64,000 nt of DNA, from positions 186,001-250,000 of the forward strand of contig NZ_NHSN01000025.1 of NCBI RefSeq assembly GCF_016653405.1. The letters run 5' to 3'. The DNA comes from Halorhodospira halophila. GTDB taxonomy: Bacteria > Pseudomonadota > Gammaproteobacteria > Nitrococcales > Halorhodospiraceae. The translations under genes and the position numbers were made by a program. Shown here piece after piece: positions 1-64,000 of the stretch. The notes beneath the pieces were generated by a model, which saw only the letters and a program-made list of their open reading frames with translations, was not told the origin of the DNA and did not search any database. How positions within the stretch are numbered: the stretch's first letter is position 1; every line of letters begins with the position of its first letter.

Positions 1-399
1 GTCGCCGACAAGCCCGGGATCACCACGGTCCTGCCGCAGTTCAGTGCCTTCGTCGGCGACTCGGTACTGGTCGCCCACAATGCGGCGTTCGACATGAAGT
101 TCATCCGCCTTAAGGAGGAGCAGTGCGGCCTGAGGTTCGAGAACCCGGTGCTCGACACCCTGCTGCTTTCGGTCTTCCTGCACGACCACACCCCCGAGCA
201 CACCCTAGAGGCCATCGCCAACCGGCTGGGGGTGGAGATCAGCGGCCGCCACACCGCGCTGGGCGATACCCTGGTCACCGGCGAGATCTTCGCGCAGATG
301 CTACCCCTGCTCGAGGAGCGCGGCGTCACCACCCTGCGCGAGGCCATCAACGCCTCCGAACAGATGATCGAGGTCCGCAAGCAGCAGGCTCAGTTCTGA
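1..399 (+). CDS. DnaQ-like 3'-5' exonuclease, C-terminal part (gene starts before the window)
   Basis: The first 132 codons of the window are open and end in TGA at 397-399, with no start in view, so the gene is cut at the left edge. The motif [11 protein letters not shown] (about in-window residues 25-35) and a later HTALGDT segment are the ExoII and ExoIII motifs of DEDDh exonucleases such as the epsilon subunit of DNA polymerase III. Here they supply metal-binding Asp and the catalytic His/Asp pair. In related bacteria, exonuclease domains of this kind occur beside a transporter-fused sensor kinase, as here, sometimes behind CBS and nucleotidyltransferase-like domains. Whether this protein has those domains cannot be seen. 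The next gene starts two bases after the stop, so the genes are probably co-transcribed. Confidence 0.8.
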
Positions 400-400
400 C

Positions 401-598
401 GTGACGGAACGGCGCAGCGAGCGACTCACCGCCCTGGCCCTGCTCGGGGTGGTGCTGTTTAACTACCCGGTGCTATCGCTGTTCGCGGTGGACGGCAAGG
501 TGCTCGGGGTGCCGGTGCTCTACGCCTACTTCTTCACCGTCTGGGCCGGACTGATCGCGGCCGTCGCCCGGCTCAACCGGGCGGCCGCACGGGGGTGA
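401..598 (+). CDS. Small two-helix inner-membrane protein, unknown function
   Basis: A 65-residue protein with a GTG start one base after the preceding stop codon. Two hydrophobic segments (about residues 11-30 and 38-57) are separated by a short polar loop (VDGKVLGVP), and the ends are Arg-rich, so both termini probably face the cytoplasm. Its stop overlaps the GTG start of the following transporter-kinase gene (GTGA at 595-598), which indicates translational coupling. The size and position suggest a small partner of the transporter domain of that kinase, but I do not recognise a named family, and the functional link is inferred from overlap alone. Confidence 0.75.
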   Translation: MTERRSERLTALALLGVVLFNYPVLSLFAVDGKVLGVPVLYAYFFTVWAGLIAAVARLNRAAARG

Positions 599-3402
599 GC
601 GCCGTGCTGCCGGCCTGGACCATTCTGCTGGTCTCGGCCCTTTACGTCGGGCTGCTCTTCGCCGTCGCCTATACGGCGGACAAGCTCGGCGACCGCGGCC
701 TGTCGCTGGTCAACAACCCGTACGTCTACACCCTTTCCATCGCCGTCTACTGCACGGCCTGGACCTTCTACGGCAGCGTCGGGCTGGCCGCTGAACACGG
801 GCTGGCCTTTCTGACCATTTACCTCGGCCCCACCCTGATGGCCATCGTCTGGTGGGTGGTGTTGCGCAAGATCGTGCGCATCAGCAAGCTCTACCGGCTG
901 ACCTCCATCGCCGACTTCATCGCCGCCCGCTACGGCAAGAGCATGCTGCTCGGCGGCCTGGCGGCGTTCATCGCCCTGGTGGGCACCACCCCGTACATCG
1001 CCCTGCAGCTGCAGGCCGTCTCATCGAGTTTCGACGTGCTGCTGCACTTCCCCGACATGGAGGCGGTCCAGGCGGGCAGCGCCGGCCTCCTCGACGACAA
1101 GGCGCTCTACGTAGCGGTCCTCCTGGCGCTGTTCACCATCCTCTTCGGCACGCGCCACATCGACGCCACCGAGCGCCTGGAGGGCATGGTGGTGGCCGTG
1201 GCCTTCGAGTCGGTGGTCAAACTCATCGCCTTCCTGGCGGTGGGGATCTTCGTCACCTTCGTTCTCTTCGCGGGTCCGGTGGAGCTCTTCCGCGAGGCAG
1301 CGGCCACCCCGGCCATCCAGGAACTCGGGCTGCTCACCGGGCTGCCCGGCGGCTACCAGAGCTGGATCGCCATGCTGGCGCTGTCAGCCCTGGCCATTCT
1401 CTTCCTGCCGCGGCAGTGGCAAGTGAGCTTAGTGGAGAACGTCAACGAGGATCATATTCGCACGGCCTCCTGGCTGTTCCCCCTCTATCTGCTGGTTATC
1501 AACCTGTTCGTCCTGCCGGTGACACTCGCCGGTCTGCTGTTCTTCGGCGACGAGATCCCCGGGGACGACTACGTCCTCGCCCTACCCCTGGCGGTGGATC
1601 AGGGCCTGCTCGGGCTGCTGGTGTACATCGGCGGCTTCTCGGCGGCCACCGGCATGGTCATCGTCGCCACCATCGCCGTGGCCATCATGGTCAGCAACGA
1701 TATCGTCACCCCGGCCCTGCTGCGGCTGCGCCGCTTCCACGCCCGGGGCCGGCACGACCTGTCGAGGCTGATCGTCGCCATCCGACGCCTGGTGATCTGC
1801 GTCATCCTGGCGCTGGGCTATATCTACTACCTGCTCATCGCCGACACCCACGCCCTGGTCTCCATCGGGCTGATCTCCTTCGCCGCGGTGGCCCAGTTCG
1901 CGCCGGCGGTGCTGCTCGGGCTGTTCTGGAAGGGGGCGAGCCGGCGCGGGGCGCTGGCCGGGCTGGTGGCCGGCTTCCTGCTCTGGGTCTACACCCTGCT
2001 ACTGCCCTCGCTGGCCGAGGCCGGCCTGCTTGGCGAACAGCTGCTCCGCGACGGGCCTTGGGGGGTCGAGTGGCTGCACCCCTACGCCCTGTTCGGCCTG
2101 GAGGGTATGGATCCGATCGCCCACGCCTTCTTCTGGACCATGCTCGCCAACCTCGGGCTGCTGCTGGGGGTCTCGCTGTTCGATCGACAGGGCGACATGG
2201 AGCGCATCCAGGCCACGCTGTTCGTCGACGTCTTCCTGCGCTCCGAGCGCGACGCCCGCTTCTGGGAAGGCACGGCCACCGTGGGCGATCTGCAGGATCT
2301 GCTCGGCCGCTTCCTTGGCCCGGAACGCTCCGCCGAGGTGATCCGCGAGTATGGCGCCCACCGCGGCCGCCCGCTGGACGAGGCCGAGCAGGCTCGGCCC
2401 GAGCTGGTCAACCACGTCGAGCGCCTGCTCGCCGGGTCCATCGGCTCCGCCTCGGCGCGGGTGATGGTCTCCTCCATCGTCAAGGGTGAGGCCCTCTCCT
2501 ACGAGGGCGTGATGGAGATCCTCGACGCCACCTCGCGGGCCATCGAGTACTCACGGCAGCTCGAGGAGAAATCCCGCGCCCTGGAGAGCGCCACCGAGGA
2601 GCTGCGCGCGGCCAACGAGCGGCTCAAGGAGCTCGACCAGCTCAAGGACGAGTTCGTCTCCATGGTCAGCCACGAGCTGCGCACGCCGCTGACCTCCATC
2701 CGCGCCTTCGGCGAGATCCTGCTCAACAACCCCGAGATGGACGCCGATCAGCGCCGCGAATTCCTTGAGGTCGTGGTCCGCGAGAGCGAGCGTCTGACCC
2801 GACTGATCAACCAGGTGCTGGACCTGTCCAAGATCGAGAGCGGCTCGGCCCAGTGGCAGCTGGAGGACGTCGACCTCTCGCGCCTGGCCCGCGAGGCGGC
2901 CGAGTCTACCCAGCAGCTCTTCGCCGACCGGCAGACGCAGCTGCACATCGAGGTCACCAGCGACGACAACGCCGTCAAGGGTGATCCGGACCGGCTGATG
3001 CAGCTGATCATCAATCTGCTCTCCAACGCCTCGAAGTTCACCGAGCCCGGCGAGGGGCAGGTCTGGCTGCGTCTGGAGCCGGGCCGCGGCGACACCCTGC
3101 GCCTGTCGGTGACCGACAACGGCCCGGGCATCAGCGAGGAGGATCAGCGACGGATCTTCGACAAGTTCCACCAGATCTCTCAGCAACAGGCCGGCAAGCC
3201 CAAGGGCAGCGGTCTGGGGCTGGCCATCTGCCGGCTGATCGCCGACGCCCACTGGGGCACCCTGTGGGTGGAGAGCGAACCCGGCGCCGGGGCCAGCTTC
3301 GTCTGCGAACTGCCGTGCGCCGGCGGCGAGCACAGCAACGTCACCGGCTACGTAGCGTTCACCGAACACGGACCGACATCCCCAGGAGAGGCATCCGCGT
3401 GA
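595..3402 (+). CDS. SLC5-type transporter fused to a sensor histidine kinase (CbrA/CrbS-like)
   Basis: A 935-residue membrane sensor kinase. About residues 1-490 form a sodium/solute-symporter (SLC5) domain with roughly 12-13 helices. A STAC-like segment follows at about 555-600 (GDLQDLLGRFLG), then a coiled region at 645-685. The HisKA dimerisation domain has the phospho-accepting His in SHELRTPLTS at residue 693. An HATPase domain ends near 910 with N (LLSNASKF), G1 (DNGPGIS) and G2 (GSGLGLAI) boxes. There is no receiver domain. CrbS and CbrA proteins of this design control acetate or amino-acid use through a response regulator, and none is visible here. The GTG start overlaps the stop of the small membrane protein, and the stop overlaps the GTG of the next gene. 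Confidence 0.88.
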   Translation: MSAVLPAWTILLVSALYVGLLFAVAYTADKLGDRGLSLVNNPYVYTLSIAVYCTAWTFYGSVGLAAEHGLAFLTIYLGPTLMAIVWWVVLRKIVRISKLYRLTSIADFIAARYGKSMLLGGLAAFIALVGTTPYIALQLQAVSSSFDVLLHFPDMEAVQAGSAGLLDDKALYVAVLLALFTILFGTRHIDATERLEGMVVAVAFESVVKLIAFLAVGIFVTFVLFAGPVELFREAAATPAIQELGLLTGLPGGYQSWIAMLALSALAILFLPRQWQVSLVENVNEDHIRTASWLFPLYLLVINLFVLPVTLAGLLFFGDEIPGDDYVLALPLAVDQGLLGLLVYIGGFSAATGMVIVATIAVAIMVSNDIVTPALLRLRRFHARGRHDLSRLIVAIRRLVICVILALGYIYYLLIADTHALVSIGLISFAAVAQFAPAVLLGLFWKGASRRGALAGLVAGFLLWVYTLLLPSLAEAGLLGEQLLRDGPWGVEWLHPYALFGLEGMDPIAHAFFWTMLANLGLLLGVSLFDRQGDMERIQATLFVDVFLRSERDARFWEGTATVGDLQDLLGRFLGPERSAEVIREYGAHRGRPLDEAEQARPELVNHVERLLAGSIGSASARVMVSSIVKGEALSYEGVMEILDATSRAIEYSRQLEEKSRALESATEELRAANERLKELDQLKDEFVSMVSHELRTPLTSIRAFGEILLNNPEMDADQRREFLEVVVRESERLTRLINQVLDLSKIESGSAQWQLEDVDLSRLAREAAESTQQLFADRQTQLHIEVTSDDNAVKGDPDRLMQLIINLLSNASKFTEPGEGQVWLRLEPGRGDTLRLSVTDNGPGISEEDQRRIFDKFHQISQQQAGKPKGSGLGLAICRLIADAHWGTLWVESEPGAGASFVCELPCAGGEHSNVTGYVAFTEHGPTSPGEASA

Positions 3403-4382
3403 CCGATCCGCAGCCCCCCGCCTTCCAACCGGCCTGGTGGCTGCCGGGCCGCCACGCCCAGACCGTCTTCCCGGCCCTGCTGCGCAGCCCGCCGCGGATC
3501 CCGCTGACGTCGGAGACCTTCGAGCTGCCCGACGGCGACTTTCTGGAGCTGGCCTGGGGCCCCCCGGGCCAGGGGCTGGCGATTATCGGCCACGGCCTGG
3601 GCGGCAGCAGCGACTCGGCCTACGTGCGCGGGCTGGTGGCCGAGCTGGCCCGGCGCGGTATCGGATCGGTGGTCCTGCAGTCGCGGGGGGCCGGGCGGCG
3701 GCCCAACCGCCACCGGCGCTCCTACCACGCGGCGGCCTGGGACGATCTGGAGGCGGTGGTCGCCGGCCTGGTCGAGCGGCGCCCCGGGCAGCCCCTGGCG
3801 GTGGTCGGCTTCTCGTTGAGCGGCTCGATGCTGCTCAACTGGCTGGCCGAGCGCGGCGACTGCCCGGTGGCGCTGGCCGTGGCCGTCTCGTTGCCGTTCG
3901 AGCTGGACCGCTGCGCCGACGCCCTGGAGCAGGGTTTTGCGCGCGTCTACCAGGCGTACCTGCTGCGCCGCCTGCGGGCGATGGCCGCGGCCAAGTTCGC
4001 CGCACGCAGCGATGCGCCGGTGCCGGTGGAGCGGATCCGGCGCATCCGCCGCCTGCGCGAGTTCGACGACCTGCTCACCGCGCCGCTGCACGGCTTTCGC
4101 GATAGCGCCGACTACTACCGGCGGGCCAGCTGCCGGCAGCGTCTCGGCGCCATCCGCCAGCCCACCCGGATCCTCCACGCGGCGGACGACCCCTTCGTGC
4201 CACCGGAGACCATCCCGCAGGCCGACGAACTCGGCCCCGGGGTGTCTATGGAGCTGCAGCGCCACGGCGGGCACGTCGGCTTCGTCCATGGCACCCGGCC
4301 GGGCCGGCCCGGCTACTGGCTGGACGGGCGGATCGCCGGGCTCATCGAGACCGCGCTCGGCAACCCGCCCTCTACCGGCTAG
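3399..4382 (+). CDS. YheT-like alpha/beta hydrolase
   Basis: A 327-residue hydrolase. The N-terminal FQPAWWLPGRHAQTVFPAL is typical of the YheT/ABHD1-3 family. The oxyanion region GHGLGGS, nucleophile motif GFSLSGS (GxSxG), acid segment HAADDPFVP and final HGGHVGF, which carries the catalytic His, are all in the usual order. Longer in-frame starts exist upstream, but the GTG at 3399 overlaps the sensor-kinase stop as GTGA and gives the family's normal N-terminus. These enzymes are predicted cytoplasmic esterases of unsettled substrate. The gene ends 13 bases before the stop of the convergent TonB receptor gene, with no clear terminator between them. Confidence 0.88.
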   Translation: MTDPQPPAFQPAWWLPGRHAQTVFPALLRSPPRIPLTSETFELPDGDFLELAWGPPGQGLAIIGHGLGGSSDSAYVRGLVAELARRGIGSVVLQSRGAGRRPNRHRRSYHAAAWDDLEAVVAGLVERRPGQPLAVVGFSLSGSMLLNWLAERGDCPVALAVAVSLPFELDRCADALEQGFARVYQAYLLRRLRAMAAAKFAARSDAPVPVERIRRIRRLREFDDLLTAPLHGFRDSADYYRRASCRQRLGAIRQPTRILHAADDPFVPPETIPQADELGPGVSMELQRHGGHVGFVHGTRPGRPGYWLDGRIAGLIETALGNPPSTG

Positions 4383-4395
4383 ACCGGCGCCGGGC

Positions 4396-6435
4396 TCAGA
4401 AGCGCAGCGTCCCGGTCACCCGGACGTCCCGGCCCGGCTCGTCGCGGATGTAGAAGTTGCCGCCCTCCTCGTCGACGAGTGAGGTGTGCTCGGCGTACTG
4501 CTCGTCGAAGAGGTTGTGCACCGCCAGCGCCAGGGTCAGGCGGTCGTCGGCCCACGGCTGCCACTCGGCCTGTACGTCGTGGAGGTGGTAGCCGTCGCGC
4601 TCCGGCTCGTCGTCGGGCACGTCGGTGTGATCACCCACCCAGGTGAACGTGTAGCCCAGGGTCAGGGTCTCGTGGGCCGCCCAGCGCTGATCGAAGACCA
4701 GGCGGTCACCGCCGCCCCCACCCAGGCGCCGGATCACCCCCACCGGGTCGCCGTCGTCGTCGACGGCCTCGGCGCTGAGGAACGAAAGCCGGGCGTCGTA
4801 GGGACCCACGCCCCAGGCGGCGCGCAGCTCGTAGCCACGCAGGCGGACCGAGTCGCGCTGAATGACCCCGTCGATATAGCCATGATTTTTTGATCGCCCG
4901 GGGTACCCGCTATCCGTGCGAGTCAGACTGTTCTTGATCCGCGTCTCGAAGAGCGTCGCCTCGAAGTCGAAGCGGTCGCGGGCCGTGATCCAATCCCGCC
5001 CCTGGTAGCGCAGGCCGCCCTCGGTGCGACGCGACTCCTCGGCCTTGAAGGGCTCGCCGTCGTTGAGGTTGGTCTTCTCATCGTCTATGAACTGCAGCCA
5101 GCCGATGGGCAGGACACCGGCGCCGCTGACCGCCTCGCCGTAGCCGGCGAACGCACTCCAGCCGGCGCTCATCTCCAGCTCGGCGCTGAGGTTGGGCGAG
5201 ACGGCGTCGCCGTCCAGGTCCTGCTCCACCAGATCCGTGTTGTAGTCATCGAAGCGCAGCCCCGCCGAGAGGCGCAGCCGCTCCCAACGCATCCGGTTCT
5301 GCAGGAAGGCGCCGAAGTTGCGCGAGCGGTGGCTGAGCCGCGGACCGTCGGTCTGGCCGATGCGCCCGTCCTCGGTGTAGTAGTCGAAACCGGCGGTGAG
5401 CCGGTGACGGGTCGGCCCAGCGTCCAGGGTAAAGGTGTTGCGCAGGTCGCCACCGTGCTCCACGGCCCGGGTGGCGGTGCCCTCATCCTGGCGCTCGAGG
5501 CGATTGTCGTTGCGGTAGACCCGGGCCTGCCAGTCCACGTGGGGGTCGGCCGGTTGGTAGCGGTGCTCGGCGGTCCAGGTCTCACGCCGCTGCTCCTGGC
5601 CCGTTAGCTCCTGGTTCGGGTGGGTCCGCTCGCGGGGGTCGCCGAAGTCACTGCCCCAGGAACCGTAGTGGTGGTCCCCCTCGAAGGTGTTGCGCTGCAC
5701 GCCGAAGCGCAGCTGGTGCCCGCTGGCCGGAACCCGGCTGATGCGGGCCAGGTAGTCGCGGTCGCGGCCGCCGGAGTACGGCATGCTCCCGCCGCCGCCA
5801 ACGCGGTAGTCATCCCGGTTGACCGCACCGATGTGGGCCAGGACGCCCCAGTCGCCGCCCAGCCGGCCGAAGGCGGTGGCCGAGCCGCGCTCGGCCTCGT
5901 CGGCGCTGGCGTAGCCAGCGCGCAGGCGGGCCCCGATCTCCTCGTCGGGGTCGAGCAGGTCCTGGGCATCCACGGTCTCAAAGCGAACCGACCCCCCCAG
6001 GGCACCGGGGCCCTGGTCCGCCGCCGGACGCGGGTCGAGATCGGCCGACCGCAGCAGGTCCGGGTCGAGGCCGGTCAGGCCACCGCGGTGCTGGTGAAGA
6101 TTGCGCCCCTGGCGGGCGCCGTCGACGCTGACGTTGAGGTTGCTCGACTCGACACCGCGCAGGTAGAGGCGCTGGGCGTTGCGGCTGCCGCCACCGACCC
6201 CGGCCGAGGCCTCGCCGCGGAAGATCTCGGCGCTGCTGGAGGCCTGGCGGCGCTGCAGGGCTTCGCTGTCCGCGCCGCGTCCCAGGGGATCGCCGCCGGC
6301 CTCGATGCGCACCGGCGACAGATCGGTGGAGGAAGCGATCGGTTGGTCATCGTCCGCGGCGTGGGCCGGGACCGACACCGCCGTGGCCAGCAAGGCACCG
6401 AGCAGGCGCCCGGGTTTTCGATCGTTCGGATTCAT
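4396..6435 (-). CDS. TonB-dependent outer-membrane receptor under cobalamin riboswitch control
   Basis: A 679-residue precursor with a signal peptide (about residues 1-26, cleaved after VPAHA), a plug domain (about 45-165) and a 22-strand-type beta-barrel ending in the usual C-terminal Phe (VTGTLRF). GAGGAG lies about 9 bases before the ATG. A cobalamin riboswitch precedes it in the same orientation, so expression should fall when cobalamin is plentiful. The sequence is not especially close to BtuB. Its plug and barrel look more like receptors of the haem/siderophore group, so it may import a corrinoid, a cobalt chelate or a precursor that BtuB does not take. The substrate is inferred only from the riboswitch and the cob genes behind it. 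Confidence 0.85.
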   Translation of the reverse strand: MNPNDRKPGRLLGALLATAVSVPAHAADDDQPIASSTDLSPVRIEAGGDPLGRGADSEALQRRQASSSAEIFRGEASAGVGGGSRNAQRLYLRGVESSNLNVSVDGARQGRNLHQHRGGLTGLDPDLLRSADLDPRPAADQGPGALGGSVRFETVDAQDLLDPDEEIGARLRAGYASADEAERGSATAFGRLGGDWGVLAHIGAVNRDDYRVGGGGSMPYSGGRDRDYLARISRVPASGHQLRFGVQRNTFEGDHHYGSWGSDFGDPRERTHPNQELTGQEQRRETWTAEHRYQPADPHVDWQARVYRNDNRLERQDEGTATRAVEHGGDLRNTFTLDAGPTRHRLTAGFDYYTEDGRIGQTDGPRLSHRSRNFGAFLQNRMRWERLRLSAGLRFDDYNTDLVEQDLDGDAVSPNLSAELEMSAGWSAFAGYGEAVSGAGVLPIGWLQFIDDEKTNLNDGEPFKAEESRRTEGGLRYQGRDWITARDRFDFEATLFETRIKNSLTRTDSGYPGRSKNHGYIDGVIQRDSVRLRGYELRAAWGVGPYDARLSFLSAEAVDDDGDPVGVIRRLGGGGGDRLVFDQRWAAHETLTLGYTFTWVGDHTDVPDDEPERDGYHLHDVQAEWQPWADDRLTLALAVHNLFDEQYAEHTSLVDEEGGNFYIRDEPGRDVRVTGTLRF

Positions 6436-6579
6436 GTTCAGCGCTCCTCGTCTTGCGACGGGCGCTGGCGACTCAAACTGGGGGAGCGACGACGGCTGCA
6501 GCGCCGCCGCCGGACGGATGGGATCACCGGCAAGCTCACCCCCAGGCGCGCCGCCCGCACGCCGTTTCGTGGGTTGCTG

Positions 6580-6765
6580 TGGGCCGGTCTCCGGGCTCGT
6601 GGGGGGACGCTGGATGCGTCGTTGCGGATCGCCTTCCCGCGAGGGCCGCCGGGTGACGGCTGTCTCGCAGTGGCCTGTGATCCGCAGGCCCCACCTACCG
6701 TTGCGGGGGCAGCGCCGGCTTCACTGCTGGGTGCAGCTGGACCGGACTTCCCGTTTAACCCCAGG
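6580..6765 (-). promoter_or_regulatory. Cobalamin (AdoCbl) riboswitch upstream of the TonB receptor
   Basis: Read on the minus strand, this stretch has the conserved blocks of the B12 element in order. A 5' arm with TTAAACGGGAAGTCCGGT comes first, then GCTGCCCCCGCAACGGTA (the B12-box region near 6700-6720), GCCACTG (complement of 6668-6674), GGGAAGGC (complement of 6631-6638) and the 3' closing strand GAGCCCGGAGACCGGCC (complement of 6582-6598). About 145 bases separate it from the receptor start, enough for an expression platform. I did not resolve whether that platform is a terminator or a ribosome-site sequestor. The 6436-6579 and 6766-6915 stretches hold no gene that I can support. Confidence 0.93.
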
Positions 6766-6915
6766 CGATCCTGTTGCGCCTGCGGGCACCCACATCGAAG
6801 TCGCGGAGTTTAGGCAGGCTGATCGGCCGGTTGCAAATCGACGAGCCGGACAGTTCGTCGCAGGGGGCGCGATCCCCGTGCCCACCCCCGGGGGATGCAC
6901 CGACGGAACGCGCAC

Positions 6916-8367
6916 CTAGCCCGCCGGCCGCCCCGGCACGCCGAGCGCCTCCAGCCAGGCGGGTTCCAGGGCCTGCTCCAGGGTGTCGGCAAGGCGATCC
7001 AGCTCCGCCTCGATGCGCGCCTGCTCGTCGCCACCCTCGCCCTCCAGGGCGAACCACTCCACCAGCAGGGCGCGGCGGAACGGCCCGCTGTCGAAGAGCC
7101 GGTGGAGGTAGCTGCCGAGCACGCGGCCGTCGTCGGAGCGCGCCACGAAGGGGAAGAGGCCCTCTTGGGCGCCGGTGACACCGTGGTGGATCTCGTAGCC
7201 GGTGACGGTCACCGGCGCCGGCCACTCGGCGTGGCCGTGCACCTCGGCCAGCTGCTTGGTCGCCGCCAGGCGGGTGCGCACCGGCAGCAGGCCTAGGCCC
7301 GGGGCGCTGCCGCCGCCCTCGACCCCTTCCGGGTCCTCGATGTGCTCGCCGAGCATCTGCAGCCCGCCACACAGGCCGACCACCCGGCCTCCATACCGAC
7401 AGTGGCGCAGCAGCGCCTCGGCCACGCCGGATTCACGCAGCCAGGCCAGATCCGAGAAGACGTGCTTGGAGCCGGGCAGGACGATCAGATCCGCCCCGTC
7501 GAGATCCCGCGGCTGCCGGGCGAAGCGGACGTGGACCCCGGACTCCGCATCCAGGGCGTCGAGGTCGTCGTGGTTGCTCATCCGCGGATAGGCCACCGCC
7601 ACCACCTGCAGGGCGCCGCCGGGGCCGCGCGGCCCGGCCATCCGGTAGGGGGCGTCCTCCTCGGGCAGGTGCAGATCGGGCACCGCCGGGACCACGCCGA
7701 TCACCGGCACGCCCCCGCGCTCGGCGAGCTGCGCCGGCGCCTCGCCGAGCAACTCCGGGCTGCCCCGGAAGCGGTTAATGATCAGCGCCTCGACCCGGCG
7801 CCGGTCGGCCGCATCAAGCCACTCCAGGGTGCCGAGCAGGGAGGCGAAGACGCCGCCGCGGTCGATATCGCCCACCAGCCAGACCGGGACGTCGGCGGCC
7901 TCGGCGAAGCCCATGTTGGCGATGTCCCCCTGGCGGAGATTGGGCTCTGCCGGCGAGCCGGCGCCCTCGACCAGCACCACGTCGTAGGCGGCACGCAGGC
8001 GCTCGAAGGACTCGAGCACCGGCGGCAGCAGCGGCTGGCGGGCCTCACGGAAGGCGCGCGCCTCGAGCCGCCCGGTGACCTGGCCCTGGAGCACCACCTG
8101 GGCGGTGCGCTCGGCCTCGGGCTTGAGCAGCACCGGGTTCATGTCGGTGTGCGCCGGCACCCCGGCGGCCAGGGCCTGGAGCCACTGGCCTCGGCCGATC
8201 TCGCCGCCGTCGCGGGTGACCGCCGCGTTGTTGCTCATGTTCTGCGGCTTGAACGGCGCCACGCGGACCCCATGGCGGGCGAGCAGGCGGCAGAGACCGG
8301 CTACCAGCGCCGTCTTGCCGGCGCCGGAGCAGGTGCCCTGGAGCATGAGGGTGCGGGCACTCACCAC
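6916..8367 (-). CDS. cobQ: Cobyric acid synthase
   Basis: A 483-residue glutamine-dependent amidotransferase that amidates the b, d, e and g side chains of adenosylcobyrinic acid a,c-diamide. The N-terminal dethiobiotin-synthetase-like domain has a P-loop in GTCSGAGKTALVAGL (residues 11-25) and the CobQ signature FKPQNMSNNA. The C-terminal class I glutaminase domain has its nucleophile at Cys333 (VVGLCGGLQML) and a late His in SYLHRLFD. The GTG start overlaps the end of cobO by seven bases, so cobO-cobQ are translationally coupled. It is the last gene of the minus-strand cobB-cobO-cobQ run, with the riboswitch of the receptor gene directly after it. Confidence 0.95.
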   Translation of the reverse strand: MVSARTLMLQGTCSGAGKTALVAGLCRLLARHGVRVAPFKPQNMSNNAAVTRDGGEIGRGQWLQALAAGVPAHTDMNPVLLKPEAERTAQVVLQGQVTGRLEARAFREARQPLLPPVLESFERLRAAYDVVLVEGAGSPAEPNLRQGDIANMGFAEAADVPVWLVGDIDRGGVFASLLGTLEWLDAADRRRVEALIINRFRGSPELLGEAPAQLAERGGVPVIGVVPAVPDLHLPEEDAPYRMAGPRGPGGALQVVAVAYPRMSNHDDLDALDAESGVHVRFARQPRDLDGADLIVLPGSKHVFSDLAWLRESGVAEALLRHCRYGGRVVGLCGGLQMLGEHIEDPEGVEGGGSAPGLGLLPVRTRLAATKQLAEVHGHAEWPAPVTVTGYEIHHGVTGAQEGLFPFVARSDDGRVLGSYLHRLFDSGPFRRALLVEWFALEGEGGDEQARIEAELDRLADTLEQALEPAWLEALGVPGRPAG

Positions 8368-8969
8368 TCGATCCCCGGCTGGGCGCGCACCCCGGCCTCG
8401 AAGGCGTGTCGCACGGCGCCTACCTCGCTGACCGTATCCGCGGCGTCGATCAGCGGCTGCGGCGCGTGACGGCCGGTAACCACCACGTGCTGTTCGTAGG
8501 GCCGCCGGGACAGGTCATCCAGGACCTCGCCCAGTTCCAGGTACTCGTAGCGCAGGACGATGCACAGCTCATCGAGCACCACCAGCGACGGCCCCTCCTC
8601 ACACAGCCAGCCCCGGGCGGCGCGCCAGGCCTCGCGGGCAGCCGCCACATCCCGCTCGCGGTCGGCGGTCTCCCAGGTGAAGCCCTCGCCCATCACCTGC
8701 CAGTCGACCCCGGGCTGGTCACGGAAGAAGGCCTCCTCGCCGGTGGCCCGGCCGCCCTTGATGAACTGCATCACCCCGGCGCTGCGGCCGTGGCCCAGGG
8801 TCCGCGCCACCATGCCCAGCGCCGACGAACTCTTGCCCTTGCCCGGGCCGGTGAGCACCAACAGCACACCGCGATCCTGCTGCGCGCGGGACCGGCGCTC
8901 CTCCATGACCGCCCTCTTGCGCTCCATGCGCGCCGCGTGCCGCTGCGGATCCTTCGCGTCTTCACGCAT
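8361..8969 (-). CDS. cobO: Corrinoid adenosyltransferase, CobA/CobO type
   Basis: This enzyme adenosylates cob(I)yrinic acid a,c-diamide. It is about 202 residues and has the P-loop LTGPGKGKSSSALG near residue 42, the VMQFIKGG segment, and LVVLDELC followed by VVVTGRHAPQPLIDAAD, all standard for the CobO family. A GTG four codons upstream (8981) is possible, but a GAGG sequence sits too close to it, so I prefer the ATG. The gene lies between cobB and cobQ, in pathway order. A second, unrelated PduO-type adenosyltransferase is encoded at 24430-24999, so the cell has separate enzymes probably used for synthesis and for salvage. Confidence 0.93.
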   Translation of the reverse strand: MREDAKDPQRHAARMERKRAVMEERRSRAQQDRGVLLVLTGPGKGKSSSALGMVARTLGHGRSAGVMQFIKGGRATGEEAFFRDQPGVDWQVMGEGFTWETADRERDVAAAREAWRAARGWLCEEGPSLVVLDELCIVLRYEYLELGEVLDDLSRRPYEQHVVVTGRHAPQPLIDAADTVSEVGAVRHAFEAGVRAQPGIEW

Positions 8970-9029
8970 CGCTTCGCACACCTCGTTGCTCGGGAGAAAC
9001 CGCTCCCCGGGGAAGCGGCGACAGGTAGC

Positions 9030-10310
9030 CTACCGGCTCAGGAGCCCGGCGACGACCTCGGGCGCCGAGGGAAAATACGCGTGGAAGTAGGTCGCCGTCA
9101 GGCTGCCGACCCGGTAGACGCCCTCGGCCGGGCTGCCGCTGCGCCGCACGGTTTGCTCCGTGGGCTCCAGGGCCGTCTCCAGCCGCGAGTGGTGGAAGGT
9201 GTGGCCGCGCAGCTCGCCCTCCGGGCGGGACAGGCTCTGCAGGCCGATGCCCGTCAGCCGCCCGGCCATCTCGGCACGCCCCGCGAGGAGGCCGAGCATC
9301 GGGTGCTCGACGCCCTCGCCATCGACCAGCGACTCGGCGCAGTACATCAGACCGCCGCACTCGGCGAGGGTCGGCCGGCCCGCCGCGTGGTGCTCGCCGA
9401 TGGCGGCCCGCATCCCGTCGTTGGCGGCCAGGGTGGCGGCGTACAGCTCCGGGTAGCCGCCGGGCAGCCAGAGGGCATCGCAGGGGGGCAGCGTCGCATC
9501 GCGCAGCGGCGAGAAGGGCACCACCTCGGCCCCCATCGCCTCCAGCAACTCGAGGTTGGCCCGGTAAGCAAAGGCAAAGGCGGCATCCCGGGCCACCGCG
9601 ATCCGCTGCCCATGCAGCCGCCGGGGCGGAGCCGGCGGCGCCTCGCCGTGCAGGGCGACCGGGGGCGGCAGGCGGTCCACGCCGGCCTCGGCAAGCACCG
9701 CTGCGGCCGCATCCAGGCGTGCATCCAGATCGGCCACCTCGCCGGCCTGGACCAGTCCGAGGTGGCGGTCGGGTACGTGCAGGGCCTCGTCGCGGGGCAC
9801 CGCCCCGAGCCATTCCACCCCCTCGGGCAGGCTGCCGGCGAGCATGCGCGCATGCCCCGGACTCCCCACCCGGTTGGCGATGGCCCCGATCACCCGCACG
9901 TCATCGCGGTGGCGGGCCAGTCCACTGACCACGGCCCCGAAGGTCTCGGCCATGGCCCGGGCGTCGATCACCACCGCCACCGGCAGGCCGGCCAGGGCGG
10001 CCAGATCGGCACTGGAGGGGTCGCCATCGAAGAGCCCCATGGACCCCTCGACGAGGATCAGGTCGGCCTCGCGCGCGGCCTCGGCCAGGCGCCAGCGGCA
10101 CTCGGCCTCGCCGGTCATCCACGGGTGGAGCTGGTAGACCGGCGCCCCGCTGGCCCGCTCCTGGACCATCGGATCCAGGTAATCCGGGCCGTGCTTGAAC
10201 ACCCGCACCCGGCGCCCGGCATTGCGGTGCAGCCGGGCGAGCGCCGCGGTGATCATCGACTTGCCCTGGCCGGAGCCCGGGGCGGCGATCAGCAGCGCGG
10301 GGACCGTCAT
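9030..10310 (-). CDS. cobB: Cobyrinic acid a,c-diamide synthase
   Basis: A 426-residue amidotransferase with a P-loop (APGSGQGKSMI, residues 9-19), the segment FKHGPDYLDP, and a C-terminal glutaminase domain with LAECGGLMYC carrying the nucleophilic Cys. It amidates the a and c side chains of cobyrinic or hydrogenobyrinic acid. A longer in-frame ATG exists (10463), but that extension lies inside the stress-protein gene and lacks family similarity. The ATG at 10310 gives the canonical N-terminus MTVPALLIAAPGSGQGKS. It starts 11 bases after the stop of the stress-protein gene, so the SulP-stress protein-cobBOQ genes may share a transcript. A paralogue specialised for siroheme, DsrN, is at 61001-62413. 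Confidence 0.94.
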   Translation of the reverse strand: MTVPALLIAAPGSGQGKSMITAALARLHRNAGRRVRVFKHGPDYLDPMVQERASGAPVYQLHPWMTGEAECRWRLAEAAREADLILVEGSMGLFDGDPSSADLAALAGLPVAVVIDARAMAETFGAVVSGLARHRDDVRVIGAIANRVGSPGHARMLAGSLPEGVEWLGAVPRDEALHVPDRHLGLVQAGEVADLDARLDAAAAVLAEAGVDRLPPPVALHGEAPPAPPRRLHGQRIAVARDAAFAFAYRANLELLEAMGAEVVPFSPLRDATLPPCDALWLPGGYPELYAATLAANDGMRAAIGEHHAAGRPTLAECGGLMYCAESLVDGEGVEHPMLGLLAGRAEMAGRLTGIGLQSLSRPEGELRGHTFHHSRLETALEPTEQTVRRSGSPAEGVYRVGSLTATYFHAYFPSAPEVVAGLLSR

Positions 10311-10321
10311 TGCCCGAAACC

Positions 10322-11173
10322 CTAGCGCAGGATGAGCAGCGGCGTGCTCGAGCGCATGATCATGTGGGTGGTCGTGCTGCCGACAAAGAACCGGCGCAAC
10401 CGCGAGTGGCCGTAGGCGCCCATGGCCATCAGGTGGATATCCTGCTCCTTGCGGTAGTTGCACACCGTCTCGTCGATCCCGCCGGGACGGACCTCGGCGT
10501 GGACCGTGAAACCGGCCGCCTCCAGCTGCTGACGCGGGGCGAGCAACCGCTCGCGGTTGACCTCGGTATCGGCGTCAACCAGGAGCAGGTGCGCCTCGAG
10601 CCCCTGGAGCAGCGGGCTCTCGGTGATGCGATCGACCACCTTCTGGGCCGCCGGGCTGCCGTCGTAAGCGATCAGGAAGCGTTCCGGCTCGCGGAAGGCC
10701 AGCGGCGCCACCAGGATCGGCTTCTGCACCCGGCGGATGGTGCTCTCCAGGTGGCTGCCGATATGCTGCTCTTCGGCGTCGCCGTCCTCGCCCTGCTTGC
10801 CGAGCACCAGCAGGCGCATCTCCTCCTGCGCCTTGTCCAGCACATCGGTCACCTCGCCGTTGCGCAGCAGCCGCCCGGGGTTCTCGATGCCCTGTTCCCG
10901 GGCGCGGCTCATGGCATCCTCGAGGATGGCGCGCGCCTGCTCGCGTGCGAGCCTACCCCGCTGCTCCTCAAGCTGCACCATCTCGTCGAGGAGGTTTTCC
11001 CGCACCCCGAAGGTCAGATTGCCGCTGAGATCCGCCTCGCGCTCACCGTGCGGGTTGCGAAAGGCGTGCAGGAACGTCAACGGCGCCTGCAGGCGCCGTG
11101 CGGCCCAGACCGCGTGATCGCAGACGGAGGGCGACGAGCGGGATCCGTCGACGCTGGCGATGATTTTGCTCAT
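10322..11173 (-). CDS. Tandem-domain universal stress protein
   Basis: A 283-residue cytoplasmic protein made of two USP (Rossmann-like) domains, about residues 1-150 and 155-283. The second domain has the ATP-binding signature in MGAYGHSRLRRFFVGSTT. The ATG is directly after the SulP transporter gene, 22 bases away, so the two are probably co-transcribed. USPs next to transporters are common, often as ATP-dependent regulators of transport or of stress survival. The partner here is inferred from the neighbourhood only. Confidence 0.9.
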   Translation of the reverse strand: MSKIIASVDGSRSSPSVCDHAVWAARRLQAPLTFLHAFRNPHGEREADLSGNLTFGVRENLLDEMVQLEEQRGRLAREQARAILEDAMSRAREQGIENPGRLLRNGEVTDVLDKAQEEMRLLVLGKQGEDGDAEEQHIGSHLESTIRRVQKPILVAPLAFREPERFLIAYDGSPAAQKVVDRITESPLLQGLEAHLLLVDADTEVNRERLLAPRQQLEAAGFTVHAEVRPGGIDETVCNYRKEQDIHLMAMGAYGHSRLRRFFVGSTTTHMIMRSSTPLLILR

Positions 11174-11195
11174 GGTCGTTGACTCCTTGCCCGGC

Positions 11196-12689
11196 TCAGT
11201 GACCCATCAACCGCTCGACGGCATCCGGCTCGTTGTGGACCGCGTAGCGATCGACGATGGTCGCCGTCGCCTCGTTCATGCCGACCACGTCCACCGCGAC
11301 GCCTTCGCGGCGGAAGTTTATGACGACCCGATCCAGCGCGGCCACCGACGTGATGTCCCAGAAATGGGCCCGGGTTAGATCGATGGTGACGGTGTCCAGG
11401 TCCTCACCGAAATCGAAGGACTTGCGGAAACGCTCCGCCGAGGCGAAAAAGACCTGGCCGACCACCTCGTAGCGGCGGTGCAGCGTCTGGTCGTCAGGCA
11501 GGCTCTGCACATCCGAGCGCACGTACATGAAGCGGCTGACCTTGTTGGCGAAGAACAGCGCCGCGAGCAGGACGCCGGTGAGCACGCCGATGGCCAGGTT
11601 ATGCGTGAGCACCGTTACGGCCACGGTGCTGATCATGACGATGTTGGTACTCATCGGGTGCTTGGGCAGATCCCGGATCGAGGCCCAGCTGAAAGTGCCA
11701 ATAGAGACCATGATCATCACCGCCACCAGCGCCGCCATCGGGATCATCTCCAGCAGCGGGGTCAGAAAGACCACGAGGATCAGCAGCACCAGGCCGGCGA
11801 CCAGCGACGACAGCCGCCCCCGCCCGCCGGATTTCACATTGATCACGGACTGGCCGATCATCGCACAGCCGGCCATGCCCCCCAGGCTGCCCGCGGCGAT
11901 GTTGGCGATACCCTGCCCCTTGCACTCGCGGTCGCGGTCGGTCTCCGTATCGGTCAGGTTGTCCACGATCCCCTGGGTCATCATGGACTCCAGCAGCCCC
12001 ACCACGGTCAACGCCAGCGCATAGGGGAGGATGATCCAGAGCGTCTCCAGGTTCAGCGGGACATCCGGCCAGAGGAACACCGGCAGGGTGTCCGGCAGCT
12101 TGCCCATGTCCCCCACGGTGGGGATGTCCATGCCGAGGAACCAGGCCAGCGTGGTCAGGACGACGATGGTCACCAGCGGGGACGGCACCATCCGGGTCAG
12201 ATACGGGAACAGGTAAAGGATCGCCAGACCGCCGACAACCATCGGGTAGACGGTCCACGGCACATCGATCAGCTCCGGGATCTGCGCCATAAAGATCAAG
12301 ATGGCCAGAGCATTGACGAAACCGGTCATCACCGAGTTCGAGATGAAACGCATCAACTGCCCGACCCGCAGATAGCCGGCGATGATCTGCAGCACGCCGG
12401 TCAACAGGGTCGCCGCCAGCAGATACTCCAGCCCGTGCTCCTTGACCAGGGTGACCATCAGCAGCGCCATCGCCGCGGTGGCCGCCGAGATCATCCCCGG
12501 CCGCCCGCCGGTGAAGGCGATCACGACCGCGATGCAGAAGGAGGCGTAGAGGCCGACCTGCGGGTCCACACCGGCGATGATGGAGAAGGCGATGGCCTCG
12601 GGGATCAGGGCCAGTGCCACCACGATGCCGGCGAGCACGTCGCCCCGGATGTTGCCGAACCACTCCCGCTTGAGCCTGCTCCAGTCCAT
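11196..12689 (-). CDS. SulP-family anion transporter with STAS domain
   Basis: About 497 residues: an N-terminal membrane domain of some 11-14 helices and a C-terminal STAS domain (about 400-497, [21 protein letters not shown]). The early [24 protein letters not shown] is the SulP/SLC26 signature. Family members carry sulfate, bicarbonate or other anions. In a sulfate-producing phototroph, sulfate export or bicarbonate uptake are both reasonable, and the sequence alone does not decide. A TTG start at 12701 is possible, but GGGGAACGGA lies just before the ATG at 12689. The universal stress protein follows in the same operon. Confidence 0.9.
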
Positions 12690-12963
12690 TCCGTTCCCCA
12701 AGTCACCAGACCATTACGCCCCCTTTCGGACCGCTCCAGGACCGAGGGCTCGTACGCAATACGAAACCGCGATGGTGCGCTCACGGGCCGGGCCCGGAGC
12801 CTGGATGCCGCGAATCACCAGCAGACCCGGAAGGGCCCGCCACCAAGGAGGGCGCTGTTCGTGCCAATCGCGAAAGGGCGAGGATCCTACCAGCCCTGGG
12901 GGGGCGAATGACAGACGGAGACCTCCGCGAAGCGCACCGCACCCTCGCCGGCGGGCACACGGA

Positions 12964-12993
12964 TTGACGGCACATGCCCTGCGGCCGGATACT
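12964..12993 (+). promoter_or_regulatory. Predicted sigma-70 promoter of the orphan parA
   Basis: TTGACG at 12964-12969 and GATACT at 12988-12993 are 18 bases apart and resemble -35 and -10 hexamers. Transcription would begin near 13000, about 50 bases before the GTG start of the ParA-like gene. The rest of the 12690-13051 gap shows no gene that I can support. Confidence 0.55.
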
Positions 12994-12995
12994 TA

Positions 12996-13010
12996 CCGGC
13001 AATTTGCCGG
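12996..13010. repeat. Perfect palindrome at the predicted parA transcription start
   Basis: CCGGCAATTTGCCGG has 7-base arms around one central base. It sits 2 bases after the predicted -10 and overlaps the expected start point, so it is well placed for a repressor, possibly the ParA-like protein itself. The binding role is inference. Confidence 0.5.
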
Positions 13011-13051
13011 CGATCCGTCCAACCGGTGGCAACACGGAGCGGGAGGCAAGC

Positions 13052-13843
13052 GTGAACCGCGTGATCTTTAATCAGAAAGGCGGGGTGGGCAAATCCACCA
13101 TCACCTGCAACCTGGCCGCCATCAGCGCCGCCTCCGGGTTGCGGACGCTGGTGGTCGACTCCGACCCGCAGGGCAACTCCTCGCAGTATCTGCTCGGCGC
13201 CGATGCCGACGCGTGCGAGTCCACCATCGCCGACTTCTACGCCTCGACCCTGGGTTTCCGTCTCGGCCCCCGCAAGCCGGCGGATCTCGATCAGTTCATC
13301 ACCGAGACCCCGTTCGAGAACCTCTCGATCCTGCCGGCCAACCGGGAGTTGGAGGCGCTGCAGAACAAGCTGGAGGCGCGCTACAAGATCTACAAGCTGC
13401 GCGACGCCCTCTCCAGCCTGCAGACCCCATTCGACGCCATCTACATCGATACCCCGCCGGCACTGAATTTCTTCAGCCGCTCGGCGCTGATCGCCGCGCA
13501 ACGCTGCCTGATCCCCTTCGACTGCGACGACTTCTCCCGCCGTGCGCTCTACGAGCTCGTCGAGCACCTGGAAGAGATCCGCGAGGATCACAACGAGGCG
13601 CTGCGGGTCGAGGGCATCGTGGTCAACCAGTTCCAGCCCAGCGCCAATCTGCCCCGGCAGCTGGTCGAGGAACTGATCAACGAGGAACTGCCCATCCTCG
13701 CCCCCCACCTGAACACCTCGGTCAAGGTCCGCGAATCGCACCAGAACGCCCAGCCGCTGATTCACTGGGCGCCGAGGCACAAGCTCACCGGACAGTTCCG
13801 CGAACTCTACGAGAACCTCAACGGCGCGACGGTGGCCTGCTAG
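13052..13843 (+). CDS. Orphan ParA-family ATPase
   Basis: A 263-residue P-loop ATPase with the deviant Walker A motif KGGVGKST (residues 9-16, including the signature Lys), switch I DSDPQGN and Walker B YIDTPPAL. An in-frame ATG at 12974 is upstream of the likely transcription start. The GTG at 13052 has GGGAGG seven bases before it and gives the normal family N-terminus, so I chose it. No parB or parS-like repeats are nearby, so it is not an ordinary chromosome-partition pair. Orphan ParA proteins position cargo such as chemotaxis arrays, carboxysomes or gas vesicles. Its cargo cannot be told from the neighbours (a DUF188 gene and fluoride channels). Confidence 0.88.
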
Positions 13844-13854
13844 GGCGCGCCCGG

Positions 13855-14310
13855 CTACCCGTCCGTCCCGCGGCGGGCCAGAATCCGGTCGAGTTGGTTG
13901 GCGAAGGCCTGGCGGTCACGCTGGCTCAGCGCCGCCGCCCCACCGGTCTCCACCCCGCTGGCGCGCATAGTATCCATGAAATCACGCATATTCAGGCGCT
14001 CCCGGATGGTGGCGGGCGTGTAGAGCTCGCCACGGGGGTTGAGCGCCTGGGCGCCGGCCTCGATGACCTCGGCGGCCAGCGGGATGTCGCCGGTGATGAC
14101 CAGATCCCCCGCTGCCACCTGGCGGACGATCTCATGATCGGCGACGTCAAAGCCGGGCGCCACCTGGACGGCGCGGATATGCTTGCACGGCGGCACCCGG
14201 ATCGGGTGGTTGGCCACCAGCGTCAACGGCACTTCCGTGCGCTGGGCGGCGCGAAAGAGGATCTCCTTGATCGCGCCCGGGCAGGCATCCGCATCGACCC
14301 AGATCTTCAC
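13855..14310 (-). CDS. YaiI/YqxD-family (DUF188/UPF0178) protein
   Basis: A 151-residue protein starting [16 protein letters not shown], the hallmark of the UPF0178 family, with [18 protein letters not shown] and a C-terminal segment [17 protein letters not shown]. The fold resembles PIN/NYN nucleases and acidic residues near the N-terminus could hold metal. No firm function is known. The GTG start is preceded by GGAGG. It is convergent with the ParA gene, leaving 11 bases between the two stops. Confidence 0.92.
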
Positions 14311-14340
14311 AGTGTCCTCCAGGCAGGTTCCGTATCGGTC

Positions 14341-14748
14341 TCAGGAGGCGGCCGGCCATCGAGCCTGGAGCCACCGCGCCACTCCAGCGTAACCGATCGC
14401 CACCGCCGCCAGGCAGAGGACCGTGGTGGCTAGCACATTGGCGCCGGCAAGAGCGGGCGCCCGCTCGAGGAGGGTCAGCGTCTCCAGGTTGAAGATGGAG
14501 AACGTGGTGAACCCGCCGCAGAAGCCGTTCACGGCGAACTGCCGCCAGTGGGTGGGCAGCGTCCGCTCCGCCGGATCCGCCGCCGCCCAGGCCGCCACGG
14601 CACCGATGAGCAGCGAGCCGAGGGTGTTCACCAGCAGGGTTCCCCCAGGGAAGGCCACCCAGCCGGCCACCTGCATCAACCGGTCCACGCCGTAACGGCT
14701 CAACCCGCCGAGGGCGCTGCCGGCGGCGACCCAGAGGGTGATCCTCAT
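14341..14748 (-). CDS. crcB: Fluoride channel subunit (Fluc/CrcB), second of a pair
   Basis: A 135-residue, four-helix membrane protein. It has a glycine-rich first segment (GSALGGLSRYGVDR), GTLLVNTLGSLLIG with the channel Asn, and NGFCGGFTTFSIFNLETL with the Phe-box and sodium-site region of Fluc channels. It exports fluoride passively. The start overlaps the stop of the other crcB as ATGA. Paired non-identical genes usually assemble as an antiparallel heterodimer, unlike single-gene homodimers. A longer in-frame ATG (15033) lies inside the first crcB and is not used. Confidence 0.92.
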   Translation of the reverse strand: MRITLWVAAGSALGGLSRYGVDRLMQVAGWVAFPGGTLLVNTLGSLLIGAVAAWAAADPAERTLPTHWRQFAVNGFCGGFTTFSIFNLETLTLLERAPALAGANVLATTVLCLAAVAIGYAGVARWLQARWPAAS

Positions 14749-15152
14749 GAGCCGCCTCCGGCGATCCACGCCCCCGCCTGCAACCCGGCCCAGGCGCCCG
14801 CCAGGGTCAGCGCCAGGGTGGCGGCGATGTTCCCCACGGCACGGACCCCGCTGCCCGTCCGGGCGAGGGTGTAGGTCTGCAGGGCGAAGGAGGAGACCGT
14901 GGTGTAGCTGCCGCAGAAGCCGATCAGCAGCAGCCCTTCCAGCGTGGCGAATCCACCGCCCGTGGCGGCGAGCACAGCGGCCAGCACCCCGGCGAGCAGC
15001 GCCCCGGTGACGTTGACCACCAGCGTCCCCCAAGGGAAGGCCTCGCCCAGGCGCCGGTTGACCGCCGCCGCCCCCCAGAAACGGCCCACCCCGCCGAGGG
15101 CACTGCCCACGGCCACCGCCAGCGCACCGGCCATACCCGCCGAGGATGCCAT
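14745..15152 (-). CDS. crcB: Fluoride channel subunit (Fluc/CrcB), first of a pair
   Basis: A 135-residue four-helix protein with GSALGGVGRFWGAA, GTLVVNVTGALLAG and LIGFCGSYTTVSSFALQT, matching the Fluc signatures. Its gene overlaps the second crcB by four bases, so the two are made together, presumably as a heterodimer. I looked for a fluoride riboswitch upstream (15153-15320) and could not recognise one. What lies there is the stump of a Phd-like antitoxin gene. Confidence 0.92.
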   Translation of the reverse strand: MASSAGMAGALAVAVGSALGGVGRFWGAAAVNRRLGEAFPWGTLVVNVTGALLAGVLAAVLAATGGGFATLEGLLLIGFCGSYTTVSSFALQTYTLARTGSGVRAVGNIAATLALTLAGAWAGLQAGAWIAGGGS

Positions 15153-15166
15153 GGCTCAGGCCGCCC

Positions 15167-15241
15167 TCAGGGTGCGAATCCCGTACTGGCGGATCCGCTC
15201 AAGAGCTGGGACTTGGCCTCATGAATGTTGACCTGTTTCAT
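15167..15241 (-). pseudogene. Truncated Phd/YefM-type antitoxin gene
   Basis: On the minus strand an ATG at 15241 opens MKQVNIHEAKSQL, which matches the beginning of Phd/YefM antitoxins (consensus like MxxVNIHEAKxxLSxLL). After residue 13 the similarity stops and the frame reads LSGSASTGFAP, then TGA. Only 24 codons remain, against about 80 in intact relatives, and no toxin gene is present. The start of crcB lies 14 bases after the stop. This looks like the 5' remnant of a toxin-antitoxin operon left by a deletion or by integration of the crcB pair. The piece is too short for certainty. Confidence 0.6.
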
Positions 15242-15323
15242 CGCACACCGGTATTCGCTAAGTCGGACTAGGCTATACGCCGCGGCCAGGGCCGGACAAC
15301 GCCGCTGCGCCCCGGCGGCCCGG

Positions 15324-16529
15324 TCAGCGGCGCACGCTCAGCCGCCCTCCGTCGGCCAGTTCTCGGGGCGGGTGCACCACTACCTCGGCGCCGGCCTCCA
15401 AGCCCGAGTGGACCCGGGTCAGACGGGCACCGCGTTCGCCGATGGTCACCGGCTGCAGCCGCGCCCGCCCCTGCTCGACCACGAAGACCGCCCAGCCGTC
15501 GTCGTGGCGGAACAGGGCGCTGGTCGGCACCCGCAGCACGTCCTCCGCCGACCAGAGCACGAAGACCGCGTTGACCCGGTAGCCATCGCCAAGGCGCGCC
15601 CACGCCTGCCGGGGCGAGGCGAGATCGGCGATGACCCGCACCCGCCGCTCCTCCACGCCGAGGGCGGTGATGTACTCGAAACCGTAGGGCTCCACCCGGC
15701 GGACCACGGCCTCCAGGGGCTCGGCCTCGCCCCAGCGTTCCAGGCGCACCAGCATCCCGGGGGCGATGCGCACCGCATCCGCCGAGCGCACCTCGACCTC
15801 CACCTCCAGCCGGGCGAGATCGGCCAGCTCCAGGATCGGATCACCGGGCTGCACCACCCGGGCGCTCTCGAAGTGGCGCTGGAGGATCACGCCGTCGATG
15901 GGGGCACGCAGACGGATCGGCTCGGCAGCGCCGGCGTCCAGGGCCTCCTCCCCTTCCCAGCGCAGGACCGCCTGGGCCTGATCCCGCTGGGCCTCGGCGC
16001 TGGCCACCCGGAACTGCGCCGAGCGCCAGGCCGCCTGGGTCTGCCGGCGCTCGGCGTCGGCCCGCTCCACGCTCCGCTCCGAGACCGCCCCCTCCTCGCC
16101 CAGGGTCGCCAGACGGCGGTACTCATCGGCCGCCGATTCCGCCGTCGCCCGGGCCGCCTCGGCCTCCTCGCGGGCCGCCTCCAGCGCCGAGCGCGCGGCC
16201 TCCAGCTGGGCCCGGGCCTGCTCCCGGGCCCGCGCGTCGAGCACCGGGACGGCCATCGGGTCGAGGGTGGCGAGGACCTGCCCGGCCTCGACCCGATCCC
16301 CGGGCTCGGGAGTGACCCGCCGGGCCTGGGCCGTTGCCGGGGCGGAGAGGAGATAGCGATCGGCCACGCGGGTCTTGCCCTCCTCCTCCAGGGTGACCTC
16401 CAGGGCGCCGCGGCTGACCGCCTCGGTGTCCACGAGGATTGGCGCCGGCCGCAGCACCAGGACCAGCAGGCCGATGACTGCGACCCCGGCCAGGGTCCAT
16501 GCGATGACGGCTTTCCAGCGTGGCTGCAT
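15324..16529 (-). CDS. Periplasmic adaptor (HlyD/MacA-like) of an ABC export system
   Basis: A 401-residue membrane-fusion protein: an N-terminal membrane anchor (about residues 8-27), a split lipoyl domain (around APATAQARRVTPEPGDRVEAG and APIDGVIL), a long alpha-helical hairpin rich in Ala/Glu/Arg (about 85-200) and a C-terminal beta-barrel region. The open frame extends far upstream, but the ATG at 16529 is two bases after the permease stop, follows a GAGGGAGTAGGG ribosome site and gives a standard N-terminus. With the permease and ATPase upstream it forms a MacAB-like three-gene operon. The exported substrate is unknown. Confidence 0.87.
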   Translation of the reverse strand: MQPRWKAVIAWTLAGVAVIGLLVLVLRPAPILVDTEAVSRGALEVTLEEEGKTRVADRYLLSAPATAQARRVTPEPGDRVEAGQVLATLDPMAVPVLDARAREQARAQLEAARSALEAAREEAEAARATAESAADEYRRLATLGEEGAVSERSVERADAERRQTQAAWRSAQFRVASAEAQRDQAQAVLRWEGEEALDAGAAEPIRLRAPIDGVILQRHFESARVVQPGDPILELADLARLEVEVEVRSADAVRIAPGMLVRLERWGEAEPLEAVVRRVEPYGFEYITALGVEERRVRVIADLASPRQAWARLGDGYRVNAVFVLWSAEDVLRVPTSALFRHDDGWAVFVVEQGRARLQPVTIGERGARLTRVHSGLEAGAEVVVHPPRELADGGRLSVRR

Positions 16530-16531
16530 CC

Positions 16532-18895
16532 CTACTCCCTCGATTTCAGGGCCTCGACCATGTCCAGGCGATCCAGCCGGCGCCGCACCACCCAGGCCGA
16601 GAGAGCGGCGACGCCGAGCAGGACCAGGGTAGCCAACGCCATGCCGGCCACCGACGGGATCATGGGGACCCGGTAGAGCTCCGACTCCGCCGCCTGGACG
16701 ATGATGGCGTAGAGGTAGTGGCCGATCACGAACCCGATGGGCAGGGCGGCGGCGATCAGCACCGCCTGCTCGCCGAGGAGCAGATAGGCGATCTCGCGCC
16801 GGGTGAAGCCGAGCACCCGCAGGCTGGCCAGCTCGCGCCCGCGCTCGGCCAGTGCGATCCGGGCGTTGTTGTAGACCACCCCGAAGGCGATGGCACCGGC
16901 GAGCAGCGTGGTCATCGCCGCGGTGGCCATCATCGTGCCGGCCACGTTCTCCTCGAAGTTGCGCATGGCGGCATCGGCCTCGGTGGCCCCGGCCACCCGC
17001 GGGCGGCGGTCGAGCTCGCACAGCAGGGGGCCGCGCTCCTGCCCGGCAAGACCCAGCCAGGCCCCGGAGATCGCCTCGCCCTCGCCGAGGAGCCGATTGA
17101 GTGCGTCCAGCTCCATGTAGACCGACACCCCCAGGTACTCGGCGATCACCCCGCTGACCGGGACCTCCAGCGTCTGCCGCCGCCCCTCGAGCACACGGAT
17201 CTCCAGCGTATCCCCGGGCCCGACCCGCAGCTGCTCGGCCAGGTAATCCGTCAGCAGCACCCCCTCCCCGGGCAGCGGAACCGTACGCAGGTCGGTATCG
17301 AGCAGCCGGCGCAGGTCCGCATCCGGCTCCAGGCCCAGCACCGCCATGCGGTGGCTGCGGTGCCCGAAGGCGACCTCCGCCGCCACCTGGCGAAACGGCT
17401 CGGCGCGATCGACACCGGGCAACCCGGCAAGCTCGTGGATCACCTTGCGCGAGGTCGTCTCGTAGAAGGAGACCGTCACGTCATCGCGCTGAACCAGGTT
17501 GAACTGGACGTCGATCATGGTGTTGAGCGCGTTGCGCTGATACGGGCCGATCATCAGGATCGCCACGGCCAGGGCGATCCCCACGGTGGCCAGCCCGGCG
17601 CGCAGGGGACGGCGCTCGAGACCGCGCAGGATCATCCGCGTCGGCTGGCTGAACCAGCGCTGCAGCCCAAGGCGCTCGATCAGTGTAGGCCGATAGGTCG
17701 GCGGCGGCTCCGGGCGCATCGCCTCCGCCGGCGGCAGCCGCGCAGCACGCCGGACCGCCAGCCACGTCCCGAGCAGCGCCGAGAGCGTGGTCACCGCCGC
17801 GGCGATGGCGACCACCGGCGGCTGAAGCCGGAACTCGAGGAAGGGGAAGCGGAAGAAGCCGGCGTAGATCTCGGCCAGCTGCACCCCCAGCCAGTACCCG
17901 GCCGCCACCCCGGCGAGCACCCCGAGCACGACGATGAGCAGCACCAGCCGGACGTAGTGCCCGGCGATGGCCAGCCGCGAGTAGCCGAAGGCCTTCAGGG
18001 CGCCGATGATCTCGCGCTGCGTGGCCACCAGGCGGCTGACCACCACATTGAGCAGGAAGGCGGCCACGCCGAGGAAGATCGTCGGGATCACGTAGGCCAG
18101 GTTGGCCAGCTGGGTCAGTTCGTCCTCGAGCAGAGCGTGGGAGAGCTGATCCCCGCGGTCGTGGGCGCCGCGCCCGCCCCAGGGCTCCAGTAGGCGGTCC
18201 ACGGCCTCGATGACGTCACCGGGCCGGGCGCCATGCTGCAGGGTGAGCAGCAGGTCGTTGAAGGCCCCGTCCATGTCGTAGGCCGCGGCCAGGGCCCGGC
18301 GATTCATCCACAGGATGCCGTAGCGCTCGTAGTCGGGGAGGATCTCACCCGGGCGGATCTGATAGATGAACTCCGGCGAGACCGCCACGCCGACCACCTC
18401 CAGGCGCTGGTAGCGGCCGCGGATGATCGCCGCCAGGTCATCGCCGGGACCCAACCCATGGGCCTCGGCGAAGGCGTCACTGACCACCACCTCGGCCTCG
18501 CGGTCCGGCTCCGGCAGCCGCCCCTGGCGCAGGTGGAGGCGGTTCATGTCCGGCTGGCGGCCCTCGGGCAAGGAGAGGATGCGCCCGGTCACCGGGTTGT
18601 CGTAGCCGGGGACGTCCAGGTTGGCCGCGGTGACCACGCGGTCCTCCACGCGCTGGACGCCGTCGATCCGTTCGATCTCCGTCACCAGGCCCCGGGGGGC
18701 CCGCTCGGCGCTGGCGAAGAGATCCGCGAAGCGGTACTCCTGGTAGAAGGCGTCGCGGGTCTCGGTCAGGGCAAAGAGCGCGGTGAGGAACATCATCAGC
18801 GTCGCCACGCCGCCGGCGATGACCACGGCAATGGCGATCACCTGCCCACGCAGAGTCACCAGCTCGCGCAGCAGCTTGCGGGTGAGCGCGCTCAC
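16532..18895 (-). CDS. ABC transporter permease with two FtsX domains
   Basis: A 787-residue inner-membrane protein. A first helix (about 17-40) and a large periplasmic domain are followed by a three-helix FtsX block (about 270-385), a linker, a further helix with a second periplasmic domain (about 430-640), and a last three-helix FtsX block (about 660-775). This tandem arrangement is found in permeases related to YbbP/LolCE. The GTG start overlaps the ATPase stop as GTGA. Members take part in lipoprotein or lipid movement or efflux. The adaptor gene that follows favours export of a hydrophobic compound, which is inference. Confidence 0.88.
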
Positions 18896-19602
18896 CAGAC
18901 CAGCTCCGCCGCCCGGCGCCGCTGGTCATTGGTGTGCACCGAGTCGATCAGCCCGTCCTTGAAGTCCACCACCCGGTGGGCCATGGAGGCGATGTCCGCG
19001 TTGTGGGTGATCAGCGCGGTGGTAGTGCCCAGCTCCGCATTGATGCGCTCGAGGACCTCGAGCACCGCCACCCCGGTCTTCGAGTCCAGGGCGCCGGTGG
19101 GCTCGTCGCAGAGCAGGACCTGGGGGCGCTTGGCCACGGCGCGGGCGATGGCCACCCGCTGCTGCTCGCCGCCGGAGAGCTGCGAGGGGAAGTGGTCCAG
19201 TCGGCTGCCCAGCCCGACCAGCGCCAGCGCCTCCTCGGGGGGCATGGGGTCGCGGGCGATCTCGGTGACGATGGCCACGTTCTCGCGGGCGGTCAGACTG
19301 GGGATCAGGTTGTAGAACTGGAAGACGAAGCCGACGAAGTGGCGGCGAAAGGCGGTCAGCTCCGCCTCCCCGGCCCGGGTGAGATCGCGCCCCTGGACGA
19401 TGACACGACCGCTGGTGGGCGTATCGAGCCCGCCGAGGATGTTGAGCAGGGTCGACTTGCCACTGCCCGAGGGCCCGAGCAGGACCACCAGCTCCCCGGC
19501 GTAGAGGACCAGGTCCACCCCGCGCAGGGCGTGCACGGCCACCTCGCCCATGCGGTAGACCTTGGTGATCCCCTCGGCGCGGAAGACTTCCTGGGCGGGC
19601 AA
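18892..19602 (-). CDS. ABC transporter ATPase, LolD/MacB type
   Basis: A 236-residue nucleotide-binding subunit with Walker [11 protein letters not shown]-loop [21 protein letters not shown] signature LSGGEQQR, Walker [14 protein letters not shown] and H-loop ITHNADIA. The pattern is that of the LolD/MacB branch that energises FtsX-type permeases. The best start is a TTG at 19602 with GAGG upstream, because no ATG or GTG gives the full N-terminus. It is the first gene of the ATPase-permease-adaptor operon. The 95 bases upstream hold no gene. Confidence 0.9.
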
Positions 19603-19697
19603 CGGGGCGCCTCACGATGACCGGGCAGCGGTTCCCCCTATTCTAGGCGGTCCGCGGCGGCCACGGCCGATGCCCGGGGCATGGCCCCCCGTGGCGC

Positions 19698-20408
19698 TCA
19701 GTCGCCGCGCCGGCGCCGATCCGCCCGAAGCCGGGCGGCGGCGAGGCTGGAGAGCAACGGGATGGCGCCGAGGGCCACCAGCGAGGCGATCATCCCGGTG
19801 CTCATCAGCTCCGCCGGGGTGTGGACCGCCTCCAACTGCGCGCCGGCGTTGGTGAGGATGGCCACGCCGGGGAACATCCCCAGCAGGCTGACCCAGAAGT
19901 AGGTCCGCGCCGGCATCCGCGTCAGCGCGAAGAGCGCGTTGATCAGGAAGGTGGGGAACGGCTCGGCGATGCGCAGCAAAAACAGCGCGCTCGGGCCGTG
20001 GTCGGCACAGTGGCGGTCGACGCGCCGCAGTGCTTCCGGGAACCGGCGGCGCACCGCGTCGTGGAGGGCGTAGCGGGTGAGCAGGAAGATCGCCAGCGCG
20101 CCGGTGCCCACCGCCACCAGGACCAACGCCAGACCGGCCCAGAAGCCGAACATCACCCCACCGGCGACGGTCAGCACCCCGCTTCCGGGGACTGAGACCA
20201 CCGAGAAGAGAAAGCGCAGCGACAGGAAGACGAGCGCCGCCTGCACCGGCTGCGACTCGGCCACCTGCCGCAGCTGTTGCAGCTGGCCGTGCACCCACGC
20301 CCACTCCGGCGCGCTGCCGGCCAGCAGGGCACCGAGCAGGGCCAGCACCAAGGCCGCGAGCACGGCGCGGGCACCGAGGGTCGTCCAGCTGAGGGTGGCT
20401 CCGTTCAC
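19698..20408 (-). CDS. VTT-domain (TVP38/TMEM64, DedA-like) membrane protein
   Basis: A 236-residue polytopic protein with the VTT/SNARE-associated core: LRFLFSVVSVPGSGVLTVAGGVMFG, GTGALAIFLLTRYALHD, then LRIAEPFPTFLINALFALTRMP. Proteins of this superfamily are lipid scramblases or flippases, or affect membrane homeostasis. Longer in-frame starts exist, but the GTG at 20408 overlaps the methyltransferase stop as GTGA, so it is the likely start. It is the last gene of the vitamin B12 uptake operon, where its job is unclear. Confidence 0.82.
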   Translation of the reverse strand: MNGATLSWTTLGARAVLAALVLALLGALLAGSAPEWAWVHGQLQQLRQVAESQPVQAALVFLSLRFLFSVVSVPGSGVLTVAGGVMFGFWAGLALVLVAVGTGALAIFLLTRYALHDAVRRRFPEALRRVDRHCADHGPSALFLLRIAEPFPTFLINALFALTRMPARTYFWVSLLGMFPGVAILTNAGAQLEAVHTPAELMSTGMIASLVALGAIPLLSSLAAARLRADRRRRGD

Positions 20409-20980
20409 GTCGTTTCCGGTGGCCGATGGAGATAGAGCGCGGTGCGGTCGAAGGTCGGCATCCCGTGCCGACAGCTCCCGGCCGCCGTCTCGCCGTCCGG
20501 CGCGGCCCCGTACTGGCCCTCCAGCCCGGGCCGCGGCAGCCGAAAGAGGATACGGGCCGGCGCGCGCTGGCGGCGGATGTTGGCAAGGATCGGCGTCCGC
20601 GGGCAAGCCTGCAGGGCGATCAGCGCCACATCCACCTCGGGCAGGGCGTCGGCCGCCGCATCGGCACAGAGGACCCGGACGCGCCCCGGTCCCTCACCGA
20701 GGAGGCCCAGGTGCGCCACCACGGCTTGCGCCCCGGCCACGGCGGCGGCGGAACGGTCCACGGCGATCACCCGGGCCCCGCCCAGGCGCGCGGCCAGCAC
20801 CGCAGTGAACGGCAGCGCCCCGCAGCCTACATGCAGCAGCCGCTCGCCGGGCACGACCCCGGCCAGGCGCAGCTCCCGGGCCACCAGCCGGCGGTACGGC
20901 CAGGCGTAGAGGTGAAAGAGGAGCGGCCAGCGCGCGCTCCAGCGCTCCAGGGCGGCGACGCCGGGGGCGATCAGCCGCAC
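20405..20980 (-). CDS. Class I SAM-dependent methyltransferase of unknown substrate, in the B12 uptake operon
   Basis: A 191-residue protein with the SAM-binding motif LLHVGCGALPFTAVLA followed by an acidic loop (VIAVDRSAAAV) and VRVLCADAAADALPEVDVALIA. The open frame extends well upstream, so the start is judged from context. The GTG at 20980 overlaps the end of the ABC ATPase gene by ten bases and gives a sensible N-terminus. The gene is translationally linked on both sides (ATPase before, VTT protein after). The pattern LHVGCGALPFT is somewhat like small-molecule methyltransferases and nicotianamine-synthase-fold enzymes, but I cannot assign a substrate. Its position suggests a role tied to corrinoid or metal uptake. 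Confidence 0.75.
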   Translation of the reverse strand: MRLIAPGVAALERWSARWPLLFHLYAWPYRRLVARELRLAGVVPGERLLHVGCGALPFTAVLAARLGGARVIAVDRSAAAVAGAQAVVAHLGLLGEGPGRVRVLCADAAADALPEVDVALIALQACPRTPILANIRRQRAPARILFRLPRPGLEGQYGAAPDGETAAGSCRHGMPTFDRTALYLHRPPETT

Positions 20981-21747
20981 GGCAGACCGCCGGCGGGTAC
21001 GAAGACACGGGCCCCGTCGGCCTCGGCGGCGACCAGCCGCTGGCCGTACAGCGCCTCCAGCGCCTCGGTGACGAGCATCACCTCGGCGGGCCCCCAGCAG
21101 GCATCGCCGTTGGGGTAGAGCAGCAGGATGTGGGTACACCAGCGCGCCGCCAGGTTGATGTCGTGCAGGCACAGGAAGACACCGCGCCCCTCCCGCGCCT
21201 GGCCGGCCAGCAGGTCCATGACGGCCACCTGATGACGCAGGTCCAGGTGGTTGGTGGGCTCGTCGGCCAGCCAGACGGCCGGGTCCTGGGCCAGCACCGT
21301 GGCCATCGCCAGGCGCTGGCGCTCGCCGCCGGAGAGGGTGCTGACCAGCCGCTCCTCGAGCCCGCCGAGCTCCAGCCGCTCCAGCGCCTGCCGGGCGCAG
21401 GCCAGATCCTCGGCGGTCTCCAGATCCCACGGCGTCAGGTAGGGGTGGCGACCGATGAGCGCGGTCTCCAGCACCGAGGCCGGGAAGCCGTCGTGGCGCT
21501 CCTGGAAGACCACCCCCAGGCGCCGAGCCAGCGCCTTGCGCCGCCAGCGGCGCAGGCTGGCGCCGTCGAGCTCGACCGCGCCGGCGCGGGGCGCGCGCAA
21601 CCCGGCCAGGGTGTGCAGCAGCGTCGTCTTGCCCGCGCCGTTGGGCCCGAGCACGCCCCAGATCTCCCCGGGCTCGATGGTGAGGTTGAGCGGATAGCCG
21701 TCGGGCCGCTCGGGGATGTCGATGATCAGATCCTGGGCCTGGAGCAT
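20971..21747 (-). CDS. btuD: ABC transporter ATPase for vitamin B12 uptake
   Basis: A 258-residue nucleotide-binding subunit of the FecCD-type importer class. It has Walker A GPNGAGKTTLLH, LGVVFQERHDGFPASVLETALIGRHPY, signature LSGGERQR, Walker B VWLADEPTNHLD and LCLHDINLAARWC. The ATG is nine bases after the permease gene. Sequence alone cannot separate B12 from siderophore ATPases. The assignment to B12 rests on the riboswitch, btuB and the adenosyltransferase at the head of the operon. Confidence 0.82.
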   Translation of the reverse strand: MLQAQDLIIDIPERPDGYPLNLTIEPGEIWGVLGPNGAGKTTLLHTLAGLRAPRAGAVELDGASLRRWRRKALARRLGVVFQERHDGFPASVLETALIGRHPYLTPWDLETAEDLACARQALERLELGGLEERLVSTLSGGERQRLAMATVLAQDPAVWLADEPTNHLDLRHQVAVMDLLAGQAREGRGVFLCLHDINLAARWCTHILLLYPNGDACWGPAEVMLVTEALEALYGQRLVAAEADGARVFVPAGGLPCG

Positions 21748-21756
21748 GCTTCCCCC

Positions 21757-22818
21757 CTAACGACTGCGGTGCAGCAGGTAGAGGAACAGCGGCACGCCGA
21801 GCATCGCCGTGATTACGCCCACCGGGAGCTGCTCCGGGGCGATGAGCGTGCGCGCGAAGACATCGGCCAGCGCCAGCAGCGCCCCGCCGGCCAGCGCCGC
21901 GGCGGGCAGGATCAGCCGCTGGTCGTTGCCCAGCACCAGGCGCAGCATGTGCGGGACCACCAGCCCGACGAAGCCGATGCTCCCGGCGGTGGTCACGGCG
22001 ACGGCGGTGAGCACGCTGGCCGCCACATAGACCGCCCACTCCAATGGCCGCACGGCGACGCCGAGCGCCGCCGCCTGCAGTGGCCCGCGGGCGAGGACGT
22101 TGAGGCTGCGCCCGAGCGGCAACGCCACCAGCACGGCCACGGCCAGGGCGACCAAGGCGAGCCACGGGCCGCGGGCGTAGGCCAGATCGCCCATGAGCCA
22201 GTAGAGCATGCCGGGCAGCTGCTCGGTGGGCCCGACGGCGAGCATGAAGGTGACCAGCGCCCCCCAGCCGGAGGCCACCACCACGCCGGTGAGCAGCAGC
22301 CGGGTCGGCGTCCAGCTGCCGGTGCCGTGGGCCAGGCCGAAGACCAGCAGGGTCGAGAAGAGCGCCCCGACGAAGGCCGCCCCGGAGACCAGGGCCATGC
22401 CCAGCCCGAGGAGCATCGCCGCCAGGGCGCCCACGGCGGCCCCGCCGGAGAGCCCGAGCACGTAGGGGTCGGCCAGCGGGTTGCGCAGCAGCACCTGCAT
22501 CAGCGCCCCGGCCACGGCCAGCAGTCCGCCGACGGCGAAAGCGGCCAGGGCCCGGGGCAGACGCAGCTCCAGGACCAGGGTCTGGTGCAGCGGCTCGCCG
22601 CTGCCGGCCAGGACCGCGAGGACTTCGCCCGGGGTCAGGGGCACGCTGCCGATGGCCACCGCCGTGGCCACCGCCAGCAGTGCTGCCAGCGCCAGCACGC
22701 CCAGGGGCAAAAGGAAGCGCACCGGCGATCCGACCCCACTCGGCTGGGCCAGCGCCCCGCCCTCCTCGCTCACGGCGCCGGAGCGGCCCCGCTGATCGGC
22801 TGTGCGCCCGATCCCCAT
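21757..22818 (-). CDS. btuC: FecCD-family permease for vitamin B12 uptake
   Basis: A 353-residue permease with about ten helices. It has the family landmarks RLPRALAAFAVGGLLAVAGALMQ, NPLADPYVLGLSGGAAVGA, LTGVVVASGWGALVTFML and GSIGFVGLVVPHMLRLVLG. It forms the membrane channel with BtuD and receives substrate from BtuF. The ATG shares one base with the stop of the btuF-like gene (TGATG), so the two are coupled. The N-terminal 30 residues are polar and unusual for the family. Confidence 0.85.
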   Translation of the reverse strand: MGIGRTADQRGRSGAVSEEGGALAQPSGVGSPVRFLLPLGVLALAALLAVATAVAIGSVPLTPGEVLAVLAGSGEPLHQTLVLELRLPRALAAFAVGGLLAVAGALMQVLLRNPLADPYVLGLSGGAAVGALAAMLLGLGMALVSGAAFVGALFSTLLVFGLAHGTGSWTPTRLLLTGVVVASGWGALVTFMLAVGPTEQLPGMLYWLMGDLAYARGPWLALVALAVAVLVALPLGRSLNVLARGPLQAAALGVAVRPLEWAVYVAASVLTAVAVTTAGSIGFVGLVVPHMLRLVLGNDQRLILPAAALAGGALLALADVFARTLIAPEQLPVGVITAMLGVPLFLYLLHRSR

Positions 22819-23672
22819 CAGCGGTTGCGCCGGGCCTGCTCGAGCTTGTCACACAGCGCCCGCGTCCCCTCGAGGATGCGCGGCGTCGGGCGCTGGATCG
22901 TCGAGGGCTGGACGAAGAAGAGGTTGTCCTTGGCGGTGGCCTCCAGGACGTCGTAGCGCCGCCACTCGTCCAGCCAGGCGTCGTCGGCCTCGCCCATCCC
23001 GCCGGCGACGATCGCCTCCGGGTCGGCTTCGAGGACGGACTCGGTATCCAGCCGCGGGGTCAGGCTGCCGAGATCGCCGAAGACGTTCTCGCCGCCGCAG
23101 ATGCGGATCGACTCACTGATGATCTGCTCGTCGTTGATGGTCATCACCGGGTCCGGCCAGATCTGGTAGAAGACGCGCACCGGGTCGCGGCCGGCGTACT
23201 CGGCCTCGAGTTCCGCCACCGCATCGCGAAACCGGGCGGCCTCGGCCTCCGCGACCTCCTCGCTGCTGGCCAGGGCCCCGAGCCGTTCCAGGGAGGTGGC
23301 GATCTCCTCAAGGTGGCGGGGATCGCTGCGGTAGAGCGGCACGCCCAACGACTCGATGCGCTCGAGCTGGCTGCTGGAGTTGCCGCTGGTCCAGCCGATG
23401 ACCAGATCCGGCTCATGGGCGAGGATCGACTCCATATCGAGCCGGTCGTAGCTGCCCACCCGGGGCAGATCGGCGGCCTCCTCCGGGTAGTCGGCGTGGC
23501 TGACCGCAGCCACCACATGATCGCCGGCGCCGGCGGCGAAGAGCAGCTCCGTCGCCCCGGGCGAGAGGGCCACGATCCGCTGCGCCGGGGCCTCCAGGCA
23601 GACCTCTTGGCCGGTGTCGTCCTCCACACAGCGCTCCCCGGCGTGCACCGGCGCCCACGCCGCCAGCGACAC
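22818..23672 (-). CDS. btuF: Periplasmic cobalamin-binding protein (BtuF-like) with an unclear start
   Basis: The TroA/BtuF-type substrate-binding fold is clear: RIVALSPGATELLFAAGAGDHVVAAVS, then ADLPRVGSYDRLDMESILAHEPDLVIG, and a final segment DNLFFVQPSTIQRPTPRI. A hydrophobic stretch ending WAPVHA looks like a signal peptide. The problem is the start. Upstream of the GTG at 23672 the frame has no ATG, GTG or TTG for many codons, and that GTG leaves only about ten residues of the signal sequence. The expected N-terminal part of the signal overlaps the end of the uma2 gene. Either an unusual start codon is used or the native 5' end was lost when uma2 entered the operon. The binding domain itself is intact. 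Confidence 0.75.
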   Translation of the reverse strand: MSLAAWAPVHAGERCVEDDTGQEVCLEAPAQRIVALSPGATELLFAAGAGDHVVAAVSHADYPEEAADLPRVGSYDRLDMESILAHEPDLVIGWTSGNSSSQLERIESLGVPLYRSDPRHLEEIATSLERLGALASSEEVAEAEAARFRDAVAELEAEYAGRDPVRVFYQIWPDPVMTINDEQIISESIRICGGENVFGDLGSLTPRLDTESVLEADPEAIVAGGMGEADDAWLDEWRRYDVLEATAKDNLFFVQPSTIQRPTPRILEGTRALCDKLEQARRNR

Positions 23673-23695
23673 CAGGAACCCGGCTGCGATGCCCC

Positions 23696-24298
23696 CTAGC
23701 GCGGCTCGGGCCCCGGCGGGGCGTCCTCGAAGACCTCGGCTCCGACGAGTCGCGCCTCCAGGCTGGCCAGCACCACTTCTTCGTGGGCCTCGTGCGGGTA
23801 CAACACCCAGTGGCCCTGACCGTCCGAGCGGTAGAGTTCCAGGCTCCCGATCTCCGGGTCGATGAGCAGATACTCCCGCAGCGAGGGGAGCTTGCGGTAG
23901 GCGGCAAACTTGGCGCCCCGGTCGTAGGCCGCCGTGGAGGGGGACAGCACCTCCACCACGAGGCACGGCGCCTCCTTGTGTTCGGAGCGCTGATGATCGG
24001 TCGGATCGCAGGTGACCAGCACATCCGGATAGAAGAAGGCGTCGGCCGCCTCCACCCGGACCCTCATGTCGGCCATGAACGTACGGCATGGCCCCCCGCG
24101 CAGCTGCTGGCGCAGCGCGCTGGCCGCATTGAGCGTCACGGTCACGTGCCGCTCCGGAGCCCCACCCATGGCGAAGACTTCCCCCGCCACGAACTCGTGC
24201 TTGAGGGGCTGCTCCGCCTCCCAGGCAAGGTACGCCTCGGCGGTCATCCCGGCTGGCTGCGGATCGGCCATGGCTGGAACCTCGGGATAAACAGTCAT
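23696..24298 (-). CDS. Uma2-family putative restriction-like endonuclease
   Basis: A 200-residue protein of the Uma2 (DUF820) family with a PD-(D/E)xK nuclease core. Visible elements are LKHEFVAGEVFAMGG, FYPDVLVTCDP (the catalytic Asp region), APCLVVEVLSPSTAAYDRGAK (the ExV motif) and the family's YRKLPSLREYLLIDP. Such genes are abundant in cyanobacteria and some mobile settings, and their function is unproven. A second ATG at 24271 has a GAGG ribosome site and may be the true start. The gene interrupts an otherwise pure cobalamin operon between the adenosyltransferase and btuF, so it looks like an insertion. Confidence 0.88.
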   Translation of the reverse strand: MTVYPEVPAMADPQPAGMTAEAYLAWEAEQPLKHEFVAGEVFAMGGAPERHVTVTLNAASALRQQLRGGPCRTFMADMRVRVEAADAFFYPDVLVTCDPTDHQRSEHKEAPCLVVEVLSPSTAAYDRGAKFAAYRKLPSLREYLLIDPEIGSLELYRSDGQGHWVLYPHEAHEEVVLASLEARLVGAEVFEDAPPGPEPR

Positions 24299-24429
24299 CG
24301 CCAGTGTAGCAGTGCCGCCACGCCTGCCCGACGCTCTTCAGCCGGCAGAGCCGCACCGCCAGCCGGCGCACCACGCCCCCGACTGCCATCACGTGTGTCC
24401 ACCCTACCGTCGCGCCCACCATCGACACT

Positions 24430-24999
24430 TTACGCGCTCTCATCCGCCGCCCGCTGACCGGCCGGGCGCCAGAGCACCTCGCCGCCGTTCTCGTAGCGGG
24501 AGAGGACCCGGGCGACGACGAAGAGCAGGTCGGAGAGGCGGTTGAGGTAGGCCATGGACTCGGGCCGCACCGCCTCGTGGTGGCTCAGGGCCACGACCTT
24601 GCGTTCCGCACGCCGGCAAACCGCCCGGGCGACGTGGCAATCCGCCGTGGCCCGGCCGCCACCGGGGAGGATGAACTCCTTGAGATACGGCAGCGAGTCA
24701 TTGAAGTAGGACAGCGCCGCATCCAGGCGATCCACGGCCCCCTCGGGGAACGCCTTGTGGCCGGGCACGGCCAGCTCGGCGCCCAGGTCGAAGAGCTCGT
24801 GCTGGACCTGTGCCAGCACCGGGGCCACGTCCTCGGGCAGCTCGTGGGCCAGCAGGCGCCCCAGGAAGCTGTTGAGCTCATCCACCTCGCCGAAGGCCTC
24901 GACGCGGTGGCTGTCCTTGTCCACCCGCGACCCGTCACCGAGGCCCGTGCGGCCCTCATCACCGGTGCAGGTGGCGATCTTGGAAAGTCGGTTTCCCAT
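24430..24999 (-). CDS. Corrinoid adenosyltransferase, PduO type
   Basis: A 189-residue ATP:cob(I)alamin adenosyltransferase. The N-terminal ATCTGDEGRTGLGDGSRVDKD forms the ATP-binding loop, FGEVDELNSFLG follows, and PGGGRATADCHVARAVCRRAER is the PduO signature. It converts imported cobalamin into coenzyme B12. It lies directly after btuB in the riboswitch-led operon, which fits a salvage role. The CobO-type enzyme at 8361-8969 serves synthesis. Confidence 0.93.
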   Translation of the reverse strand: MGNRLSKIATCTGDEGRTGLGDGSRVDKDSHRVEAFGEVDELNSFLGRLLAHELPEDVAPVLAQVQHELFDLGAELAVPGHKAFPEGAVDRLDAALSYFNDSLPYLKEFILPGGGRATADCHVARAVCRRAERKVVALSHHEAVRPESMAYLNRLSDLLFVVARVLSRYENGGEVLWRPAGQRAADESA

Positions 25000-25030
25000 G
25001 GTTTCCTTCCTACTCCTCTAGCGGGGCGGG

Positions 25031-25087
25031 GCACCCGCACAGTAACGCGCCCGGTGCCCTGCGGCACCCTACGCCCCGTGCGGGTGC
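25031..25087. repeat. Nested inverted repeats between btuB and the adenosyltransferase gene
   Basis: GCACCCGCAC (25031-25040) and GTGCGGGTGC (25078-25087) are perfect 10-base complements. They enclose a second hairpin GGTGCC (25053-25058)/GGCACC (25063-25068). In RNA this gives a long outer stem with an inner hairpin. It may be a partial terminator, a processing site or an RNA stabiliser of the btuB message. No U-tract follows. Confidence 0.6.
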
Positions 25088-25106
25088 GCCGCGAATCGGG
25101 GTCTGC

Positions 25107-25129
25107 GTCGATGCATCCGCTCCATCGAC
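25107..25129. repeat. Hairpin just after the btuB stop codon
   Basis: GTCGATG (25107-25113) and CATCGAC (25123-25129) form a perfect 7-bp stem with a 9-base loop, ten bases beyond the btuB stop. It is a candidate mRNA 3'-end stabiliser or attenuator. It lacks a U-tract, so it is not a classical terminator. Confidence 0.5.
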
Positions 25130-25138
25130 ACGCCCCGG

Positions 25139-26965
25139 TTAGTGCTGATTGAAGTGCAGAGAGACGTAGACCGCCCGGCCCGGCTGGTTGTAACCGTCCG
25201 CGGTTTCGAAGTCCTTGTCCAGGGCGTTCTCCAGCGTCCCGCGCAGGGTCCACTCCGGGGTGATGGCGTAGCTGGTACGCAGATTCAGGAGGCCGTAGCC
25301 GGAGAGGCGCGTGTCGTTGGCTTGGTCGTCGTAGCTACGCCCCCGTGCAAGAGCGGTCGCACCTACCGAGAAATCGCCCAACTGCCGGTCGATATCTACA
25401 CGCGCCGATTCATTGGGCCGGCGCTGCAACTCATTTCCGGTGTCTCTATTCTCGTGATCGAGGTAAGTAAAGGCGCCGGAGACCTGCCATTCCTGCCAGT
25501 GGGCACCCGCTTCCAATTCGGCGCCGCGGACGCGGGCCTCGTCAATATTAATATTTTCTGATGAATCAATCAAATCGTCGATATCGGTCTGAAACACGGC
25601 GAGATCCCAGTAAGAGTATCGGCCTGCCTGGCGAACCCCGATTTCAAAAGACTCCGAGGTCTCCGGCTCCAGCTCTGGATTGCCAAAATCCGGGAAATAA
25701 AGTTCGTTAAACGTCGGCGCGTTGAAGGCCGTGCCGTAGCTCGCCCGGGTCTGGACTGCCTCGGTCAGCTGCCACCCCCAAGCAAGCTGTCCGGTGGTTT
25801 GGTCGCCAAACTCCTCGTCATCGTCGTAACGCAGACTCCCCTGCAGCTGATGAGAGCCGAGCCAAGCCGTCAGCACCTGATAGGTGCCGATGTTGTAGCG
25901 ACTGTCTTCATCGAAGTCCGTGGTGGAATCAACGTGATCCTCACGCCAGTCCGCGCCAACGGCCAAATCCAGGTCCCTGCCTAGGTCAAATTCATTGTGC
26001 CACTTGGCCATATCGCGCCGGGTGTCGAAGGTTGAGTCATCAGGCCCCGCTTGGTCATCGTAGAGGTTATCTTCCTGGTCGCGGCTTTGAGAGATCGCGA
26101 CCTCCATTTGCCACAAATCCGTAACTGAGAGCCTACTACCCGCCTGAAGCGCCGCCTGGGTAAACTCGTTATAGGCCGAGGCGGTGGGATTATCCGGATC
26201 AAAGTCGCTTTCACCCTCGGCATAGAGAAAGTTACCGAAGACCTCGGCTTCACGCGTCAACCGATGGCTCAACTGACCACTGACGGTCATATTGGTATAA
26301 CCATCCTCATCATCGTCACCCGCTTCATCCCGGACATTGATGCCGTCGGTGTGAAAGTGACCGGCTGAGAGGCTGTAGAGGGTATCCCCGGTTCCGCCGG
26401 CCACCCCTGCGCCGTATTCGTAGGTATTGAAGCTGCCGCTGCCGGCAAAGGCGTTCACCCGCGGCGGCCCCTCTTGGCCCTCACGGGTGAAGACCTGCAC
26501 CACGCCCCCAATGGCGTCTGCGCCATAAATCGAGGAGCGCGGCCCTCGAACGACCTCAATGCGCTCGATCTCGGAAGGCGGCAGATACTGCCATGAAGCC
26601 CCTCCAGTCGTCGCCGACCCCATGCGCACCCCATCGACCAGCAGCAGGGTGTGGTCCGATTCGGTGCCACGCATAAAGAGACTGGTGTCTTTCCCGAACG
26701 GGCCGTTGCTTGCCAGGCTCGTCCCCGCCCGCCCCTGCAGCAGGTCCGAGACCTGCCGCGGCTGCTGGCGGTCGATCTCGTCGCGGTCAATCACGGAGAC
26801 GGAGGACAGGGATTCGTCGACGGTCTGGGTCATTCGGGTTGGCGTGACCACGAGGGGGGCAAGTTGCGCCGACTCGCCGTCGGTATCGGCCATGGCCGGG
26901 ACGCTGCCCACGATCAGGCCGACCGCCACGCCCGCGGCGACCCGGCTGGTGGTGTTGCTGGACAT
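25139..26965 (-). CDS. btuB: TonB-dependent vitamin B12 receptor
   Basis: A 608-residue outer-membrane receptor with a signal peptide (about 1-24, ending VPAMA), a TonB-box-like stretch LAPLVVTPTR, a plug (about 35-155) containing LFMRGTESDHTLLLVDGVRMG and VVRGPRSSIYGADAIGGVVQV, and a 22-strand barrel. These plug motifs are those of BtuB. A longer in-frame ATG (27103) lies in the riboswitch leader. The ATG at 26965 has GGGAGGAAAAT before it and starts a proper signal peptide. A cobalamin riboswitch lies upstream. The middle of the barrel (roughly 25540-26300) is noticeably more AT-rich than its neighbours. The protein ends HFNQH rather than in a terminal Phe. Confidence 0.9.
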   Translation of the reverse strand: MSSNTTSRVAAGVAVGLIVGSVPAMADTDGESAQLAPLVVTPTRMTQTVDESLSSVSVIDRDEIDRQQPRQVSDLLQGRAGTSLASNGPFGKDTSLFMRGTESDHTLLLVDGVRMGSATTGGASWQYLPPSEIERIEVVRGPRSSIYGADAIGGVVQVFTREGQEGPPRVNAFAGSGSFNTYEYGAGVAGGTGDTLYSLSAGHFHTDGINVRDEAGDDDEDGYTNMTVSGQLSHRLTREAEVFGNFLYAEGESDFDPDNPTASAYNEFTQAALQAGSRLSVTDLWQMEVAISQSRDQEDNLYDDQAGPDDSTFDTRRDMAKWHNEFDLGRDLDLAVGADWREDHVDSTTDFDEDSRYNIGTYQVLTAWLGSHQLQGSLRYDDDEEFGDQTTGQLAWGWQLTEAVQTRASYGTAFNAPTFNELYFPDFGNPELEPETSESFEIGVRQAGRYSYWDLAVFQTDIDDLIDSSENINIDEARVRGAELEAGAHWQEWQVSGAFTYLDHENRDTGNELQRRPNESARVDIDRQLGDFSVGATALARGRSYDDQANDTRLSGYGLLNLRTSYAITPEWTLRGTLENALDKDFETADGYNQPGRAVYVSLHFNQH

Positions 26966-27113
26966 ATTTTCCTCCCTTCCGCGCGCCACCCGCACGCGCG
27001 TCGGTTTGGTTCCACCGCAGGGAGGAGGACAGAAATGGGGGGAGGGATCGCGCTTGCGCCCGGCAAACGGAGGCCTGCCCCGGTCTGCCGCCTCCCGCGG
27101 CACCTGGGTTCCC

Positions 27114-27300
27114 TCAGGCCGGTCTCCGGGCTCGTGGGTGGGGTCGGTGACCCCGGGCGAATCGCCTTCCCGCAGGGCCCGCCGCCGAACGACGGCGCCT
27201 TGCAGTGGCTTTGTGATCCGCCCCCCACCTACCGTTGCGGGGGCAGCGCCGGACTCGCCGCTAGGTGCGGCTGAACCGGTCTTCCCGTTTCACCCCGCCG
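27114..27300 (-). promoter_or_regulatory. Cobalamin (AdoCbl) riboswitch upstream of btuB
   Basis: The minus strand contains the B12-element blocks in order: GTGAAACGGGAAGACCGGT at the 5' side (complement of about 27277-27295), GCTGCCCCCGCAACGGTAGG, GCCACTG (complement of 27203-27209), GGGAAGGC (complement of 27164-27171) and the closing GAGCCCGGAGACCGGCCT (complement of 27116-27133). About 150 bases separate it from the btuB start. It should repress the whole btuB-adenosyltransferase-btuFCD operon when coenzyme B12 is abundant. The parts of the 26966-27392 gap outside the aptamer hold nothing that I can assign. Confidence 0.95.
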
Positions 27301-27392
27301 CTGCTCGCGCGGGGCACCTGAGGAGCTTGGTACTCTAGGCAGCCTGGGCCCCGCCGTCAAACCGCCGCACCCCGACGTCCAAAGGAGACGTG

Positions 27393-27446
27393 ATGCACCG
27401 CCACCGACTGGCACAGACCACTGCCCCGGCCCGCCATGGCACCTGA
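27393..27446 (+). CDS. Short leader ORF overlapping the cobK start
   Basis: An ATG at 27393, preceded by the strong ribosome site AAAGGAG, opens 17 codons (MHRHRLAQTTAPARHGT) that end in TGA at 27444-27446. The stop lies inside cobK, eleven bases past the cobK ATG. cobK has no ribosome site of its own, so ribosomes finishing the leader probably start cobK. The peptide resembles nothing known to me. The support is the ribosome site and the overlap only. Confidence 0.45.
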   Translation: MHRHRLAQTTAPARHGT

Positions 27447-28212
27447 GCCGCTGCGTGTCCTGCTCCTTGGCGGTACCGGCGAGGCGCTGGCACTGGGCCA
27501 GGCGCTGGAGCAGGAGCCCGGGATCGCCGCGGTCTATTCGGTGGCCGGGGTGACTCGCCGCCCCCGCCTGCCCCGCTTGCCGGTCCGTCGCGGCGGATTC
27601 GGGGGCGTTGCCGGACTGGCCGGGTACCTGCGCCAGCACGGTGTGCACTGCCTGGTCGATGCCACCCACCCCTTCGCCGCCGGCATATCGGCCAACGCGG
27701 CGGCGGCCGCCCGGCAAACGGGGACAACCCTGCTGGCAGTGCGTCGACCAGCGTGGCAACCGGGGCCGGACGAGCAGTGGCACCGGGTGGCCGATATGGC
27801 CGCCGCCGCCCAAGCGCTGGGTCCGCAGCCGGGCCGGGTGCTGCTGACCATCGGCAATCAGGAGGTCCCGGCCTTCTGCGCCGCGCCCCACCACCACTAC
27901 TGGATCCGCTGCCTGGAGCCGCCGGAGCGGGTGCCGCCTGGAGCCCGGATCCTCTTCCAGCGCGGGCCGTTCCACTACGCCGACGAGTGCCGCCTGCTCC
28001 GCGAGCACGGCATCGACACCCTGGTCACCAAGAACGCCGGCGGGGCCGCCACTCGCAGCAAACTCGATGCGGCCCGGGACTGCGGAGTCCGCATCGTGAT
28101 GGTCGAGCGCCCGCCGGACCCGCCGGAGGCGGAGGTGGCCACCGAGGTCGAGCAGGCGCTGGCGTGGTTGCGGAGACGACGCCCGGCGGCGGCTGACCCT
28201 CGCCTGGGTTAG
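27436..28212 (+). CDS. cobK: Precorrin-6A reductase
   Basis: A 258-residue NADPH-dependent reductase of corrin ring synthesis (CobK/CbiJ). It has VLLLGGTGEALALGQAL at the N-terminus, LVDATHPFAAGISANAAAAA, VLLTIGNQEVPAF, and a late LVTKNAGGAATRSKLDAARD, all typical. In-frame codons before the ATG meet a TGA at 27391, so no longer start is possible. There is no ribosome site directly before the ATG, and a leader ORF overlaps it. cbiD follows 9 bases after the stop. The pair encodes two successive ring-contraction-stage steps. Confidence 0.94.
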   Translation: MAPEPLRVLLLGGTGEALALGQALEQEPGIAAVYSVAGVTRRPRLPRLPVRRGGFGGVAGLAGYLRQHGVHCLVDATHPFAAGISANAAAAARQTGTTLLAVRRPAWQPGPDEQWHRVADMAAAAQALGPQPGRVLLTIGNQEVPAFCAAPHHHYWIRCLEPPERVPPGARILFQRGPFHYADECRLLREHGIDTLVTKNAGGAATRSKLDAARDCGVRIVMVERPPDPPEAEVATEVEQALAWLRRRRPAAADPRLG

Positions 28213-28221
28213 GATCAGCGC

Positions 28222-29343
28222 ATGGCGCAAGATCCCGAGTCCTTCACTGAGACCTCCGCCGGCACCGCCCTGCGCCGCGGCTGGACCACCGGCGCCTGCG
28301 CCGCCGCCGCGGCGCGGGCGGCCTTCTCGGGGCTGGTCAGCGGCGCCTTCCCCGATCCGGTCACCGTCCGGCTGCCGCGGGAGCGCGCCCCGGCCTTCGC
28401 CCTGGCCGCTCAGGCCCGCGGCGACGGCTGGGCGCGGGCCGGCGTCATCAAGGACGCCGGTGACGACCCCGACGTCACCCACGGCGCCCTGGTCTCGGTG
28501 ACCGCACGCCCCGGCGCACCGGGCGGCGGGGTGCGGCTGCGCGCCGGCCCCGGCGTGGGCACGGTGCGCCGCAGCGGTCTGCCCGTCGCCGCCGGCGAGC
28601 CGGCGATCAACCCCGGTCCGCGGGGCTACATCGAGCAGGGTATCCGCGAGGCCGCGGCCGAGCTGTCGGTGCCGGCCGACGTCACCCTGGAGGTCGCCAT
28701 CGAAGACGGGGAACGCTTGGCGGCGCAGACCCTCAACCCGCGATTGGGGATCGAGGGCGGACTGTCGGTGCTCGGCACCACCGGGGTGCTGGTGCCCTTC
28801 TCCTGCGCCGCCTGGATCGACGCCATCCAGCGCGGCATCGACGTGGCCCGGGCCGCCGGGCTCGGGCATGTGGCCGGGAGCACCGGACGCACCTCGGAGC
28901 AGGCGGTGCAGGCCTACCACGGGCTCCCGGACGAGGCGCTGATCGACATGGGCGATTTCGTGGGCGGGATGGTCAAGTACCTGCGCCGGCACCCGGTACC
29001 GCGGATCACCATCGCCGGCGGCCTGGCCAAGATCACCAAGCTCGCCCAGGGCTTTCTCGATGTGCATTCGCGCCGCGGGCAGGCCGATCTGACGGCGCTG
29101 GCCGAGACCGCTGCACAACTCGGCGCGGATGCCGCCTGCCAGGAGGGCATCGCCACCGCCAACACGGTCGCCGAGGCCTTTGACCTCGCGCAGGCCGCTG
29201 ATCTCCCGCTGGGCGACGCGGTGGCGCGGGAGGCGCAGCGCACCGCCCTGGCCCTGGTGGATCCGGCAGCCAGCGAGGTGGAGGTGCTGATCTTCGATCG
29301 CCGCGGCCAGCCCGTGGGCCGGGCCGGCTGGGCACGGCACTGA
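28222..29343 (+). CDS. cbiD: Cobalt-precorrin-5B C1-methyltransferase
   Basis: A 373-residue protein of the CbiD family with the N-terminal RRGWTTGACAAAAARAA, the mid-region INPGPRGYIEQGIREAA, the signature TGVLVPFSCAAWIDAIQRGIDVA (quoted here in part) and ISTANTVAEA-like GIATANTVAEAFDLA near the end. CbiD belongs to the oxygen-independent cobalamin pathway, which fits an anaerobic phototroph. It is directly downstream of cobK. Confidence 0.94.
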   Translation: MAQDPESFTETSAGTALRRGWTTGACAAAAARAAFSGLVSGAFPDPVTVRLPRERAPAFALAAQARGDGWARAGVIKDAGDDPDVTHGALVSVTARPGAPGGGVRLRAGPGVGTVRRSGLPVAAGEPAINPGPRGYIEQGIREAAAELSVPADVTLEVAIEDGERLAAQTLNPRLGIEGGLSVLGTTGVLVPFSCAAWIDAIQRGIDVARAAGLGHVAGSTGRTSEQAVQAYHGLPDEALIDMGDFVGGMVKYLRRHPVPRITIAGGLAKITKLAQGFLDVHSRRGQADLTALAETAAQLGADAACQEGIATANTVAEAFDLAQAADLPLGDAVAREAQRTALALVDPAASEVEVLIFDRRGQPVGRAGWARH

Positions 29344-29346
29344 GAC

Positions 29347-30042
29347 CTACCAGCGGCGGGCCGCTGCCTCGGCCTCGGCATTGGTCGGCCGCGCGATCAG
29401 GCCGCCCCGGGTGACCGCCACACGGTACTCGGCGCCGTCGGCCATGGGCAGGTAGGTGGCGCTGCCGTAGGTGGCGTCCACCCAGGGGAGACGATCGCCG
29501 TGGCGCTGACCCAGCAACCAGGGGTCGATACCCCGCTGCGGCGGGGCCAGGGGGTGCACGGTACGCAGCGCGGTGCGCTCGGCCTCGGGGTCGGCGTAAC
29601 GACCACTGATCCGCTCCAACCGGTAGCGGGTCTCCAGACCGAGCACCGTCGCGAAGCCGCTCCAGCGCAGCACCCGGGCATCCACCTGCCACTGATCGCC
29701 GGCCAGCGGGACGGTCACACGCCGCCCGTCCGGGTAGATCAGCCGCGCCACATAGCGCTGTCCGGCCACCTCCTGGAAGCGCAGCGCCAGCACCGGGCGC
29801 TCCCGCTCCAGCCGCTCATAGGCCAGCAAACCCAGCCCGAGGGCGCCGGCAGTTCCCAGCCCGCCGAGCAGGATCAGCCCGGCGGCGAGCACGGACACCC
29901 CGCGGAGTAGGCGACCGCGCAGCAGCGCCCACCCACCCGTGACGGCCAACCCCAGGGCGAGGACCAGCAGCACCGCCGCCGCCATCAGCACCGCCCAACC
30001 GGCCCCGCTGATCTGAGCTGCCGTTTCAAGCCCCCCGTGCAT
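29347..30042 (-). CDS. Two-helix membrane protein of unknown function
   Basis: A 231-residue protein with two N-terminal hydrophobic segments (about residues 9-34 and 40-68) and then a soluble domain of about 160 residues that would lie in the cytoplasm. The domain includes VAGQRYVARLIYPDGRRVTVPLAGDQW and ends VAVTRGGLIARPTNAEAEAAARRW. Related proteins have been labelled as cation or multidrug efflux proteins without proof. The ATG at 30042 begins just before the first helix. The open frame runs further upstream without family-like sequence. It is convergent with cbiD, three bases separating the stops. Confidence 0.75.
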   Translation of the reverse strand: MHGGLETAAQISGAGWAVLMAAAVLLVLALGLAVTGGWALLRGRLLRGVSVLAAGLILLGGLGTAGALGLGLLAYERLERERPVLALRFQEVAGQRYVARLIYPDGRRVTVPLAGDQWQVDARVLRWSGFATVLGLETRYRLERISGRYADPEAERTALRTVHPLAPPQRGIDPWLLGQRHGDRLPWVDATYGSATYLPMADGAEYRVAVTRGGLIARPTNAEAEAAARRW

Positions 30043-30087
30043 GCGGCCTCCCGCGCCAACGCGCGACGCTGTACCCTGTGCGGGATG

Positions 30088-30108
30088 ATACGCTGTACGA
30101 TTGCGTAT
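30088..30108. repeat. Inverted repeat in the divergent region before the ZapG-like gene
   Basis: ATACGC (30088-30093) and GCGTAT (30103-30108) are perfect 6-base complements around nine bases. They sit between the divergent membrane-protein and ZapG-like genes and could be an operator. Nothing else in the 30043-30230 gap stands out apart from the GGGAGG ribosome site at its right end. Confidence 0.35.
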
Positions 30109-30230
30109 ATGGTGTCCGGAGCGCTCGGCCGGGGCCGTCTCAGCCGGGCTCGCGGTGTAAGCGCGCACCCTGTTCCGCGCAATCAGTCGTTTGATACAAA
30201 GTAGCCGATGAACTAATCGGGAGGTCCGGT

Positions 30231-30929
30231 ATGGAAGCGTTTGATCCAATCCTGCTACTTGTCGTCGGTGCCGTGGTCGGTGCCGCTGTGGGTGCCTACG
30301 TCGGGCGCGCCTCTTCGCCCAACACCCAGGAGATCCGCGACGCCGAGAGCGTGGCCCGCCGCAACCGCGAGGAAGTGCGCAACGTCCGCAGCGAGGTGGA
30401 CCAGCACTTCGAGCAGACCGCCCAGATCATGGGCGAGGTCACCAAGGCGTACCGTCGCCTCTACGAGCACATGGCCACCAGCTCCCAGCGTCTGGCGCCC
30501 CGCCGCACGCAGGACCTGGTCAAGTCCCTGGGTGACCAGCGCCTGCTGTCCCAGGACGTGGTCGAGCAGTCCGCCCGGCGCATGAGCGAGATGAAGGCCA
30601 AGGAGCAGCGTGAGGCCCAGGCCCGCCGCCAGATCAGCCAGGAGCGTTCCGAGCGCTCTTCCGGCGACCGCTCCGCCAGCAGCAGCAGTGGCGGCAGCAG
30701 CCGCAGCGCCGGCAGCAGTCGGAGCAGCGGTTCCTCCGAGTCGGCCGTCGGCTCCTCCAGCCGCTCCTCCGAGTCCGCCATCGGCCGTCGCCCGACGCGC
30801 AGCCGCTCCACCACCTCTTCCTCCCGGTCCCGCAGCAGTGCCCCGGAGCGTACCCGGAGCACGGCCACCGAGGAGCGCAGCAGCAGCAGCGGTGAGAAGC
30901 GGCGTCGGCGCCCGAGCATCTTCAGCTGA
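30231..30929 (+). CDS. ZapG/YhcB-family (DUF1043) cell-envelope protein with a long Ser/Arg-rich tail
   Basis: A 232-residue protein. Residues 7-25 form one membrane helix (LLLVVGAVVGAAVGAYVG). Residues 30-125 form the coiled-coil core of the family, with VDQHFEQTAQIMGEVTKAYRRLYEHMA matching the DUF1043 signature (quoted in part). From about residue 135 the tail is low-complexity and very rich in Ser, Arg, Gly and Ala, ending in RRRRPSIFS. E. coli ZapG helps coordinate division and envelope growth and has a far shorter tail. The ATG has GGGAGG upstream. A strong terminator follows. Confidence 0.82.
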   Translation: MEAFDPILLLVVGAVVGAAVGAYVGRASSPNTQEIRDAESVARRNREEVRNVRSEVDQHFEQTAQIMGEVTKAYRRLYEHMATSSQRLAPRRTQDLVKSLGDQRLLSQDVVEQSARRMSEMKAKEQREAQARRQISQERSERSSGDRSASSSSGGSSRSAGSSRSSGSSESAVGSSSRSSESAIGRRPTRSRSTTSSSRSRSSAPERTRSTATEERSSSSGEKRRRRPSIFS

Positions 30930-30980
30930 AGAGCTGCCCGGGGACGTGAACGGTCCACCGACCGTTCATGGCGATACGGA

Positions 30981-31011
30981 CCCCGGGGCCTGCCGGCCCC
31001 GGGGTTTTTTT
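30981..31011 (+). terminator. Rho-independent terminator after the ZapG-like gene
   Basis: CCCCGGGGCC, loop TGCC, then GGCCCCGGGG form a perfect 10-bp stem (30981-31004), followed at once by seven T (31005-31011). This is the clearest intrinsic terminator in the window and separates the ZapG-like gene from the sulfur genes. A smaller hairpin GAACGGTCC/GGACCGTTC-like lies just before it. Confidence 0.93.
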
Positions 31012-31090
31012 GACCCATCGACCAATCCTGATTGGTTCCAGTTCTTATCTCTTTCGGGATATAGCACCCCGACGCTGCGCCTCCATCCTT
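31012..31090 (+). promoter_or_regulatory. Predicted sulfur-regulon promoter of the rhodanese/persulfide dioxygenase gene
   Basis: A 7-2-7 inverted repeat TATCTCT-TT-CGGGATA occupies 31046-31061 (centre 31053.5). A -10-like ATCCTT lies at 31085-31090, exactly 31.5 bases from that centre to its first base. A half-site GACCCAT (31012-31018) is placed as for a second operator 34 bases upstream. Between them is a perfect palindrome ACCAAT-CCTG-ATTGGT (31021-31036). The same layout precedes soxB, soxXA and dsrA. The 5' untranslated region would be about 43 bases. Confidence 0.6.
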
Positions 31091-31139
31091 GGTGAAAGAC
31101 CAGACATTTTGTCGCACCCAAGGAGTGAGGAGGCTAACC

Positions 31140-32351
31140 ATGCTGGACACCCTGAAGACCGCCTGGACACCGGCCGTTGCCTGGGAGCACCTGCTCGGCG
31201 CCGAGCGGCTGTTCATCCTGGATGTGCGCAACCCCGACGAGTTCGAGCGCTGGCGCGTCGAGGGCCCGCACGACACCCCGACTATCAACGTCCCCTACTT
31301 CGAGCTGCTCGACCTCGATGAGGACGCCGACGACATGGACGCGGCCGTGCTGCGCGGCATCCGGGCGCAGCTGTCCGACCGGTTACCCACCGACCACACC
31401 ATCCTGACGGTCTGCGGCGAGGGGCACACCTCGGAGCACCTGGCCCACGGCCTGCGCGAACTCGGCTACCCGGCCCTGAACCTGGAGGGCGGCATGGAGG
31501 CCTGGGGCGATTTCTACTACCACCGGGTAGTGGGCAACCACGAGCGCTACACCGTCTACCAGGTGATCCGCCCGGCCCGTGGCGACCTGAGCCACGTGAT
31601 CATCAGCGACGGCGAGGCCGCTGTCATCGACCCCAATCGCCACGTGGACGTCTACGAGGAGCTGATCCATGCGCGGGGAGCCCGCATCACCCAGGTCCTC
31701 GACACCCACGCCCACGCCGACCACATCAGCGGCGGCCCGGAACTGGCCCGTCGCCACCGGGTCCCCTACCACCTGCATCCCTACGACGCCATCCACCCGA
31801 TGGACATGCTGCCGGCCCGCATCGACTTCGCACCGCTGTATGCCGATCAGTCGGTGCGCGTCGGGGCGATCACGCTGCGCGCCCTGCACGTCCCCGGCCA
31901 CACCCTGGGCATGGTGGCTTTCCTAGTCGACGAACAGTACCTGGTCTCGGGGGACAGCATCTTCCTGGAGTCCATCGCCCGCCCCGACTTGGGCGGCGCC
32001 GCCGAGGCTTGGACGCCGCTCTTCCATGACTCCCTGCAGCGGCTGCTGGCCCTGCCCGAGGACACCGTGGTCCTGCCCGGCCACGCCACCGACCCCAGCG
32101 TCGCCGATACCCGGGGCCGTTTCTGCGCCGAACTCGGTCCCCTGCGCCGCAGCAATCCGGGGCTGCGACAGGTGGATGCCGGTCCGGAGCCGTTCCGCAG
32201 CTATATCCTCGGCAGCCTGCCCCACTTTCCCAAGGCGTATATCGAGATCAAGCGGGTCAACATCGGCCTCGTCCAGCCCGACGAAGCAGAGGCCCGGCGC
32301 CTGGAGGTGGGCAAGAACGTCTGCGCCCTGAGTGAGGCCGCGGCCGCCTGA
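31140..32351 (+). CDS. Rhodanese-metallo-beta-lactamase fusion, predicted persulfide dioxygenase
   Basis: A 403-residue cytoplasmic fusion. Residues 10-130 form a rhodanese domain with active-site Cys92 in TVCGEGHTS. Residues 135-345 form an ETHE1-like metallo-beta-lactamase domain with THAHADH (189-195), LHVPGHTLG, VSGDSIF and VLPGHAT, which supply the iron ligands. Persulfide dioxygenases oxidise glutathione persulfide to sulfite, and rhodaneses move sulfane sulfur. In the better-known fusions the dioxygenase comes first; here the rhodanese does. GAGGAGG precedes the ATG, and an upstream in-frame GTG is not needed. It lies before cysG, under a predicted sulfur-regulon promoter. Confidence 0.85.
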   Translation: MLDTLKTAWTPAVAWEHLLGAERLFILDVRNPDEFERWRVEGPHDTPTINVPYFELLDLDEDADDMDAAVLRGIRAQLSDRLPTDHTILTVCGEGHTSEHLAHGLRELGYPALNLEGGMEAWGDFYYHRVVGNHERYTVYQVIRPARGDLSHVIISDGEAAVIDPNRHVDVYEELIHARGARITQVLDTHAHADHISGGPELARRHRVPYHLHPYDAIHPMDMLPARIDFAPLYADQSVRVGAITLRALHVPGHTLGMVAFLVDEQYLVSGDSIFLESIARPDLGGAAEAWTPLFHDSLQRLLALPEDTVVLPGHATDPSVADTRGRFCAELGPLRRSNPGLRQVDAGPEPFRSYILGSLPHFPKAYIEIKRVNIGLVQPDEAEARRLEVGKNVCALSEAAAA

Positions 32352-32451
32352 TAGCGGCCCGGCCCGCGGTACCCCGTTGGAGATATTTGCATGACACATG
32401 CGCGCGTCATGATGGATGGCGCACCAGCCAAGACCAGCAGGGGACCCCGCG

Positions 32452-33939
32452 ATGGACCACTACCCGATCTTCCTCAAGCTCCACGGCCGCAACTGTCTGG
32501 TGATAGGCGGCAATGAGACCGCCGCCCGCAAGGCCGAGGATCTGCTCGACAGCGGGGCGACCGTCACTCTGGTTGCCCGCGAACTCGGCGGGGACTGTGA
32601 GGAACTGCTGCAGCGCCATCCCGACCGGGCCCACCATCGGGCCGAGGACTACCGCCCCGGCATGGAAGAAGGGGCGGCACTGGTGCTCAACGCCGCCAAC
32701 CACGAGGCCACCGACCAGCTGGTCTACCGCCGATGCTGCGAATGGGGCATACCCGTCAACACCGTCGATCGGCCGGAGTACTGCAGCTACATCACCCCGG
32801 CGGTGGTGGACCGCTCCCCGCTGCAGGTGGCGATCACCAGCGGTGGCGCCGCGCCAGTGCTGGCCCGTCAGGTACGCAGCCAGATGGAGACCCTGCTGCC
32901 CACCGCCTACGGGCGGCTGGCCGCCCTTGCTGGCCGCCTGCGGGAGCGCGTAGCTGCCGCCCTCCCCACCGGGCGGCAGCGCCTGCGGTTCTGGGAACAG
33001 GTCTTCGAAGGCCCGGCGGCGGAGTCCATGCTCGCGGGTCGGGAGCGGGAGGCCGAACAGGCAATGCTCGAGCTGCTGCGCCAGGAACAGGCCCGCAGTG
33101 ACGGGCGCGGCGAGGTCTACCTGGTGGGTGCCGGCCCAGGCGACCCCGACCTGCTCACCTTCCGCGCCCTGCGCCTGATGCAGCGTGCCGACGTAGTGCT
33201 CCACGACCACCTGGCGGCGCCCGCGCTGCTGCGCCTGGTGCGCAAGGACGCCGAGCGGATCCCCGTCGGCAAGCGCCGTGGCCGGCACACGCTGCCCCAG
33301 GAGGCGATCAACGACAAGCTCATCGAGTTGGCCGCTGCCGGCAAGCGGGTGCTGCGCCTCAAGGGCGGGGACCCGTTCATCTTCGGCCGCGGCGGCGAGG
33401 AGATCGAGGGGCTGATCGAGCACGGCATCCCGTTCCAGGTGGTGCCGGCGGTGAGCGCCGCCCAGGGTGCTGCGGCCTACGCCGGCATCCCCCTGACCCA
33501 CCGGGATCACGCCCAGAGCTGCCGCTTCCTGACCGGGCACCGCCGCCACGGCGCCCTGGAACTCTCCCAGTGGGCCCCGTTCCGCCGCGACGAGACGCTG
33601 GTGGTCTACATGGGGCTCACCCATCTGGAGACGGTCTGCGCCCAGCTTCAGTCGGGCGGCCTGCCGCCGGACCAGCCCGCCGCAGTGATCGATCAGGCCA
33701 CCACCCCGGCACAGCGTGTGATCACCGCCCCGCTCGGCGAGTTGCCCGGACAGGTGCGCAATGCGCGGCTCCAGGGCCCGGCGCTGATCGTCGTCGGCCC
33801 CACCGTGACGCTCCAGCCGCAACTGGGGTGGTACCACAGCTCACCCAACGCCGAGCCGGCCTTCCCGGAGCACGGCTGCCTGAACAGCGAACCGCGCCCC
33901 GTCCGCCGTCGCGTCCCGGCGGATACCGAACAGGCCTAA
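32452..33939 (+). CDS. cysG: Siroheme synthase (trifunctional CysG)
   Basis: A 495-residue enzyme. Residues 1-215 are the dehydrogenase/ferrochelatase half (YPIFLKLHGRNCLVIGGNETAARKAE in part, then NTVDRPEYCSYITPAVVDRSPLQVAI in part). Residues 222-470 are the uroporphyrinogen-III methyltransferase half, with VYLVGAGPGDPDLLTFRAL, LRLKGGDPFIFGRGGEE and VVPAVSAAQGAAAYAGIPLTHR (in part). It makes precorrin-2 and then siroheme, the cofactor of DsrAB, and precorrin-2 also feeds cobalamin synthesis. The ATG at 32452 follows AGGGG. A short tail after 470 is not conserved. It sits between the persulfide dioxygenase and the convergent soe operon. Confidence 0.94.
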   Translation: MDHYPIFLKLHGRNCLVIGGNETAARKAEDLLDSGATVTLVARELGGDCEELLQRHPDRAHHRAEDYRPGMEEGAALVLNAANHEATDQLVYRRCCEWGIPVNTVDRPEYCSYITPAVVDRSPLQVAITSGGAAPVLARQVRSQMETLLPTAYGRLAALAGRLRERVAAALPTGRQRLRFWEQVFEGPAAESMLAGREREAEQAMLELLRQEQARSDGRGEVYLVGAGPGDPDLLTFRALRLMQRADVVLHDHLAAPALLRLVRKDAERIPVGKRRGRHTLPQEAINDKLIELAAAGKRVLRLKGGDPFIFGRGGEEIEGLIEHGIPFQVVPAVSAAQGAAAYAGIPLTHRDHAQSCRFLTGHRRHGALELSQWAPFRRDETLVVYMGLTHLETVCAQLQSGGLPPDQPAAVIDQATTPAQRVITAPLGELPGQVRNARLQGPALIVVGPTVTLQPQLGWYHSSPNAEPAFPEHGCLNSEPRPVRRRVPADTEQA

Positions 33940-33965
33940 GCGGCCGTCCACCTCCTGCGCAATAA

Positions 33966-33998
33966 CCGAGACCCGGGCCGAGCTGGCCCGGGCCTCGG
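33966..33998. terminator. Hairpin between convergent cysG and soeC
   Basis: CCGAG-A-CCCGGGCC, loop GAGCT, GGCCCGGG-C-CTCGG gives a 13-bp stem with one mismatch. It lies between two convergent genes and is followed on the plus side only by GTTTAA, so it may act as a bidirectional or Rho-assisted terminator. Confidence 0.55.
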
Positions 33999-34045
33999 CG
34001 GTTTAAGGCGGGGCGGCGCAGAGACCCCGCCGGGGCTTGCGCGCC

Positions 34046-34984
34046 TTACAGCCGCGCCTCGTGGTAATAGAGACGCACCGCGTGGCGGGCCTCGGCGAAG
34101 ACCAGCCAGCGTTCGATGAGCGCGCCGAGCAGCGCCACCGCCACCGCCGCGTAGGCCCACACCGCCCCGGCCCCAAGGGCCACGGCGCTCAACGCGGCGA
34201 TGGGGAAGGCGAACGTTGCGGCCAGTGCCAACCCACGGTAGACCTGCGCGCGCCCCTCGGGCAGGGGGTACTGGAACTCCCAGGTCAGGAAGTTGCCGGC
34301 GGTGTGACCGGCGTCGACCAGGCGCACCGGGGCACCGCTCAGCCCCAAGGCCGTCGTCTTGCTGGAACTGCCGGGACGGCGGTTCCACAGGTACCAGGCC
34401 GACTTGGTCACTGCGGCCACCGCCAGCAGCGCCACCCCCATGGCCGCCGCCGGGGCCGGATCGGCGCCGAAGAAACCGCGCACGGCGGCGAGCACGGCGG
34501 CGCCCAACCCCAGACCGATGAGCAGGTAGTTTACCGGGGTCAACCCCTGGCTCCACTCGCGGATGGCGCGGACACAGGCGTAGATCATGCCCGTCGCCAC
34601 GACCGTGGCCAGGGCCAGCACCGCCGTCAGCCCGGCGAACACGAGGGTCACGGCGTTGTGCTCCAGCCCGAGCAGGAAGTAGGGCCCGAAGTAGAGCAGG
34701 GCCACCGGGTAGAAGAGCACGGCGAGCACCGCCTCGCGGGACAGCCAGGAGGTCCGGAAGCGAGCGAAAGAACGCCAGGCATTGCGCGGATTGGCGAGGT
34801 GACCGGCGGACGACATCAGGCCGATTGTGATGAGCACGGCACCGATGGCGACCGCGGCCAGCAGCTCTCGCTGCCCGACCGCGCCACCAAGGGCGAGGAT
34901 ATCGGTCAGGGCGAACAGGGCGACGAAGCCGTAGCCGGCACCGGAGAGCACCGTGAAGAAGACAACGGACCAGGCGGGATGCAT
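34046..34984 (-). CDS. soeC: Sulfite dehydrogenase membrane anchor SoeC
   Basis: A 312-residue protein of the DmsC type with eight or more helices, starting MHPAWSVVFFTVLSGAGYG, the usual N-terminus of these quinone-linked anchors. It ties SoeAB to the membrane and passes electrons from sulfite oxidation to the quinone pool. The open frame extends upstream into soeB, but the ATG at 34984 has a GAGGGAGGATTCACCC ribosome site and gives a normal start. It is the last gene of the minus-strand small ORF-tusA-soeABC run. Confidence 0.9.
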   Translation of the reverse strand: MHPAWSVVFFTVLSGAGYGFVALFALTDILALGGAVGQRELLAAVAIGAVLITIGLMSSAGHLANPRNAWRSFARFRTSWLSREAVLAVLFYPVALLYFGPYFLLGLEHNAVTLVFAGLTAVLALATVVATGMIYACVRAIREWSQGLTPVNYLLIGLGLGAAVLAAVRGFFGADPAPAAAMGVALLAVAAVTKSAWYLWNRRPGSSSKTTALGLSGAPVRLVDAGHTAGNFLTWEFQYPLPEGRAQVYRGLALAATFAFPIAALSAVALGAGAVWAYAAVAVALLGALIERWLVFAEARHAVRLYYHEARL

Positions 34985-34998
34985 GGGTGAATCCTCCC

Positions 34999-35712
34999 TC
35001 AGCGGTGAACGACGCGGTTGGGCCAGTGCTGGACGCTGGCCGGATCGGTGCCCTGCCCCGGGGACGTACCGGTCGTTTCGGGCAGCGGACGGCTGGCTTC
35101 GGGCGGGCGCACCGGCAGGTAGTGGTTGACCGGCTGGCACCCCATCTCGGGGAGCATCACGAAGCCCCGCCGCTCGCGCACCAGCTGGCTGACCCGCGAG
35201 TCGGGGTCGTCGAGATCGCCGAAGTGCCGTGCCCGGGCCGGACAGGAGAGCACACAGGCGGGCTGGCGCTCGGCCTCGGGGAGGCGGTCGTCGTAGATCC
35301 GGTCGATGCACAGCGTGCACTTCTTCATGGTGCCGCTGGCGTGATCGAGTTCGCGGCAGCCGTAAGGGCACGCCCAGGCGCAGTAGTTGCAGCCCATGCA
35401 CTTGGCCTCGTCGACCAGCACGATCCCGTCGGCGTCACGCTTGTAGGACGCGCCTGTGGGACAGACATCCACGCAGGGCGGCTCATCGCAGTGCATGCAG
35501 GAGACCGGCACGTTGACGGTCTTGCTGTTCGGGTACGTCCCTTCCTCGTAATGACGCACGCGGTTGAGCATGACCCCGCTGGGGGATCCACCGTAGGGGT
35601 GGTAATCGGTCAGCGGACCGACCGTCCCCGAGGTGTTCCACTGCTTGCACGCCACCACGCAGGCGTGACAGCCGACGCAGGTATCGAGATCGATGACCAG
35701 TCCCAGTCTCAT
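34999..35712 (-). CDS. soeB: Sulfite dehydrogenase iron-sulfur subunit SoeB
   Basis: A 237-residue ferredoxin-like subunit with four cysteine clusters: CVGCHACVVACKQWN, CMHCDEPPCVDVCPTG, CMGCNYCAWACPYG and CTLCIDRI with CVLSCPARA. These suit four [4Fe-4S] centres carrying electrons from the SoeA active site to SoeC. It has no signal peptide, so it is cytoplasmic. The ATG at 35712 overlaps the soeA stop as TGATG. A TTG one codon earlier is less likely. Confidence 0.93.
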   Translation of the reverse strand: MRLGLVIDLDTCVGCHACVVACKQWNTSGTVGPLTDYHPYGGSPSGVMLNRVRHYEEGTYPNSKTVNVPVSCMHCDEPPCVDVCPTGASYKRDADGIVLVDEAKCMGCNYCAWACPYGCRELDHASGTMKKCTLCIDRIYDDRLPEAERQPACVLSCPARARHFGDLDDPDSRVSQLVRERRGFVMLPEMGCQPVNHYLPVRPPEASRPLPETTGTSPGQGTDPASVQHWPNRVVHR

Positions 35713-38633
35713 CAACGCCCCCGGCTCAGAATGTCGCGCATGGAGCGGTGCAGGCGCACCGCCTGGTGGGTTGCGTAGCGCATGAGCCTCATCGGCCCGT
35801 TGTCGACGCCCGGCGGCGGGATCAGATCGGTGAACTGCGGTTGCGAGATCCCGCCCTCCCCGGGTGCCGCCCTGTGGATGCGCACCTGCAGGTCGTACCA
35901 GGCCGCCTGCCCGGTGATCGGATCGGAGTTGCTCAGCGGCTTCTCGTCATCCCGGCGTGGCAGGCGGTCATCGATCAGGTGGTTGAGGAGGAACCCCCGG
36001 CTGGCCTCCGGCCCGCCGGGCTCCAACCCCCAGGCCCCGGAGCGCTTGCCCACCGCATTCCAGGTCCAGACGGTATCCGCCTGCACGCCCTCGACCAGCT
36101 GCAGCGGCACGCAGATGCGCCCATTGTGCGACTCGACCCAGACCCAGTCGCCATCGCTAAGGCCCAGCGCCTCGCCGCGTGCGCGGTTCATGTAGAGGAC
36201 GTTCTCGGCCATGATCTGGCGCAGCCAGGCATTCTGGCTGTCCCAGGCGTGGTAGTGGGTCATCGGCCGCTGGGTGATGGCGTGGAAGGTATACCCCTGC
36301 CCCTCGACGCGGCTCTGTTCCAGCGGCGCGTAGTGGAAGGGCAGCGGATCACAGTAGGTGCGCACCCGCTCGCGGTCCACGGGATCCTGGGGTTGCGGCC
36401 CGTCGTAGAGCCCCTCGGCGGCGAGTCGAAAGCGCTGCAGGGGCTCGGCGTAGACGCTCATGACCATCGGCTCGGCGGAGCCGTTGATCCCGGCCGCCTC
36501 GGCCCACTCCAGGTAGCCCTTGTTGGCGAACTTGTAGAACTGATGCGAGAGCGGCAACTCGTACTGGAAGAAACCGCCGTTCTCGATGTAGTGCTCCCAC
36601 TGCCGGGGGTTGGGCTCGCCGCGCAGCGGCTTGCTGCCGTCCTCGCCCCGCCAGCCGGCCAGGAACCCGACCCCCGGCGCCTTCTCGAAGCGGACGATGA
36701 AGTCCTCATAGCCGCTGTACTTCGGACTGCCGTCCTCGTTGGTGAACGCCGGCAGCCCCAGGCGGGCGCCGAGTTCGATCATCACCTCCTGCCAAGGACG
36801 TGCCTCGCCCTCCGGCTCCAGGATCGGCTGACGGATGGCGTCCGCCGGCCCCTCGGCGGTGGAGATCGGCCGGTCGAGCATGGAGATGCAGTCGTGGCGC
36901 TCCAAGTAGGTGGTATCCGGGAGCACCAGATCCGCGTACTGCACGGTCTCGGAGTGGAAGGCGTCCACCACCACCAGGTAGGGGATGCGGTACGCGCCGG
37001 ATTCGTCCCGGGCGCGCAGCATGTCCTGGATACTGGTGGTGTTCATGGTGGAATTCCAGGCCATGTTGGCCATGAACAGCATCAGGGTATCGATGGGGTA
37101 CGGATCCCCGTCGTGGGCGTTGCTGATGACCGTGTGCATCTTGCCGTGGGGCGAGACCGGCGCCTCCCAGGAGAACGCCTTGTCGATGCGCAGCGGCCGG
37201 CCCTCGCCGTCGATGACCAGATCCTCGGGCGCCACCGGGAAACCCAGCGGCGAGGCCGCCAGCGGAGTATCCGGTGCGGTCTCCCGGGCGGGACGCAGCG
37301 GTGGCGGGATCGGCTTCGGGTACGGGGGCTTGGCCCGATGCCCACCGGGGCAATCCACCGAGCCGAGCAGCAGCTGCAGCAGGTGCAGCGCACGGGCCGC
37401 CTGGAAGCCGTTGGAGTGGGCTGAGACCCCCCGCATGGCGTGCATGGAGACCGGGCGGCCGATGAACCGGTCGTGCCGGCGTCCAGCCCAGTCGGTCCAC
37501 TCGCACTCGATCTCGATGGTTTCCTGGAAGGCCACGTGGGCCATCTCGGCGGCCAGGCGCTCGATGGTCTCCGCCGGCACGCCGCAGACCTCGGCGGCCC
37601 GCTCCGGGGCGTACTGTGCGTCCAGGTAGCGCTCGGCGAGCAGGGTCATGGCCGTTTTCACCGGCCGCCCGTCAGGCGCCGTCCAGGCACCGAAGAGCGC
37701 CGGCGCAATCCCGGCCTGCGTGCCATCGACGAACGCCTCCTGCTGCAGATCCCGGACCAGCGGCGCGCCCTGCTCATCGCGCAGGAACAGCCCATCCCCG
37801 GCCTGCCCCGGGGTCTGAACCACCAGGTAGGGGGCGTTGGTGTAGCGGATGAGATAGTCCTGGTCGAACTGCCCGTCGCGCAGCAGGCAGTGGATCAGCG
37901 ACATGGCGAGCATGCCGTCCGTGCCCGGACGGATGGGCACCCACTCGTCGGCGACGGCCTGGTAGCCGGTGCGCACCGGATTGATGGCGACGAAGCGCCC
38001 GCCGCGGCGCTTGAGGGTGTCGATGCCGAGCTTGAAGGGGTTGGAGGCGTGATCCTCGGCGGTGCCCCAGAGCAGGAAGTAGCGGGTCCGCTCGAAGTCC
38101 GGATCACCGAACTCCCAGAAGGCGTGCCCCAGGGTGTAGAGCCCCGCAGCGGCCATGTTCACGGAGCAGAAGCCGCCGTGGGCCGCCCAGTTGATGGTGC
38201 CGAACTGCGTGGCCCAGAGCCCGGTCAGCGCCTGCATCTGATCACGACCGGTGAAGTAGGCGAGCTTCTTCGGGTCTTCGGCGCGGATCCGGCGCAGCCG
38301 CTCGGTGAGCTCATCCAGGGCCTCGTCCCAGGAGATCTCCTCGAAGGCGCCTTCGCCGCGCTCCGTGCCCGGTTTGCGACGCAGCGGGCGGCGGAGTTTC
38401 GCCCTGGAGTTCTGCTTCATGATGCCGGCGTTGCCCTTGGCACAGAGCACGCCGCGGTTGACCGGGTGATCCGGGTTGCCCTGGATGAAGCGAACCTGGC
38501 CGTCCTCCAGGGTGACCTGAATACCGCAGCGGCAAGCGCACATGTAGCAGGTGGTGTAGCGGACTTCCTGGCGGTCCCGAGGCTCAAGACGAGCGGGGTC
38601 GTCCGCCACCTCGGCTTGCGGGGTGACGCGCAT
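35712..38633 (-). CDS. soeA: Sulfite dehydrogenase molybdopterin subunit SoeA
   Basis: A 973-residue molybdoenzyme of the DMSO-reductase superfamily. The N-terminal [4Fe-4S] motif is CYMCACRCG with a distal GVLCAKGN. The molybdopterin-binding body and the C-terminal dinucleotide-binding domain (GDWVWVESHNGRICVP) follow. There is no Tat signal, so it works in the cytoplasm, as known for SoeA of purple sulfur bacteria, which oxidises sulfite to sulfate. The ATG at 38633 has GGAGG six bases before it; another ATG lies four codons upstream. With TusA beside it and Dsr making sulfite, the assignment to Soe rather than polysulfide reductase is reasonable. Confidence 0.9.
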   Translation of the reverse strand: MRVTPQAEVADDPARLEPRDRQEVRYTTCYMCACRCGIQVTLEDGQVRFIQGNPDHPVNRGVLCAKGNAGIMKQNSRAKLRRPLRRKPGTERGEGAFEEISWDEALDELTERLRRIRAEDPKKLAYFTGRDQMQALTGLWATQFGTINWAAHGGFCSVNMAAAGLYTLGHAFWEFGDPDFERTRYFLLWGTAEDHASNPFKLGIDTLKRRGGRFVAINPVRTGYQAVADEWVPIRPGTDGMLAMSLIHCLLRDGQFDQDYLIRYTNAPYLVVQTPGQAGDGLFLRDEQGAPLVRDLQQEAFVDGTQAGIAPALFGAWTAPDGRPVKTAMTLLAERYLDAQYAPERAAEVCGVPAETIERLAAEMAHVAFQETIEIECEWTDWAGRRHDRFIGRPVSMHAMRGVSAHSNGFQAARALHLLQLLLGSVDCPGGHRAKPPYPKPIPPPLRPARETAPDTPLAASPLGFPVAPEDLVIDGEGRPLRIDKAFSWEAPVSPHGKMHTVISNAHDGDPYPIDTLMLFMANMAWNSTMNTTSIQDMLRARDESGAYRIPYLVVVDAFHSETVQYADLVLPDTTYLERHDCISMLDRPISTAEGPADAIRQPILEPEGEARPWQEVMIELGARLGLPAFTNEDGSPKYSGYEDFIVRFEKAPGVGFLAGWRGEDGSKPLRGEPNPRQWEHYIENGGFFQYELPLSHQFYKFANKGYLEWAEAAGINGSAEPMVMSVYAEPLQRFRLAAEGLYDGPQPQDPVDRERVRTYCDPLPFHYAPLEQSRVEGQGYTFHAITQRPMTHYHAWDSQNAWLRQIMAENVLYMNRARGEALGLSDGDWVWVESHNGRICVPLQLVEGVQADTVWTWNAVGKRSGAWGLEPGGPEASRGFLLNHLIDDRLPRRDDEKPLSNSDPITGQAAWYDLQVRIHRAAPGEGGISQPQFTDLIPPPGVDNGPMRLMRYATHQAVRLHRSMRDILSRGR

Positions 38634-38707
38634 GGCTGCCTCCATGGCCGGCTTGCGGGTGTGGGATCGGGGCGGGGCCGCCAACCGGGGCCGGCCCCGC
38701 AGCCGGC

Positions 38708-38938
38708 TCAAGCGCGCTTGAGCCGGAAGTGGTAGGTCCCGTCCTCTTCCTTCTGCTCGAGCAGCTCGTGCCCCGTCTGCTTGCTGAAGGACTCGAAGTC
38801 CTTCACCGATCCCGGATCGGTGGCCATGACGTAAAGCACCTCGCCGGTGTTCATGGTGGCCAGGGTCTTCTTGGCCTTGAGAATAGGCAGCGGGCAATTC
38901 AGCCCGGTGGCATCGAGGGATTGATCAAACTCCGCCAT
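38708..38938 (-). CDS. tusA: Sulfur carrier protein TusA
   Basis: A 76-residue protein of the TusA/SirA fold: DQSLDATGLNCPLPILKAKK holds the CPxP motif (NCPLP) with the sulfur-binding Cys, followed by LYVMATDPGSVKDFESF. TusA receives sulfane sulfur from rhodanese-type proteins and hands it to DsrEFH. Its gene lies between a 63-residue ORF and soeABC, and the GGAG-type site in the 12-base gap supports coupled expression. Confidence 0.95.
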   Translation of the reverse strand: MAEFDQSLDATGLNCPLPILKAKKTLATMNTGEVLYVMATDPGSVKDFESFSKQTGHELLEQKEEDGTYHFRLKRA

Positions 38939-38950
38939 CTCCGGTGCTCC

Positions 38951-39142
38951 TCAGTTGGACGCCACGATGTTGTCGGTACGACCCTCCAGGCCGTCGGCGT
39001 AACCCGCTTCATAGCGGTCATTGACGCGCTGCTCTTCACGCTTGGGGTTCTGCAGATAGCCGCCGATCCAACCGGCCATGTAGTCGGCATCGACCCCCTG
39101 TTCCTCCATCCGCCGGACGGCGTTGTAGTACTCCCGGTTCAT
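38951..39142 (-). CDS. Small protein of unknown function preceding tusA-soeABC
   Basis: A 63-residue, charged, predicted helical protein: MNREYYNAVRRMEEQGVDAD, then MAGWIGGYLQNPKREEQR, and a last part VNDRYEAGYADGLEGRTDN. The YxAGYxDGLxGR pattern is reminiscent of ribosome modulation factor-like proteins, but the match is short. The start is the ATG at 39142 with GAGAGG upstream, because the longer frame has no support. It is the first gene of the tusA-soeABC run and lies opposite soxB. Confidence 0.75.
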   Translation of the reverse strand: MNREYYNAVRRMEEQGVDADYMAGWIGGYLQNPKREEQRVNDRYEAGYADGLEGRTDNIVASN

Positions 39143-39249
39143 CACCGCCTCTCCCCGCTGTCGTTGTGCGACGCTACGTTTCGCTGAAGAATGCCCATGT
39201 CCTGATATATGCAACAACCTGCCAAAGGGGAGACCGCACACGGGGCATC

Positions 39250-39380
39250 TATCCCCGAGGGGGTATTGCGACCAGCCCTCCGCCGCGCCGCCGCACGCCC
39301 CTCCCCAAAAGGGAATAGGCCGGCGCCCCGGCTGTCACCCACCAATGGGTATTCCGCCACTGCGCACGCGGTCCTACGTT
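39250..39380 (+). promoter_or_regulatory. Predicted sulfur-regulon operators and promoter of soxB
   Basis: Three 7-2-7 sites lie between the divergent tusA-soe and sox operons: TATCCCC-GA-GGGGGTA (39250-39265), CTCCCCA-AA-AGGGAAT (39301-39316) and CACCCAC-CA-ATGGGTA (39336-39351). The centre of the third (39343.5) is 31.5 bases before the -10-like TACGTT (39375-39380). The second is 35 bases further upstream. The first, a near-perfect palindrome, may serve the opposite operon. I see no matching -10 at the standard distance on that side. Confidence 0.6.
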
Positions 39381-39432
39381 TGATTTTGATCGATCGCAAT
39401 TAAACCAACGAACGCAACCGAGGAGCCTGGCG

Positions 39433-41178
39433 ATGCGCTTATCCCGGCGCGACTTCCTGGAGCTGATGCTGGCCGCCGGCGCGGCCGGCGCGCTGGCCCG
39501 CCCCGGCAAGAGCCTGGCGGGCGGCAACGGCGCGGGCGACTGGCGGGCAATCCCGGAGAATTTCTACGACCTGCCGCGCAGGGGCAACGTCCACTTCCTC
39601 CACTTCTGCGACCTCCACGGTCAACTCAAGCCGGTCTATTTCCGCGAGCCCAACATCAATCTGGGCCTCCACGACTTCAAGGGCAAGCCACCGCTGCTCG
39701 TCGGCGAGGAGCTCCTCCGCCACTACGAACTCGATCGCTTCAGCCCCGAGGCCCACGCCTTCACCCACCTCGACTTCCAGGCGGCGGCCGAGTATTACGG
39801 TCGTGTCGGCGGCGCCGCCCACCTGGCCACGGCGGTGAAGCGGGCCCGCGCCGAACGCCCCGACGCCCTGCTACTCGACTCCGGAGACACCTGGCACGGA
39901 TCAGGCCCGGCCCTGTGGACCGAAGGCCGCGCCATGGTGGATTTCCAGAAGCAGCTCGGGGTCGACGCCTGCACCGGGCACTGGGAGTTCATCTACGGCG
40001 ACGAGCGCGTCCAGGAGCTGGTCGCCGACCTCGACGACGCCGGGGTGCGCTTCCTCGCGCAGAACGTGCTTGACCGCGACTGGCTCGACCCGATCTTCGA
40101 CGCCTACACCCTGCACGAACAGAACGGCGTCCCCGTGGCGGTGGTCGGCCAGGCCTTCCCCTTCACCCCCATCGCCAACCCCGGGTATATGTTCCCGCAG
40201 TGGGAGATGGGTCACCGGCTCGACCGCCTTCAGGAGCAGGTGAACAAGGCACGCGAAGACGGCGCGCAAGTGGTGGTTCTGCTCTCCCACGCCGGCATGC
40301 TCACCGACATGGCCTACGCGCGGCAACTGCGCGGGGTCGACGCCATCCTCGGCGGCCACACCCACGACCCGGTCCCCTACCCCGAGCGGGTCGAAGACCC
40401 CGACGGCGAACCGACGCTCGTCGTGAACAGCGGCTCCAACGGCAAGTACCTCTCCGTGCTGGACTTCGAGGTCCGCGACGGACGCATTCGCGACTTCCAT
40501 TACCGCAACCTGCCGATCTTCTCCAACGCCCTCGACCCGGACCCGGAGATGCAGTCGCTGGTCGACGACATCCATGCCCCGTACGAGGAGAAGCTCTCCG
40601 AGGTGGTCGGCGAGGTCGATGGGGTGCTGTACCGGCGCGGCAACTTCAACGGCACTTTTGATGAGGTGCTCGCCCGGGCCCTGATCGAAGGACGCGACGC
40701 CGAGGTCGCCTTCACCCCGGGGTTCCGCTGGGGACCGAGCGTCCTGCCCGGCAAGGTCACCTTCGAGGACTGCATGAACCAGACCTGCAGCACCTACTCG
40801 GAGACCACCCGCAACGAGATGACCGGCGAGGCGATCAAACACGTCCTCGAGGACGTCGCCAATTCCATCTTCAACAAAAATCCGATGCTCCATCGCGGTG
40901 GCGACATGGTCCGCAGCGCCGGGCTGCGCTACGCCATCGATCCGACCCGGGAGATGGGCGATCGCATCAGCGACCTGGAGATCAACGGCGAGCCCATGGA
41001 CCCCAAGCGCAAGTACGTCGTGGCCGGCTGGGCCGACGTCAACGAGCCCCAGGACGGACCGCAAGCCTGGGATGTGCTGGCGGACTACTTCCGCAACCAC
41101 AACGCGCTGCGGGTCGAGGAGCCCTACGTGCCGAAGCTCAAGGGGGTCAGCGATGACAACCCGGGTCTCGCGCTCTAA
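39433..41178 (+). CDS. soxB: Thiosulfohydrolase SoxB
   Basis: A 581-residue periplasmic enzyme with a Tat signal (SRRDFLELMLAAGAAGALA). The 5'-nucleotidase-like metal site is seen in HFCDLHGQLKP, LDSGDTWHGSG, the SoxB-specific TGHWEFIYGD, LLSHAGM and GGHTHD. SoxB releases sulfate from thiosulfate bound to SoxYZ and needs two manganese ions. Length and motifs are normal. Its 3' end overlaps the metallo-beta-lactamase-like gene, with soxYZ next, so soxB-mbl-soxYZ form one operon without soxCD. That is the expected state in sulfur-storing phototrophs. Confidence 0.96.
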   Translation: MRLSRRDFLELMLAAGAAGALARPGKSLAGGNGAGDWRAIPENFYDLPRRGNVHFLHFCDLHGQLKPVYFREPNINLGLHDFKGKPPLLVGEELLRHYELDRFSPEAHAFTHLDFQAAAEYYGRVGGAAHLATAVKRARAERPDALLLDSGDTWHGSGPALWTEGRAMVDFQKQLGVDACTGHWEFIYGDERVQELVADLDDAGVRFLAQNVLDRDWLDPIFDAYTLHEQNGVPVAVVGQAFPFTPIANPGYMFPQWEMGHRLDRLQEQVNKAREDGAQVVVLLSHAGMLTDMAYARQLRGVDAILGGHTHDPVPYPERVEDPDGEPTLVVNSGSNGKYLSVLDFEVRDGRIRDFHYRNLPIFSNALDPDPEMQSLVDDIHAPYEEKLSEVVGEVDGVLYRRGNFNGTFDEVLARALIEGRDAEVAFTPGFRWGPSVLPGKVTFEDCMNQTCSTYSETTRNEMTGEAIKHVLEDVANSIFNKNPMLHRGGDMVRSAGLRYAIDPTREMGDRISDLEINGEPMDPKRKYVVAGWADVNEPQDGPQAWDVLADYFRNHNALRVEEPYVPKLKGVSDDNPGLAL

Positions 41179-42109
41179 CACGTTGCCCGCCGGCGGGCTG
41201 GTGGCTGGGGCGATGCTCCTGTCACCTGCCCTCGCCGATGAGCTGTTCGTTCCGGAGGCCGAGCCGGTGACCGACGGGATCCACGCGATCATCGGCCCGA
41301 CGGATGCCCGCACCTACGAGAACCACGGCATGAACGCCAACTACGGCATCGTCGAGACCGACGAGGGCGTCCTGCTCATCGACTCGGGGCCCACCGCCTT
41401 CAGCGCGGAGCTGATCGAGGAGGCGGTGGCCGAGGTGACCGACGCACCGATCCGCTGGGTTCTGAACATCGGGGTCCAGGACCACCGCTGGCTGGGCAAT
41501 GACTATTTCCAGCGCGAGCACGACGCCGAGGTCATCGCCTTCGAAGAGACAGTGACCCAGCAGGAGGCATTCGCCGACGACCACCTCGAGGGGCGCCTCA
41601 GGGAGGCCGTCGGGGGCCGGCTCGAGGGGACCGAACCGGCCTTCGCCGAGCGCCGCCTGGAGGGCGAGGAGGCGACCCTGGAACTCGGCGGGGTGACCAT
41701 CGAGATGCAGCGCACCGATGCCCACTTCCCCGGCGACGCCATGGTCCACCTGCCCGATGCGGACGTGGTGTTCACCGGCGATCTGGTCTACGTCGATCGC
41801 ATGCTCGGCGTACACCCGTGGTCGAGTGTGAAGAACGGCTATGAGGCCTATCAGGAGCTCTCGGAACTGGACCCCGGAACAGTCGTCCCCGGCCACGGGC
41901 GGATTAGCGACATGGAGCGGGTCGAACAGGACACCGGCGCCTACTACGAATTCCTCGTCCACGAGGTCGGCGCCGCCGCCGAGGAGCTCGAACCTCTCGA
42001 CGAGGTGGTGGACCGGCACCGCGAAGAGCCGGCCTTCAAGCACCTGGAGCACTTCGACGGCTGGCATACCACCAACATCAATCGCGCCTACCTGGAGTTC
42101 GAGTGGTAG
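41153..42109 (+). CDS. Periplasmic metallo-beta-lactamase-fold protein with an incomplete metal site, in the sox operon
   Basis: A 318-residue protein with a signal peptide (about 1-29, ending SPALA). The fold is recognised from GIVETDEGVLLIDSGPTAFS, AHFPGDAMVHL, VFTGDLVYVD and VPGHGRIS. The main HxHxDH motif reads NIGVQDH, so both first histidines are replaced (Ile and Val) while the Asp-His pair, the later His and Asp remain. It is related to SoxH-like proteins found with sox genes. The ATG (41153) lies inside soxB, overlapping by 26 bases, with an AAGGGGG site. It may bind one metal or none, or act without hydrolysis. Confidence 0.82.
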   Translation: MTTRVSRSNTLPAGGLVAGAMLLSPALADELFVPEAEPVTDGIHAIIGPTDARTYENHGMNANYGIVETDEGVLLIDSGPTAFSAELIEEAVAEVTDAPIRWVLNIGVQDHRWLGNDYFQREHDAEVIAFEETVTQQEAFADDHLEGRLREAVGGRLEGTEPAFAERRLEGEEATLELGGVTIEMQRTDAHFPGDAMVHLPDADVVFTGDLVYVDRMLGVHPWSSVKNGYEAYQELSELDPGTVVPGHGRISDMERVEQDTGAYYEFLVHEVGAAAEELEPLDEVVDRHREEPAFKHLEHFDGWHTTNINRAYLEFEW

Positions 42110-42166
42110 GACGCAGCAACCGAGTCGAGCAACCGGCCCAACGGGCCGCAACGGGAGGAATCCACC

Positions 42167-42652
42167 ATGGATAAGCAACAAGTCGACACCCAACGCCGCA
42201 AGCTTCTCACTGGCGCCCTGGGCCTCGGCGGCGTAGGAACCGCTGTGGGCCTGGGCATGCTGGCCCCGTCCCAGGCCCTGGCCTCCTGGCGGGAGGAGTC
42301 GATCATGGCCACCAGCCTCGAGGACGGCCTCAACGCGGTACTCGGCGCCGCGGATTACGAGGAGAGCGACGAGATCCGCATCGACGCCCCGGAGGTGGCC
42401 GAGAACGGTGAGACCGTGCCGGTCACCATCGAGACCTCACTGCCGGACGTGGAGAGCATCACGGTCTACGTGCCGGAGAACAACGCGCCGGTCTCGGCGG
42501 TCTTCGAGCTCGGCGGCAAGACCAAGCCCAAGGTCTCGCAGCGGATCCAGATGGCCGACACCTCGGACGTCGTGGCGATCGCCAAGAGCAACGGCAAGCT
42601 CTACGGCACGAGCCGCCGCGTGCGGGTCACCATCGGCGGCTGCGGCGGCTGA
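42167..42652 (+). CDS. soxY: Sulfur-carrier subunit SoxY
   Basis: A 161-residue protein with a Tat-type signal (RRKLLTGALGLGGVG) and the Ig-like SoxY fold. The C-terminal swinging arm ends in VTIGGCGG, where Cys159 binds the sulfur intermediates. With SoxZ it carries thiosulfate-derived sulfur between SoxXA and SoxB in the periplasm. GGGAGGAATCCACC precedes the ATG. Length and arm are normal. Confidence 0.96.
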   Translation: MDKQQVDTQRRKLLTGALGLGGVGTAVGLGMLAPSQALASWREESIMATSLEDGLNAVLGAADYEESDEIRIDAPEVAENGETVPVTIETSLPDVESITVYVPENNAPVSAVFELGGKTKPKVSQRIQMADTSDVVAIAKSNGKLYGTSRRVRVTIGGCGG

Positions 42653-42708
42653 GCTGCCGACCGGCGGCGTTCACGTCACACCCGCGAAAGATCACAAGGG
42701 AGCCAACC

Positions 42709-43002
42709 ATGTCTTCGATTCGAGCACGCGCAACCCTGGTCGACGGAATGGCGGAGGTCCGCGCCCTGATCAGCCACCCGATGGACGCCCCCGACGAGGA
42801 GACGGGCGATGAGGGCCACTTCATCCAGGAGGTGATCGCCGAGATCAACGGCGAGAAGGTCCTCCACGCCCACTGGGGGCCGAGCATCTCGCCCAACCCC
42901 CTAATCGAGTTCGAGACCGAGGCCGAAGCCGGCGACACCCTCAAGATCCGCTACACGGACAACCGCGGCGAGGGCGACAGCCACGAGATGGAGCTGACCT
43001 GA
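42709..43002 (+). CDS. soxZ: Sulfur-carrier subunit SoxZ
   Basis: A 97-residue partner of SoxY with the family pattern AEVRALISHPMDAP, FIQEVIAEINGEKVLHAHWG and a C-terminal TLKIRYTDNRGE. It has no signal of its own and is exported as a complex with SoxY through the Tat system. It is the last gene of the soxB operon, followed by a hairpin and a convergent operon. Confidence 0.95.
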   Translation: MSSIRARATLVDGMAEVRALISHPMDAPDEETGDEGHFIQEVIAEINGEKVLHAHWGPSISPNPLIEFETEAEAGDTLKIRYTDNRGEGDSHEMELT

Positions 43003-43022
43003 AGCCGGACGCGGGGCGCGGA

Positions 43023-43042
43023 GGGCGTCGGTCGCGACGCCC
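43023..43042. terminator. Hairpin between convergent soxZ and the dsrE-like gene
   Basis: GGGCGTC (43023-43029) and GACGCCC (43036-43042) form a perfect 7-bp stem with a 6-base loop in the gap between two convergent operons. There is no T-tract, so it is at best a weak or Rho-assisted terminator for both sides. Confidence 0.4.
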
Positions 43043-43067
43043 CCCGCCCACGCGCCGGTTACCTGCC

Positions 43068-43574
43068 TTACTGAATCTTGATGTAGGAGAAACCGCGGCG
43101 CTGGAGCTCCTCGAGCCGGGTGGCGCCATAGTCGATCAGCTCGGCCTCCACCGCCAGGTCCTCCGCCGCCAGGCCCGCCTCATCCATGGAGCTGGCGCAG
43201 ACCTCCAGCTGCACGTCGTAGGTATCGGCCAGCGAACGCAGCCGCTCGAGCAGCTCATCGCGTTCGGCCCGCTCGGCGTCATCGACCTCATAGGCGGTAT
43301 CCGCCAGCCGGTCCTCGGTGACGTACTGCAGGCCGAACCCGTGCAGGACAATCCGCACATCGTAGTCGAGCAGCTGCCCCTCGTAGTGGCTGGCGGCGTT
43401 GTTGGCGTTGAAGATGGTGGAACTGACCCGTTGCGGCTCCTCCATATCCACGTGGAAGACCAACCGGGGCTCGGGGAATTCCTCCGCGGAGACCCCGCCC
43501 AGCGAGAACCCGAGTGCCACCAGGCCGGCGGCCAACACCCCCTGGCGGCCCCGTGAACGGCTCTGTACGGTCAT
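43068..43574 (-). CDS. Periplasmic DsrE-family protein
   Basis: A 168-residue precursor with a signal peptide (about 1-29, ending GGVSA) and a DsrE/F-like fold. PRLVFHVDMEEPQRVSSTIF is followed by NNAASHYEG, VRIVLHGFGLQYV and LEVCASSMDEAGL with one conserved Cys, the position used for sulfur binding in related proteins. It probably handles sulfane sulfur outside the cytoplasm, unlike DsrEFH. The ATG at 43574 has AGGAGGGATCACC before it. It ends the porin-fccAB-dsbC-like operon. Confidence 0.85.
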   Translation of the reverse strand: MTVQSRSRGRQGVLAAGLVALGFSLGGVSAEEFPEPRLVFHVDMEEPQRVSSTIFNANNAASHYEGQLLDYDVRIVLHGFGLQYVTEDRLADTAYEVDDAERAERDELLERLRSLADTYDVQLEVCASSMDEAGLAAEDLAVEAELIDYGATRLEELQRRGFSYIKIQ

Positions 43575-43601
43575 GGTGATCCCTCCTGCGGACCGACCCA
43601 C

Positions 43602-44165
43602 CTACTGCGCTTCCTGCTCGAGCAGATCGGCAAGGTCCTCGGGCGTCAGGCGGAAGGAGAGCTCGCCCCCCGGGGTGGCCATGGTCGGTGTGCCGGGCAC
43701 ACCGATCTGCTGCGCCGTTTCCTGATGGCGATCCACCGGCGAGGCGTCGCAGGCCTCGGCCTCCGGCTGTTCACCGGATTTGGCCGACTCCAGCGCCTGG
43801 TGCCGATCCTCGCTACACCAGACCCGGTCCATCAGCTCCCGCGAGGCATCTGAGAGGGCGAAGGCGGCGTAGCGCACGCGGATACCCTGCTCCAGGTAAT
43901 CATCCAGGTCAGCGTGGAGGTCCTGGCAGTGCGGGCAGGTCACGTCGGTGAAGACCGTGACGCTGTGCTGCGCCTCCCCCGCTTCGGGCTCGAAGATGAT
44001 CAGATCCTCCTCCGGCATGGCCTCGAGGGTCTCGGCGATCTCCTCCGGCATGGCACCGGAGGCGGCCATCGCCGCGCCCATACACCCCCCCAGCACCAGC
44101 CCCCGGACGGCGCCGCGGCCGGTCCGGGGGAACGGTTCCCAGGTTCTGGTCGGCTCCCTGCGCAT
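43602..44165 (-). CDS. DsbC-like periplasmic thiol-disulfide protein
   Basis: A 187-residue thioredoxin-fold protein with an N-terminal export signal. It has the active site CPHC (FTDVTCPHCQDLH), VWCSEDRHQAL with a second Cys pair partner further on, and the cis-Pro loop GVPGTPTM. The arrangement matches the catalytic half of DsbC without a full dimerisation domain. It may keep cysteines of flavocytochrome c or the periplasmic DsrE-like protein reduced, or it may reduce persulfides. It lies between fccB and the dsrE-like gene with GGGAGG before the ATG. Confidence 0.85.
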   Translation of the reverse strand: MRREPTRTWEPFPRTGRGAVRGLVLGGCMGAAMAASGAMPEEIAETLEAMPEEDLIIFEPEAGEAQHSVTVFTDVTCPHCQDLHADLDDYLEQGIRVRYAAFALSDASRELMDRVWCSEDRHQALESAKSGEQPEAEACDASPVDRHQETAQQIGVPGTPTMATPGGELSFRLTPEDLADLLEQEAQ

Positions 44166-44179
44166 GGCGTCCTCCCTCG

Positions 44180-45487
44180 CTAACCGAAGATGTCTCGGGT
44201 GATCGAGGCGTACCAGCCAGGGGCGTAGTCGGCCTCGCGCTTGCGGAACTCCCGCGAGGCGCCCTCGGGACTCAGGCCACCGGCCCCCTCCACCGAGCGC
44301 ATCGCACCGTCCCGGTACTCGTAGACCGCTGCGACGGTTACACCCCAGTCCGGCGCGGCCAGGCTGTAGCAGGTATTCACCGTGGGGAAGCTGGGCACCT
44401 CGTGGCCGCGCAACTCACTGACGATGCTCGCCGCCACCAGCTTGGCCTGGTTGTTGGCGGCGTGGCCCGACTTGGGCATGTCGCCGGCGACGGCGGCGTC
44501 CCCTACCACGTAGACGTCGTCGTGACGGGTCGAGCGGAAGGTACGCTGGTCCACCGGGCACCAGCCGTCGTCGTCGGTCAGCCCGGCCCGCTCGGCGATG
44601 GCACCGGCCTTCTGCGGCGGGATCACGTTGAGCACGTCGGCGCGGTGCTCGGCACCACCGCCATCGGTGAAGACCTTGCGATCACGCACCGAAATCCGGT
44701 CCGGCTTGCCGCCATCCGCGGCCGGCACCCACTCGATCATATCGCCGTAGAGTTCCTCCCACGCCTCCTCGAACAGCCCCTGTTTGGAGAAGCTGTCCTT
44801 CGGATCCAGGGCGAGGACCTTGGCCCGCGGCTTGTGCTGCTTGAGGTAGTGGGCGATCAGACTCATGCGCTCATACGGCCCCGGGGGGCAGCGATACGGC
44901 CCGTCCGGCGGGCAGATGACCACGGTACCGCCGTCGTCCATGGCCTCGATCTGGCCGCGGAGGATGGAGTACTGCGCCCCGCCCCACCAGGCGTGGGGGA
45001 CAGCAATGGTGTCGTCGCCGTCCATCCCCTCGACCCGGTCCCAGTCGAAGGCGATGCCCGGCGCCACCACCAGCCGGTCGTAGGCGATGGAGCCGTTCTC
45101 GGCGGTCTCCACCCGGTGACCATCCAGGTCAATGTCCCGGGCCCGATCGTGGATAACCTGGATGCCGTACTCGTCGCGCAGGGTGTGGTAGCCGTGGCGA
45201 AGGGTACGCAGCTCGCGGAAGCCACCCAGATACCAGTTGCCGGCGTAGCAGGTGTAGTAGCTCTCGTTGGGTTCGATGAGGGTCACCTCCAGCTCCGGCG
45301 CGTGGTGCTTGAGGTAGCGCGCGGCGGTGGCACCGCCCGAGCCGCCGCCGACCACCACCACACGGCCCTCGACCCGGCCATTGACTTCCGGTTCTCTGGG
45401 GGCGCAGCCGGCCAGACCCAGTCCGGCACCTGCGGTCCCGAGACCCGCGAGGCGGATGAAATCCCTTCGCGTAAGACGTTTGCTCAT
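44180..45487 (-). CDS. fccB: Flavocytochrome c sulfide dehydrogenase, flavoprotein subunit
   Basis: A 435-residue exported flavoprotein with a twin-arginine signal (TRRDFIRLAGLGTAGAGL) ending near a Cys (LAGCAPRE). It has the FAD motif VVVVGGGSGGATAARYL, the segment NESYYTCYAGNWYLGG with the Cys used for covalent flavin in the family, a second dinucleotide fold, VYVVGDAAVAGDMPKSGHAA (in part) and the FCSD C-terminal NTCYSLAAPDWGVTVAAVYE. With FccA it oxidises sulfide in the periplasm. The ATG follows GGGAAGG. The LAGC sequence could even make it a lipoprotein, which would be unusual. Confidence 0.92.
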   Translation of the reverse strand: MSKRLTRRDFIRLAGLGTAGAGLGLAGCAPREPEVNGRVEGRVVVVGGGSGGATAARYLKHHAPELEVTLIEPNESYYTCYAGNWYLGGFRELRTLRHGYHTLRDEYGIQVIHDRARDIDLDGHRVETAENGSIAYDRLVVAPGIAFDWDRVEGMDGDDTIAVPHAWWGGAQYSILRGQIEAMDDGGTVVICPPDGPYRCPPGPYERMSLIAHYLKQHKPRAKVLALDPKDSFSKQGLFEEAWEELYGDMIEWVPAADGGKPDRISVRDRKVFTDGGGAEHRADVLNVIPPQKAGAIAERAGLTDDDGWCPVDQRTFRSTRHDDVYVVGDAAVAGDMPKSGHAANNQAKLVAASIVSELRGHEVPSFPTVNTCYSLAAPDWGVTVAAVYEYRDGAMRSVEGAGGLSPEGASREFRKREADYAPGWYASITRDIFG

Positions 45488-45500
45488 GCCTGCCCTTCCC

Positions 45501-45827
45501 TTATTGATCCATCTCGGCGATATAGGCAGCCGCCGCGCGCAGCTGCTCATCGGTGTAGCCGGTGGCGTGCCGGTCCATGACCGTGGGGTCGCCCCGTCCC
45601 TCGCGGAACTCCTTCATCACCTCGACCAGGGCCTCCTCGTCCCAGCCGGCCAGTGGCGGCATGCTCTCCGCACCCTGTCCGCCGGGGCCGTGGCAGGCCA
45701 GGCAGCTGTTGGCGATCATCTCGCCCTCGGAGATCGCACCGTCACCGGCCGCTGCCGTGCTCCCCCCGAGCACCAGCCCCAGGGTGACGGCACCGCCGAG
45801 CAGTGCCCTGCGCGCTGATTGCTGCAT
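45501..45827 (-). CDS. fccA: Flavocytochrome c small cytochrome subunit
   Basis: A 108-residue precursor with a signal peptide (about 1-26) and one class I haem site, SCLACH, followed by GAESMPPLAGW and a final helix AAAAYIAEMDQ. It takes electrons from FccB. FccA of Chromatiaceae has two haems, and this is a shorter single-haem form. The ATG has GAGGAGGGGATCC upstream. It lies just before fccB and after the porin gene. Confidence 0.88.
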   Translation of the reverse strand: MQQSARRALLGGAVTLGLVLGGSTAAAGDGAISEGEMIANSCLACHGPGGQGAESMPPLAGWDEEALVEVMKEFREGRGDPTVMDRHATGYTDEQLRAAAAYIAEMDQ

Positions 45828-45855
45828 GGATCCCCTCCTCCTTCTCTCATGGTCG

Positions 45856-45875
45856 GGGGCGGCCACGGCCGCCCC
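45856..45875. repeat. Strong hairpin between porin and fccA
   Basis: GGGGCGGCC-AC-GGCCGCCCC is a perfect 9-bp stem in the 50-base gap between the porin and fccA. It may lower read-through, or protect the porin message so that the two parts of the operon are made in different amounts. There is no T-tract. Confidence 0.5.
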
Positions 45876-45877
45876 GC

Positions 45878-47011
45878 TCAGAACGTGGCGCCGAAATCGT
45901 ACCGGGCGCCAATGGCGTAAGTGGTCAGATAGTCGTCCCCGTCATCATTTATTGCACCGATCATGTCGTCGAAAGACTGGTGCTGCACACCGGCGTAGAC
46001 CCGGAAATCCGCGTGGGGCCGGTGGACCAGCGCGCCGGTGACCGAGGTCACGTCCTCGTCGTCGCCATCGGCATCGGCGTGCCCGAAGGCCACCACCCAA
46101 GTGTTGCGGCCCTGTTCATAGGTCCCGATAAGAGCGTGGTGGTTAACGGCATCGCTGAATCGACCCTCGCCACCGCCGACCCGGTTGGTCGCATCATCAT
46201 CCAGGTTGTCGATCCGCCCGGCACCGGCCGGGCCGCGGATGATCTCCGCCGACTCGTACTGGTAGGCGAACGAGAAGGCGTCTGGCGACCAGCGCGCCCC
46301 CACCTTCCAGTTGGTGTCGCCGTCGTCGACGTCGTCCACGTCGGCGAACGGCTCGTCGAGGTGCATCACCGCGGCGATGAACTGCCAGTCGGGCAGGCCG
46401 GTGTAGTCCACCCCGAGGATGACATCACCCTGCCGCATTGCCTGATCCGCGTCTCCGTCGTCTGTACGATCCTGGTTGTCGTCCTCCGTCCCGATCTGCG
46501 CGTGCAGCTGCCAGCCAGCCAACTCCGGGCTGACGTACTGCACGGCGCGGTCCACGAAATCATTGTGGCCGAACGATCCCCCGGACATGCCCCCGGTCCG
46601 CCGCTGCTGCAACTCGGTGGTCACCAGCGGATCCCAGCGGACGCCACCGAGGGTCTTGTAGGCGGCGTGGACCGCACCCACCACCACCTCGCCGTAGGGG
46701 CCGTCCACCCCCACGTAGCTGATCCGGCGGCTGAGATTGTCCTCGCCCAGATGGGGCCCGACGGCCCACTCCAGCTGCCCGATGGCCGCCCAATCACCGT
46801 CCAGGAGCTGTCGGCCGGCAACCCCGAGGCGGCTCCGCCCCTGATCGGTGAATTGGGTGACATCCGAGGCGTCCTCGTAGGAGAAGTGGTTCAGCCCCGC
46901 ATGGACCTGCCCGTAGAGATCGACCTCAGCGGACCCGGACTGCGCCACCCACGGGATGCCGCCCAGGCTAAACGCGCCTGCCAGTACCGCCGCCGTTGTT
47001 GTTCTTTTCAT
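45878..47011 (-). CDS. General porin (Porin_4/OmpC-like)
   Basis: A 377-residue outer-membrane precursor with a signal peptide (about 1-27, ending QSGSA), then EVDLYGQVHAGLNHFSYED, a typical porin first strand. Repeated amphipathic strands follow, and the protein ends IGARYDFGATF with the C-terminal Phe. Acidic loops (DDNQDRTDDGDAD, DVDDVDDGD) suit a high-salt cell. The open frame continues upstream across soxXA, but the ATG at 47011 begins the signal. It heads the run porin-fccA-fccB-dsbC-like-dsrE-like, possibly giving the periplasmic sulfur enzymes access to sulfide and thiosulfate. Confidence 0.92.
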   Translation of the reverse strand: MKRTTTAAVLAGAFSLGGIPWVAQSGSAEVDLYGQVHAGLNHFSYEDASDVTQFTDQGRSRLGVAGRQLLDGDWAAIGQLEWAVGPHLGEDNLSRRISYVGVDGPYGEVVVGAVHAAYKTLGGVRWDPLVTTELQQRRTGGMSGGSFGHNDFVDRAVQYVSPELAGWQLHAQIGTEDDNQDRTDDGDADQAMRQGDVILGVDYTGLPDWQFIAAVMHLDEPFADVDDVDDGDTNWKVGARWSPDAFSFAYQYESAEIIRGPAGAGRIDNLDDDATNRVGGGEGRFSDAVNHHALIGTYEQGRNTWVVAFGHADADGDDEDVTSVTGALVHRPHADFRVYAGVQHQSFDDMIGAINDDGDDYLTTYAIGARYDFGATF

Positions 47012-47160
47012 GGTGCCTGCCTCCGGTGCCTGTTGGGGTTCCGGGCCGGAGACCGCGCCGAGTCCGCAGGGGACCTTCGCCGTCTCGCCAGCCCGCTCGC
47101 GCACCGGCCAGCCTGTTGCAACGCCCGAGAGCCAACAACTGCCCAGTTGGGCAGCCCGGC

Positions 47161-47253
47161 CTGCCCGATGGGGATAGGGCTTTGAACAACAGCTCACCCT
47201 AAAAAGGGTATTCGCACGCTCCCCCCCGCCCGCTAGCCTGCCAACACAGGCTA
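47161..47253 (+). promoter_or_regulatory. Predicted sulfur-regulon operators and promoter of soxXA
   Basis: Two 7-2-7 sites, CTGCCCG-AT-GGGGATA (47161-47176) and CACCCTA-AA-AAGGGTA (47195-47210), are 34 bases apart. The centre of the second (47202.5) is 31.5 bases before the -10-like TAGCCT (47234-47239). An inverted repeat TAGCCTG/CAGGCTA (47234-47253) overlaps the -10 and the expected start of transcription, and could hold a repressor. The remaining bases between 47012 and 47323 include CAACTG-CC-CAGTTG near 47136-47150 and no gene. Confidence 0.6.
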
Positions 47254-47323
47254 CCCAGCCCACGATGCGACCAGAAATGGCCAATCGGACAATCCATATT
47301 CCGGGTTTCAAGGAGGGGGTCCC

Positions 47324-48769
47324 ATGACAGCGCGCAGCCCTACACGCTCGGCACGAATCGCAGCAACCCTCGGCCTCTGTACCGGCGCGGCGGCCATCGG
47401 TCTCCTGGCGACACAGGGCGCCGGCGCCGGAGAGCAGGAGCGGAACATCGAGCCGCGCCCGGCCCCCGACGGCATGGATCACCACACCAGCGAGACCTGG
47501 GAATCCCTTGCCACGGAGCCCTCCCAGGGCCGGATCGTGGAGCAGGACGGCGAGACGCGACAGGTCCGCTACGAGTTCGGCGGTTTCCCGGGTGAGGAGA
47601 ACGAAGACTTCGGCGACTGGCCGACCCACTCCTACGCCGACGAGACCGAATACCCGGAGCCGCAGGAGGCGGACATCCCCGACGACCTCGAGGGTGATCC
47701 CGAGCGCGGCCGCGAGCTCTTCGCCAAGGGCGAGCTTGGCCCCTGTTCCTCTTGCCACTTGGTTCCCGAGGCGGGGATCGATTCGCCAGGCAATGTGGGC
47801 ACCGACCTGCGCACCGTCGGCGAGTGGGCCCCGGACAAGGAGTGGCTCTACCAGGTGGTCTACGACCCCCGGGTGTTCTACGGCGAGGACAGCCCCATGC
47901 CCCCGTTCGGCCTGAGCGGTATGTGGTCCGAAGAGCAGATCGTCGACGTGGTCGCCTACCTGATGACCCTCGAGGGCGACGAGGACGGCGAGCCGATCAC
48001 TCCGGAGGGGGTGGATCGGCACTGGGACCCGAACACCCGCCCCGCGCTGCAACCCGCGGGCGAACACTTGGATCCGTTCGACAATCCGGCGCTGATGCAT
48101 GCCGAGCAGATCGCCGTCCCGCTCTGGGACGAGCCAGGCCCCAACGGCGAGTCCTGCGCCAGCTGCCACGGCGAGCTGGAGCCCGCCGATGAGTTGCGCC
48201 CGGTCGGCGTCATCGAGGACCTGGAGGGCGTGGCCGCCGAGTACCCGAAGTGGTTCGACGAGTACGACCGGATGATGTCCATCGAGGACTTTCTGGCGGT
48301 GCACGCCAAGGAGGAGCAGGACATGGAGCTGCCCACGCAATCGGACGAGAACCTCTATATGTCGCTGCTGGTGCACAGCCAGTCCAACGGCATGGCTTAC
48401 GACCTGGATGACGACGACCCCAACGTCCAGGCGGCCATTGAACGGGGCGAGGCACTGTTCCACCGTCCGGTCGGGGAACGGGCCCACGCCTGCGCCAACT
48501 GCCACACCGACCGCGGCGGTGGGGATAAGTGGCTCAGCGGCCGTATCCTCGCCAATATCGAGGCCGAAGATACGGCGATGAGCAACCACCCCTACTGGCG
48601 CACGGCGCAGAGCCGGGTGTGGGATCTGCGCACCCGCTTCCAGTGGTGCATGACCCCGCTGGGCACCAACTACCTGCCGGGGGATGCGCCGGAGTACGCG
48701 GACCTGGAGACCTACCTTATCTCCGAGCAACAGGGCGAGGAGGTGCTGGTCCCGCGCTACGCTCACTGA
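47324..48769 (+). CDS. soxXA: Natural SoxX-SoxA fusion cytochrome
   Basis: A 481-residue exported protein. After a signal peptide (about 1-35) residues 120-216 form a SoxX domain: CSSCH (141-145), SPGNVGTDLR, the Met-ligand segment SPMPPFGLSGM and VVAYLMTL. Residues 240-481 form a di-haem SoxA: CASCH (278-282), CANCH (390-394) and the active-site Cys442 in RFQWCMTPLGTNYLPGD, ending EEVLVPRYAH. SoxXA couples thiosulfate to the SoxY cysteine. The two subunits are usually separate genes. The gene is not next to soxBYZ but shares their predicted operator design. GGAGGGGG precedes the ATG. Confidence 0.9.
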   Translation: MTARSPTRSARIAATLGLCTGAAAIGLLATQGAGAGEQERNIEPRPAPDGMDHHTSETWESLATEPSQGRIVEQDGETRQVRYEFGGFPGEENEDFGDWPTHSYADETEYPEPQEADIPDDLEGDPERGRELFAKGELGPCSSCHLVPEAGIDSPGNVGTDLRTVGEWAPDKEWLYQVVYDPRVFYGEDSPMPPFGLSGMWSEEQIVDVVAYLMTLEGDEDGEPITPEGVDRHWDPNTRPALQPAGEHLDPFDNPALMHAEQIAVPLWDEPGPNGESCASCHGELEPADELRPVGVIEDLEGVAAEYPKWFDEYDRMMSIEDFLAVHAKEEQDMELPTQSDENLYMSLLVHSQSNGMAYDLDDDDPNVQAAIERGEALFHRPVGERAHACANCHTDRGGGDKWLSGRILANIEAEDTAMSNHPYWRTAQSRVWDLRTRFQWCMTPLGTNYLPGDAPEYADLETYLISEQQGEEVLVPRYAH

Positions 48770-48798
48770 CCGGCGCCCGCCGCCCCGGCGGCCCGCCA

Positions 48799-48830
48799 CG
48801 GCCGCGGCCCGGAGTCTCGGGCCGCGGCCG
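48799..48830. terminator. Strong hairpin between convergent soxXA and the next gene
   Basis: CGGCCGCGGCCC, loop GGAGTCTC, GGGCCGCGGCCG is a perfect 12-bp stem in the gap after soxXA. It can fold on both strands and is well placed to end both transcripts, but no T-tract follows. Confidence 0.55.
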
Positions 48831-48878
48831 CTCCATGGACGAACCCGCGCGGGCCGAACCCGCCCGGACCAGGGCCCT

Positions 48879-49451
48879 TTAGGCCCCGGCCGGCTCATCC
48901 GCACCCACCCCGAGATTGCCCAACAGCCCACCGATGACCGGGCGCAAATCGGCGACCATCTCGGGCCCTTCGACCTCGGTCAGCCGCCCGTGCAACCACA
49001 GATCCCGCGGCCGGTCGCTGGCATCGCAGCCGCGCTGACCCAGCAGGTTGTAGGCCGGGAACCCCGGATCCTCACCGGCATAGGTGATGCGTGCATACTC
49101 GTTGAGGCGCTCGCCGGCGCGGGCCAGGAACGCCCGCCCCGCATCGGTGTCGCTGCCGTTGTCGCGGATGCCGTCGGCCAGGCGCTTCACCATGGCCTCG
49201 ACCAGCCGGCGGCGCGACTCGTCGGCCAGCCCCCGCAGCCAGGCCAGCCGGTCGGTGTACTGGACGGCGAAGAGCAGCAGCTCCTCCACCAGGGCCAGAT
49301 GCCCCCCGGTGCGATCGGTGATCGGGCCGTCCTCGGAGAGGGTGCGCACCGCCGCGGTGGCGACACGCCAGGCACGGATCGACGCCGCGGCGCCAACCTC
49401 CTCAGGCTGCTGCTCGTCGCGGGGGCGGAACCAGTGGGTCTTGGTACGCAT
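48879..49451 (-). CDS. Helical protein of unknown function paired with the Cas6-like gene
   Basis: A 190-residue soluble protein, predicted almost all helical: RAWRVATAAVRTLSEDG, LVEELLLFAVQYTDRLAWLR, RRLVEAMVKRLADGIRDNG, FLARAGERLNEYARITYAGED and a final segment PAYNLLGQRGCDASDRP. There is no signal peptide and no motif that I recognise. The ATG at 49451 is two bases from the stop of the upstream Cas6-like gene, so the two are surely co-expressed. Their shared position opposite dsrA suggests a role linked to sulfur metabolism or to the RNA-binding partner. A TorD-type chaperone for SoeA is a weak alternative based only on size and helix content. Confidence 0.7.
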   Translation of the reverse strand: MRTKTHWFRPRDEQQPEEVGAAASIRAWRVATAAVRTLSEDGPITDRTGGHLALVEELLLFAVQYTDRLAWLRGLADESRRRLVEAMVKRLADGIRDNGSDTDAGRAFLARAGERLNEYARITYAGEDPGFPAYNLLGQRGCDASDRPRDLWLHGRLTEVEGPEMVADLRPVIGGLLGNLGVGADEPAGA

Positions 49452-49453
49452 GA

Positions 49454-50110
49454 TCAGATCACTGCCTTGTGGGGAATGAACAGCCCGCAGCCCCAACAGG
49501 GGCCGCGACCCAGCCCCCGGGCCTGAAGCCTGCGCCCGGCCTGGGGGCCCATGCCGTCGACCAGCAGACTGCGTGTGGCCACGGGCCCATCCGCGGTCAC
49601 CAAGGTCTCCTGGCGACCGCAGAGCAGGCGCTTGGGGTGGACACCCATGCCTGCGAGCTCCTCGCGCGCCGCCGCCAGCAGTGCAGTCTCCTCCACTGCG
49701 CCGCGCTGTGGCCCCAGAACCCGATGGGCGTAGACGGTGGCCGCGGCGGGGATCTCAAAGCTCTGGGCCTGCCCCAGCGCAAGGACCTCGCCGGCGACAT
49801 CCAGTGTCGCCCCGGTCAGCCCGGCCACGGCCCCGGCGTGCTCGCGGGGCACGCGCAGCACCAGGCGGCTGCGCCGCGGCAAGAGGATCGGTTGATCCGG
49901 CGTGCGCCACCAACCGTGGCCACTGGCCGGCAGGTGGGTGATGCGCACCCCCACCTCGTCGGGATCGAGCTGCGGCACCAGGCGCGGGGCCAGGGCCTCC
50001 GCCAGGGGCGCGGCGTAGGCCTCGGGCAGTGCGCGACCGCTCAGCGCGAAGGCCACGTCCACCGCCTCAGCGGTCTCCTGTGCCTGCTCCTGCTCGGTTT
50101 CCCAGTACAC
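49454..50110 (-). CDS. Orphan Cas6/Cmx6-like protein divergent from the dsr operon
   Basis: A 218-residue protein that resembles the Cas6 endoribonuclease of type I-MYXAN systems (Cmx6). It has AVDVAFALSGRALPEAYAAP at the start, LPRRSRLVLRVPREHAG, LDVAGEVLALGQAQ, ELAGMGVHPKRLLCGRQETL (each quoted in part) and the C-terminal glycine-rich loop LQARGLGRGPCWGCGLFIPH. No repeat array or other cas gene is in the window. An upstream GTG (50155) would lie before the predicted transcription start, while the GTG at 50110 has GGAGG five bases before it. The predicted -10 (complement of 50141-50146) and the operator at 50170-50185 put it under the same control as dsr. The Cas6 link is from remembered family patterns. 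Confidence 0.62.
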   Translation of the reverse strand: MYWETEQEQAQETAEAVDVAFALSGRALPEAYAAPLAEALAPRLVPQLDPDEVGVRITHLPASGHGWWRTPDQPILLPRRSRLVLRVPREHAGAVAGLTGATLDVAGEVLALGQAQSFEIPAAATVYAHRVLGPQRGAVEETALLAAAREELAGMGVHPKRLLCGRQETLVTADGPVATRSLLVDGMGPQAGRRLQARGLGRGPCWGCGLFIPHKAVI

Positions 50111-50140
50111 CGCGGCCTCCACACCGTTCGGGCTGACCCG

Positions 50141-50247
50141 AGTACAACCGCGCACCGAGCAGCGCTCTATATCCCGAAAGGGATACGCCGTATTCCTATT
50201 CAGCTCCTTGAATGGATATTCCCTCGCCCCGGCCCTCTGGCTAGCTT
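50141..50247. promoter_or_regulatory. Divergent predicted sulfur-regulon promoter of dsrA and the Cas6-like gene
   Basis: Two 7-2-7 sites, TATCCCG-AA-AGGGATA (50170-50185) and GCTCCTT-GA-ATGGATA (50203-50218), are 33 bases apart. The second is centred 31.5 bases before TAGCTT (50242-50247), the dsrA -10. The first is centred 31.5 bases before TGTACT on the minus strand (50146 to 50141), the -10 of the Cas6-like gene. Each site thus sits near -43 of one promoter. A further inverted repeat, ATTCA/TGAAT, lies around 50197-50213. The dsrA leader would be about 70 bases. Confidence 0.65.
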
Positions 50248-50322
50248 GGTCACCAACCGAGACCGGGCCGCCTCCCGCGGCCCTGAGATCCGTCAGCCGC
50301 AGGCGAGGTGAGGATCAGCGCC

Positions 50323-51582
50323 ATGACCGACAAGACGTACAACACCCCGAAACTCGACGAGCTGGAGAGCGGCCCGTGGCCGAGTTTCGTCACCGGGCTC
50401 AAGCGCCTGGCCGAGGACAAGCCCATGATCGCCGGCGTGCTCGGGCAGCTGGAGCACTCCTACACCGACCGCAAGGGGTACTGGAAGGGCGGCACCATCG
50501 GCGTCTATGGGTACGGCGGCGGCATCATTCCCCGCTTCACCGAGCTCAAGGACGACGACGGCAACCCGATCTACCCGGAGGCCCAGGAGTTCCACACCAT
50601 GCGCTTCATCCCGCCGGCCGGGATGCACTACTCCACGGAACTGCTGCGCGACATCTGCGACATCTGGGAGAAGCACGGTTCGGGGCTGATCGCCCTGCAC
50701 GGACAGACCGGCGACATCATGCTCCAGGGCATCACCGCGGACAACGTCCAGGCCTGCTTCGATGAGCTCAACGCCTACGGCCTCGATCTCGGCGGCGCCG
50801 GGCCGGCGGTGCGCACCGGCATGTCCTGCGTCGGCGCCGCCCGCTGCGAGCACTCGTGCTGCAACGAGCAGAAGATCCACCGCCTACTCGTCAACAACTT
50901 CCTCGACGACATGCACCGGCCCAGCCTGCCGTACAAGTTCAAGTTCAAGGTCTCGGGCTGCGCCAACGACTGCATGAACAGCATCGAGCGCTCGGACTTC
51001 GCGGTCATCGGCACCTGGCGCGACGACATCCAGGTGGATCAGGCCGAAGTCCAGGCCTTTGTCGAGACCAAGGGCCGCAAGCACACCATCGACAACGTGG
51101 TCAGCCGCTGCCCTTCCGGCTCCCTGAGCCTGAACGACGACAACACCCTGGAGATCGACAACGCCAGCTGCGTGCGCTGCATGCACTGCATCAACGTCAT
51201 GACGCGGGCCCTGGCGCCGGGACAGGACCGGGGCGTCACCATCCTCGTCGGGGGCAAGCGCACCCTGCGCATCGGCGACCTCTTCGGCACGGTAGTGGTG
51301 CCCTTCCTGCCCCTGCGCAGCGACGCCGACTACCAGCGCATCCTCGAGATCGCCCAGGAGATCGTCGACTTCTTCGCCGAGAACGCCCTCGAGCACGAGC
51401 GGGTCGGCGAGATGATCGAGCGCATCGGCTTGGTCAACTTCCTCGAGGCGGTGGGCCTGGAGGTCGACCCGAACATGATCCACGAGCCGCGCTCGATCTC
51501 CTACGTCCGCACCGACGACTGGGACGAAGAGGCCGAGAAGTGGTACCGGCGCCAGCACATGCAGTCCGAGCAAGCCTCGTGA
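50323..51582 (+). CDS. dsrA: Reverse dissimilatory sulfite reductase, alpha subunit
   Basis: A 419-residue subunit of the siroheme enzyme that oxidises DsrC-bound sulfur to sulfite. The siroheme/[4Fe-4S] cysteines are C169 and C175 (SCVGAARCE) and C213 and C217 (GCANDC). The inserted ferredoxin domain uses C263 and C283/C286/C289 (CVRCMHC). The sequence is of the oxidative, purple-sulfur-bacterial type. I chose the ATG at 50323. The GTG at 50308 would add five residues. It heads a run of fourteen genes in one direction, with a predicted operator pair upstream. Confidence 0.97.
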   Translation: MTDKTYNTPKLDELESGPWPSFVTGLKRLAEDKPMIAGVLGQLEHSYTDRKGYWKGGTIGVYGYGGGIIPRFTELKDDDGNPIYPEAQEFHTMRFIPPAGMHYSTELLRDICDIWEKHGSGLIALHGQTGDIMLQGITADNVQACFDELNAYGLDLGGAGPAVRTGMSCVGAARCEHSCCNEQKIHRLLVNNFLDDMHRPSLPYKFKFKVSGCANDCMNSIERSDFAVIGTWRDDIQVDQAEVQAFVETKGRKHTIDNVVSRCPSGSLSLNDDNTLEIDNASCVRCMHCINVMTRALAPGQDRGVTILVGGKRTLRIGDLFGTVVVPFLPLRSDADYQRILEIAQEIVDFFAENALEHERVGEMIERIGLVNFLEAVGLEVDPNMIHEPRSISYVRTDDWDEEAEKWYRRQHMQSEQAS

Positions 51583-51630
51583 GGCACGCGTCAACGCCCC
51601 GGGCGCTCAGCAGCGGAGGAAGAGCGAATC

Positions 51631-52719
51631 ATGGCTGAAGCAAGCACCACCAACCAACCGCGGTCCCCCGTCGAGAGCGGGACCCCGGATCCGTTCCCGC
51701 ACATGCACGCCACGCTGCGCCGCAACTTCGGGCTGTGGCGCCACCACGACCGGCCGCAGCCGGGCGTGCTCCACCACGTCTCGGAGACCGGCGAGGAGGT
51801 CTGGACGGTGCGCGCCGGCACCCAGCGGCAGATGGACCTGGCCACGGTGCGTAAGCTCTGCGACATCGCCGACGAATACGCCGACGGCTACCTGCGCTTC
51901 ACCATCCGCTCCAACGCCGAGATCACCGTCGACCGCGAAGAGAAGGTCCAGCCGCTGATCGACGCCCTACGCGGCGCCGGTTTCCCGGTGGGCGGCACCG
52001 GCCCGTCGGTGACCATGATCTCGCACACCCAGGGCTGGCTGCACTGCGACATCCCCGCCACCGACGCCTCCGGCGTGGTCAAGGCGCTCATGGACGAACT
52101 GCACCAGGAGTTCGTCCGCGAGGAGATGCCCAACCGCGTGCACATCACCACCTCGTGCTGCCAGATCAACTGCGGCGGCCAGGGCGATATCGCCATCAAC
52201 ATCCAGCACACCAAGCCGCCGAAGATCCAGCACGACCTGGTCGGACAGGTCTGCGAGCGCCCCTCGGTGGTGGCCCGCTGCCCGGTGGCCGCCATCCGCC
52301 CGGCGGTGGTCGACGGCAAACCCTCGCTGGAGGTGGACGAGAGCAAGTGCGTCGCCTGCGGCGCCTGCTACCCGCCCTGCCCGCCGATGCAGATCAACGA
52401 CCCGGAGCACTCGCGCCTGGCTATCTGGGTGGGCGGCAACCACTCCAACGCCCGCGGCGTGCCGACGTTCCACAAGCTGGTGGTGGCCGGCCTGCCCAAC
52501 AACCCGCCGCGCTGGCCCGAGGTCGCCGAGCACGTGAAGAAGATCCTCTACACCTACCGCGACAACGCTCGGGACTACGAACGCGTCGGCGAGTGGATCG
52601 AGCGCATTGGCTGGAAGCGCTTCTTCGAGCTCACCGGCCTGCCCTTCACCAAGCACCACATCGAGAACTGGCAGGGCTCGCGGCACAAGCTCAACGCCTC
52701 GGCCCATCTGCGCTTCTAG
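51631..52719 (+). CDS. dsrB: Reverse dissimilatory sulfite reductase, beta subunit
   Basis: A 362-residue partner of DsrA, together forming the alpha2-beta2 enzyme. Cysteines for the cofactors are seen at C139, in SCCQINCGG (176-181), and in VARCPVAAIRP. The ferredoxin domain has KCVACGACYPPCPPM (240-250). GAGGAAGAGCGAATC precedes the ATG. The C-terminal RHKLNASAHLRF is the part near which DsrC docks in known structures. dsrE follows within 14 bases. Confidence 0.97.
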   Translation: MAEASTTNQPRSPVESGTPDPFPHMHATLRRNFGLWRHHDRPQPGVLHHVSETGEEVWTVRAGTQRQMDLATVRKLCDIADEYADGYLRFTIRSNAEITVDREEKVQPLIDALRGAGFPVGGTGPSVTMISHTQGWLHCDIPATDASGVVKALMDELHQEFVREEMPNRVHITTSCCQINCGGQGDIAINIQHTKPPKIQHDLVGQVCERPSVVARCPVAAIRPAVVDGKPSLEVDESKCVACGACYPPCPPMQINDPEHSRLAIWVGGNHSNARGVPTFHKLVVAGLPNNPPRWPEVAEHVKKILYTYRDNARDYERVGEWIERIGWKRFFELTGLPFTKHHIENWQGSRHKLNASAHLRF

Positions 52720-52732
52720 GCAAGGAGGACCC

Positions 52733-53092
52733 ATGCAATTCGGAATCCTGGTCAACGAGGGGCCGTACCAGCACCAGGCATCGGACAGCGCCTACCAGTT
52801 CGCCGTCGCAGCCTTGGAACAGGGCCACGAGGTGCCCCGCGTCTTTTTCTACATGGACGGGGTGCACAACGCCAACCGGCTCCAGGAGCCGCAGCAGGAC
52901 GACCGCAACATGGTCCGACGCTGGTCCGAGCTCGCCGAGCGCCATCACACCGATCTGGTGGTCTGCGTCGCTGCCGCCCTGCGTCGCGGCATCAAGGACG
53001 AGATCCTGGCCCCGGGCTTCCGCATCTCCGGGCTCGGTCAACTGGTCGAGGTGGGCATCCAGGCGGACCGGCTGGTGACCTTCGGCGACTAG
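52733..53092 (+). CDS. dsrE: Sulfurtransferase subunit DsrE
   Basis: A 119-residue subunit of the DsrE2F2H2 complex, which takes sulfane sulfur from TusA and passes it to DsrC. The active Cys is at residue 78 (HTDLVVCVAAALRRG), the same number as in Allochromatium DsrE. AAGGAGG lies eight bases before the ATG. An upstream in-frame ATG within dsrB is ignored because the chosen start gives the exact family length. Confidence 0.96.
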   Translation: MQFGILVNEGPYQHQASDSAYQFAVAALEQGHEVPRVFFYMDGVHNANRLQEPQQDDRNMVRRWSELAERHHTDLVVCVAAALRRGIKDEILAPGFRISGLGQLVEVGIQADRLVTFGD

Positions 53093-53129
53093 CGACGCCG
53101 GCGCAGGCAATTCGACAGGAGGCGAGACC

Positions 53130-53522
53130 GTGAGCGAGGCAATGGATCTGGAACAGGAAGGCGATATCAAGCGGTTCATGTTCATGAACCGCAAGGCGCC
53201 GCACGGGAGCATCTACGCCCTGGAGGCACTGGAGGTCGTGCTGATCGCCGCCGCCTTCGACCAGGACGTCAGCCTGGCGTTCCTGGACGACGGGGTCTTC
53301 CAGCTGCGCCAGGGGCAGAACGCGAAGGCCATCGACATGAAGAACTTCGCACCCACCTTCCGCGCCCTGGAGGACTACGACATCGAGAAGCTTTACGTCG
53401 AGCGCGAGTCCCTCGACGAGCGAGGGCTCACGGAAGCGGACCTGATCGTCCCCGTCGAAGTCGTCGATCGGGCGCGCATGGGCGCGCTGATGGCCGACCA
53501 GGATGTCGTGCTGTCGTTCTAG
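53130..53522 (+). CDS. dsrF: Sulfurtransferase subunit DsrF
   Basis: A 130-residue DsrE/F-fold protein, core FMFMNRKAPHGSIYALEALE followed by VVLIAAAFDQDVSLAFLDDG and FAPTFRALEDYDIEKLYVE. It is a structural part of DsrEFH and, unlike DsrE, shows no cysteine in the active position. The GTG start has AGGAGG upstream. It is longer than the usual start by a charged 12-residue leader. Confidence 0.94.
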   Translation: MSEAMDLEQEGDIKRFMFMNRKAPHGSIYALEALEVVLIAAAFDQDVSLAFLDDGVFQLRQGQNAKAIDMKNFAPTFRALEDYDIEKLYVERESLDERGLTEADLIVPVEVVDRARMGALMADQDVVLSF

Positions 53523-53533
53523 GAGGAATCGTC

Positions 53534-53833
53534 GTGCTGCACACCGTCAACAAATCCCCCTGGCAGACCCCCAACCTCGACGCCTGCCTGGCCCATCTCG
53601 GCAACGAGCGTCTGCTGCTGATCGAGGACGGAGTCTACGCCGCCGTGGCACGCAGTGACGCGGCCGGCAAGCTCGACACCCCGGCCCGCGACGGGCGGGT
53701 CTACGTCCTCGGCCCCGATCTGGAGGCCCGCGGCATCGACCCCGAGCAGATCGCCGAGGGTATCGAGGTGGTCGATTACACCGGCTTCGTGCAACTGGTC
53801 GCCGAGCACGGGCCGCACCAGGCCTGGCTCTGA
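53534..53833 (+). CDS. dsrH: Sulfurtransferase subunit DsrH
   Basis: A 99-residue TusB/DsrH protein: MLHTVNKSPWQTPNLDACLA, RLLLIEDGVYAAVARSD, VYVLGPDLEARGI and VDYTGFVQLVAEH. It completes DsrEFH. It carries one cysteine, in DACLAHL near the N-terminus, matching the position of the conserved DsrH Cys. The GTG follows AGGAGGAATCGTC, and dsrC is 66 bases further on. Confidence 0.95.
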   Translation: MLHTVNKSPWQTPNLDACLAHLGNERLLLIEDGVYAAVARSDAAGKLDTPARDGRVYVLGPDLEARGIDPEQIAEGIEVVDYTGFVQLVAEHGPHQAWL

Positions 53834-53899
53834 GCACCGGAGGCACGGCCGCACCGGCTCCACGAGAAGAGAGACAACCGCAGAAGAGGAGAGCGAACC

Positions 53900-54232
53900 A
53901 TGGCAATCCAGGTCAACGGCACCACCATCCCCACCGACGAGGAAGGCTACATCGAGGACCTGAGCCTCTGGAGCCCCGAGGTGGCCGAGATCATGGCGCA
54001 GGAAGATGGCCAGGAGCTGACCGAGCAGCACTGGGAGGTCATCAACTTCCTGCGCGAGTACTACGACGAGTACCAGATCGCACCAGCGGTGCGGGTGCTG
54101 ACCAAGCAGATCGGCAAGCGCCTGGGCCCGGAGAAGGGCAACAGCAAATACCTCTACGAACTCTTCCCTTACGGCCCGGCCAAGCAGGCTTGCCGCTACG
54201 CCGGCCTGCCCAAGCCCACCGGCTGCGTCTAG
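53900..54232 (+). CDS. dsrC: Sulfur-carrier protein DsrC
   Basis: A 110-residue helical protein, substrate and carrier of the Dsr pathway. Its flexible C-terminal arm ends CRYAGLPKPTGCV with Cys98 and the penultimate Cys109, the two redox-active cysteines of true DsrC, ten residues apart. It receives sulfur from DsrEFH, carries it into DsrAB, and is oxidised again as a trisulfide or disulfide by DsrMKJOP or related proteins. GAGGAGAGCGAACC precedes the ATG. Confidence 0.98.
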   Translation: MAIQVNGTTIPTDEEGYIEDLSLWSPEVAEIMAQEDGQELTEQHWEVINFLREYYDEYQIAPAVRVLTKQIGKRLGPEKGNSKYLYELFPYGPAKQACRYAGLPKPTGCV

Positions 54233-54281
54233 GCCCACGGCAACAGCGCCGCCCCGGGGAGCGACAGGGAGAGCGAGTACC

Positions 54282-55028
54282 GTGCTGACAGCAACCTTTG
54301 CCGTGCTGTTCTACACAGCCACCGTGGTGCTGGTGCTCGGCCTGGCGGCGCGGGTCTACCTCTACGCCCGCACGCCAGCGCCGCTGCGCATCCCCACCAC
54401 GCCCGCCCCGACTTCCCGGGGCGGCGCCGCCCTACGCGTGACCGGCGAGGTGGTGGCCTTCCGCAGCCTCTTCCGCGGCGAGAAGCTGCTCTGGCTGCTC
54501 AGCTGGGCCTTCCACGTGGCCCTGCTGCTGGTCATCCTGCGCCACCTGCGCTACTTCCTCGATCCGGTGCCGCAATGGCTGGTCTGGATCCAGCCGCTCG
54601 GGCTGTATGCCGCCTACGTACTCGCGGCAGCCCTGATCGGCCTGTGGCTGCGGCGCCTGTGGATCGAGCGGGTGCGCCACATCAGCACCCCCTCCGATCA
54701 CGCCGCCCTGGCCCTGTTGCTGGCCATCGGCTTCACCGGGCTGGGCCTGCAGCACTTCCAGCCCACCGATATCGTGGCGGTGAAGGCGTTCTTCATCGGC
54801 CTGATGCAGTTCGACTGGCAGCCGCTGCCGACCGAACCGCTCCTGCTCCTCCACCTGGCGCTGGTCGCCCTACTGATGATGGTCTTCCCGTTCAGCAAGC
54901 TGCTGCACGCCGCCGGGGTGTTCTTCAGCCCCACCCGCAATCAGCCGGACAACCCGCGGGAGCGCCGGCATACCGCCCCGTGGGCACGCGCCCTGGAGCA
55001 GGAAGCCACCCACCAACCGCACGAGTGA
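54282..55028 (+). CDS. dsrM: Membrane cytochrome b DsrM
   Basis: A 248-residue NarI-like protein with five or six helices (about 3-25, 65-87, 100-128, 138-160, 185-215). Helical histidines such as FHVALLLVILRHLRYF and a later LLHLALVALLMMVFPFSKLLHAAGVFF (in part) could hold two b haems. It exchanges electrons between the quinone pool and DsrK. The GTG start is preceded by GGGAGAGCGAGTACC. dsrK begins eight bases after the stop. Confidence 0.95.
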   Translation: MLTATFAVLFYTATVVLVLGLAARVYLYARTPAPLRIPTTPAPTSRGGAALRVTGEVVAFRSLFRGEKLLWLLSWAFHVALLLVILRHLRYFLDPVPQWLVWIQPLGLYAAYVLAAALIGLWLRRLWIERVRHISTPSDHAALALLLAIGFTGLGLQHFQPTDIVAVKAFFIGLMQFDWQPLPTEPLLLLHLALVALLMMVFPFSKLLHAAGVFFSPTRNQPDNPRERRHTAPWARALEQEATHQPHE

Positions 55029-55035
55029 GGATGCC

Positions 55036-56589
55036 GTGAGCCAGGATCCCTTCCAAGTGCCGCCCCTTGCCGCGGACCCCGAGGCCAACGGCCCGCCGCG
55101 CATGGAGAACGAGGCGACCGGGCACGTGCGCCCGCACCCGGCAAGCAGCGATCACCAGGAGGCGCTCGGCTTCCCGGGCGAGATCCCGGAGGACTGGCAG
55201 GAGCGCGCCCTGGCGCGCATGGAGACCCTGCTCGAGCGCAACCGCTCGCTGCGCGTCTACATGGACGCCTGCGTGCGCTGCGGTGCCTGCACCGACAAAT
55301 GCCACTTCTACCTGGGCACCACCGATCCGCGGAATATGCCAGTGGCACGCCAGGACCTGATGCGCGATGTCTACCGCCGCCACTTCACGGCGGCCGGCCG
55401 CAACTTCCCGGGTCTGGTCCGCGGCCGCGAGCTCACCCGCGAGGTCATGGAGGCGTGGTTCACCTACTTCCATCAGTGCTCGCAGTGCCGGCGCTGCTCG
55501 GTCTTCTGCCCCTACGGCATCGACACCGCGGAGATCTCCATGGCGGCCCGGGAGATCCTCGACGCCGCCGGCTTCGGCCAGAAGTACACCAACGAGATCA
55601 TCGGCAAGGTCCACAAGGTCGGCAACAACCTCGGCCTCCCCGGCCCAGCCCTCGAGGACACCCTCGAGGGCCTGGAGGAGGATCTCAAGGACGACACCGG
55701 TCACGACATCCGCATCCCGCTCGATCAGGAGGGCGCGGACATCCTCCTGGTCACACCGTCGGCGGACTTCTTCGCCGAGCCCCACGTCGACGGCCTGATG
55801 GGCTACGCGAAGGTCCTTCACCAGGCCGGCCTCTCCTGGACGCTGAGTTCCTACGCCTCGGAGGCGGCCAACTTCGGCATGTTCATCGGCAGCTACGAGC
55901 AGATGAAGCAGATCGCCGAGCGCATCCGCAAGGCCGCCGTGGACCTGGGTGTCAAACGCATCGTGGTCGGCGAGTGCGGCCACGCCTGGCGCGTTGCGTA
56001 CAGCTTCTGGAACACCCTGGCTGGCATCGGCCGCGGGGCGGATGCCGACGACACCTACGCGCGGGCGCTGCAGCGCCAGCTCGATCCGCGCTACCCGGTA
56101 CCGCAGCACATCTGCGAGCTGACCCAGGACCTGGTAGACAGCGGCGCCATCCGCCTCGACCCGGAGGCCAACAGCCACTACGGCGGCGTCACCTTCCACG
56201 ACTCCTGCAACGTCGCCCGGGCCTCCCGCATGGGTCAGCGCCCCGGGGGGCAGCTGGAGATCCCCCGCCGTCTGCTGCGCGCCAGCGTGCACAACTTCCG
56301 GGACATGGCCGACGCCACCATCGGCGACGAGACCTTCTGCTGCGGCGGCGGGGGCGGGCTGCTCACCGATGAACTCATGGAGCTGCGCGTCAAGGGCGCG
56401 CAGCCCCGCGTCTCCGCACTGCGCGAGACCATGGACGAGCACGGGGTCGACCGCATGGTGGCCATCTGCGCCATCTGCAAGGCCCAGTTCAGCAAGGTCC
56501 TGCCGTATTACGACATCCCGCGCGAGACCGTCATCAGCCTCCACGAGGTGGTGGGCAACGCGGTGCGGCTGGACCGCAGCGAGGCTTAA
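55036..56589 (+). CDS. dsrK: HdrD-like iron-sulfur protein DsrK
   Basis: A 517-residue cytoplasmic subunit. Two [4Fe-4S] motifs are CVRCGACTDKCHFY and CSQCRRCSVFCPYG. The heterodisulfide-reductase-type CCG regions follow: VGECGHAW, TFHDSCNVAR, FCCGGGGGLL and AICAICKAQFSK. It is the likely site where DsrC trisulfide or disulfide is processed at a special [4Fe-4S] centre. The GTG start is close behind dsrM. Confidence 0.95.
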   Translation: MSQDPFQVPPLAADPEANGPPRMENEATGHVRPHPASSDHQEALGFPGEIPEDWQERALARMETLLERNRSLRVYMDACVRCGACTDKCHFYLGTTDPRNMPVARQDLMRDVYRRHFTAAGRNFPGLVRGRELTREVMEAWFTYFHQCSQCRRCSVFCPYGIDTAEISMAAREILDAAGFGQKYTNEIIGKVHKVGNNLGLPGPALEDTLEGLEEDLKDDTGHDIRIPLDQEGADILLVTPSADFFAEPHVDGLMGYAKVLHQAGLSWTLSSYASEAANFGMFIGSYEQMKQIAERIRKAAVDLGVKRIVVGECGHAWRVAYSFWNTLAGIGRGADADDTYARALQRQLDPRYPVPQHICELTQDLVDSGAIRLDPEANSHYGGVTFHDSCNVARASRMGQRPGGQLEIPRRLLRASVHNFRDMADATIGDETFCCGGGGGLLTDELMELRVKGAQPRVSALRETMDEHGVDRMVAICAICKAQFSKVLPYYDIPRETVISLHEVVGNAVRLDRSEA

Positions 56590-56637
56590 GCCGGCGCTGG
56601 GCCCGCGGGCCCCGGCCGAATAACGAGGGAGAGAGTC

Positions 56638-58581
56638 ATGGCGACCCACGCGGAAGAGATCCCCTTTACGTTCCGTCGCTACCGCGACGGCGACGACCGG
56701 CAGCGCGCCTGGCGCGAGCAGATCTTCAAGGCGGACACGTCCCATAAATGCCCGACGTACGTCCACCGCACACCGCCGTGCCAGGCCAACTGCCCGGCCG
56801 GCGAAGAGATCCGCGGCTGGCTGCACGCCGCCCGCGGCCTGGAGAAACCCGCCGAAGGCGAGGCCTGGCAGGCGCTCGCCTTCCGCCGCCTGGCCGCCGC
56901 CAACCCCTTCCCCGCGGTGATGGGGCGCGTCTGCCCCGCGCCCTGCCAGCAGGGTTGCAACCGGCGGGTCGTCGACGACCACATCGCCATCAACGCCATC
57001 GAGCACACGATCGGCGACTACGCCCGCGATCACGGCCTGGACCTCGGCGAGCCCGGAGCGGACACCGGGCACCACGTGGCCGTCATTGGCGGTGGCCCGG
57101 CAGGGCTGTCCGCCGCCTACCAGCTGCGCAAGCGCGGCCACCGCTGCACCCTGTTCGAGGCGCAGCCAGAGCTCGGCGGCATGATGCGCTACGGGATCCC
57201 CGGCTACCGCGTTCCGCGCGAGGTCGTCGACACCGAGATCCAGCGCATCCTCGACCTCGGCGTCAACGTCCGCACCGGCTACCGGGTCGGCGAGCAGGTC
57301 ACCCTTGAACAGCTCGAAAGCAACTACGACGCCGTACTCTGGGCCGTGGGCACCCACGAGGGGCGTCCCCTGCCGGTAGACGGCTGGGACGAGGCGTCCA
57401 ACTGCCTGACCGGCGTCGAGTTCCTGCGCGCCTTCAACGAGGGCCGTCTAGGTGCGGTCAGCGACCGGATCCTGGTCATCGGCGGCGGCGACACCTCCAT
57501 CGATGTGGCCTCCGTGGCCCGGCGCCTGGGCTACAGTGCCGAGCTGCCCGACGAGGACCGGCCGGAGCACGCCGTGCTCGGTTACACCGCCCACGACGCC
57601 GCCAACCTGGCGATCCGCGAGGGAGCGGAGGTGGTTCTCACCTCCCTGTTTCCCCGTGAGGAGATGGCCGCCTCGGAGCAGGAGATCGAGGACGCGCTGC
57701 GCGAGGGGGTGACCATCCGCGACGGGGTGATGCCCCTGGCCGTCGAGCGCGACGCCGACGGCCGCGCCCGCGCGGTGCGCTTCGCCGAGTGCCGCATGGA
57801 GGGCAACACCCCGCACCCGATCGAAGGCACGGAGTTCCGGGTCGAAACCGACCTGGTCATCGCCGCCATCGGCCAGCGGGGCAACCTCGAGGGGCTCGAG
57901 GCGCTGGATAACGGCCACGGATTCATGGATGCGGACCAGTCCTACCAGCTCAGCGGCCGTCCGGGCCACTTCGTCGCCGGCGACATCATCCAGCCGCACC
58001 TGCTGACCACAGCCATCGGCCAGGCGGCCACGGCAGTGCAGGGCATCGACGCCTACCTCCAGGGCCGCGAGCCGTCCCGGCCGCCCAAGGTCAATGCCCA
58101 CCATTTCCGACTGCTCGACGCGCTGCGGCGGGCAGGCCGCGAACCGGAACCCTATGAGCCGGCAGCGGTGCGCGGCACCGATACGAGCGGCTTCGCCATC
58201 CACAACTTCGAGGACCGCGCCACCCACGAGGTGATTCGCCACGACCGGCTCTACCTCGGCCACTTCACCCCCGGGGAACGCCCCGAGCGCGAACGCCGAG
58301 CCATCGACCCGGAAGGCGTGATCGGCGACTTCAGCGAACGCATCCAGCCGCTGCCCGCCGAGACGGCCGTTGGCGAGGCTCGCCGGTGCATGAGCTGTGG
58401 GCTCTGCTTCGAGTGCGACAACTGCCTCGTCTACTGCCCACAGACCGCCGTGCAGCGCGTGCCCAAAACTGAGCGGGCCATCGGCCGCTACGTGCAGACC
58501 GACTACAGCCGCTGCGTGGGCTGCCACATCTGCCGAGACGTCTGCCCCACGGGGTACATCGAGATGGGCTTGGGCGAGTAG
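56638..58581 (+). CDS. dsrL: NAD(P)H:acceptor oxidoreductase DsrL
   Basis: A 647-residue iron-sulfur flavoprotein related to the small subunit of glutamate synthase. The N-terminal CQANCPAGEEIRGWL and CPAPCQQGCNR bind clusters. FAD sits at AVIGGGPAGLSAAYQLRKRG, and NAD(P) at RILVIGGGDTSIDVASVA. The tail has two ferredoxin motifs, CMSCGLCFECDNCLVYCP and CVGCHICRDVCPTG. In sulfur oxidisers DsrL accepts electrons from DsrAB and reduces NAD(P)+. GAGGGAGAGAGTC precedes the ATG. Confidence 0.95.
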   Translation: MATHAEEIPFTFRRYRDGDDRQRAWREQIFKADTSHKCPTYVHRTPPCQANCPAGEEIRGWLHAARGLEKPAEGEAWQALAFRRLAAANPFPAVMGRVCPAPCQQGCNRRVVDDHIAINAIEHTIGDYARDHGLDLGEPGADTGHHVAVIGGGPAGLSAAYQLRKRGHRCTLFEAQPELGGMMRYGIPGYRVPREVVDTEIQRILDLGVNVRTGYRVGEQVTLEQLESNYDAVLWAVGTHEGRPLPVDGWDEASNCLTGVEFLRAFNEGRLGAVSDRILVIGGGDTSIDVASVARRLGYSAELPDEDRPEHAVLGYTAHDAANLAIREGAEVVLTSLFPREEMAASEQEIEDALREGVTIRDGVMPLAVERDADGRARAVRFAECRMEGNTPHPIEGTEFRVETDLVIAAIGQRGNLEGLEALDNGHGFMDADQSYQLSGRPGHFVAGDIIQPHLLTTAIGQAATAVQGIDAYLQGREPSRPPKVNAHHFRLLDALRRAGREPEPYEPAAVRGTDTSGFAIHNFEDRATHEVIRHDRLYLGHFTPGERPERERRAIDPEGVIGDFSERIQPLPAETAVGEARRCMSCGLCFECDNCLVYCPQTAVQRVPKTERAIGRYVQTDYSRCVGCHICRDVCPTGYIEMGLGE

Positions 58582-58593
58582 GGGGAACCGGCC

Positions 58594-59010
58594 ATGCGGC
58601 GGAGACATCGACTGGCGTGGATCGGCTCCGGGGCCGCACTGGTGCTGGTGGCCACCGGCCTTGCCCTGGCCATCGGCGGCCTGCCCGGCAACGGTGGCGA
58701 GCCGTCAGCCCTCGCCGACCGTCCCGAGCCCCGGGGCGACGCTTGCATCCACGACGATGCCGGCACCATGCGCCGCGAGCACATGGACCTGCTCCGGGCG
58801 CACAAGGATGAGTCAGTGCGCGAGGGCCGGCGAGACGCCGACAAGAGCCTGCAGGGGTGCGTGAACTGCCACGCCACCCCTGCCGAGCAGCAGGCGCAGG
58901 GCGTCCCGGAGATGGCCTTCTGCACCAGCTGCCACGAGTACACCGCCGTGGAGATGGCGTGCTTCCAATGCCACAGCAGCGACGACACGGAGGGGCACGA
59001 TGAGCGATAG
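58594..59010 (+). CDS. dsrJ: Triheme cytochrome c DsrJ
   Basis: A 138-residue periplasmic cytochrome held by an N-terminal helix (about 8-28). Three haem motifs are CVNCH (89-93), CTSCH (110-114) and CFQCH (123-127). Cys51 lies where the unusual haem-ligating Cys of DsrJ is expected. Its end overlaps dsrO by 11 bases. It forms the periplasmic side of DsrMKJOP. Confidence 0.95.
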   Translation: MRRRHRLAWIGSGAALVLVATGLALAIGGLPGNGGEPSALADRPEPRGDACIHDDAGTMRREHMDLLRAHKDESVREGRRDADKSLQGCVNCHATPAEQQAQGVPEMAFCTSCHEYTAVEMACFQCHSSDDTEGHDER

Positions 59011-59737
59011 GGATCCGGGCGGCATCAGCCGCCGGCGGCTGCTCGGCAGCGCCGCGGCGCTTGCCGGCGCCGCGCTCGCCCCCGGGCTTTTCCTAGTCCA
59101 GGCACACCCGGATGGCGGGGCCGATGCCGGGGCCCGCTGGGGACTGCTGGTGGATACCAACCGCTGCCGCCGGGATTGCCGGGCCTGCGTGGACGCCTGC
59201 CGCGAGGAGAACGGCTGGCCCGCCGCCGACAACGCGGGCGGCGACATCCACTGGATCCGCAAGGTGGACCTGCAGCCGGCCGAGGCAGACGGTCCCGGCC
59301 ACTCTGCGCCGGTGATGTGCCAGCACTGCGCCGAACCGCCCTGCGTCAGTGTCTGCCCCACACGGGCCTCGTTCCGGCGCGCCGACGGCATCGTGTTGGT
59401 CGACAAGCATCGCTGCATCGGCTGTCGCTACTGCATGGTGGCCTGCCCCTTCCACGCCCGCGCCTTCGTCCATGCGCCGGTCGACGAACGCTCGCCCAAC
59501 CACCCACGGGGCAAGGGTACCGTGGAGTCATGCACCCTCTGCGTCCACCGCATCGACCGGGGCGAGGCCCCGGCCTGCGTGGCACGCTGCGCCGAGGCGG
59601 GGCACGCGGCCCTCGTCTTCGGCGATCTCAACGACCCCGACAGCGAGATACGCCACGCCCTGCGCGAGCGCAGCGCCGAATCTCTGCGCCCGGACCTGGC
59701 GCTGGATGCCGGCGTGCGCTACCACGGACTGTCCTGA
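59000..59737 (+). CDS. dsrO: Periplasmic iron-sulfur protein DsrO
   Basis: A 245-residue ferredoxin-type subunit with a Tat signal (SRRRLLGSAAALAGAALAP). The cluster motifs are CRRDCRACVDACREEN, CQHCAEPPCVSVCPTRA, CIGCRYCMVACPF and CTLCVHRI with CVARCAEAG. The first is unusually spaced. It moves electrons between DsrJ and DsrP on the periplasmic side. The ATG overlaps the 3' end of dsrJ. Confidence 0.94.
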   Translation: MSDRDPGGISRRRLLGSAAALAGAALAPGLFLVQAHPDGGADAGARWGLLVDTNRCRRDCRACVDACREENGWPAADNAGGDIHWIRKVDLQPAEADGPGHSAPVMCQHCAEPPCVSVCPTRASFRRADGIVLVDKHRCIGCRYCMVACPFHARAFVHAPVDERSPNHPRGKGTVESCTLCVHRIDRGEAPACVARCAEAGHAALVFGDLNDPDSEIRHALRERSAESLRPDLALDAGVRYHGLS

Positions 59738-59750
59738 GGGAGCATCAGTC

Positions 59751-61004
59751 ATGGCGACACGGATTCGCTATCAACACCTGGGCACGCGCCACCCGCTGCG
59801 CTGGGCTGCCGCCATGGCTGGCGCCGGCGTGCTGGCGCTGATCGGGGCGGCAACAGGCCTCTATCTCATCGTGGCCGGCCACCACCTGACCGGCATGGGC
59901 CAGCAGGTGGTCTGGGGGTGGCCACACGTCGTCGCCATCGGCCTGATCCTCGCTGGCGCCGGGGCCTTCGCCCTGGCGGCACTGGCCCCCGGCGCCCTGG
60001 GGCAATCCGGCGAGCCGTGGGCCCGCCTGGGCACGGCGTCCGCGGCGGCACTGCTGGTCGGCGGGCTGGCGGTCCTCAGCCTGGATCTGGGCAGCCCGCA
60101 GCGCATCCTTCCGCCGCTGGAACTCAACCTGATGTCGAGCTTCAGCCGCAACCTCTTCCTGTACACGGCGTTTCTGGCCGTCGCCCTGCTCTACCTGGCC
60201 ACCCTGATCGAGCCGCGCATGCGTCGCTACACGGTGACCGCCGGCGCCCTGGCCGCGGTGGTAGCGGTCCTGCTGGCGCTGAACGTCGGCTCGATCTTCG
60301 CCATGCTCGCCGCCCGTCCGGTCTACGGCGGCGCCATCATGATGCCGCTTTTCCTCGCCGCCGCACTCACCCTGGGCACGGCGGCCCTCTCCCTGATCTG
60401 GCTGGCGGTGCTGCGCGCCCAGGGCCAGGCGCCGCCGCCCCGGGCCACGGAGCGGCTCGGCAGCATCCTGCTCGTCGCACTGCTGGCCCTGGCCACCCTG
60501 CTGGCGCTGCACTTCGTGACCCTTGCCTACCAGCCGGGCCATAGGGACATTGCCCGTTTCCTCCTCGTCGACGGCGGCGTCTACCCGATCGTGTTCTGGC
60601 TCGGGGCAGTCGCCGTCGGCATCATCACGCCCACTCTCCTCCTGCTGCGGAAGGCGGCCCGCGCTCGTGGTCAGGCCCTCGCCTGGGCCTCGGGGGTTGC
60701 CCTGATCGGCGGGTTCGCCCATCTTTTCGTGATGATCGTCGGTGCCCAGGCCTTTCCGCTGCAGATCTTTCCGGGGCGCGAGGTCCAGGGCGCCGTCTTC
60801 GACGGGGAGGCTGCCTCCTACCTCCCCAGCGCCTGGGAGGCCCTGCTGAGCTTGGCCGGCCCCGGGCTGGCCCTGCTCATCCTCCTGCTGGCGCTGCGCG
60901 CGCTGCCCCTGGCAGCGGTGCACCCCCCGGAGGAGCGAACGGCGGCGGAAGACCCGCCAGCAGCCGACTCCGAAACCCGGGCAACCCCCGAGCCGGGCCA
61001 GTGA
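59751..61004 (+). CDS. dsrP: NrfD-like membrane protein DsrP
   Basis: A 417-residue integral membrane protein with about ten helices, of the NrfD/PsrC family, connecting DsrO with the quinone pool. Features are RYQHLGTRHPLRWAAAMAGAG at the start and LELNLMSSFSRNLFLYTAFLA. The tail is hydrophilic and acidic. The open frame extends into dsrO, but the ATG at 59751 has GAGGGAGC upstream. Its stop overlaps the GTG of dsrN. Confidence 0.94.
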   Translation: MATRIRYQHLGTRHPLRWAAAMAGAGVLALIGAATGLYLIVAGHHLTGMGQQVVWGWPHVVAIGLILAGAGAFALAALAPGALGQSGEPWARLGTASAAALLVGGLAVLSLDLGSPQRILPPLELNLMSSFSRNLFLYTAFLAVALLYLATLIEPRMRRYTVTAGALAAVVAVLLALNVGSIFAMLAARPVYGGAIMMPLFLAAALTLGTAALSLIWLAVLRAQGQAPPPRATERLGSILLVALLALATLLALHFVTLAYQPGHRDIARFLLVDGGVYPIVFWLGAVAVGIITPTLLLLRKAARARGQALAWASGVALIGGFAHLFVMIVGAQAFPLQIFPGREVQGAVFDGEAASYLPSAWEALLSLAGPGLALLILLLALRALPLAAVHPPEERTAAEDPPAADSETRATPEPGQ

Positions 61005-62413
61005 CCCGCGGCATGACCGGACACCCAGCCAGGCTCTACCTCTCGGCCCTGCACAAGGGCTCCGGCAAGACCTCCCTGAGCGTCGGCCTGGCCGCAGCCC
61101 TGATCCGCCAGGGGGTCGGGGTGCGACCCTACAAGCGCGGGCCGGACTATATCGACCCCGGCTGGCTGACGCTGGCCAGCGGCCACCCGTGCCGCAACCT
61201 CGACCACCACACCATGGCGCGCGACGAGATCCGCGCCGAGGTGGCCGGGGCCGGCGACAGCCTGGCGCTGATCGAGGGCAACAAGGGCCTGCACGATGGC
61301 GTCGACCCCGGCGGCCGGGACAGCAACGCCGCACTGGCCGCAGAGCTGCAGGCACCGATCGTGCTCATCGTCGACACCCGGGGCATGACCCGCGGGATCG
61401 CCCCCACGGTCCTCGGCCACGCCGGCTTCGACCCGCAGGCCCCGGTCGCCGGGGTGATCCTCAACCGCGTCGGCGGCTCCCGCCACGAACGCAAGCTACG
61501 CCAGGCCCTGGAGACCTACACCGATCTGCCCGTGTTCGGGGCCGTTCCCGACGACCGCACGCTGCACATCGACGCCCCGTATCTGGGGCTGATCCCGGCG
61601 GCGGAGCAGGCGCAGGCCCAGCGGGTGATCGATCGCTGGGCCGACCGGGCCGAGACGCACCTCGATCTTGACGGCCTACAGGCTCTGGCGGCGACGGCCC
61701 CGCCACTACCAGCCCCAGCCCGACCCGCGACCCTGGGGCGGGCGGCGGATGTGGACATCGGGATCGCCCACGACCGGGCGTTCAACTTCTACTACCCCGG
61801 GGACCTGGAGGCCCTCGAACGGGCCGGTGCCCGGCTTCACTGGATCGACCTGATCTCCGACATGCGCCTTCCAGCGCTCGACGGGCTCATCCTCGGTGGC
61901 GGATTCCCTGAGCGTCACGCCGCCGAACTCGCCGCCAACCAGGCCATGAGGCGAGCGGTTGCCCGGCTTGCGGCGGCGGGACTGCCCGTCTACGCCGAGT
62001 GTGGCGGACTGCTCTACCTGTGCCGGCAGCTCCACACCCACGATGGCTATCACGCCATGGCTGGTGTTTTCCCGGTGGACGCCGAGATGACCGACCGGCC
62101 CCAGGGGCACGGATACATGACGCTGCACGCCTCGCCGCAGGCCCCGTGGAACCCGGGGACCGGGACGGCCGGGATCCCGGCCCACGAATTCCATTACTCC
62201 CGACTCCGCGCGCCTCTGCCACAGGAACTGCCGTGCGCCTACCTCGTTGATCGCGGCCAGGGCCTGGGCGGGGGCCGGGACGGCCTGGTCACCGGCAACA
62301 CCCTGGCCTCGTACGCCCACCTGCGCCATACGTGGGCCACGCCATGGGCCGAGCGCTTCGTGGACTTCGTCCGCGCGCAGCGGTCCGGTGCAGCATGCGC
62401 CGCCCCAGGGTGA
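61001..62413 (+). CDS. dsrN: Siroheme amidase DsrN (CobB-like)
   Basis: A 470-residue glutamine amidotransferase homologous to cobyrinic acid a,c-diamide synthase. P-loop ALHKGSGKTSLSVGLAA, RPYKRGPDYIDPGW, and a C-terminal glutaminase domain with YAECGGLLYLCRQL and PQGHGYMTLHA. In dsr operons it amidates siroheme for DsrAB. The GTG overlaps the dsrP stop as GTGA. An ATG four codons later is the alternative. A separate CobB for cobalamin is encoded at 9030-10310, which supports the division of labour. It is the last dsr gene. Confidence 0.93.
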   Translation: MTRGMTGHPARLYLSALHKGSGKTSLSVGLAAALIRQGVGVRPYKRGPDYIDPGWLTLASGHPCRNLDHHTMARDEIRAEVAGAGDSLALIEGNKGLHDGVDPGGRDSNAALAAELQAPIVLIVDTRGMTRGIAPTVLGHAGFDPQAPVAGVILNRVGGSRHERKLRQALETYTDLPVFGAVPDDRTLHIDAPYLGLIPAAEQAQAQRVIDRWADRAETHLDLDGLQALAATAPPLPAPARPATLGRAADVDIGIAHDRAFNFYYPGDLEALERAGARLHWIDLISDMRLPALDGLILGGGFPERHAAELAANQAMRRAVARLAAAGLPVYAECGGLLYLCRQLHTHDGYHAMAGVFPVDAEMTDRPQGHGYMTLHASPQAPWNPGTGTAGIPAHEFHYSRLRAPLPQELPCAYLVDRGQGLGGGRDGLVTGNTLASYAHLRHTWATPWAERFVDFVRAQRSGAACAAPG

Positions 62414-62436
62414 CGTTTGCGTCAGATCAATTTTTT
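62411..62436 (+). terminator. Possible terminator of the dsr operon
   Basis: TGACG-TTTG-CGTCA (62411-62424) is a short stem that overlaps the dsrN stop and is followed by GATCAA and six T (62431-62436). The stem is weak. The rest of the AT-richer gap (62437-62594) has a GCCGC/GCGGC hairpin near 62500-62518 and no recognisable operator of the sulfur-regulon type. Confidence 0.45.
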
Positions 62437-62594
62437 CGCCTTCCCCCCCTTTATTCCGGACGTGCTGATGAATATAGTCTGAATATATGAGGCAGATAGC
62501 CGCGGACTTTCTGCGGCGAAAAAAACAGCAACGGCCCTAATAAAAACAAGGACTTACGTTCCAAAGGGCCCCCGGTTGAACGTCAGGAGGAGAC

Positions 62595-64000
62595 ATGTAC
62601 GCCGGGAGAGATGCGGACCCAACCGGCCTGCGCCGGCAACGGGCGGCGCGCACTATCGAGCCCCCCAACGCACGGGAGCCCCACGGGCATGGATTCCACG
62701 AGGGACCCGGCGGCTCCAGCCGCTGGCGGCCGCTGCGCCGGTTGCGGACCCTCCCGACCCCCACACACTACCCCGATACGCCGCATGCCTCCGCATCCTC
62801 AGCCACCGAGCAGGAAGCCCTGCACCTGCTCAGCGCCCTGGGCGTAGTGGCGGCGCAGGCCCGCGACCTCGATGAACTGCTCGAGCACGGCCTGGCACGA
62901 CTCATCGAGCAGACGGGGGCCGCCGCGGCCGCCGTGCGCCTCTTCGACGAGCAGGGTTATCTGCGCCTGGTCGAGGCCAACGGACTCAACGCCGGCTTCA
63001 TCGACGCCGAGCGTCGTCAGCCGGCGGAGGGCTGCCCCTGCGCCATCGCCGGAGAACGCACCGCTGTGCAGTTCCGCGGCGACCTGCGTCAGTGCATCCG
63101 GCGCAGCGGCTGCAACCCGCTGCCGAACCGACCACAGCTGGCCATGCTGGCGGTACCGATTCTCGATCCGGGCGGCAACGGCGTTGGCATCTACAACCTG
63201 TACTTCGAACCGCACGAAGCACAGCGCTGGATGCACCCGCCGCGCATGCTGGAGTGGATCGGCCGTCAGCTCGGCGCGGCCATCGCCCGGATCCGCGAAG
63301 AGTACCGCACCCATCACAGCGCGCTGCAGGAGGAGCGCAACCTCCTCGCCCACGAACTACACGACACGGTCGCCCAGGAGGTGGCCACGCTGCGCCTGCG
63401 GGTCCGGCAGCTGGAGGAACGGGTCAGCAGCGGAGCCGACACCGAGGCCCTGCTCGCCCCGCTGGAGGATCTGCGCACCCGGCTCGACCACACCAACGAC
63501 CAGGTCCGGACGGTGATGCAGCAGTTCCGCACGCAGGCGTTGGGCACGCCGCTGGAGACGGCCCTGAGCCGACTGGTCAACCGGTTCAGCCGGGACAGCG
63601 GCATCGAGGTCCGACTGATCCACCGCTGGCCGGAGCTGGCCCTCGGCGAGCGCGAGCAGCTGCACATCCACCGCATTGTCGAGGAAGCCCTGTCCAACGC
63701 CTGGCACCACGGCGGCGCCCGCAATGTCCGCCTGCAGCTGGAGACCCCCGGCGGTGACCTCTGCCTGCTGATCGAGGACGACGGCGGCGGCTTCGTGGTG
63801 GACGAGGTACCCGATTCGGACCCGACCCAGCCCCGCGGACACGGCCTGCGGGGGATGCGCGAGCGCGCCCGGCACCTGGGGGCGATCCTGAGCGTGGAGA
63901 GCGAGCCGGGCCAGGGCACTGCCATCCATCTGCGCCTGCCGCAGCCGCAGCGCCTGACGTGGACCACCAAGAGCCTTCACCAAGCGGGGTTCAACGACCA
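62595..64000 (+). CDS. NarX-type sensor histidine kinase with GAF domain and cysteine cluster (runs off the window)
   Basis: The frame is open from an ATG at 62595, with CAGGAGGAGAC upstream, to the end of the window (468 codons). Residues 1-70 are Arg/Pro-rich without clear fold. Residues 75-230 form a GAF domain with four cysteines, C147, C149, C167 and C173. HisKA_3 has the phospho-His at 256 (LLAHELHDTVAQEVATLRLR). The HATPase domain has HRIVEEALSNAWHHGGA, DDGGGF and GHGLRGMRERA. There are no membrane helices, so it senses inside the cytoplasm. HisKA_3 kinases pair with NarL/LuxR-type regulators, probably encoded just outside. Its place after dsrN makes it a candidate regulator of sulfur oxidation. 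Confidence 0.88.
   Translation, partial: MYAGRDADPTGLRRQRAARTIEPPNAREPHGHGFHEGPGGSSRWRPLRRLRTLPTPTHYPDTPHASASSATEQEALHLLSALGVVAAQARDLDELLEHGLARLIEQTGAAAAAVRLFDEQGYLRLVEANGLNAGFIDAERRQPAEGCPCAIAGERTAVQFRGDLRQCIRRSGCNPLPNRPQLAMLAVPILDPGGNGVGIYNLYFEPHEAQRWMHPPRMLEWIGRQLGAAIARIREEYRTHHSALQEERNLLAHELHDTVAQEVATLRLRVRQLEERVSSGADTEALLAPLEDLRTRLDHTNDQVRTVMQQFRTQALGTPLETALSRLVNRFSRDSGIEVRLIHRWPELALGEREQLHIHRIVEEALSNAWHHGGARNVRLQLETPGGDLCLLIEDDGGGFVVDEVPDSDPTQPRGHGLRGMRERARHLGAILSVESEPGQGTAIHLRLPQPQRLTWTTKSLHQAGFND

Follow-up and report, generated by a model that had tools for sequence, protein, structure and literature searches.

The Dsr pathway is a main route for oxidising stored sulfur in many sulfur bacteria and animal symbionts. 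In the 64,000 nucleotides of Halorhodospira halophila DNA analysed here (the whole stretch is called the window below), a gene for a protein resembling Cas6, a CRISPR RNA-processing nuclease, lies back to back with dsrA. The locus raises the question of whether this gene belongs to CRISPR or to sulfur metabolism, and of what its product would act on. The features that bear on the question are as follows.

48879 to 49451, minus strand: gene of a 190-aa protein behind cas6 (family F12, in 49 of 117 cas6 loci)
49454 to 50110, minus strand: Cas6-like gene, 218 aa, with the frame open up to 50155
50141 to 50146, minus strand: TGTACT, proposed −10 hexamer; present, promoter role unsupported
50170 to 50185, no strand assigned: palindrome TATCCC-GAAA-GGGATA, conserved upstream of dsrA, a single exact copy in the genome
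50308 to 51582, plus strand: dsrA, divergent neighbour of cas6
51631 to 52719, plus strand: dsrB, preceded by a dsrA-dsrB gap without a strong hairpin

The Cas6-like gene likely starts with the GTG codon at 50110 and stops at 49454 on the minus strand. The N-terminus of its product, MYWETE, corresponds to the start MxWxE that is conserved in relatives. The initial annotation had described a 218-residue product encoded divergently from dsrA, and both points were borne out. It had also seen the pattern of a type I-MYXAN Cas6/Cmx6 protein and had proposed a check with Cas6 models. In this check Pfam family PF09559 (Cas6) matched the protein with 165.4 bits, far over its cut-off of 26.7, whereas NCBIfam cas6_cmx6 (TIGR02807) gave 81.8 to 82.1 bits and stayed below its own cut-off of 98.85. 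The TIGR02807 model matched all 30 relatives scanned (best E value 7.1e-41). A search of plasmids with the window protein gave no match at E 1e-5, no relative was confirmed in IMG/VR, and PHROGs gave no match.

A profile of 30 relatives matched the solved Cas6 structure 8fcj_B with an E value of 1.9e-23, and the other 15 hits had E values of at least 0.23. A structure model of the window protein was built from two sequences and is of modest quality (pLDDT 65, pTM 0.57). Its best matches were 8fcu_B and 8fcj_B, with Foldseek E values of 2.5e-11 and 6.6e-10 and Z of about 11 (11.1 for 8fcu_B), and most rows ranked 3 to 12 in the structure comparison named Cas6. The Cas6 fold, which consists of two ferredoxin-like domains and for which the initial annotation had suggested structure prediction, was thus found, on a model of modest confidence. 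The 8fcj and 8fcu entries hold the Cas6 of a type I-B CRISPR-associated transposon, the closest solved structure by both sequence profile and fold. According to the entry title this Cas6 belongs to a Cascade-transposon complex, whereas no transposon gene was among the recurrent families identified beside the dsr-linked gene. The RAMP/Cas6-related proteins 3qjj and 3ufc, which differ from the window protein in being archaeal, share the Cas6 fold over about half of the model (Z of 8.9 and 8.7, with 103 and 106 residues aligned). The Cas6 assignment holds because the PF09559 match, the profile match to a solved Cas6 and the best structure matches of the model agree, and the window gene is a real Cas6 homologue. 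It is under purifying selection, with a dN/dS of 0.20 between the window and genome G006 (0.07 for dsrA and the 190-aa gene) and of 0.20 to 0.33 in three pairs within the Halorhodospira family.

No array-like tandem repeats were found in the window, and a tblastn search with ten cyanobacterial I-MYXAN cas proteins had no hit in the 20-kb region that surrounds the window gene (L022). Both searches agree with the earlier statement that the window holds no CRISPR array or other cas gene. The initial annotation had not foreseen that the genome carries type I-G genes on contig C19 (G000; L211 and L215). There, cas3 scored 646 bits against a cut-off of 400, and a Cas5-Cas6 fusion (TIGR02165) scored 155 bits against a cut-off of 45. 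A frame between them resembles the I-G Cas7. No match to Cas1 was found in the assembly. The fusion has a Cas6 part by family name, but it belongs to another family than the window gene and sits with the type I-G cas3. The Cas6-like gene is an orphan within the window, yet not the only CRISPR-type gene of the genome.

The tblastn search also covered the loci of relatives. The ten I-MYXAN cas proteins matched nothing in 126 dsr-type loci, and several of them were found in each of the four control plasmids. TIGR02807 is described as encoded with cas3, cas8, cas7, cas5 or cas1, and the 126 dsr-type loci did not show this arrangement. Relatives annotated as Cas6/Cmx6 are carried by eight cyanobacterial plasmids, and cas3, cas8/cmx8, cas7, cas5 or cas1 adjoin the gene in six of the seven plasmid records examined; L172 lacks a cas neighbour in its record, yet is counted among the seven cyanobacterial proteins in the tree, the pI comparison and the alignment. 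In a tree that took 64 of 132 proteins, and whose bootstrap had not settled, CRISPR-linked and dsr-linked proteins stood on opposite sides of one branch (100/98). Four proteins of less than 200 residues (L021, L147, L167 and L168) had been dropped before the set of 132 was made. The proteins of the Halorhodospira family grouped in a single clade with a long stem. As the tree lacks an outgroup, it is silent on whether the CRISPR-linked or the dsr-linked proteins arose first.

The dsr-linked proteins resemble type I-MYXAN Cas6/Cmx6 in homology over the whole length, in a glycine-rich loop and, outside the Halorhodospira family, in the His of the LPxDH motif. They differ in the added motifs MxWxE, SGNGWxRP and PHK and in a nearly neutral charge. 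We did not file the window gene as a type I-MYXAN Cas6, because its score is below the cut-off, it has no cas neighbours, and it has Tyr in place of the putative catalytic His; it also lies on the separate branch. Of the earlier assignment the Cas6 homology stood, and the type I-MYXAN label did not.

The initial annotation had proposed a survey of dsr neighbourhoods in other sulfur oxidisers. PF09559, dsrA and Cas1 were sought in a first draw of 369 gammaproteobacterial genomes. PF09559 was found in 118 genomes, spanning 87 of the 272 genera. The dsrA gene was found in 120 (counted by hand from the search listing at E <1e-18, partial genes included), 112 of them over the family's own cut-off. 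Both genes occurred together in 112 genomes, PF09559 alone in 6, dsrA alone in 8 and neither in 243 (Fisher p 2e-76, a value that ignores shared ancestry). For PF09559 and Cas1 the corresponding counts were 50, 68, 85 and 166, which is near random (odds ratio 1.4, p 0.13).

We examined 117 loci, consisting of the window and 116 fetched surroundings. G054 (L020), one of the 118 genomes, is not represented in them, and the handles L012 and L017 denote one contig. The fetched stretch contained dsrA in 83 loci, always divergent from cas6 and at a median distance of 1.6 kb. Linkage to dsr was thus found in many genera. Of the remaining 34 loci, 17 stop short, with no more than 5.5 kb of sequence upstream of cas6. 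The other 17 have room for dsrA, and in all of these roomy loci the genome carries dsrA elsewhere. L056, with no dsrA in its stretch, has dsrEFH beside cas6. Both PF09559 and dsrA are kept, with no Cas1 match, in five genomes that measure about 1 Mb (G092, G194, G306, G338 and G402).

A second draw took 329 genomes across the phylum. PF09559 was found in four genomes, that of the window included, with dsrA divergent in all four, and it was absent from all 48 dsrA-bearing genomes outside Gammaproteobacteria. The fact that these 48 genomes do without it indicates that rDsr itself does not need the Cas6-like protein, and that the partnership belongs to Gammaproteobacteria and is not a requirement of the enzyme. 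Within the Halorhodospira family, the 190-residue gene lies directly behind cas6 in the window and in G006, G005, G001, G009, G011 and G003, but not in G008 and G002. In G002, which is of the same genus as the window, cas6 is about 13 kb from dsrA on the same contig. The PF09559 search gave no match in G004 and G007 of the window's genus, nor in G010 of its family.

These results make it almost certain that the window protein belongs to the Cas6 superfamily, in a lineage distinct from that of the CRISPR-linked Cas6 proteins sampled, and that it is a regular partner of the reverse-Dsr locus in Gammaproteobacteria. The role in sulfur metabolism that had been proposed for it is likely, since a Cas6-family protein outside CRISPR loci is tied to dsr in many genera. 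A literature search, whose coverage left out most subscription journals, returned no title or abstract start that names a dsr-linked Cas6.

The initial annotation had further placed the gene under the sulfur regulator of dsrA by way of a shared palindrome. TATCCCNNNNGGGATA was found once in the whole genome. Upstream of dsrA, CTATCCCNNNNGGGATAG was found within 2 mismatches in 45 of 81 genomes and never in shuffles, and within 3 mismatches in 59 of 81 genomes, with 1.2 in shuffles. The centre of the palindrome lies at a median of 233 bases before the dsrA start. The element at 50170 to 50185 is thus real and conserved, and it looks like a putative operator of a dsr regulator. A half-palindromic stretch, CCTATTCA-N6-TGAATGGATAT, follows it in the window and is altered in the other Halorhodospira-family sequences compared. 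We also weighed whether the palindrome might form an RNA hairpin to which Cas6 binds. This reading was dropped because the four-base loop of the palindrome varies freely and because of its distance from dsrA, as for a DNA operator.

The palindrome travels with dsrA, not with cas6. Within 2.5 kb upstream of cas6 no palindrome was found in the 17 loci in which cas6 lies away from dsrA. L102 has one poor site 2.9 kb upstream of cas6, and two further sites, in L131 and L133, lie 1.2 kb downstream of where cas6 starts. The sole exact site of G002 is beside dsrA and not beside the distant cas6, and in G008 about 500 bases of inserted sequence separate cas6 from the palindrome. In the G008 insert (L014, about 10234 to 10915 in the cas6-dsrA stretch) a hairpin-like element is present twice, in similar form. 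G002, G008 and the 17 apart loci speak against the proposed control of cas6. In the window, where the palindrome lies between both genes, a local effect on both is possible, but with no site in the apart loci such control is not general. The hexamer TGTACT, proposed as a −10 element, does sit at 50146 to 50141. A promoter scan found no sigma-70-like site on either strand, and among the window, G006, G005 and G001 the hexamer occurs at the matching place only in the first two, and its presence may be due to chance.

The glycine-rich loop of Cas6 is present near the C-terminus of the window protein as GLGRGPCWGCG, and at least 97% of the proteins compared retain its four glycines. At residue 32, His was found in 116 of the 117 dsr-linked proteins that do not belong to the Halorhodospira family and in all six CRISPR-linked proteins (cyanobacterial, L172 left out of the residue counts). 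We take this His to be catalytic by analogy with the position of the catalytic His in Cas6 proteins generally. The residue is Tyr in the window protein and in 8 of 8 Halorhodospira-family proteins. In this family two further residues have turned to His, residue 65 in 6 of 8 proteins and residue 129 in 7 of 8, so that a rebuilt active site is conceivable from the alignment. Trp3, Trp67, Arg69, Glu141, Gly165 and Lys215 are conserved in dsr-linked proteins and were not seen in CRISPR-linked Cas6. The core charge is about neutral in dsr-linked proteins (median −1) and +6 in CRISPR-linked Cas6, and the whole-protein pI is 5.9 compared with 9.3 to 9.6. In the alignment and in the residue, charge and pI comparisons the row of L181 ran a few residues past the stop (X); the tree used the corrected frame.

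What would such a protein act on? The reading that we favour, at a probability of roughly 40%, is that this Cas6-type protein acts on cellular RNA of the sulfur-oxidising state, with the dsr messenger as the nearest candidate. In most of these bacteria it would bind, and probably cut, RNA made during sulfur oxidation, and the outcome would be an adjusted amount of each Dsr protein. In the Halorhodospira family, with Tyr for the putative catalytic His, binding without cutting would be more likely, or another residue would be used. The near-neutral charge and the pI of 5.9 count against strong general RNA binding.

Seven dsr gaps were tested for RNA structure, and two of them were structured. 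The dsrA-dsrB gap had a mean z of −1.53, with 43% of 74 sequences below −2, and the dsrC-dsrM gap a mean z of −3.05, with 68% of 69 below −2; in the other five gaps 1 to 13% were below −2. Several of the stems between dsrC and dsrM have T runs behind them, as terminators do. Between cas6 and the DsrC paralogue 10% of the gaps were below −2, and a stretch of 120 bases at the end of that paralogue had a mean z of −1.90 with 47% of 92 below −2. Rfam models matched the window only at two cobalamin riboswitches on the minus strand (6565 to 6798 and 27100 to 27336, 72.3 and 72.2 bits).

The dsrA-dsrB hairpin was scored in gaps of 30 to 260 bases with a stem score of at least 20, which left 72 analysable loci of 119 outside the Halorhodospira family. 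It was present in 45 of these 72 genomes, where 2.3 were expected. A T-rich tail followed the stem in 5 of the 45, so most of these stems are not terminators. The hairpin was found in 0 of 7 analysable Halorhodospira-family genomes (8 given), in 3 of 5 gammaproteobacterial genomes with dsrA but no PF09559 (8 given) and in 4 of 19 genomes of other classes (20 given, out of 48). Fisher tests of 45/72 against these groups gave p values of 0.002, 1.0 and 0.002, respectively, a contrast confounded by the shorter dsrA-dsrB gaps of the comparison groups. The stems compared had no common sequence. The hairpin also occurs in genomes without the Cas6-like gene and is therefore not tied to it, and as a Cas6 substrate we regard it as only a lead. 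A further reading, which we hold to be rather unlikely, is that this CRISPR RNA-processing nuclease lineage serves energy metabolism in gammaproteobacterial sulfur oxidisers. It would cut or cap dsr mRNA at the dsrA-dsrB hairpin, or some other dsr RNA, and would act alongside a cysteine-less DsrC paralogue and a dioxygenase; the Halorhodospira family, with Tyr for the His, lacks this hairpin as well.

The companion genes bear on two further explanations. A TauD-type dioxygenase with conserved HxD and distal His occurs in 80 of the 117 cas6 loci, a DsrC paralogue lacking the penultimate cysteine in 93, and a family of proteins of about 235 residues in 43. The 190-aa neighbour had no Pfam or NCBIfam match, and its model is mostly helical and poor (pLDDT 45). 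In the 126 loci, 93 DsrC-like genes lie no more than 1.5 kb downstream of cas6, 90 of them on the cas6 strand, and 85 of the 93 have no Cys in their last 16 residues. The cysteine-less paralogue close behind cas6 (L053 to L168) often ends in RKGGY. The available text of three genome papers reports such genes and mentions no Cas6: four more DsrC-like genes in Allochromatium vinosum, several extra ones in Thiocapsa bogorovii (LT988_06690 numbered near dsrA) and three extra ones in Thiodictyon (THSYN_22565 numbered near the dsr cluster).

It is possible, and nearly as likely as RNA binding, that the Cas6 fold works independently of RNA, in the manner of a scaffold or a regulator, and that its binding partner is one of the Dsr proteins or else a companion, for instance the cysteine-less DsrC paralogue. 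The closeness of this paralogue to cas6, the near-neutral charge and the conserved residues not seen in CRISPR-linked Cas6 are consistent with such a role, as is the fact that the Halorhodospira family lost the His and kept the gene. A mere scaffold, on the other hand, would need neither the His that nearly all other dsr-linked proteins retain nor the near-universal glycine loop.

We consider it improbable that the protein is an RNA adaptor which, with the DsrC/TusE-like paralogue and DsrEFH, links the sulfur relay to tRNA thiolation. According to published work, DsrEFH is homologous to TusBCD, and TusE and DsrC form one family. This homology and the paralogue beside cas6 would fit the adaptor, but the lack of a C-terminal Cys in 85 of the 93 adjoining paralogues speaks against it. 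TusE carries sulfur, and such paralogues therefore should not carry it in the same way.

There is little probability that the gene is a passive neighbour of dsr with no function in sulfur metabolism. Genes can travel together, rDsr works without this gene outside the class, and eight of the 369 genomes carry dsrA without a PF09559 match. Against this, the gene is kept with dsrA even where the two lie apart, as in 17 of 17 roomy loci, and it is kept in the five genomes of about 1 Mb. Least probable of all is crRNA processing in trans for arrays elsewhere in the genome, for which the type I-G genes on another contig could be cited, as that set has its own Cas5-Cas6 fusion and the gene is not associated with Cas1, 63 of the 112 genomes with the gene and dsrA lacking a Cas1 match.

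PADLOC Cas6 models matched 30 of 30 family members scanned, and sulfur oxidisers may therefore be credited with CRISPR genes that they lack. A Cas6-family gene that lies beside dsr and is kept even at a genome size of about 1 Mb is a testable part of the Dsr pathway. The dsr-linked Cas6 is a likely case of CRISPR machinery outside immunity, and it suggests that part of an immune toolkit is used in sulfur metabolism.
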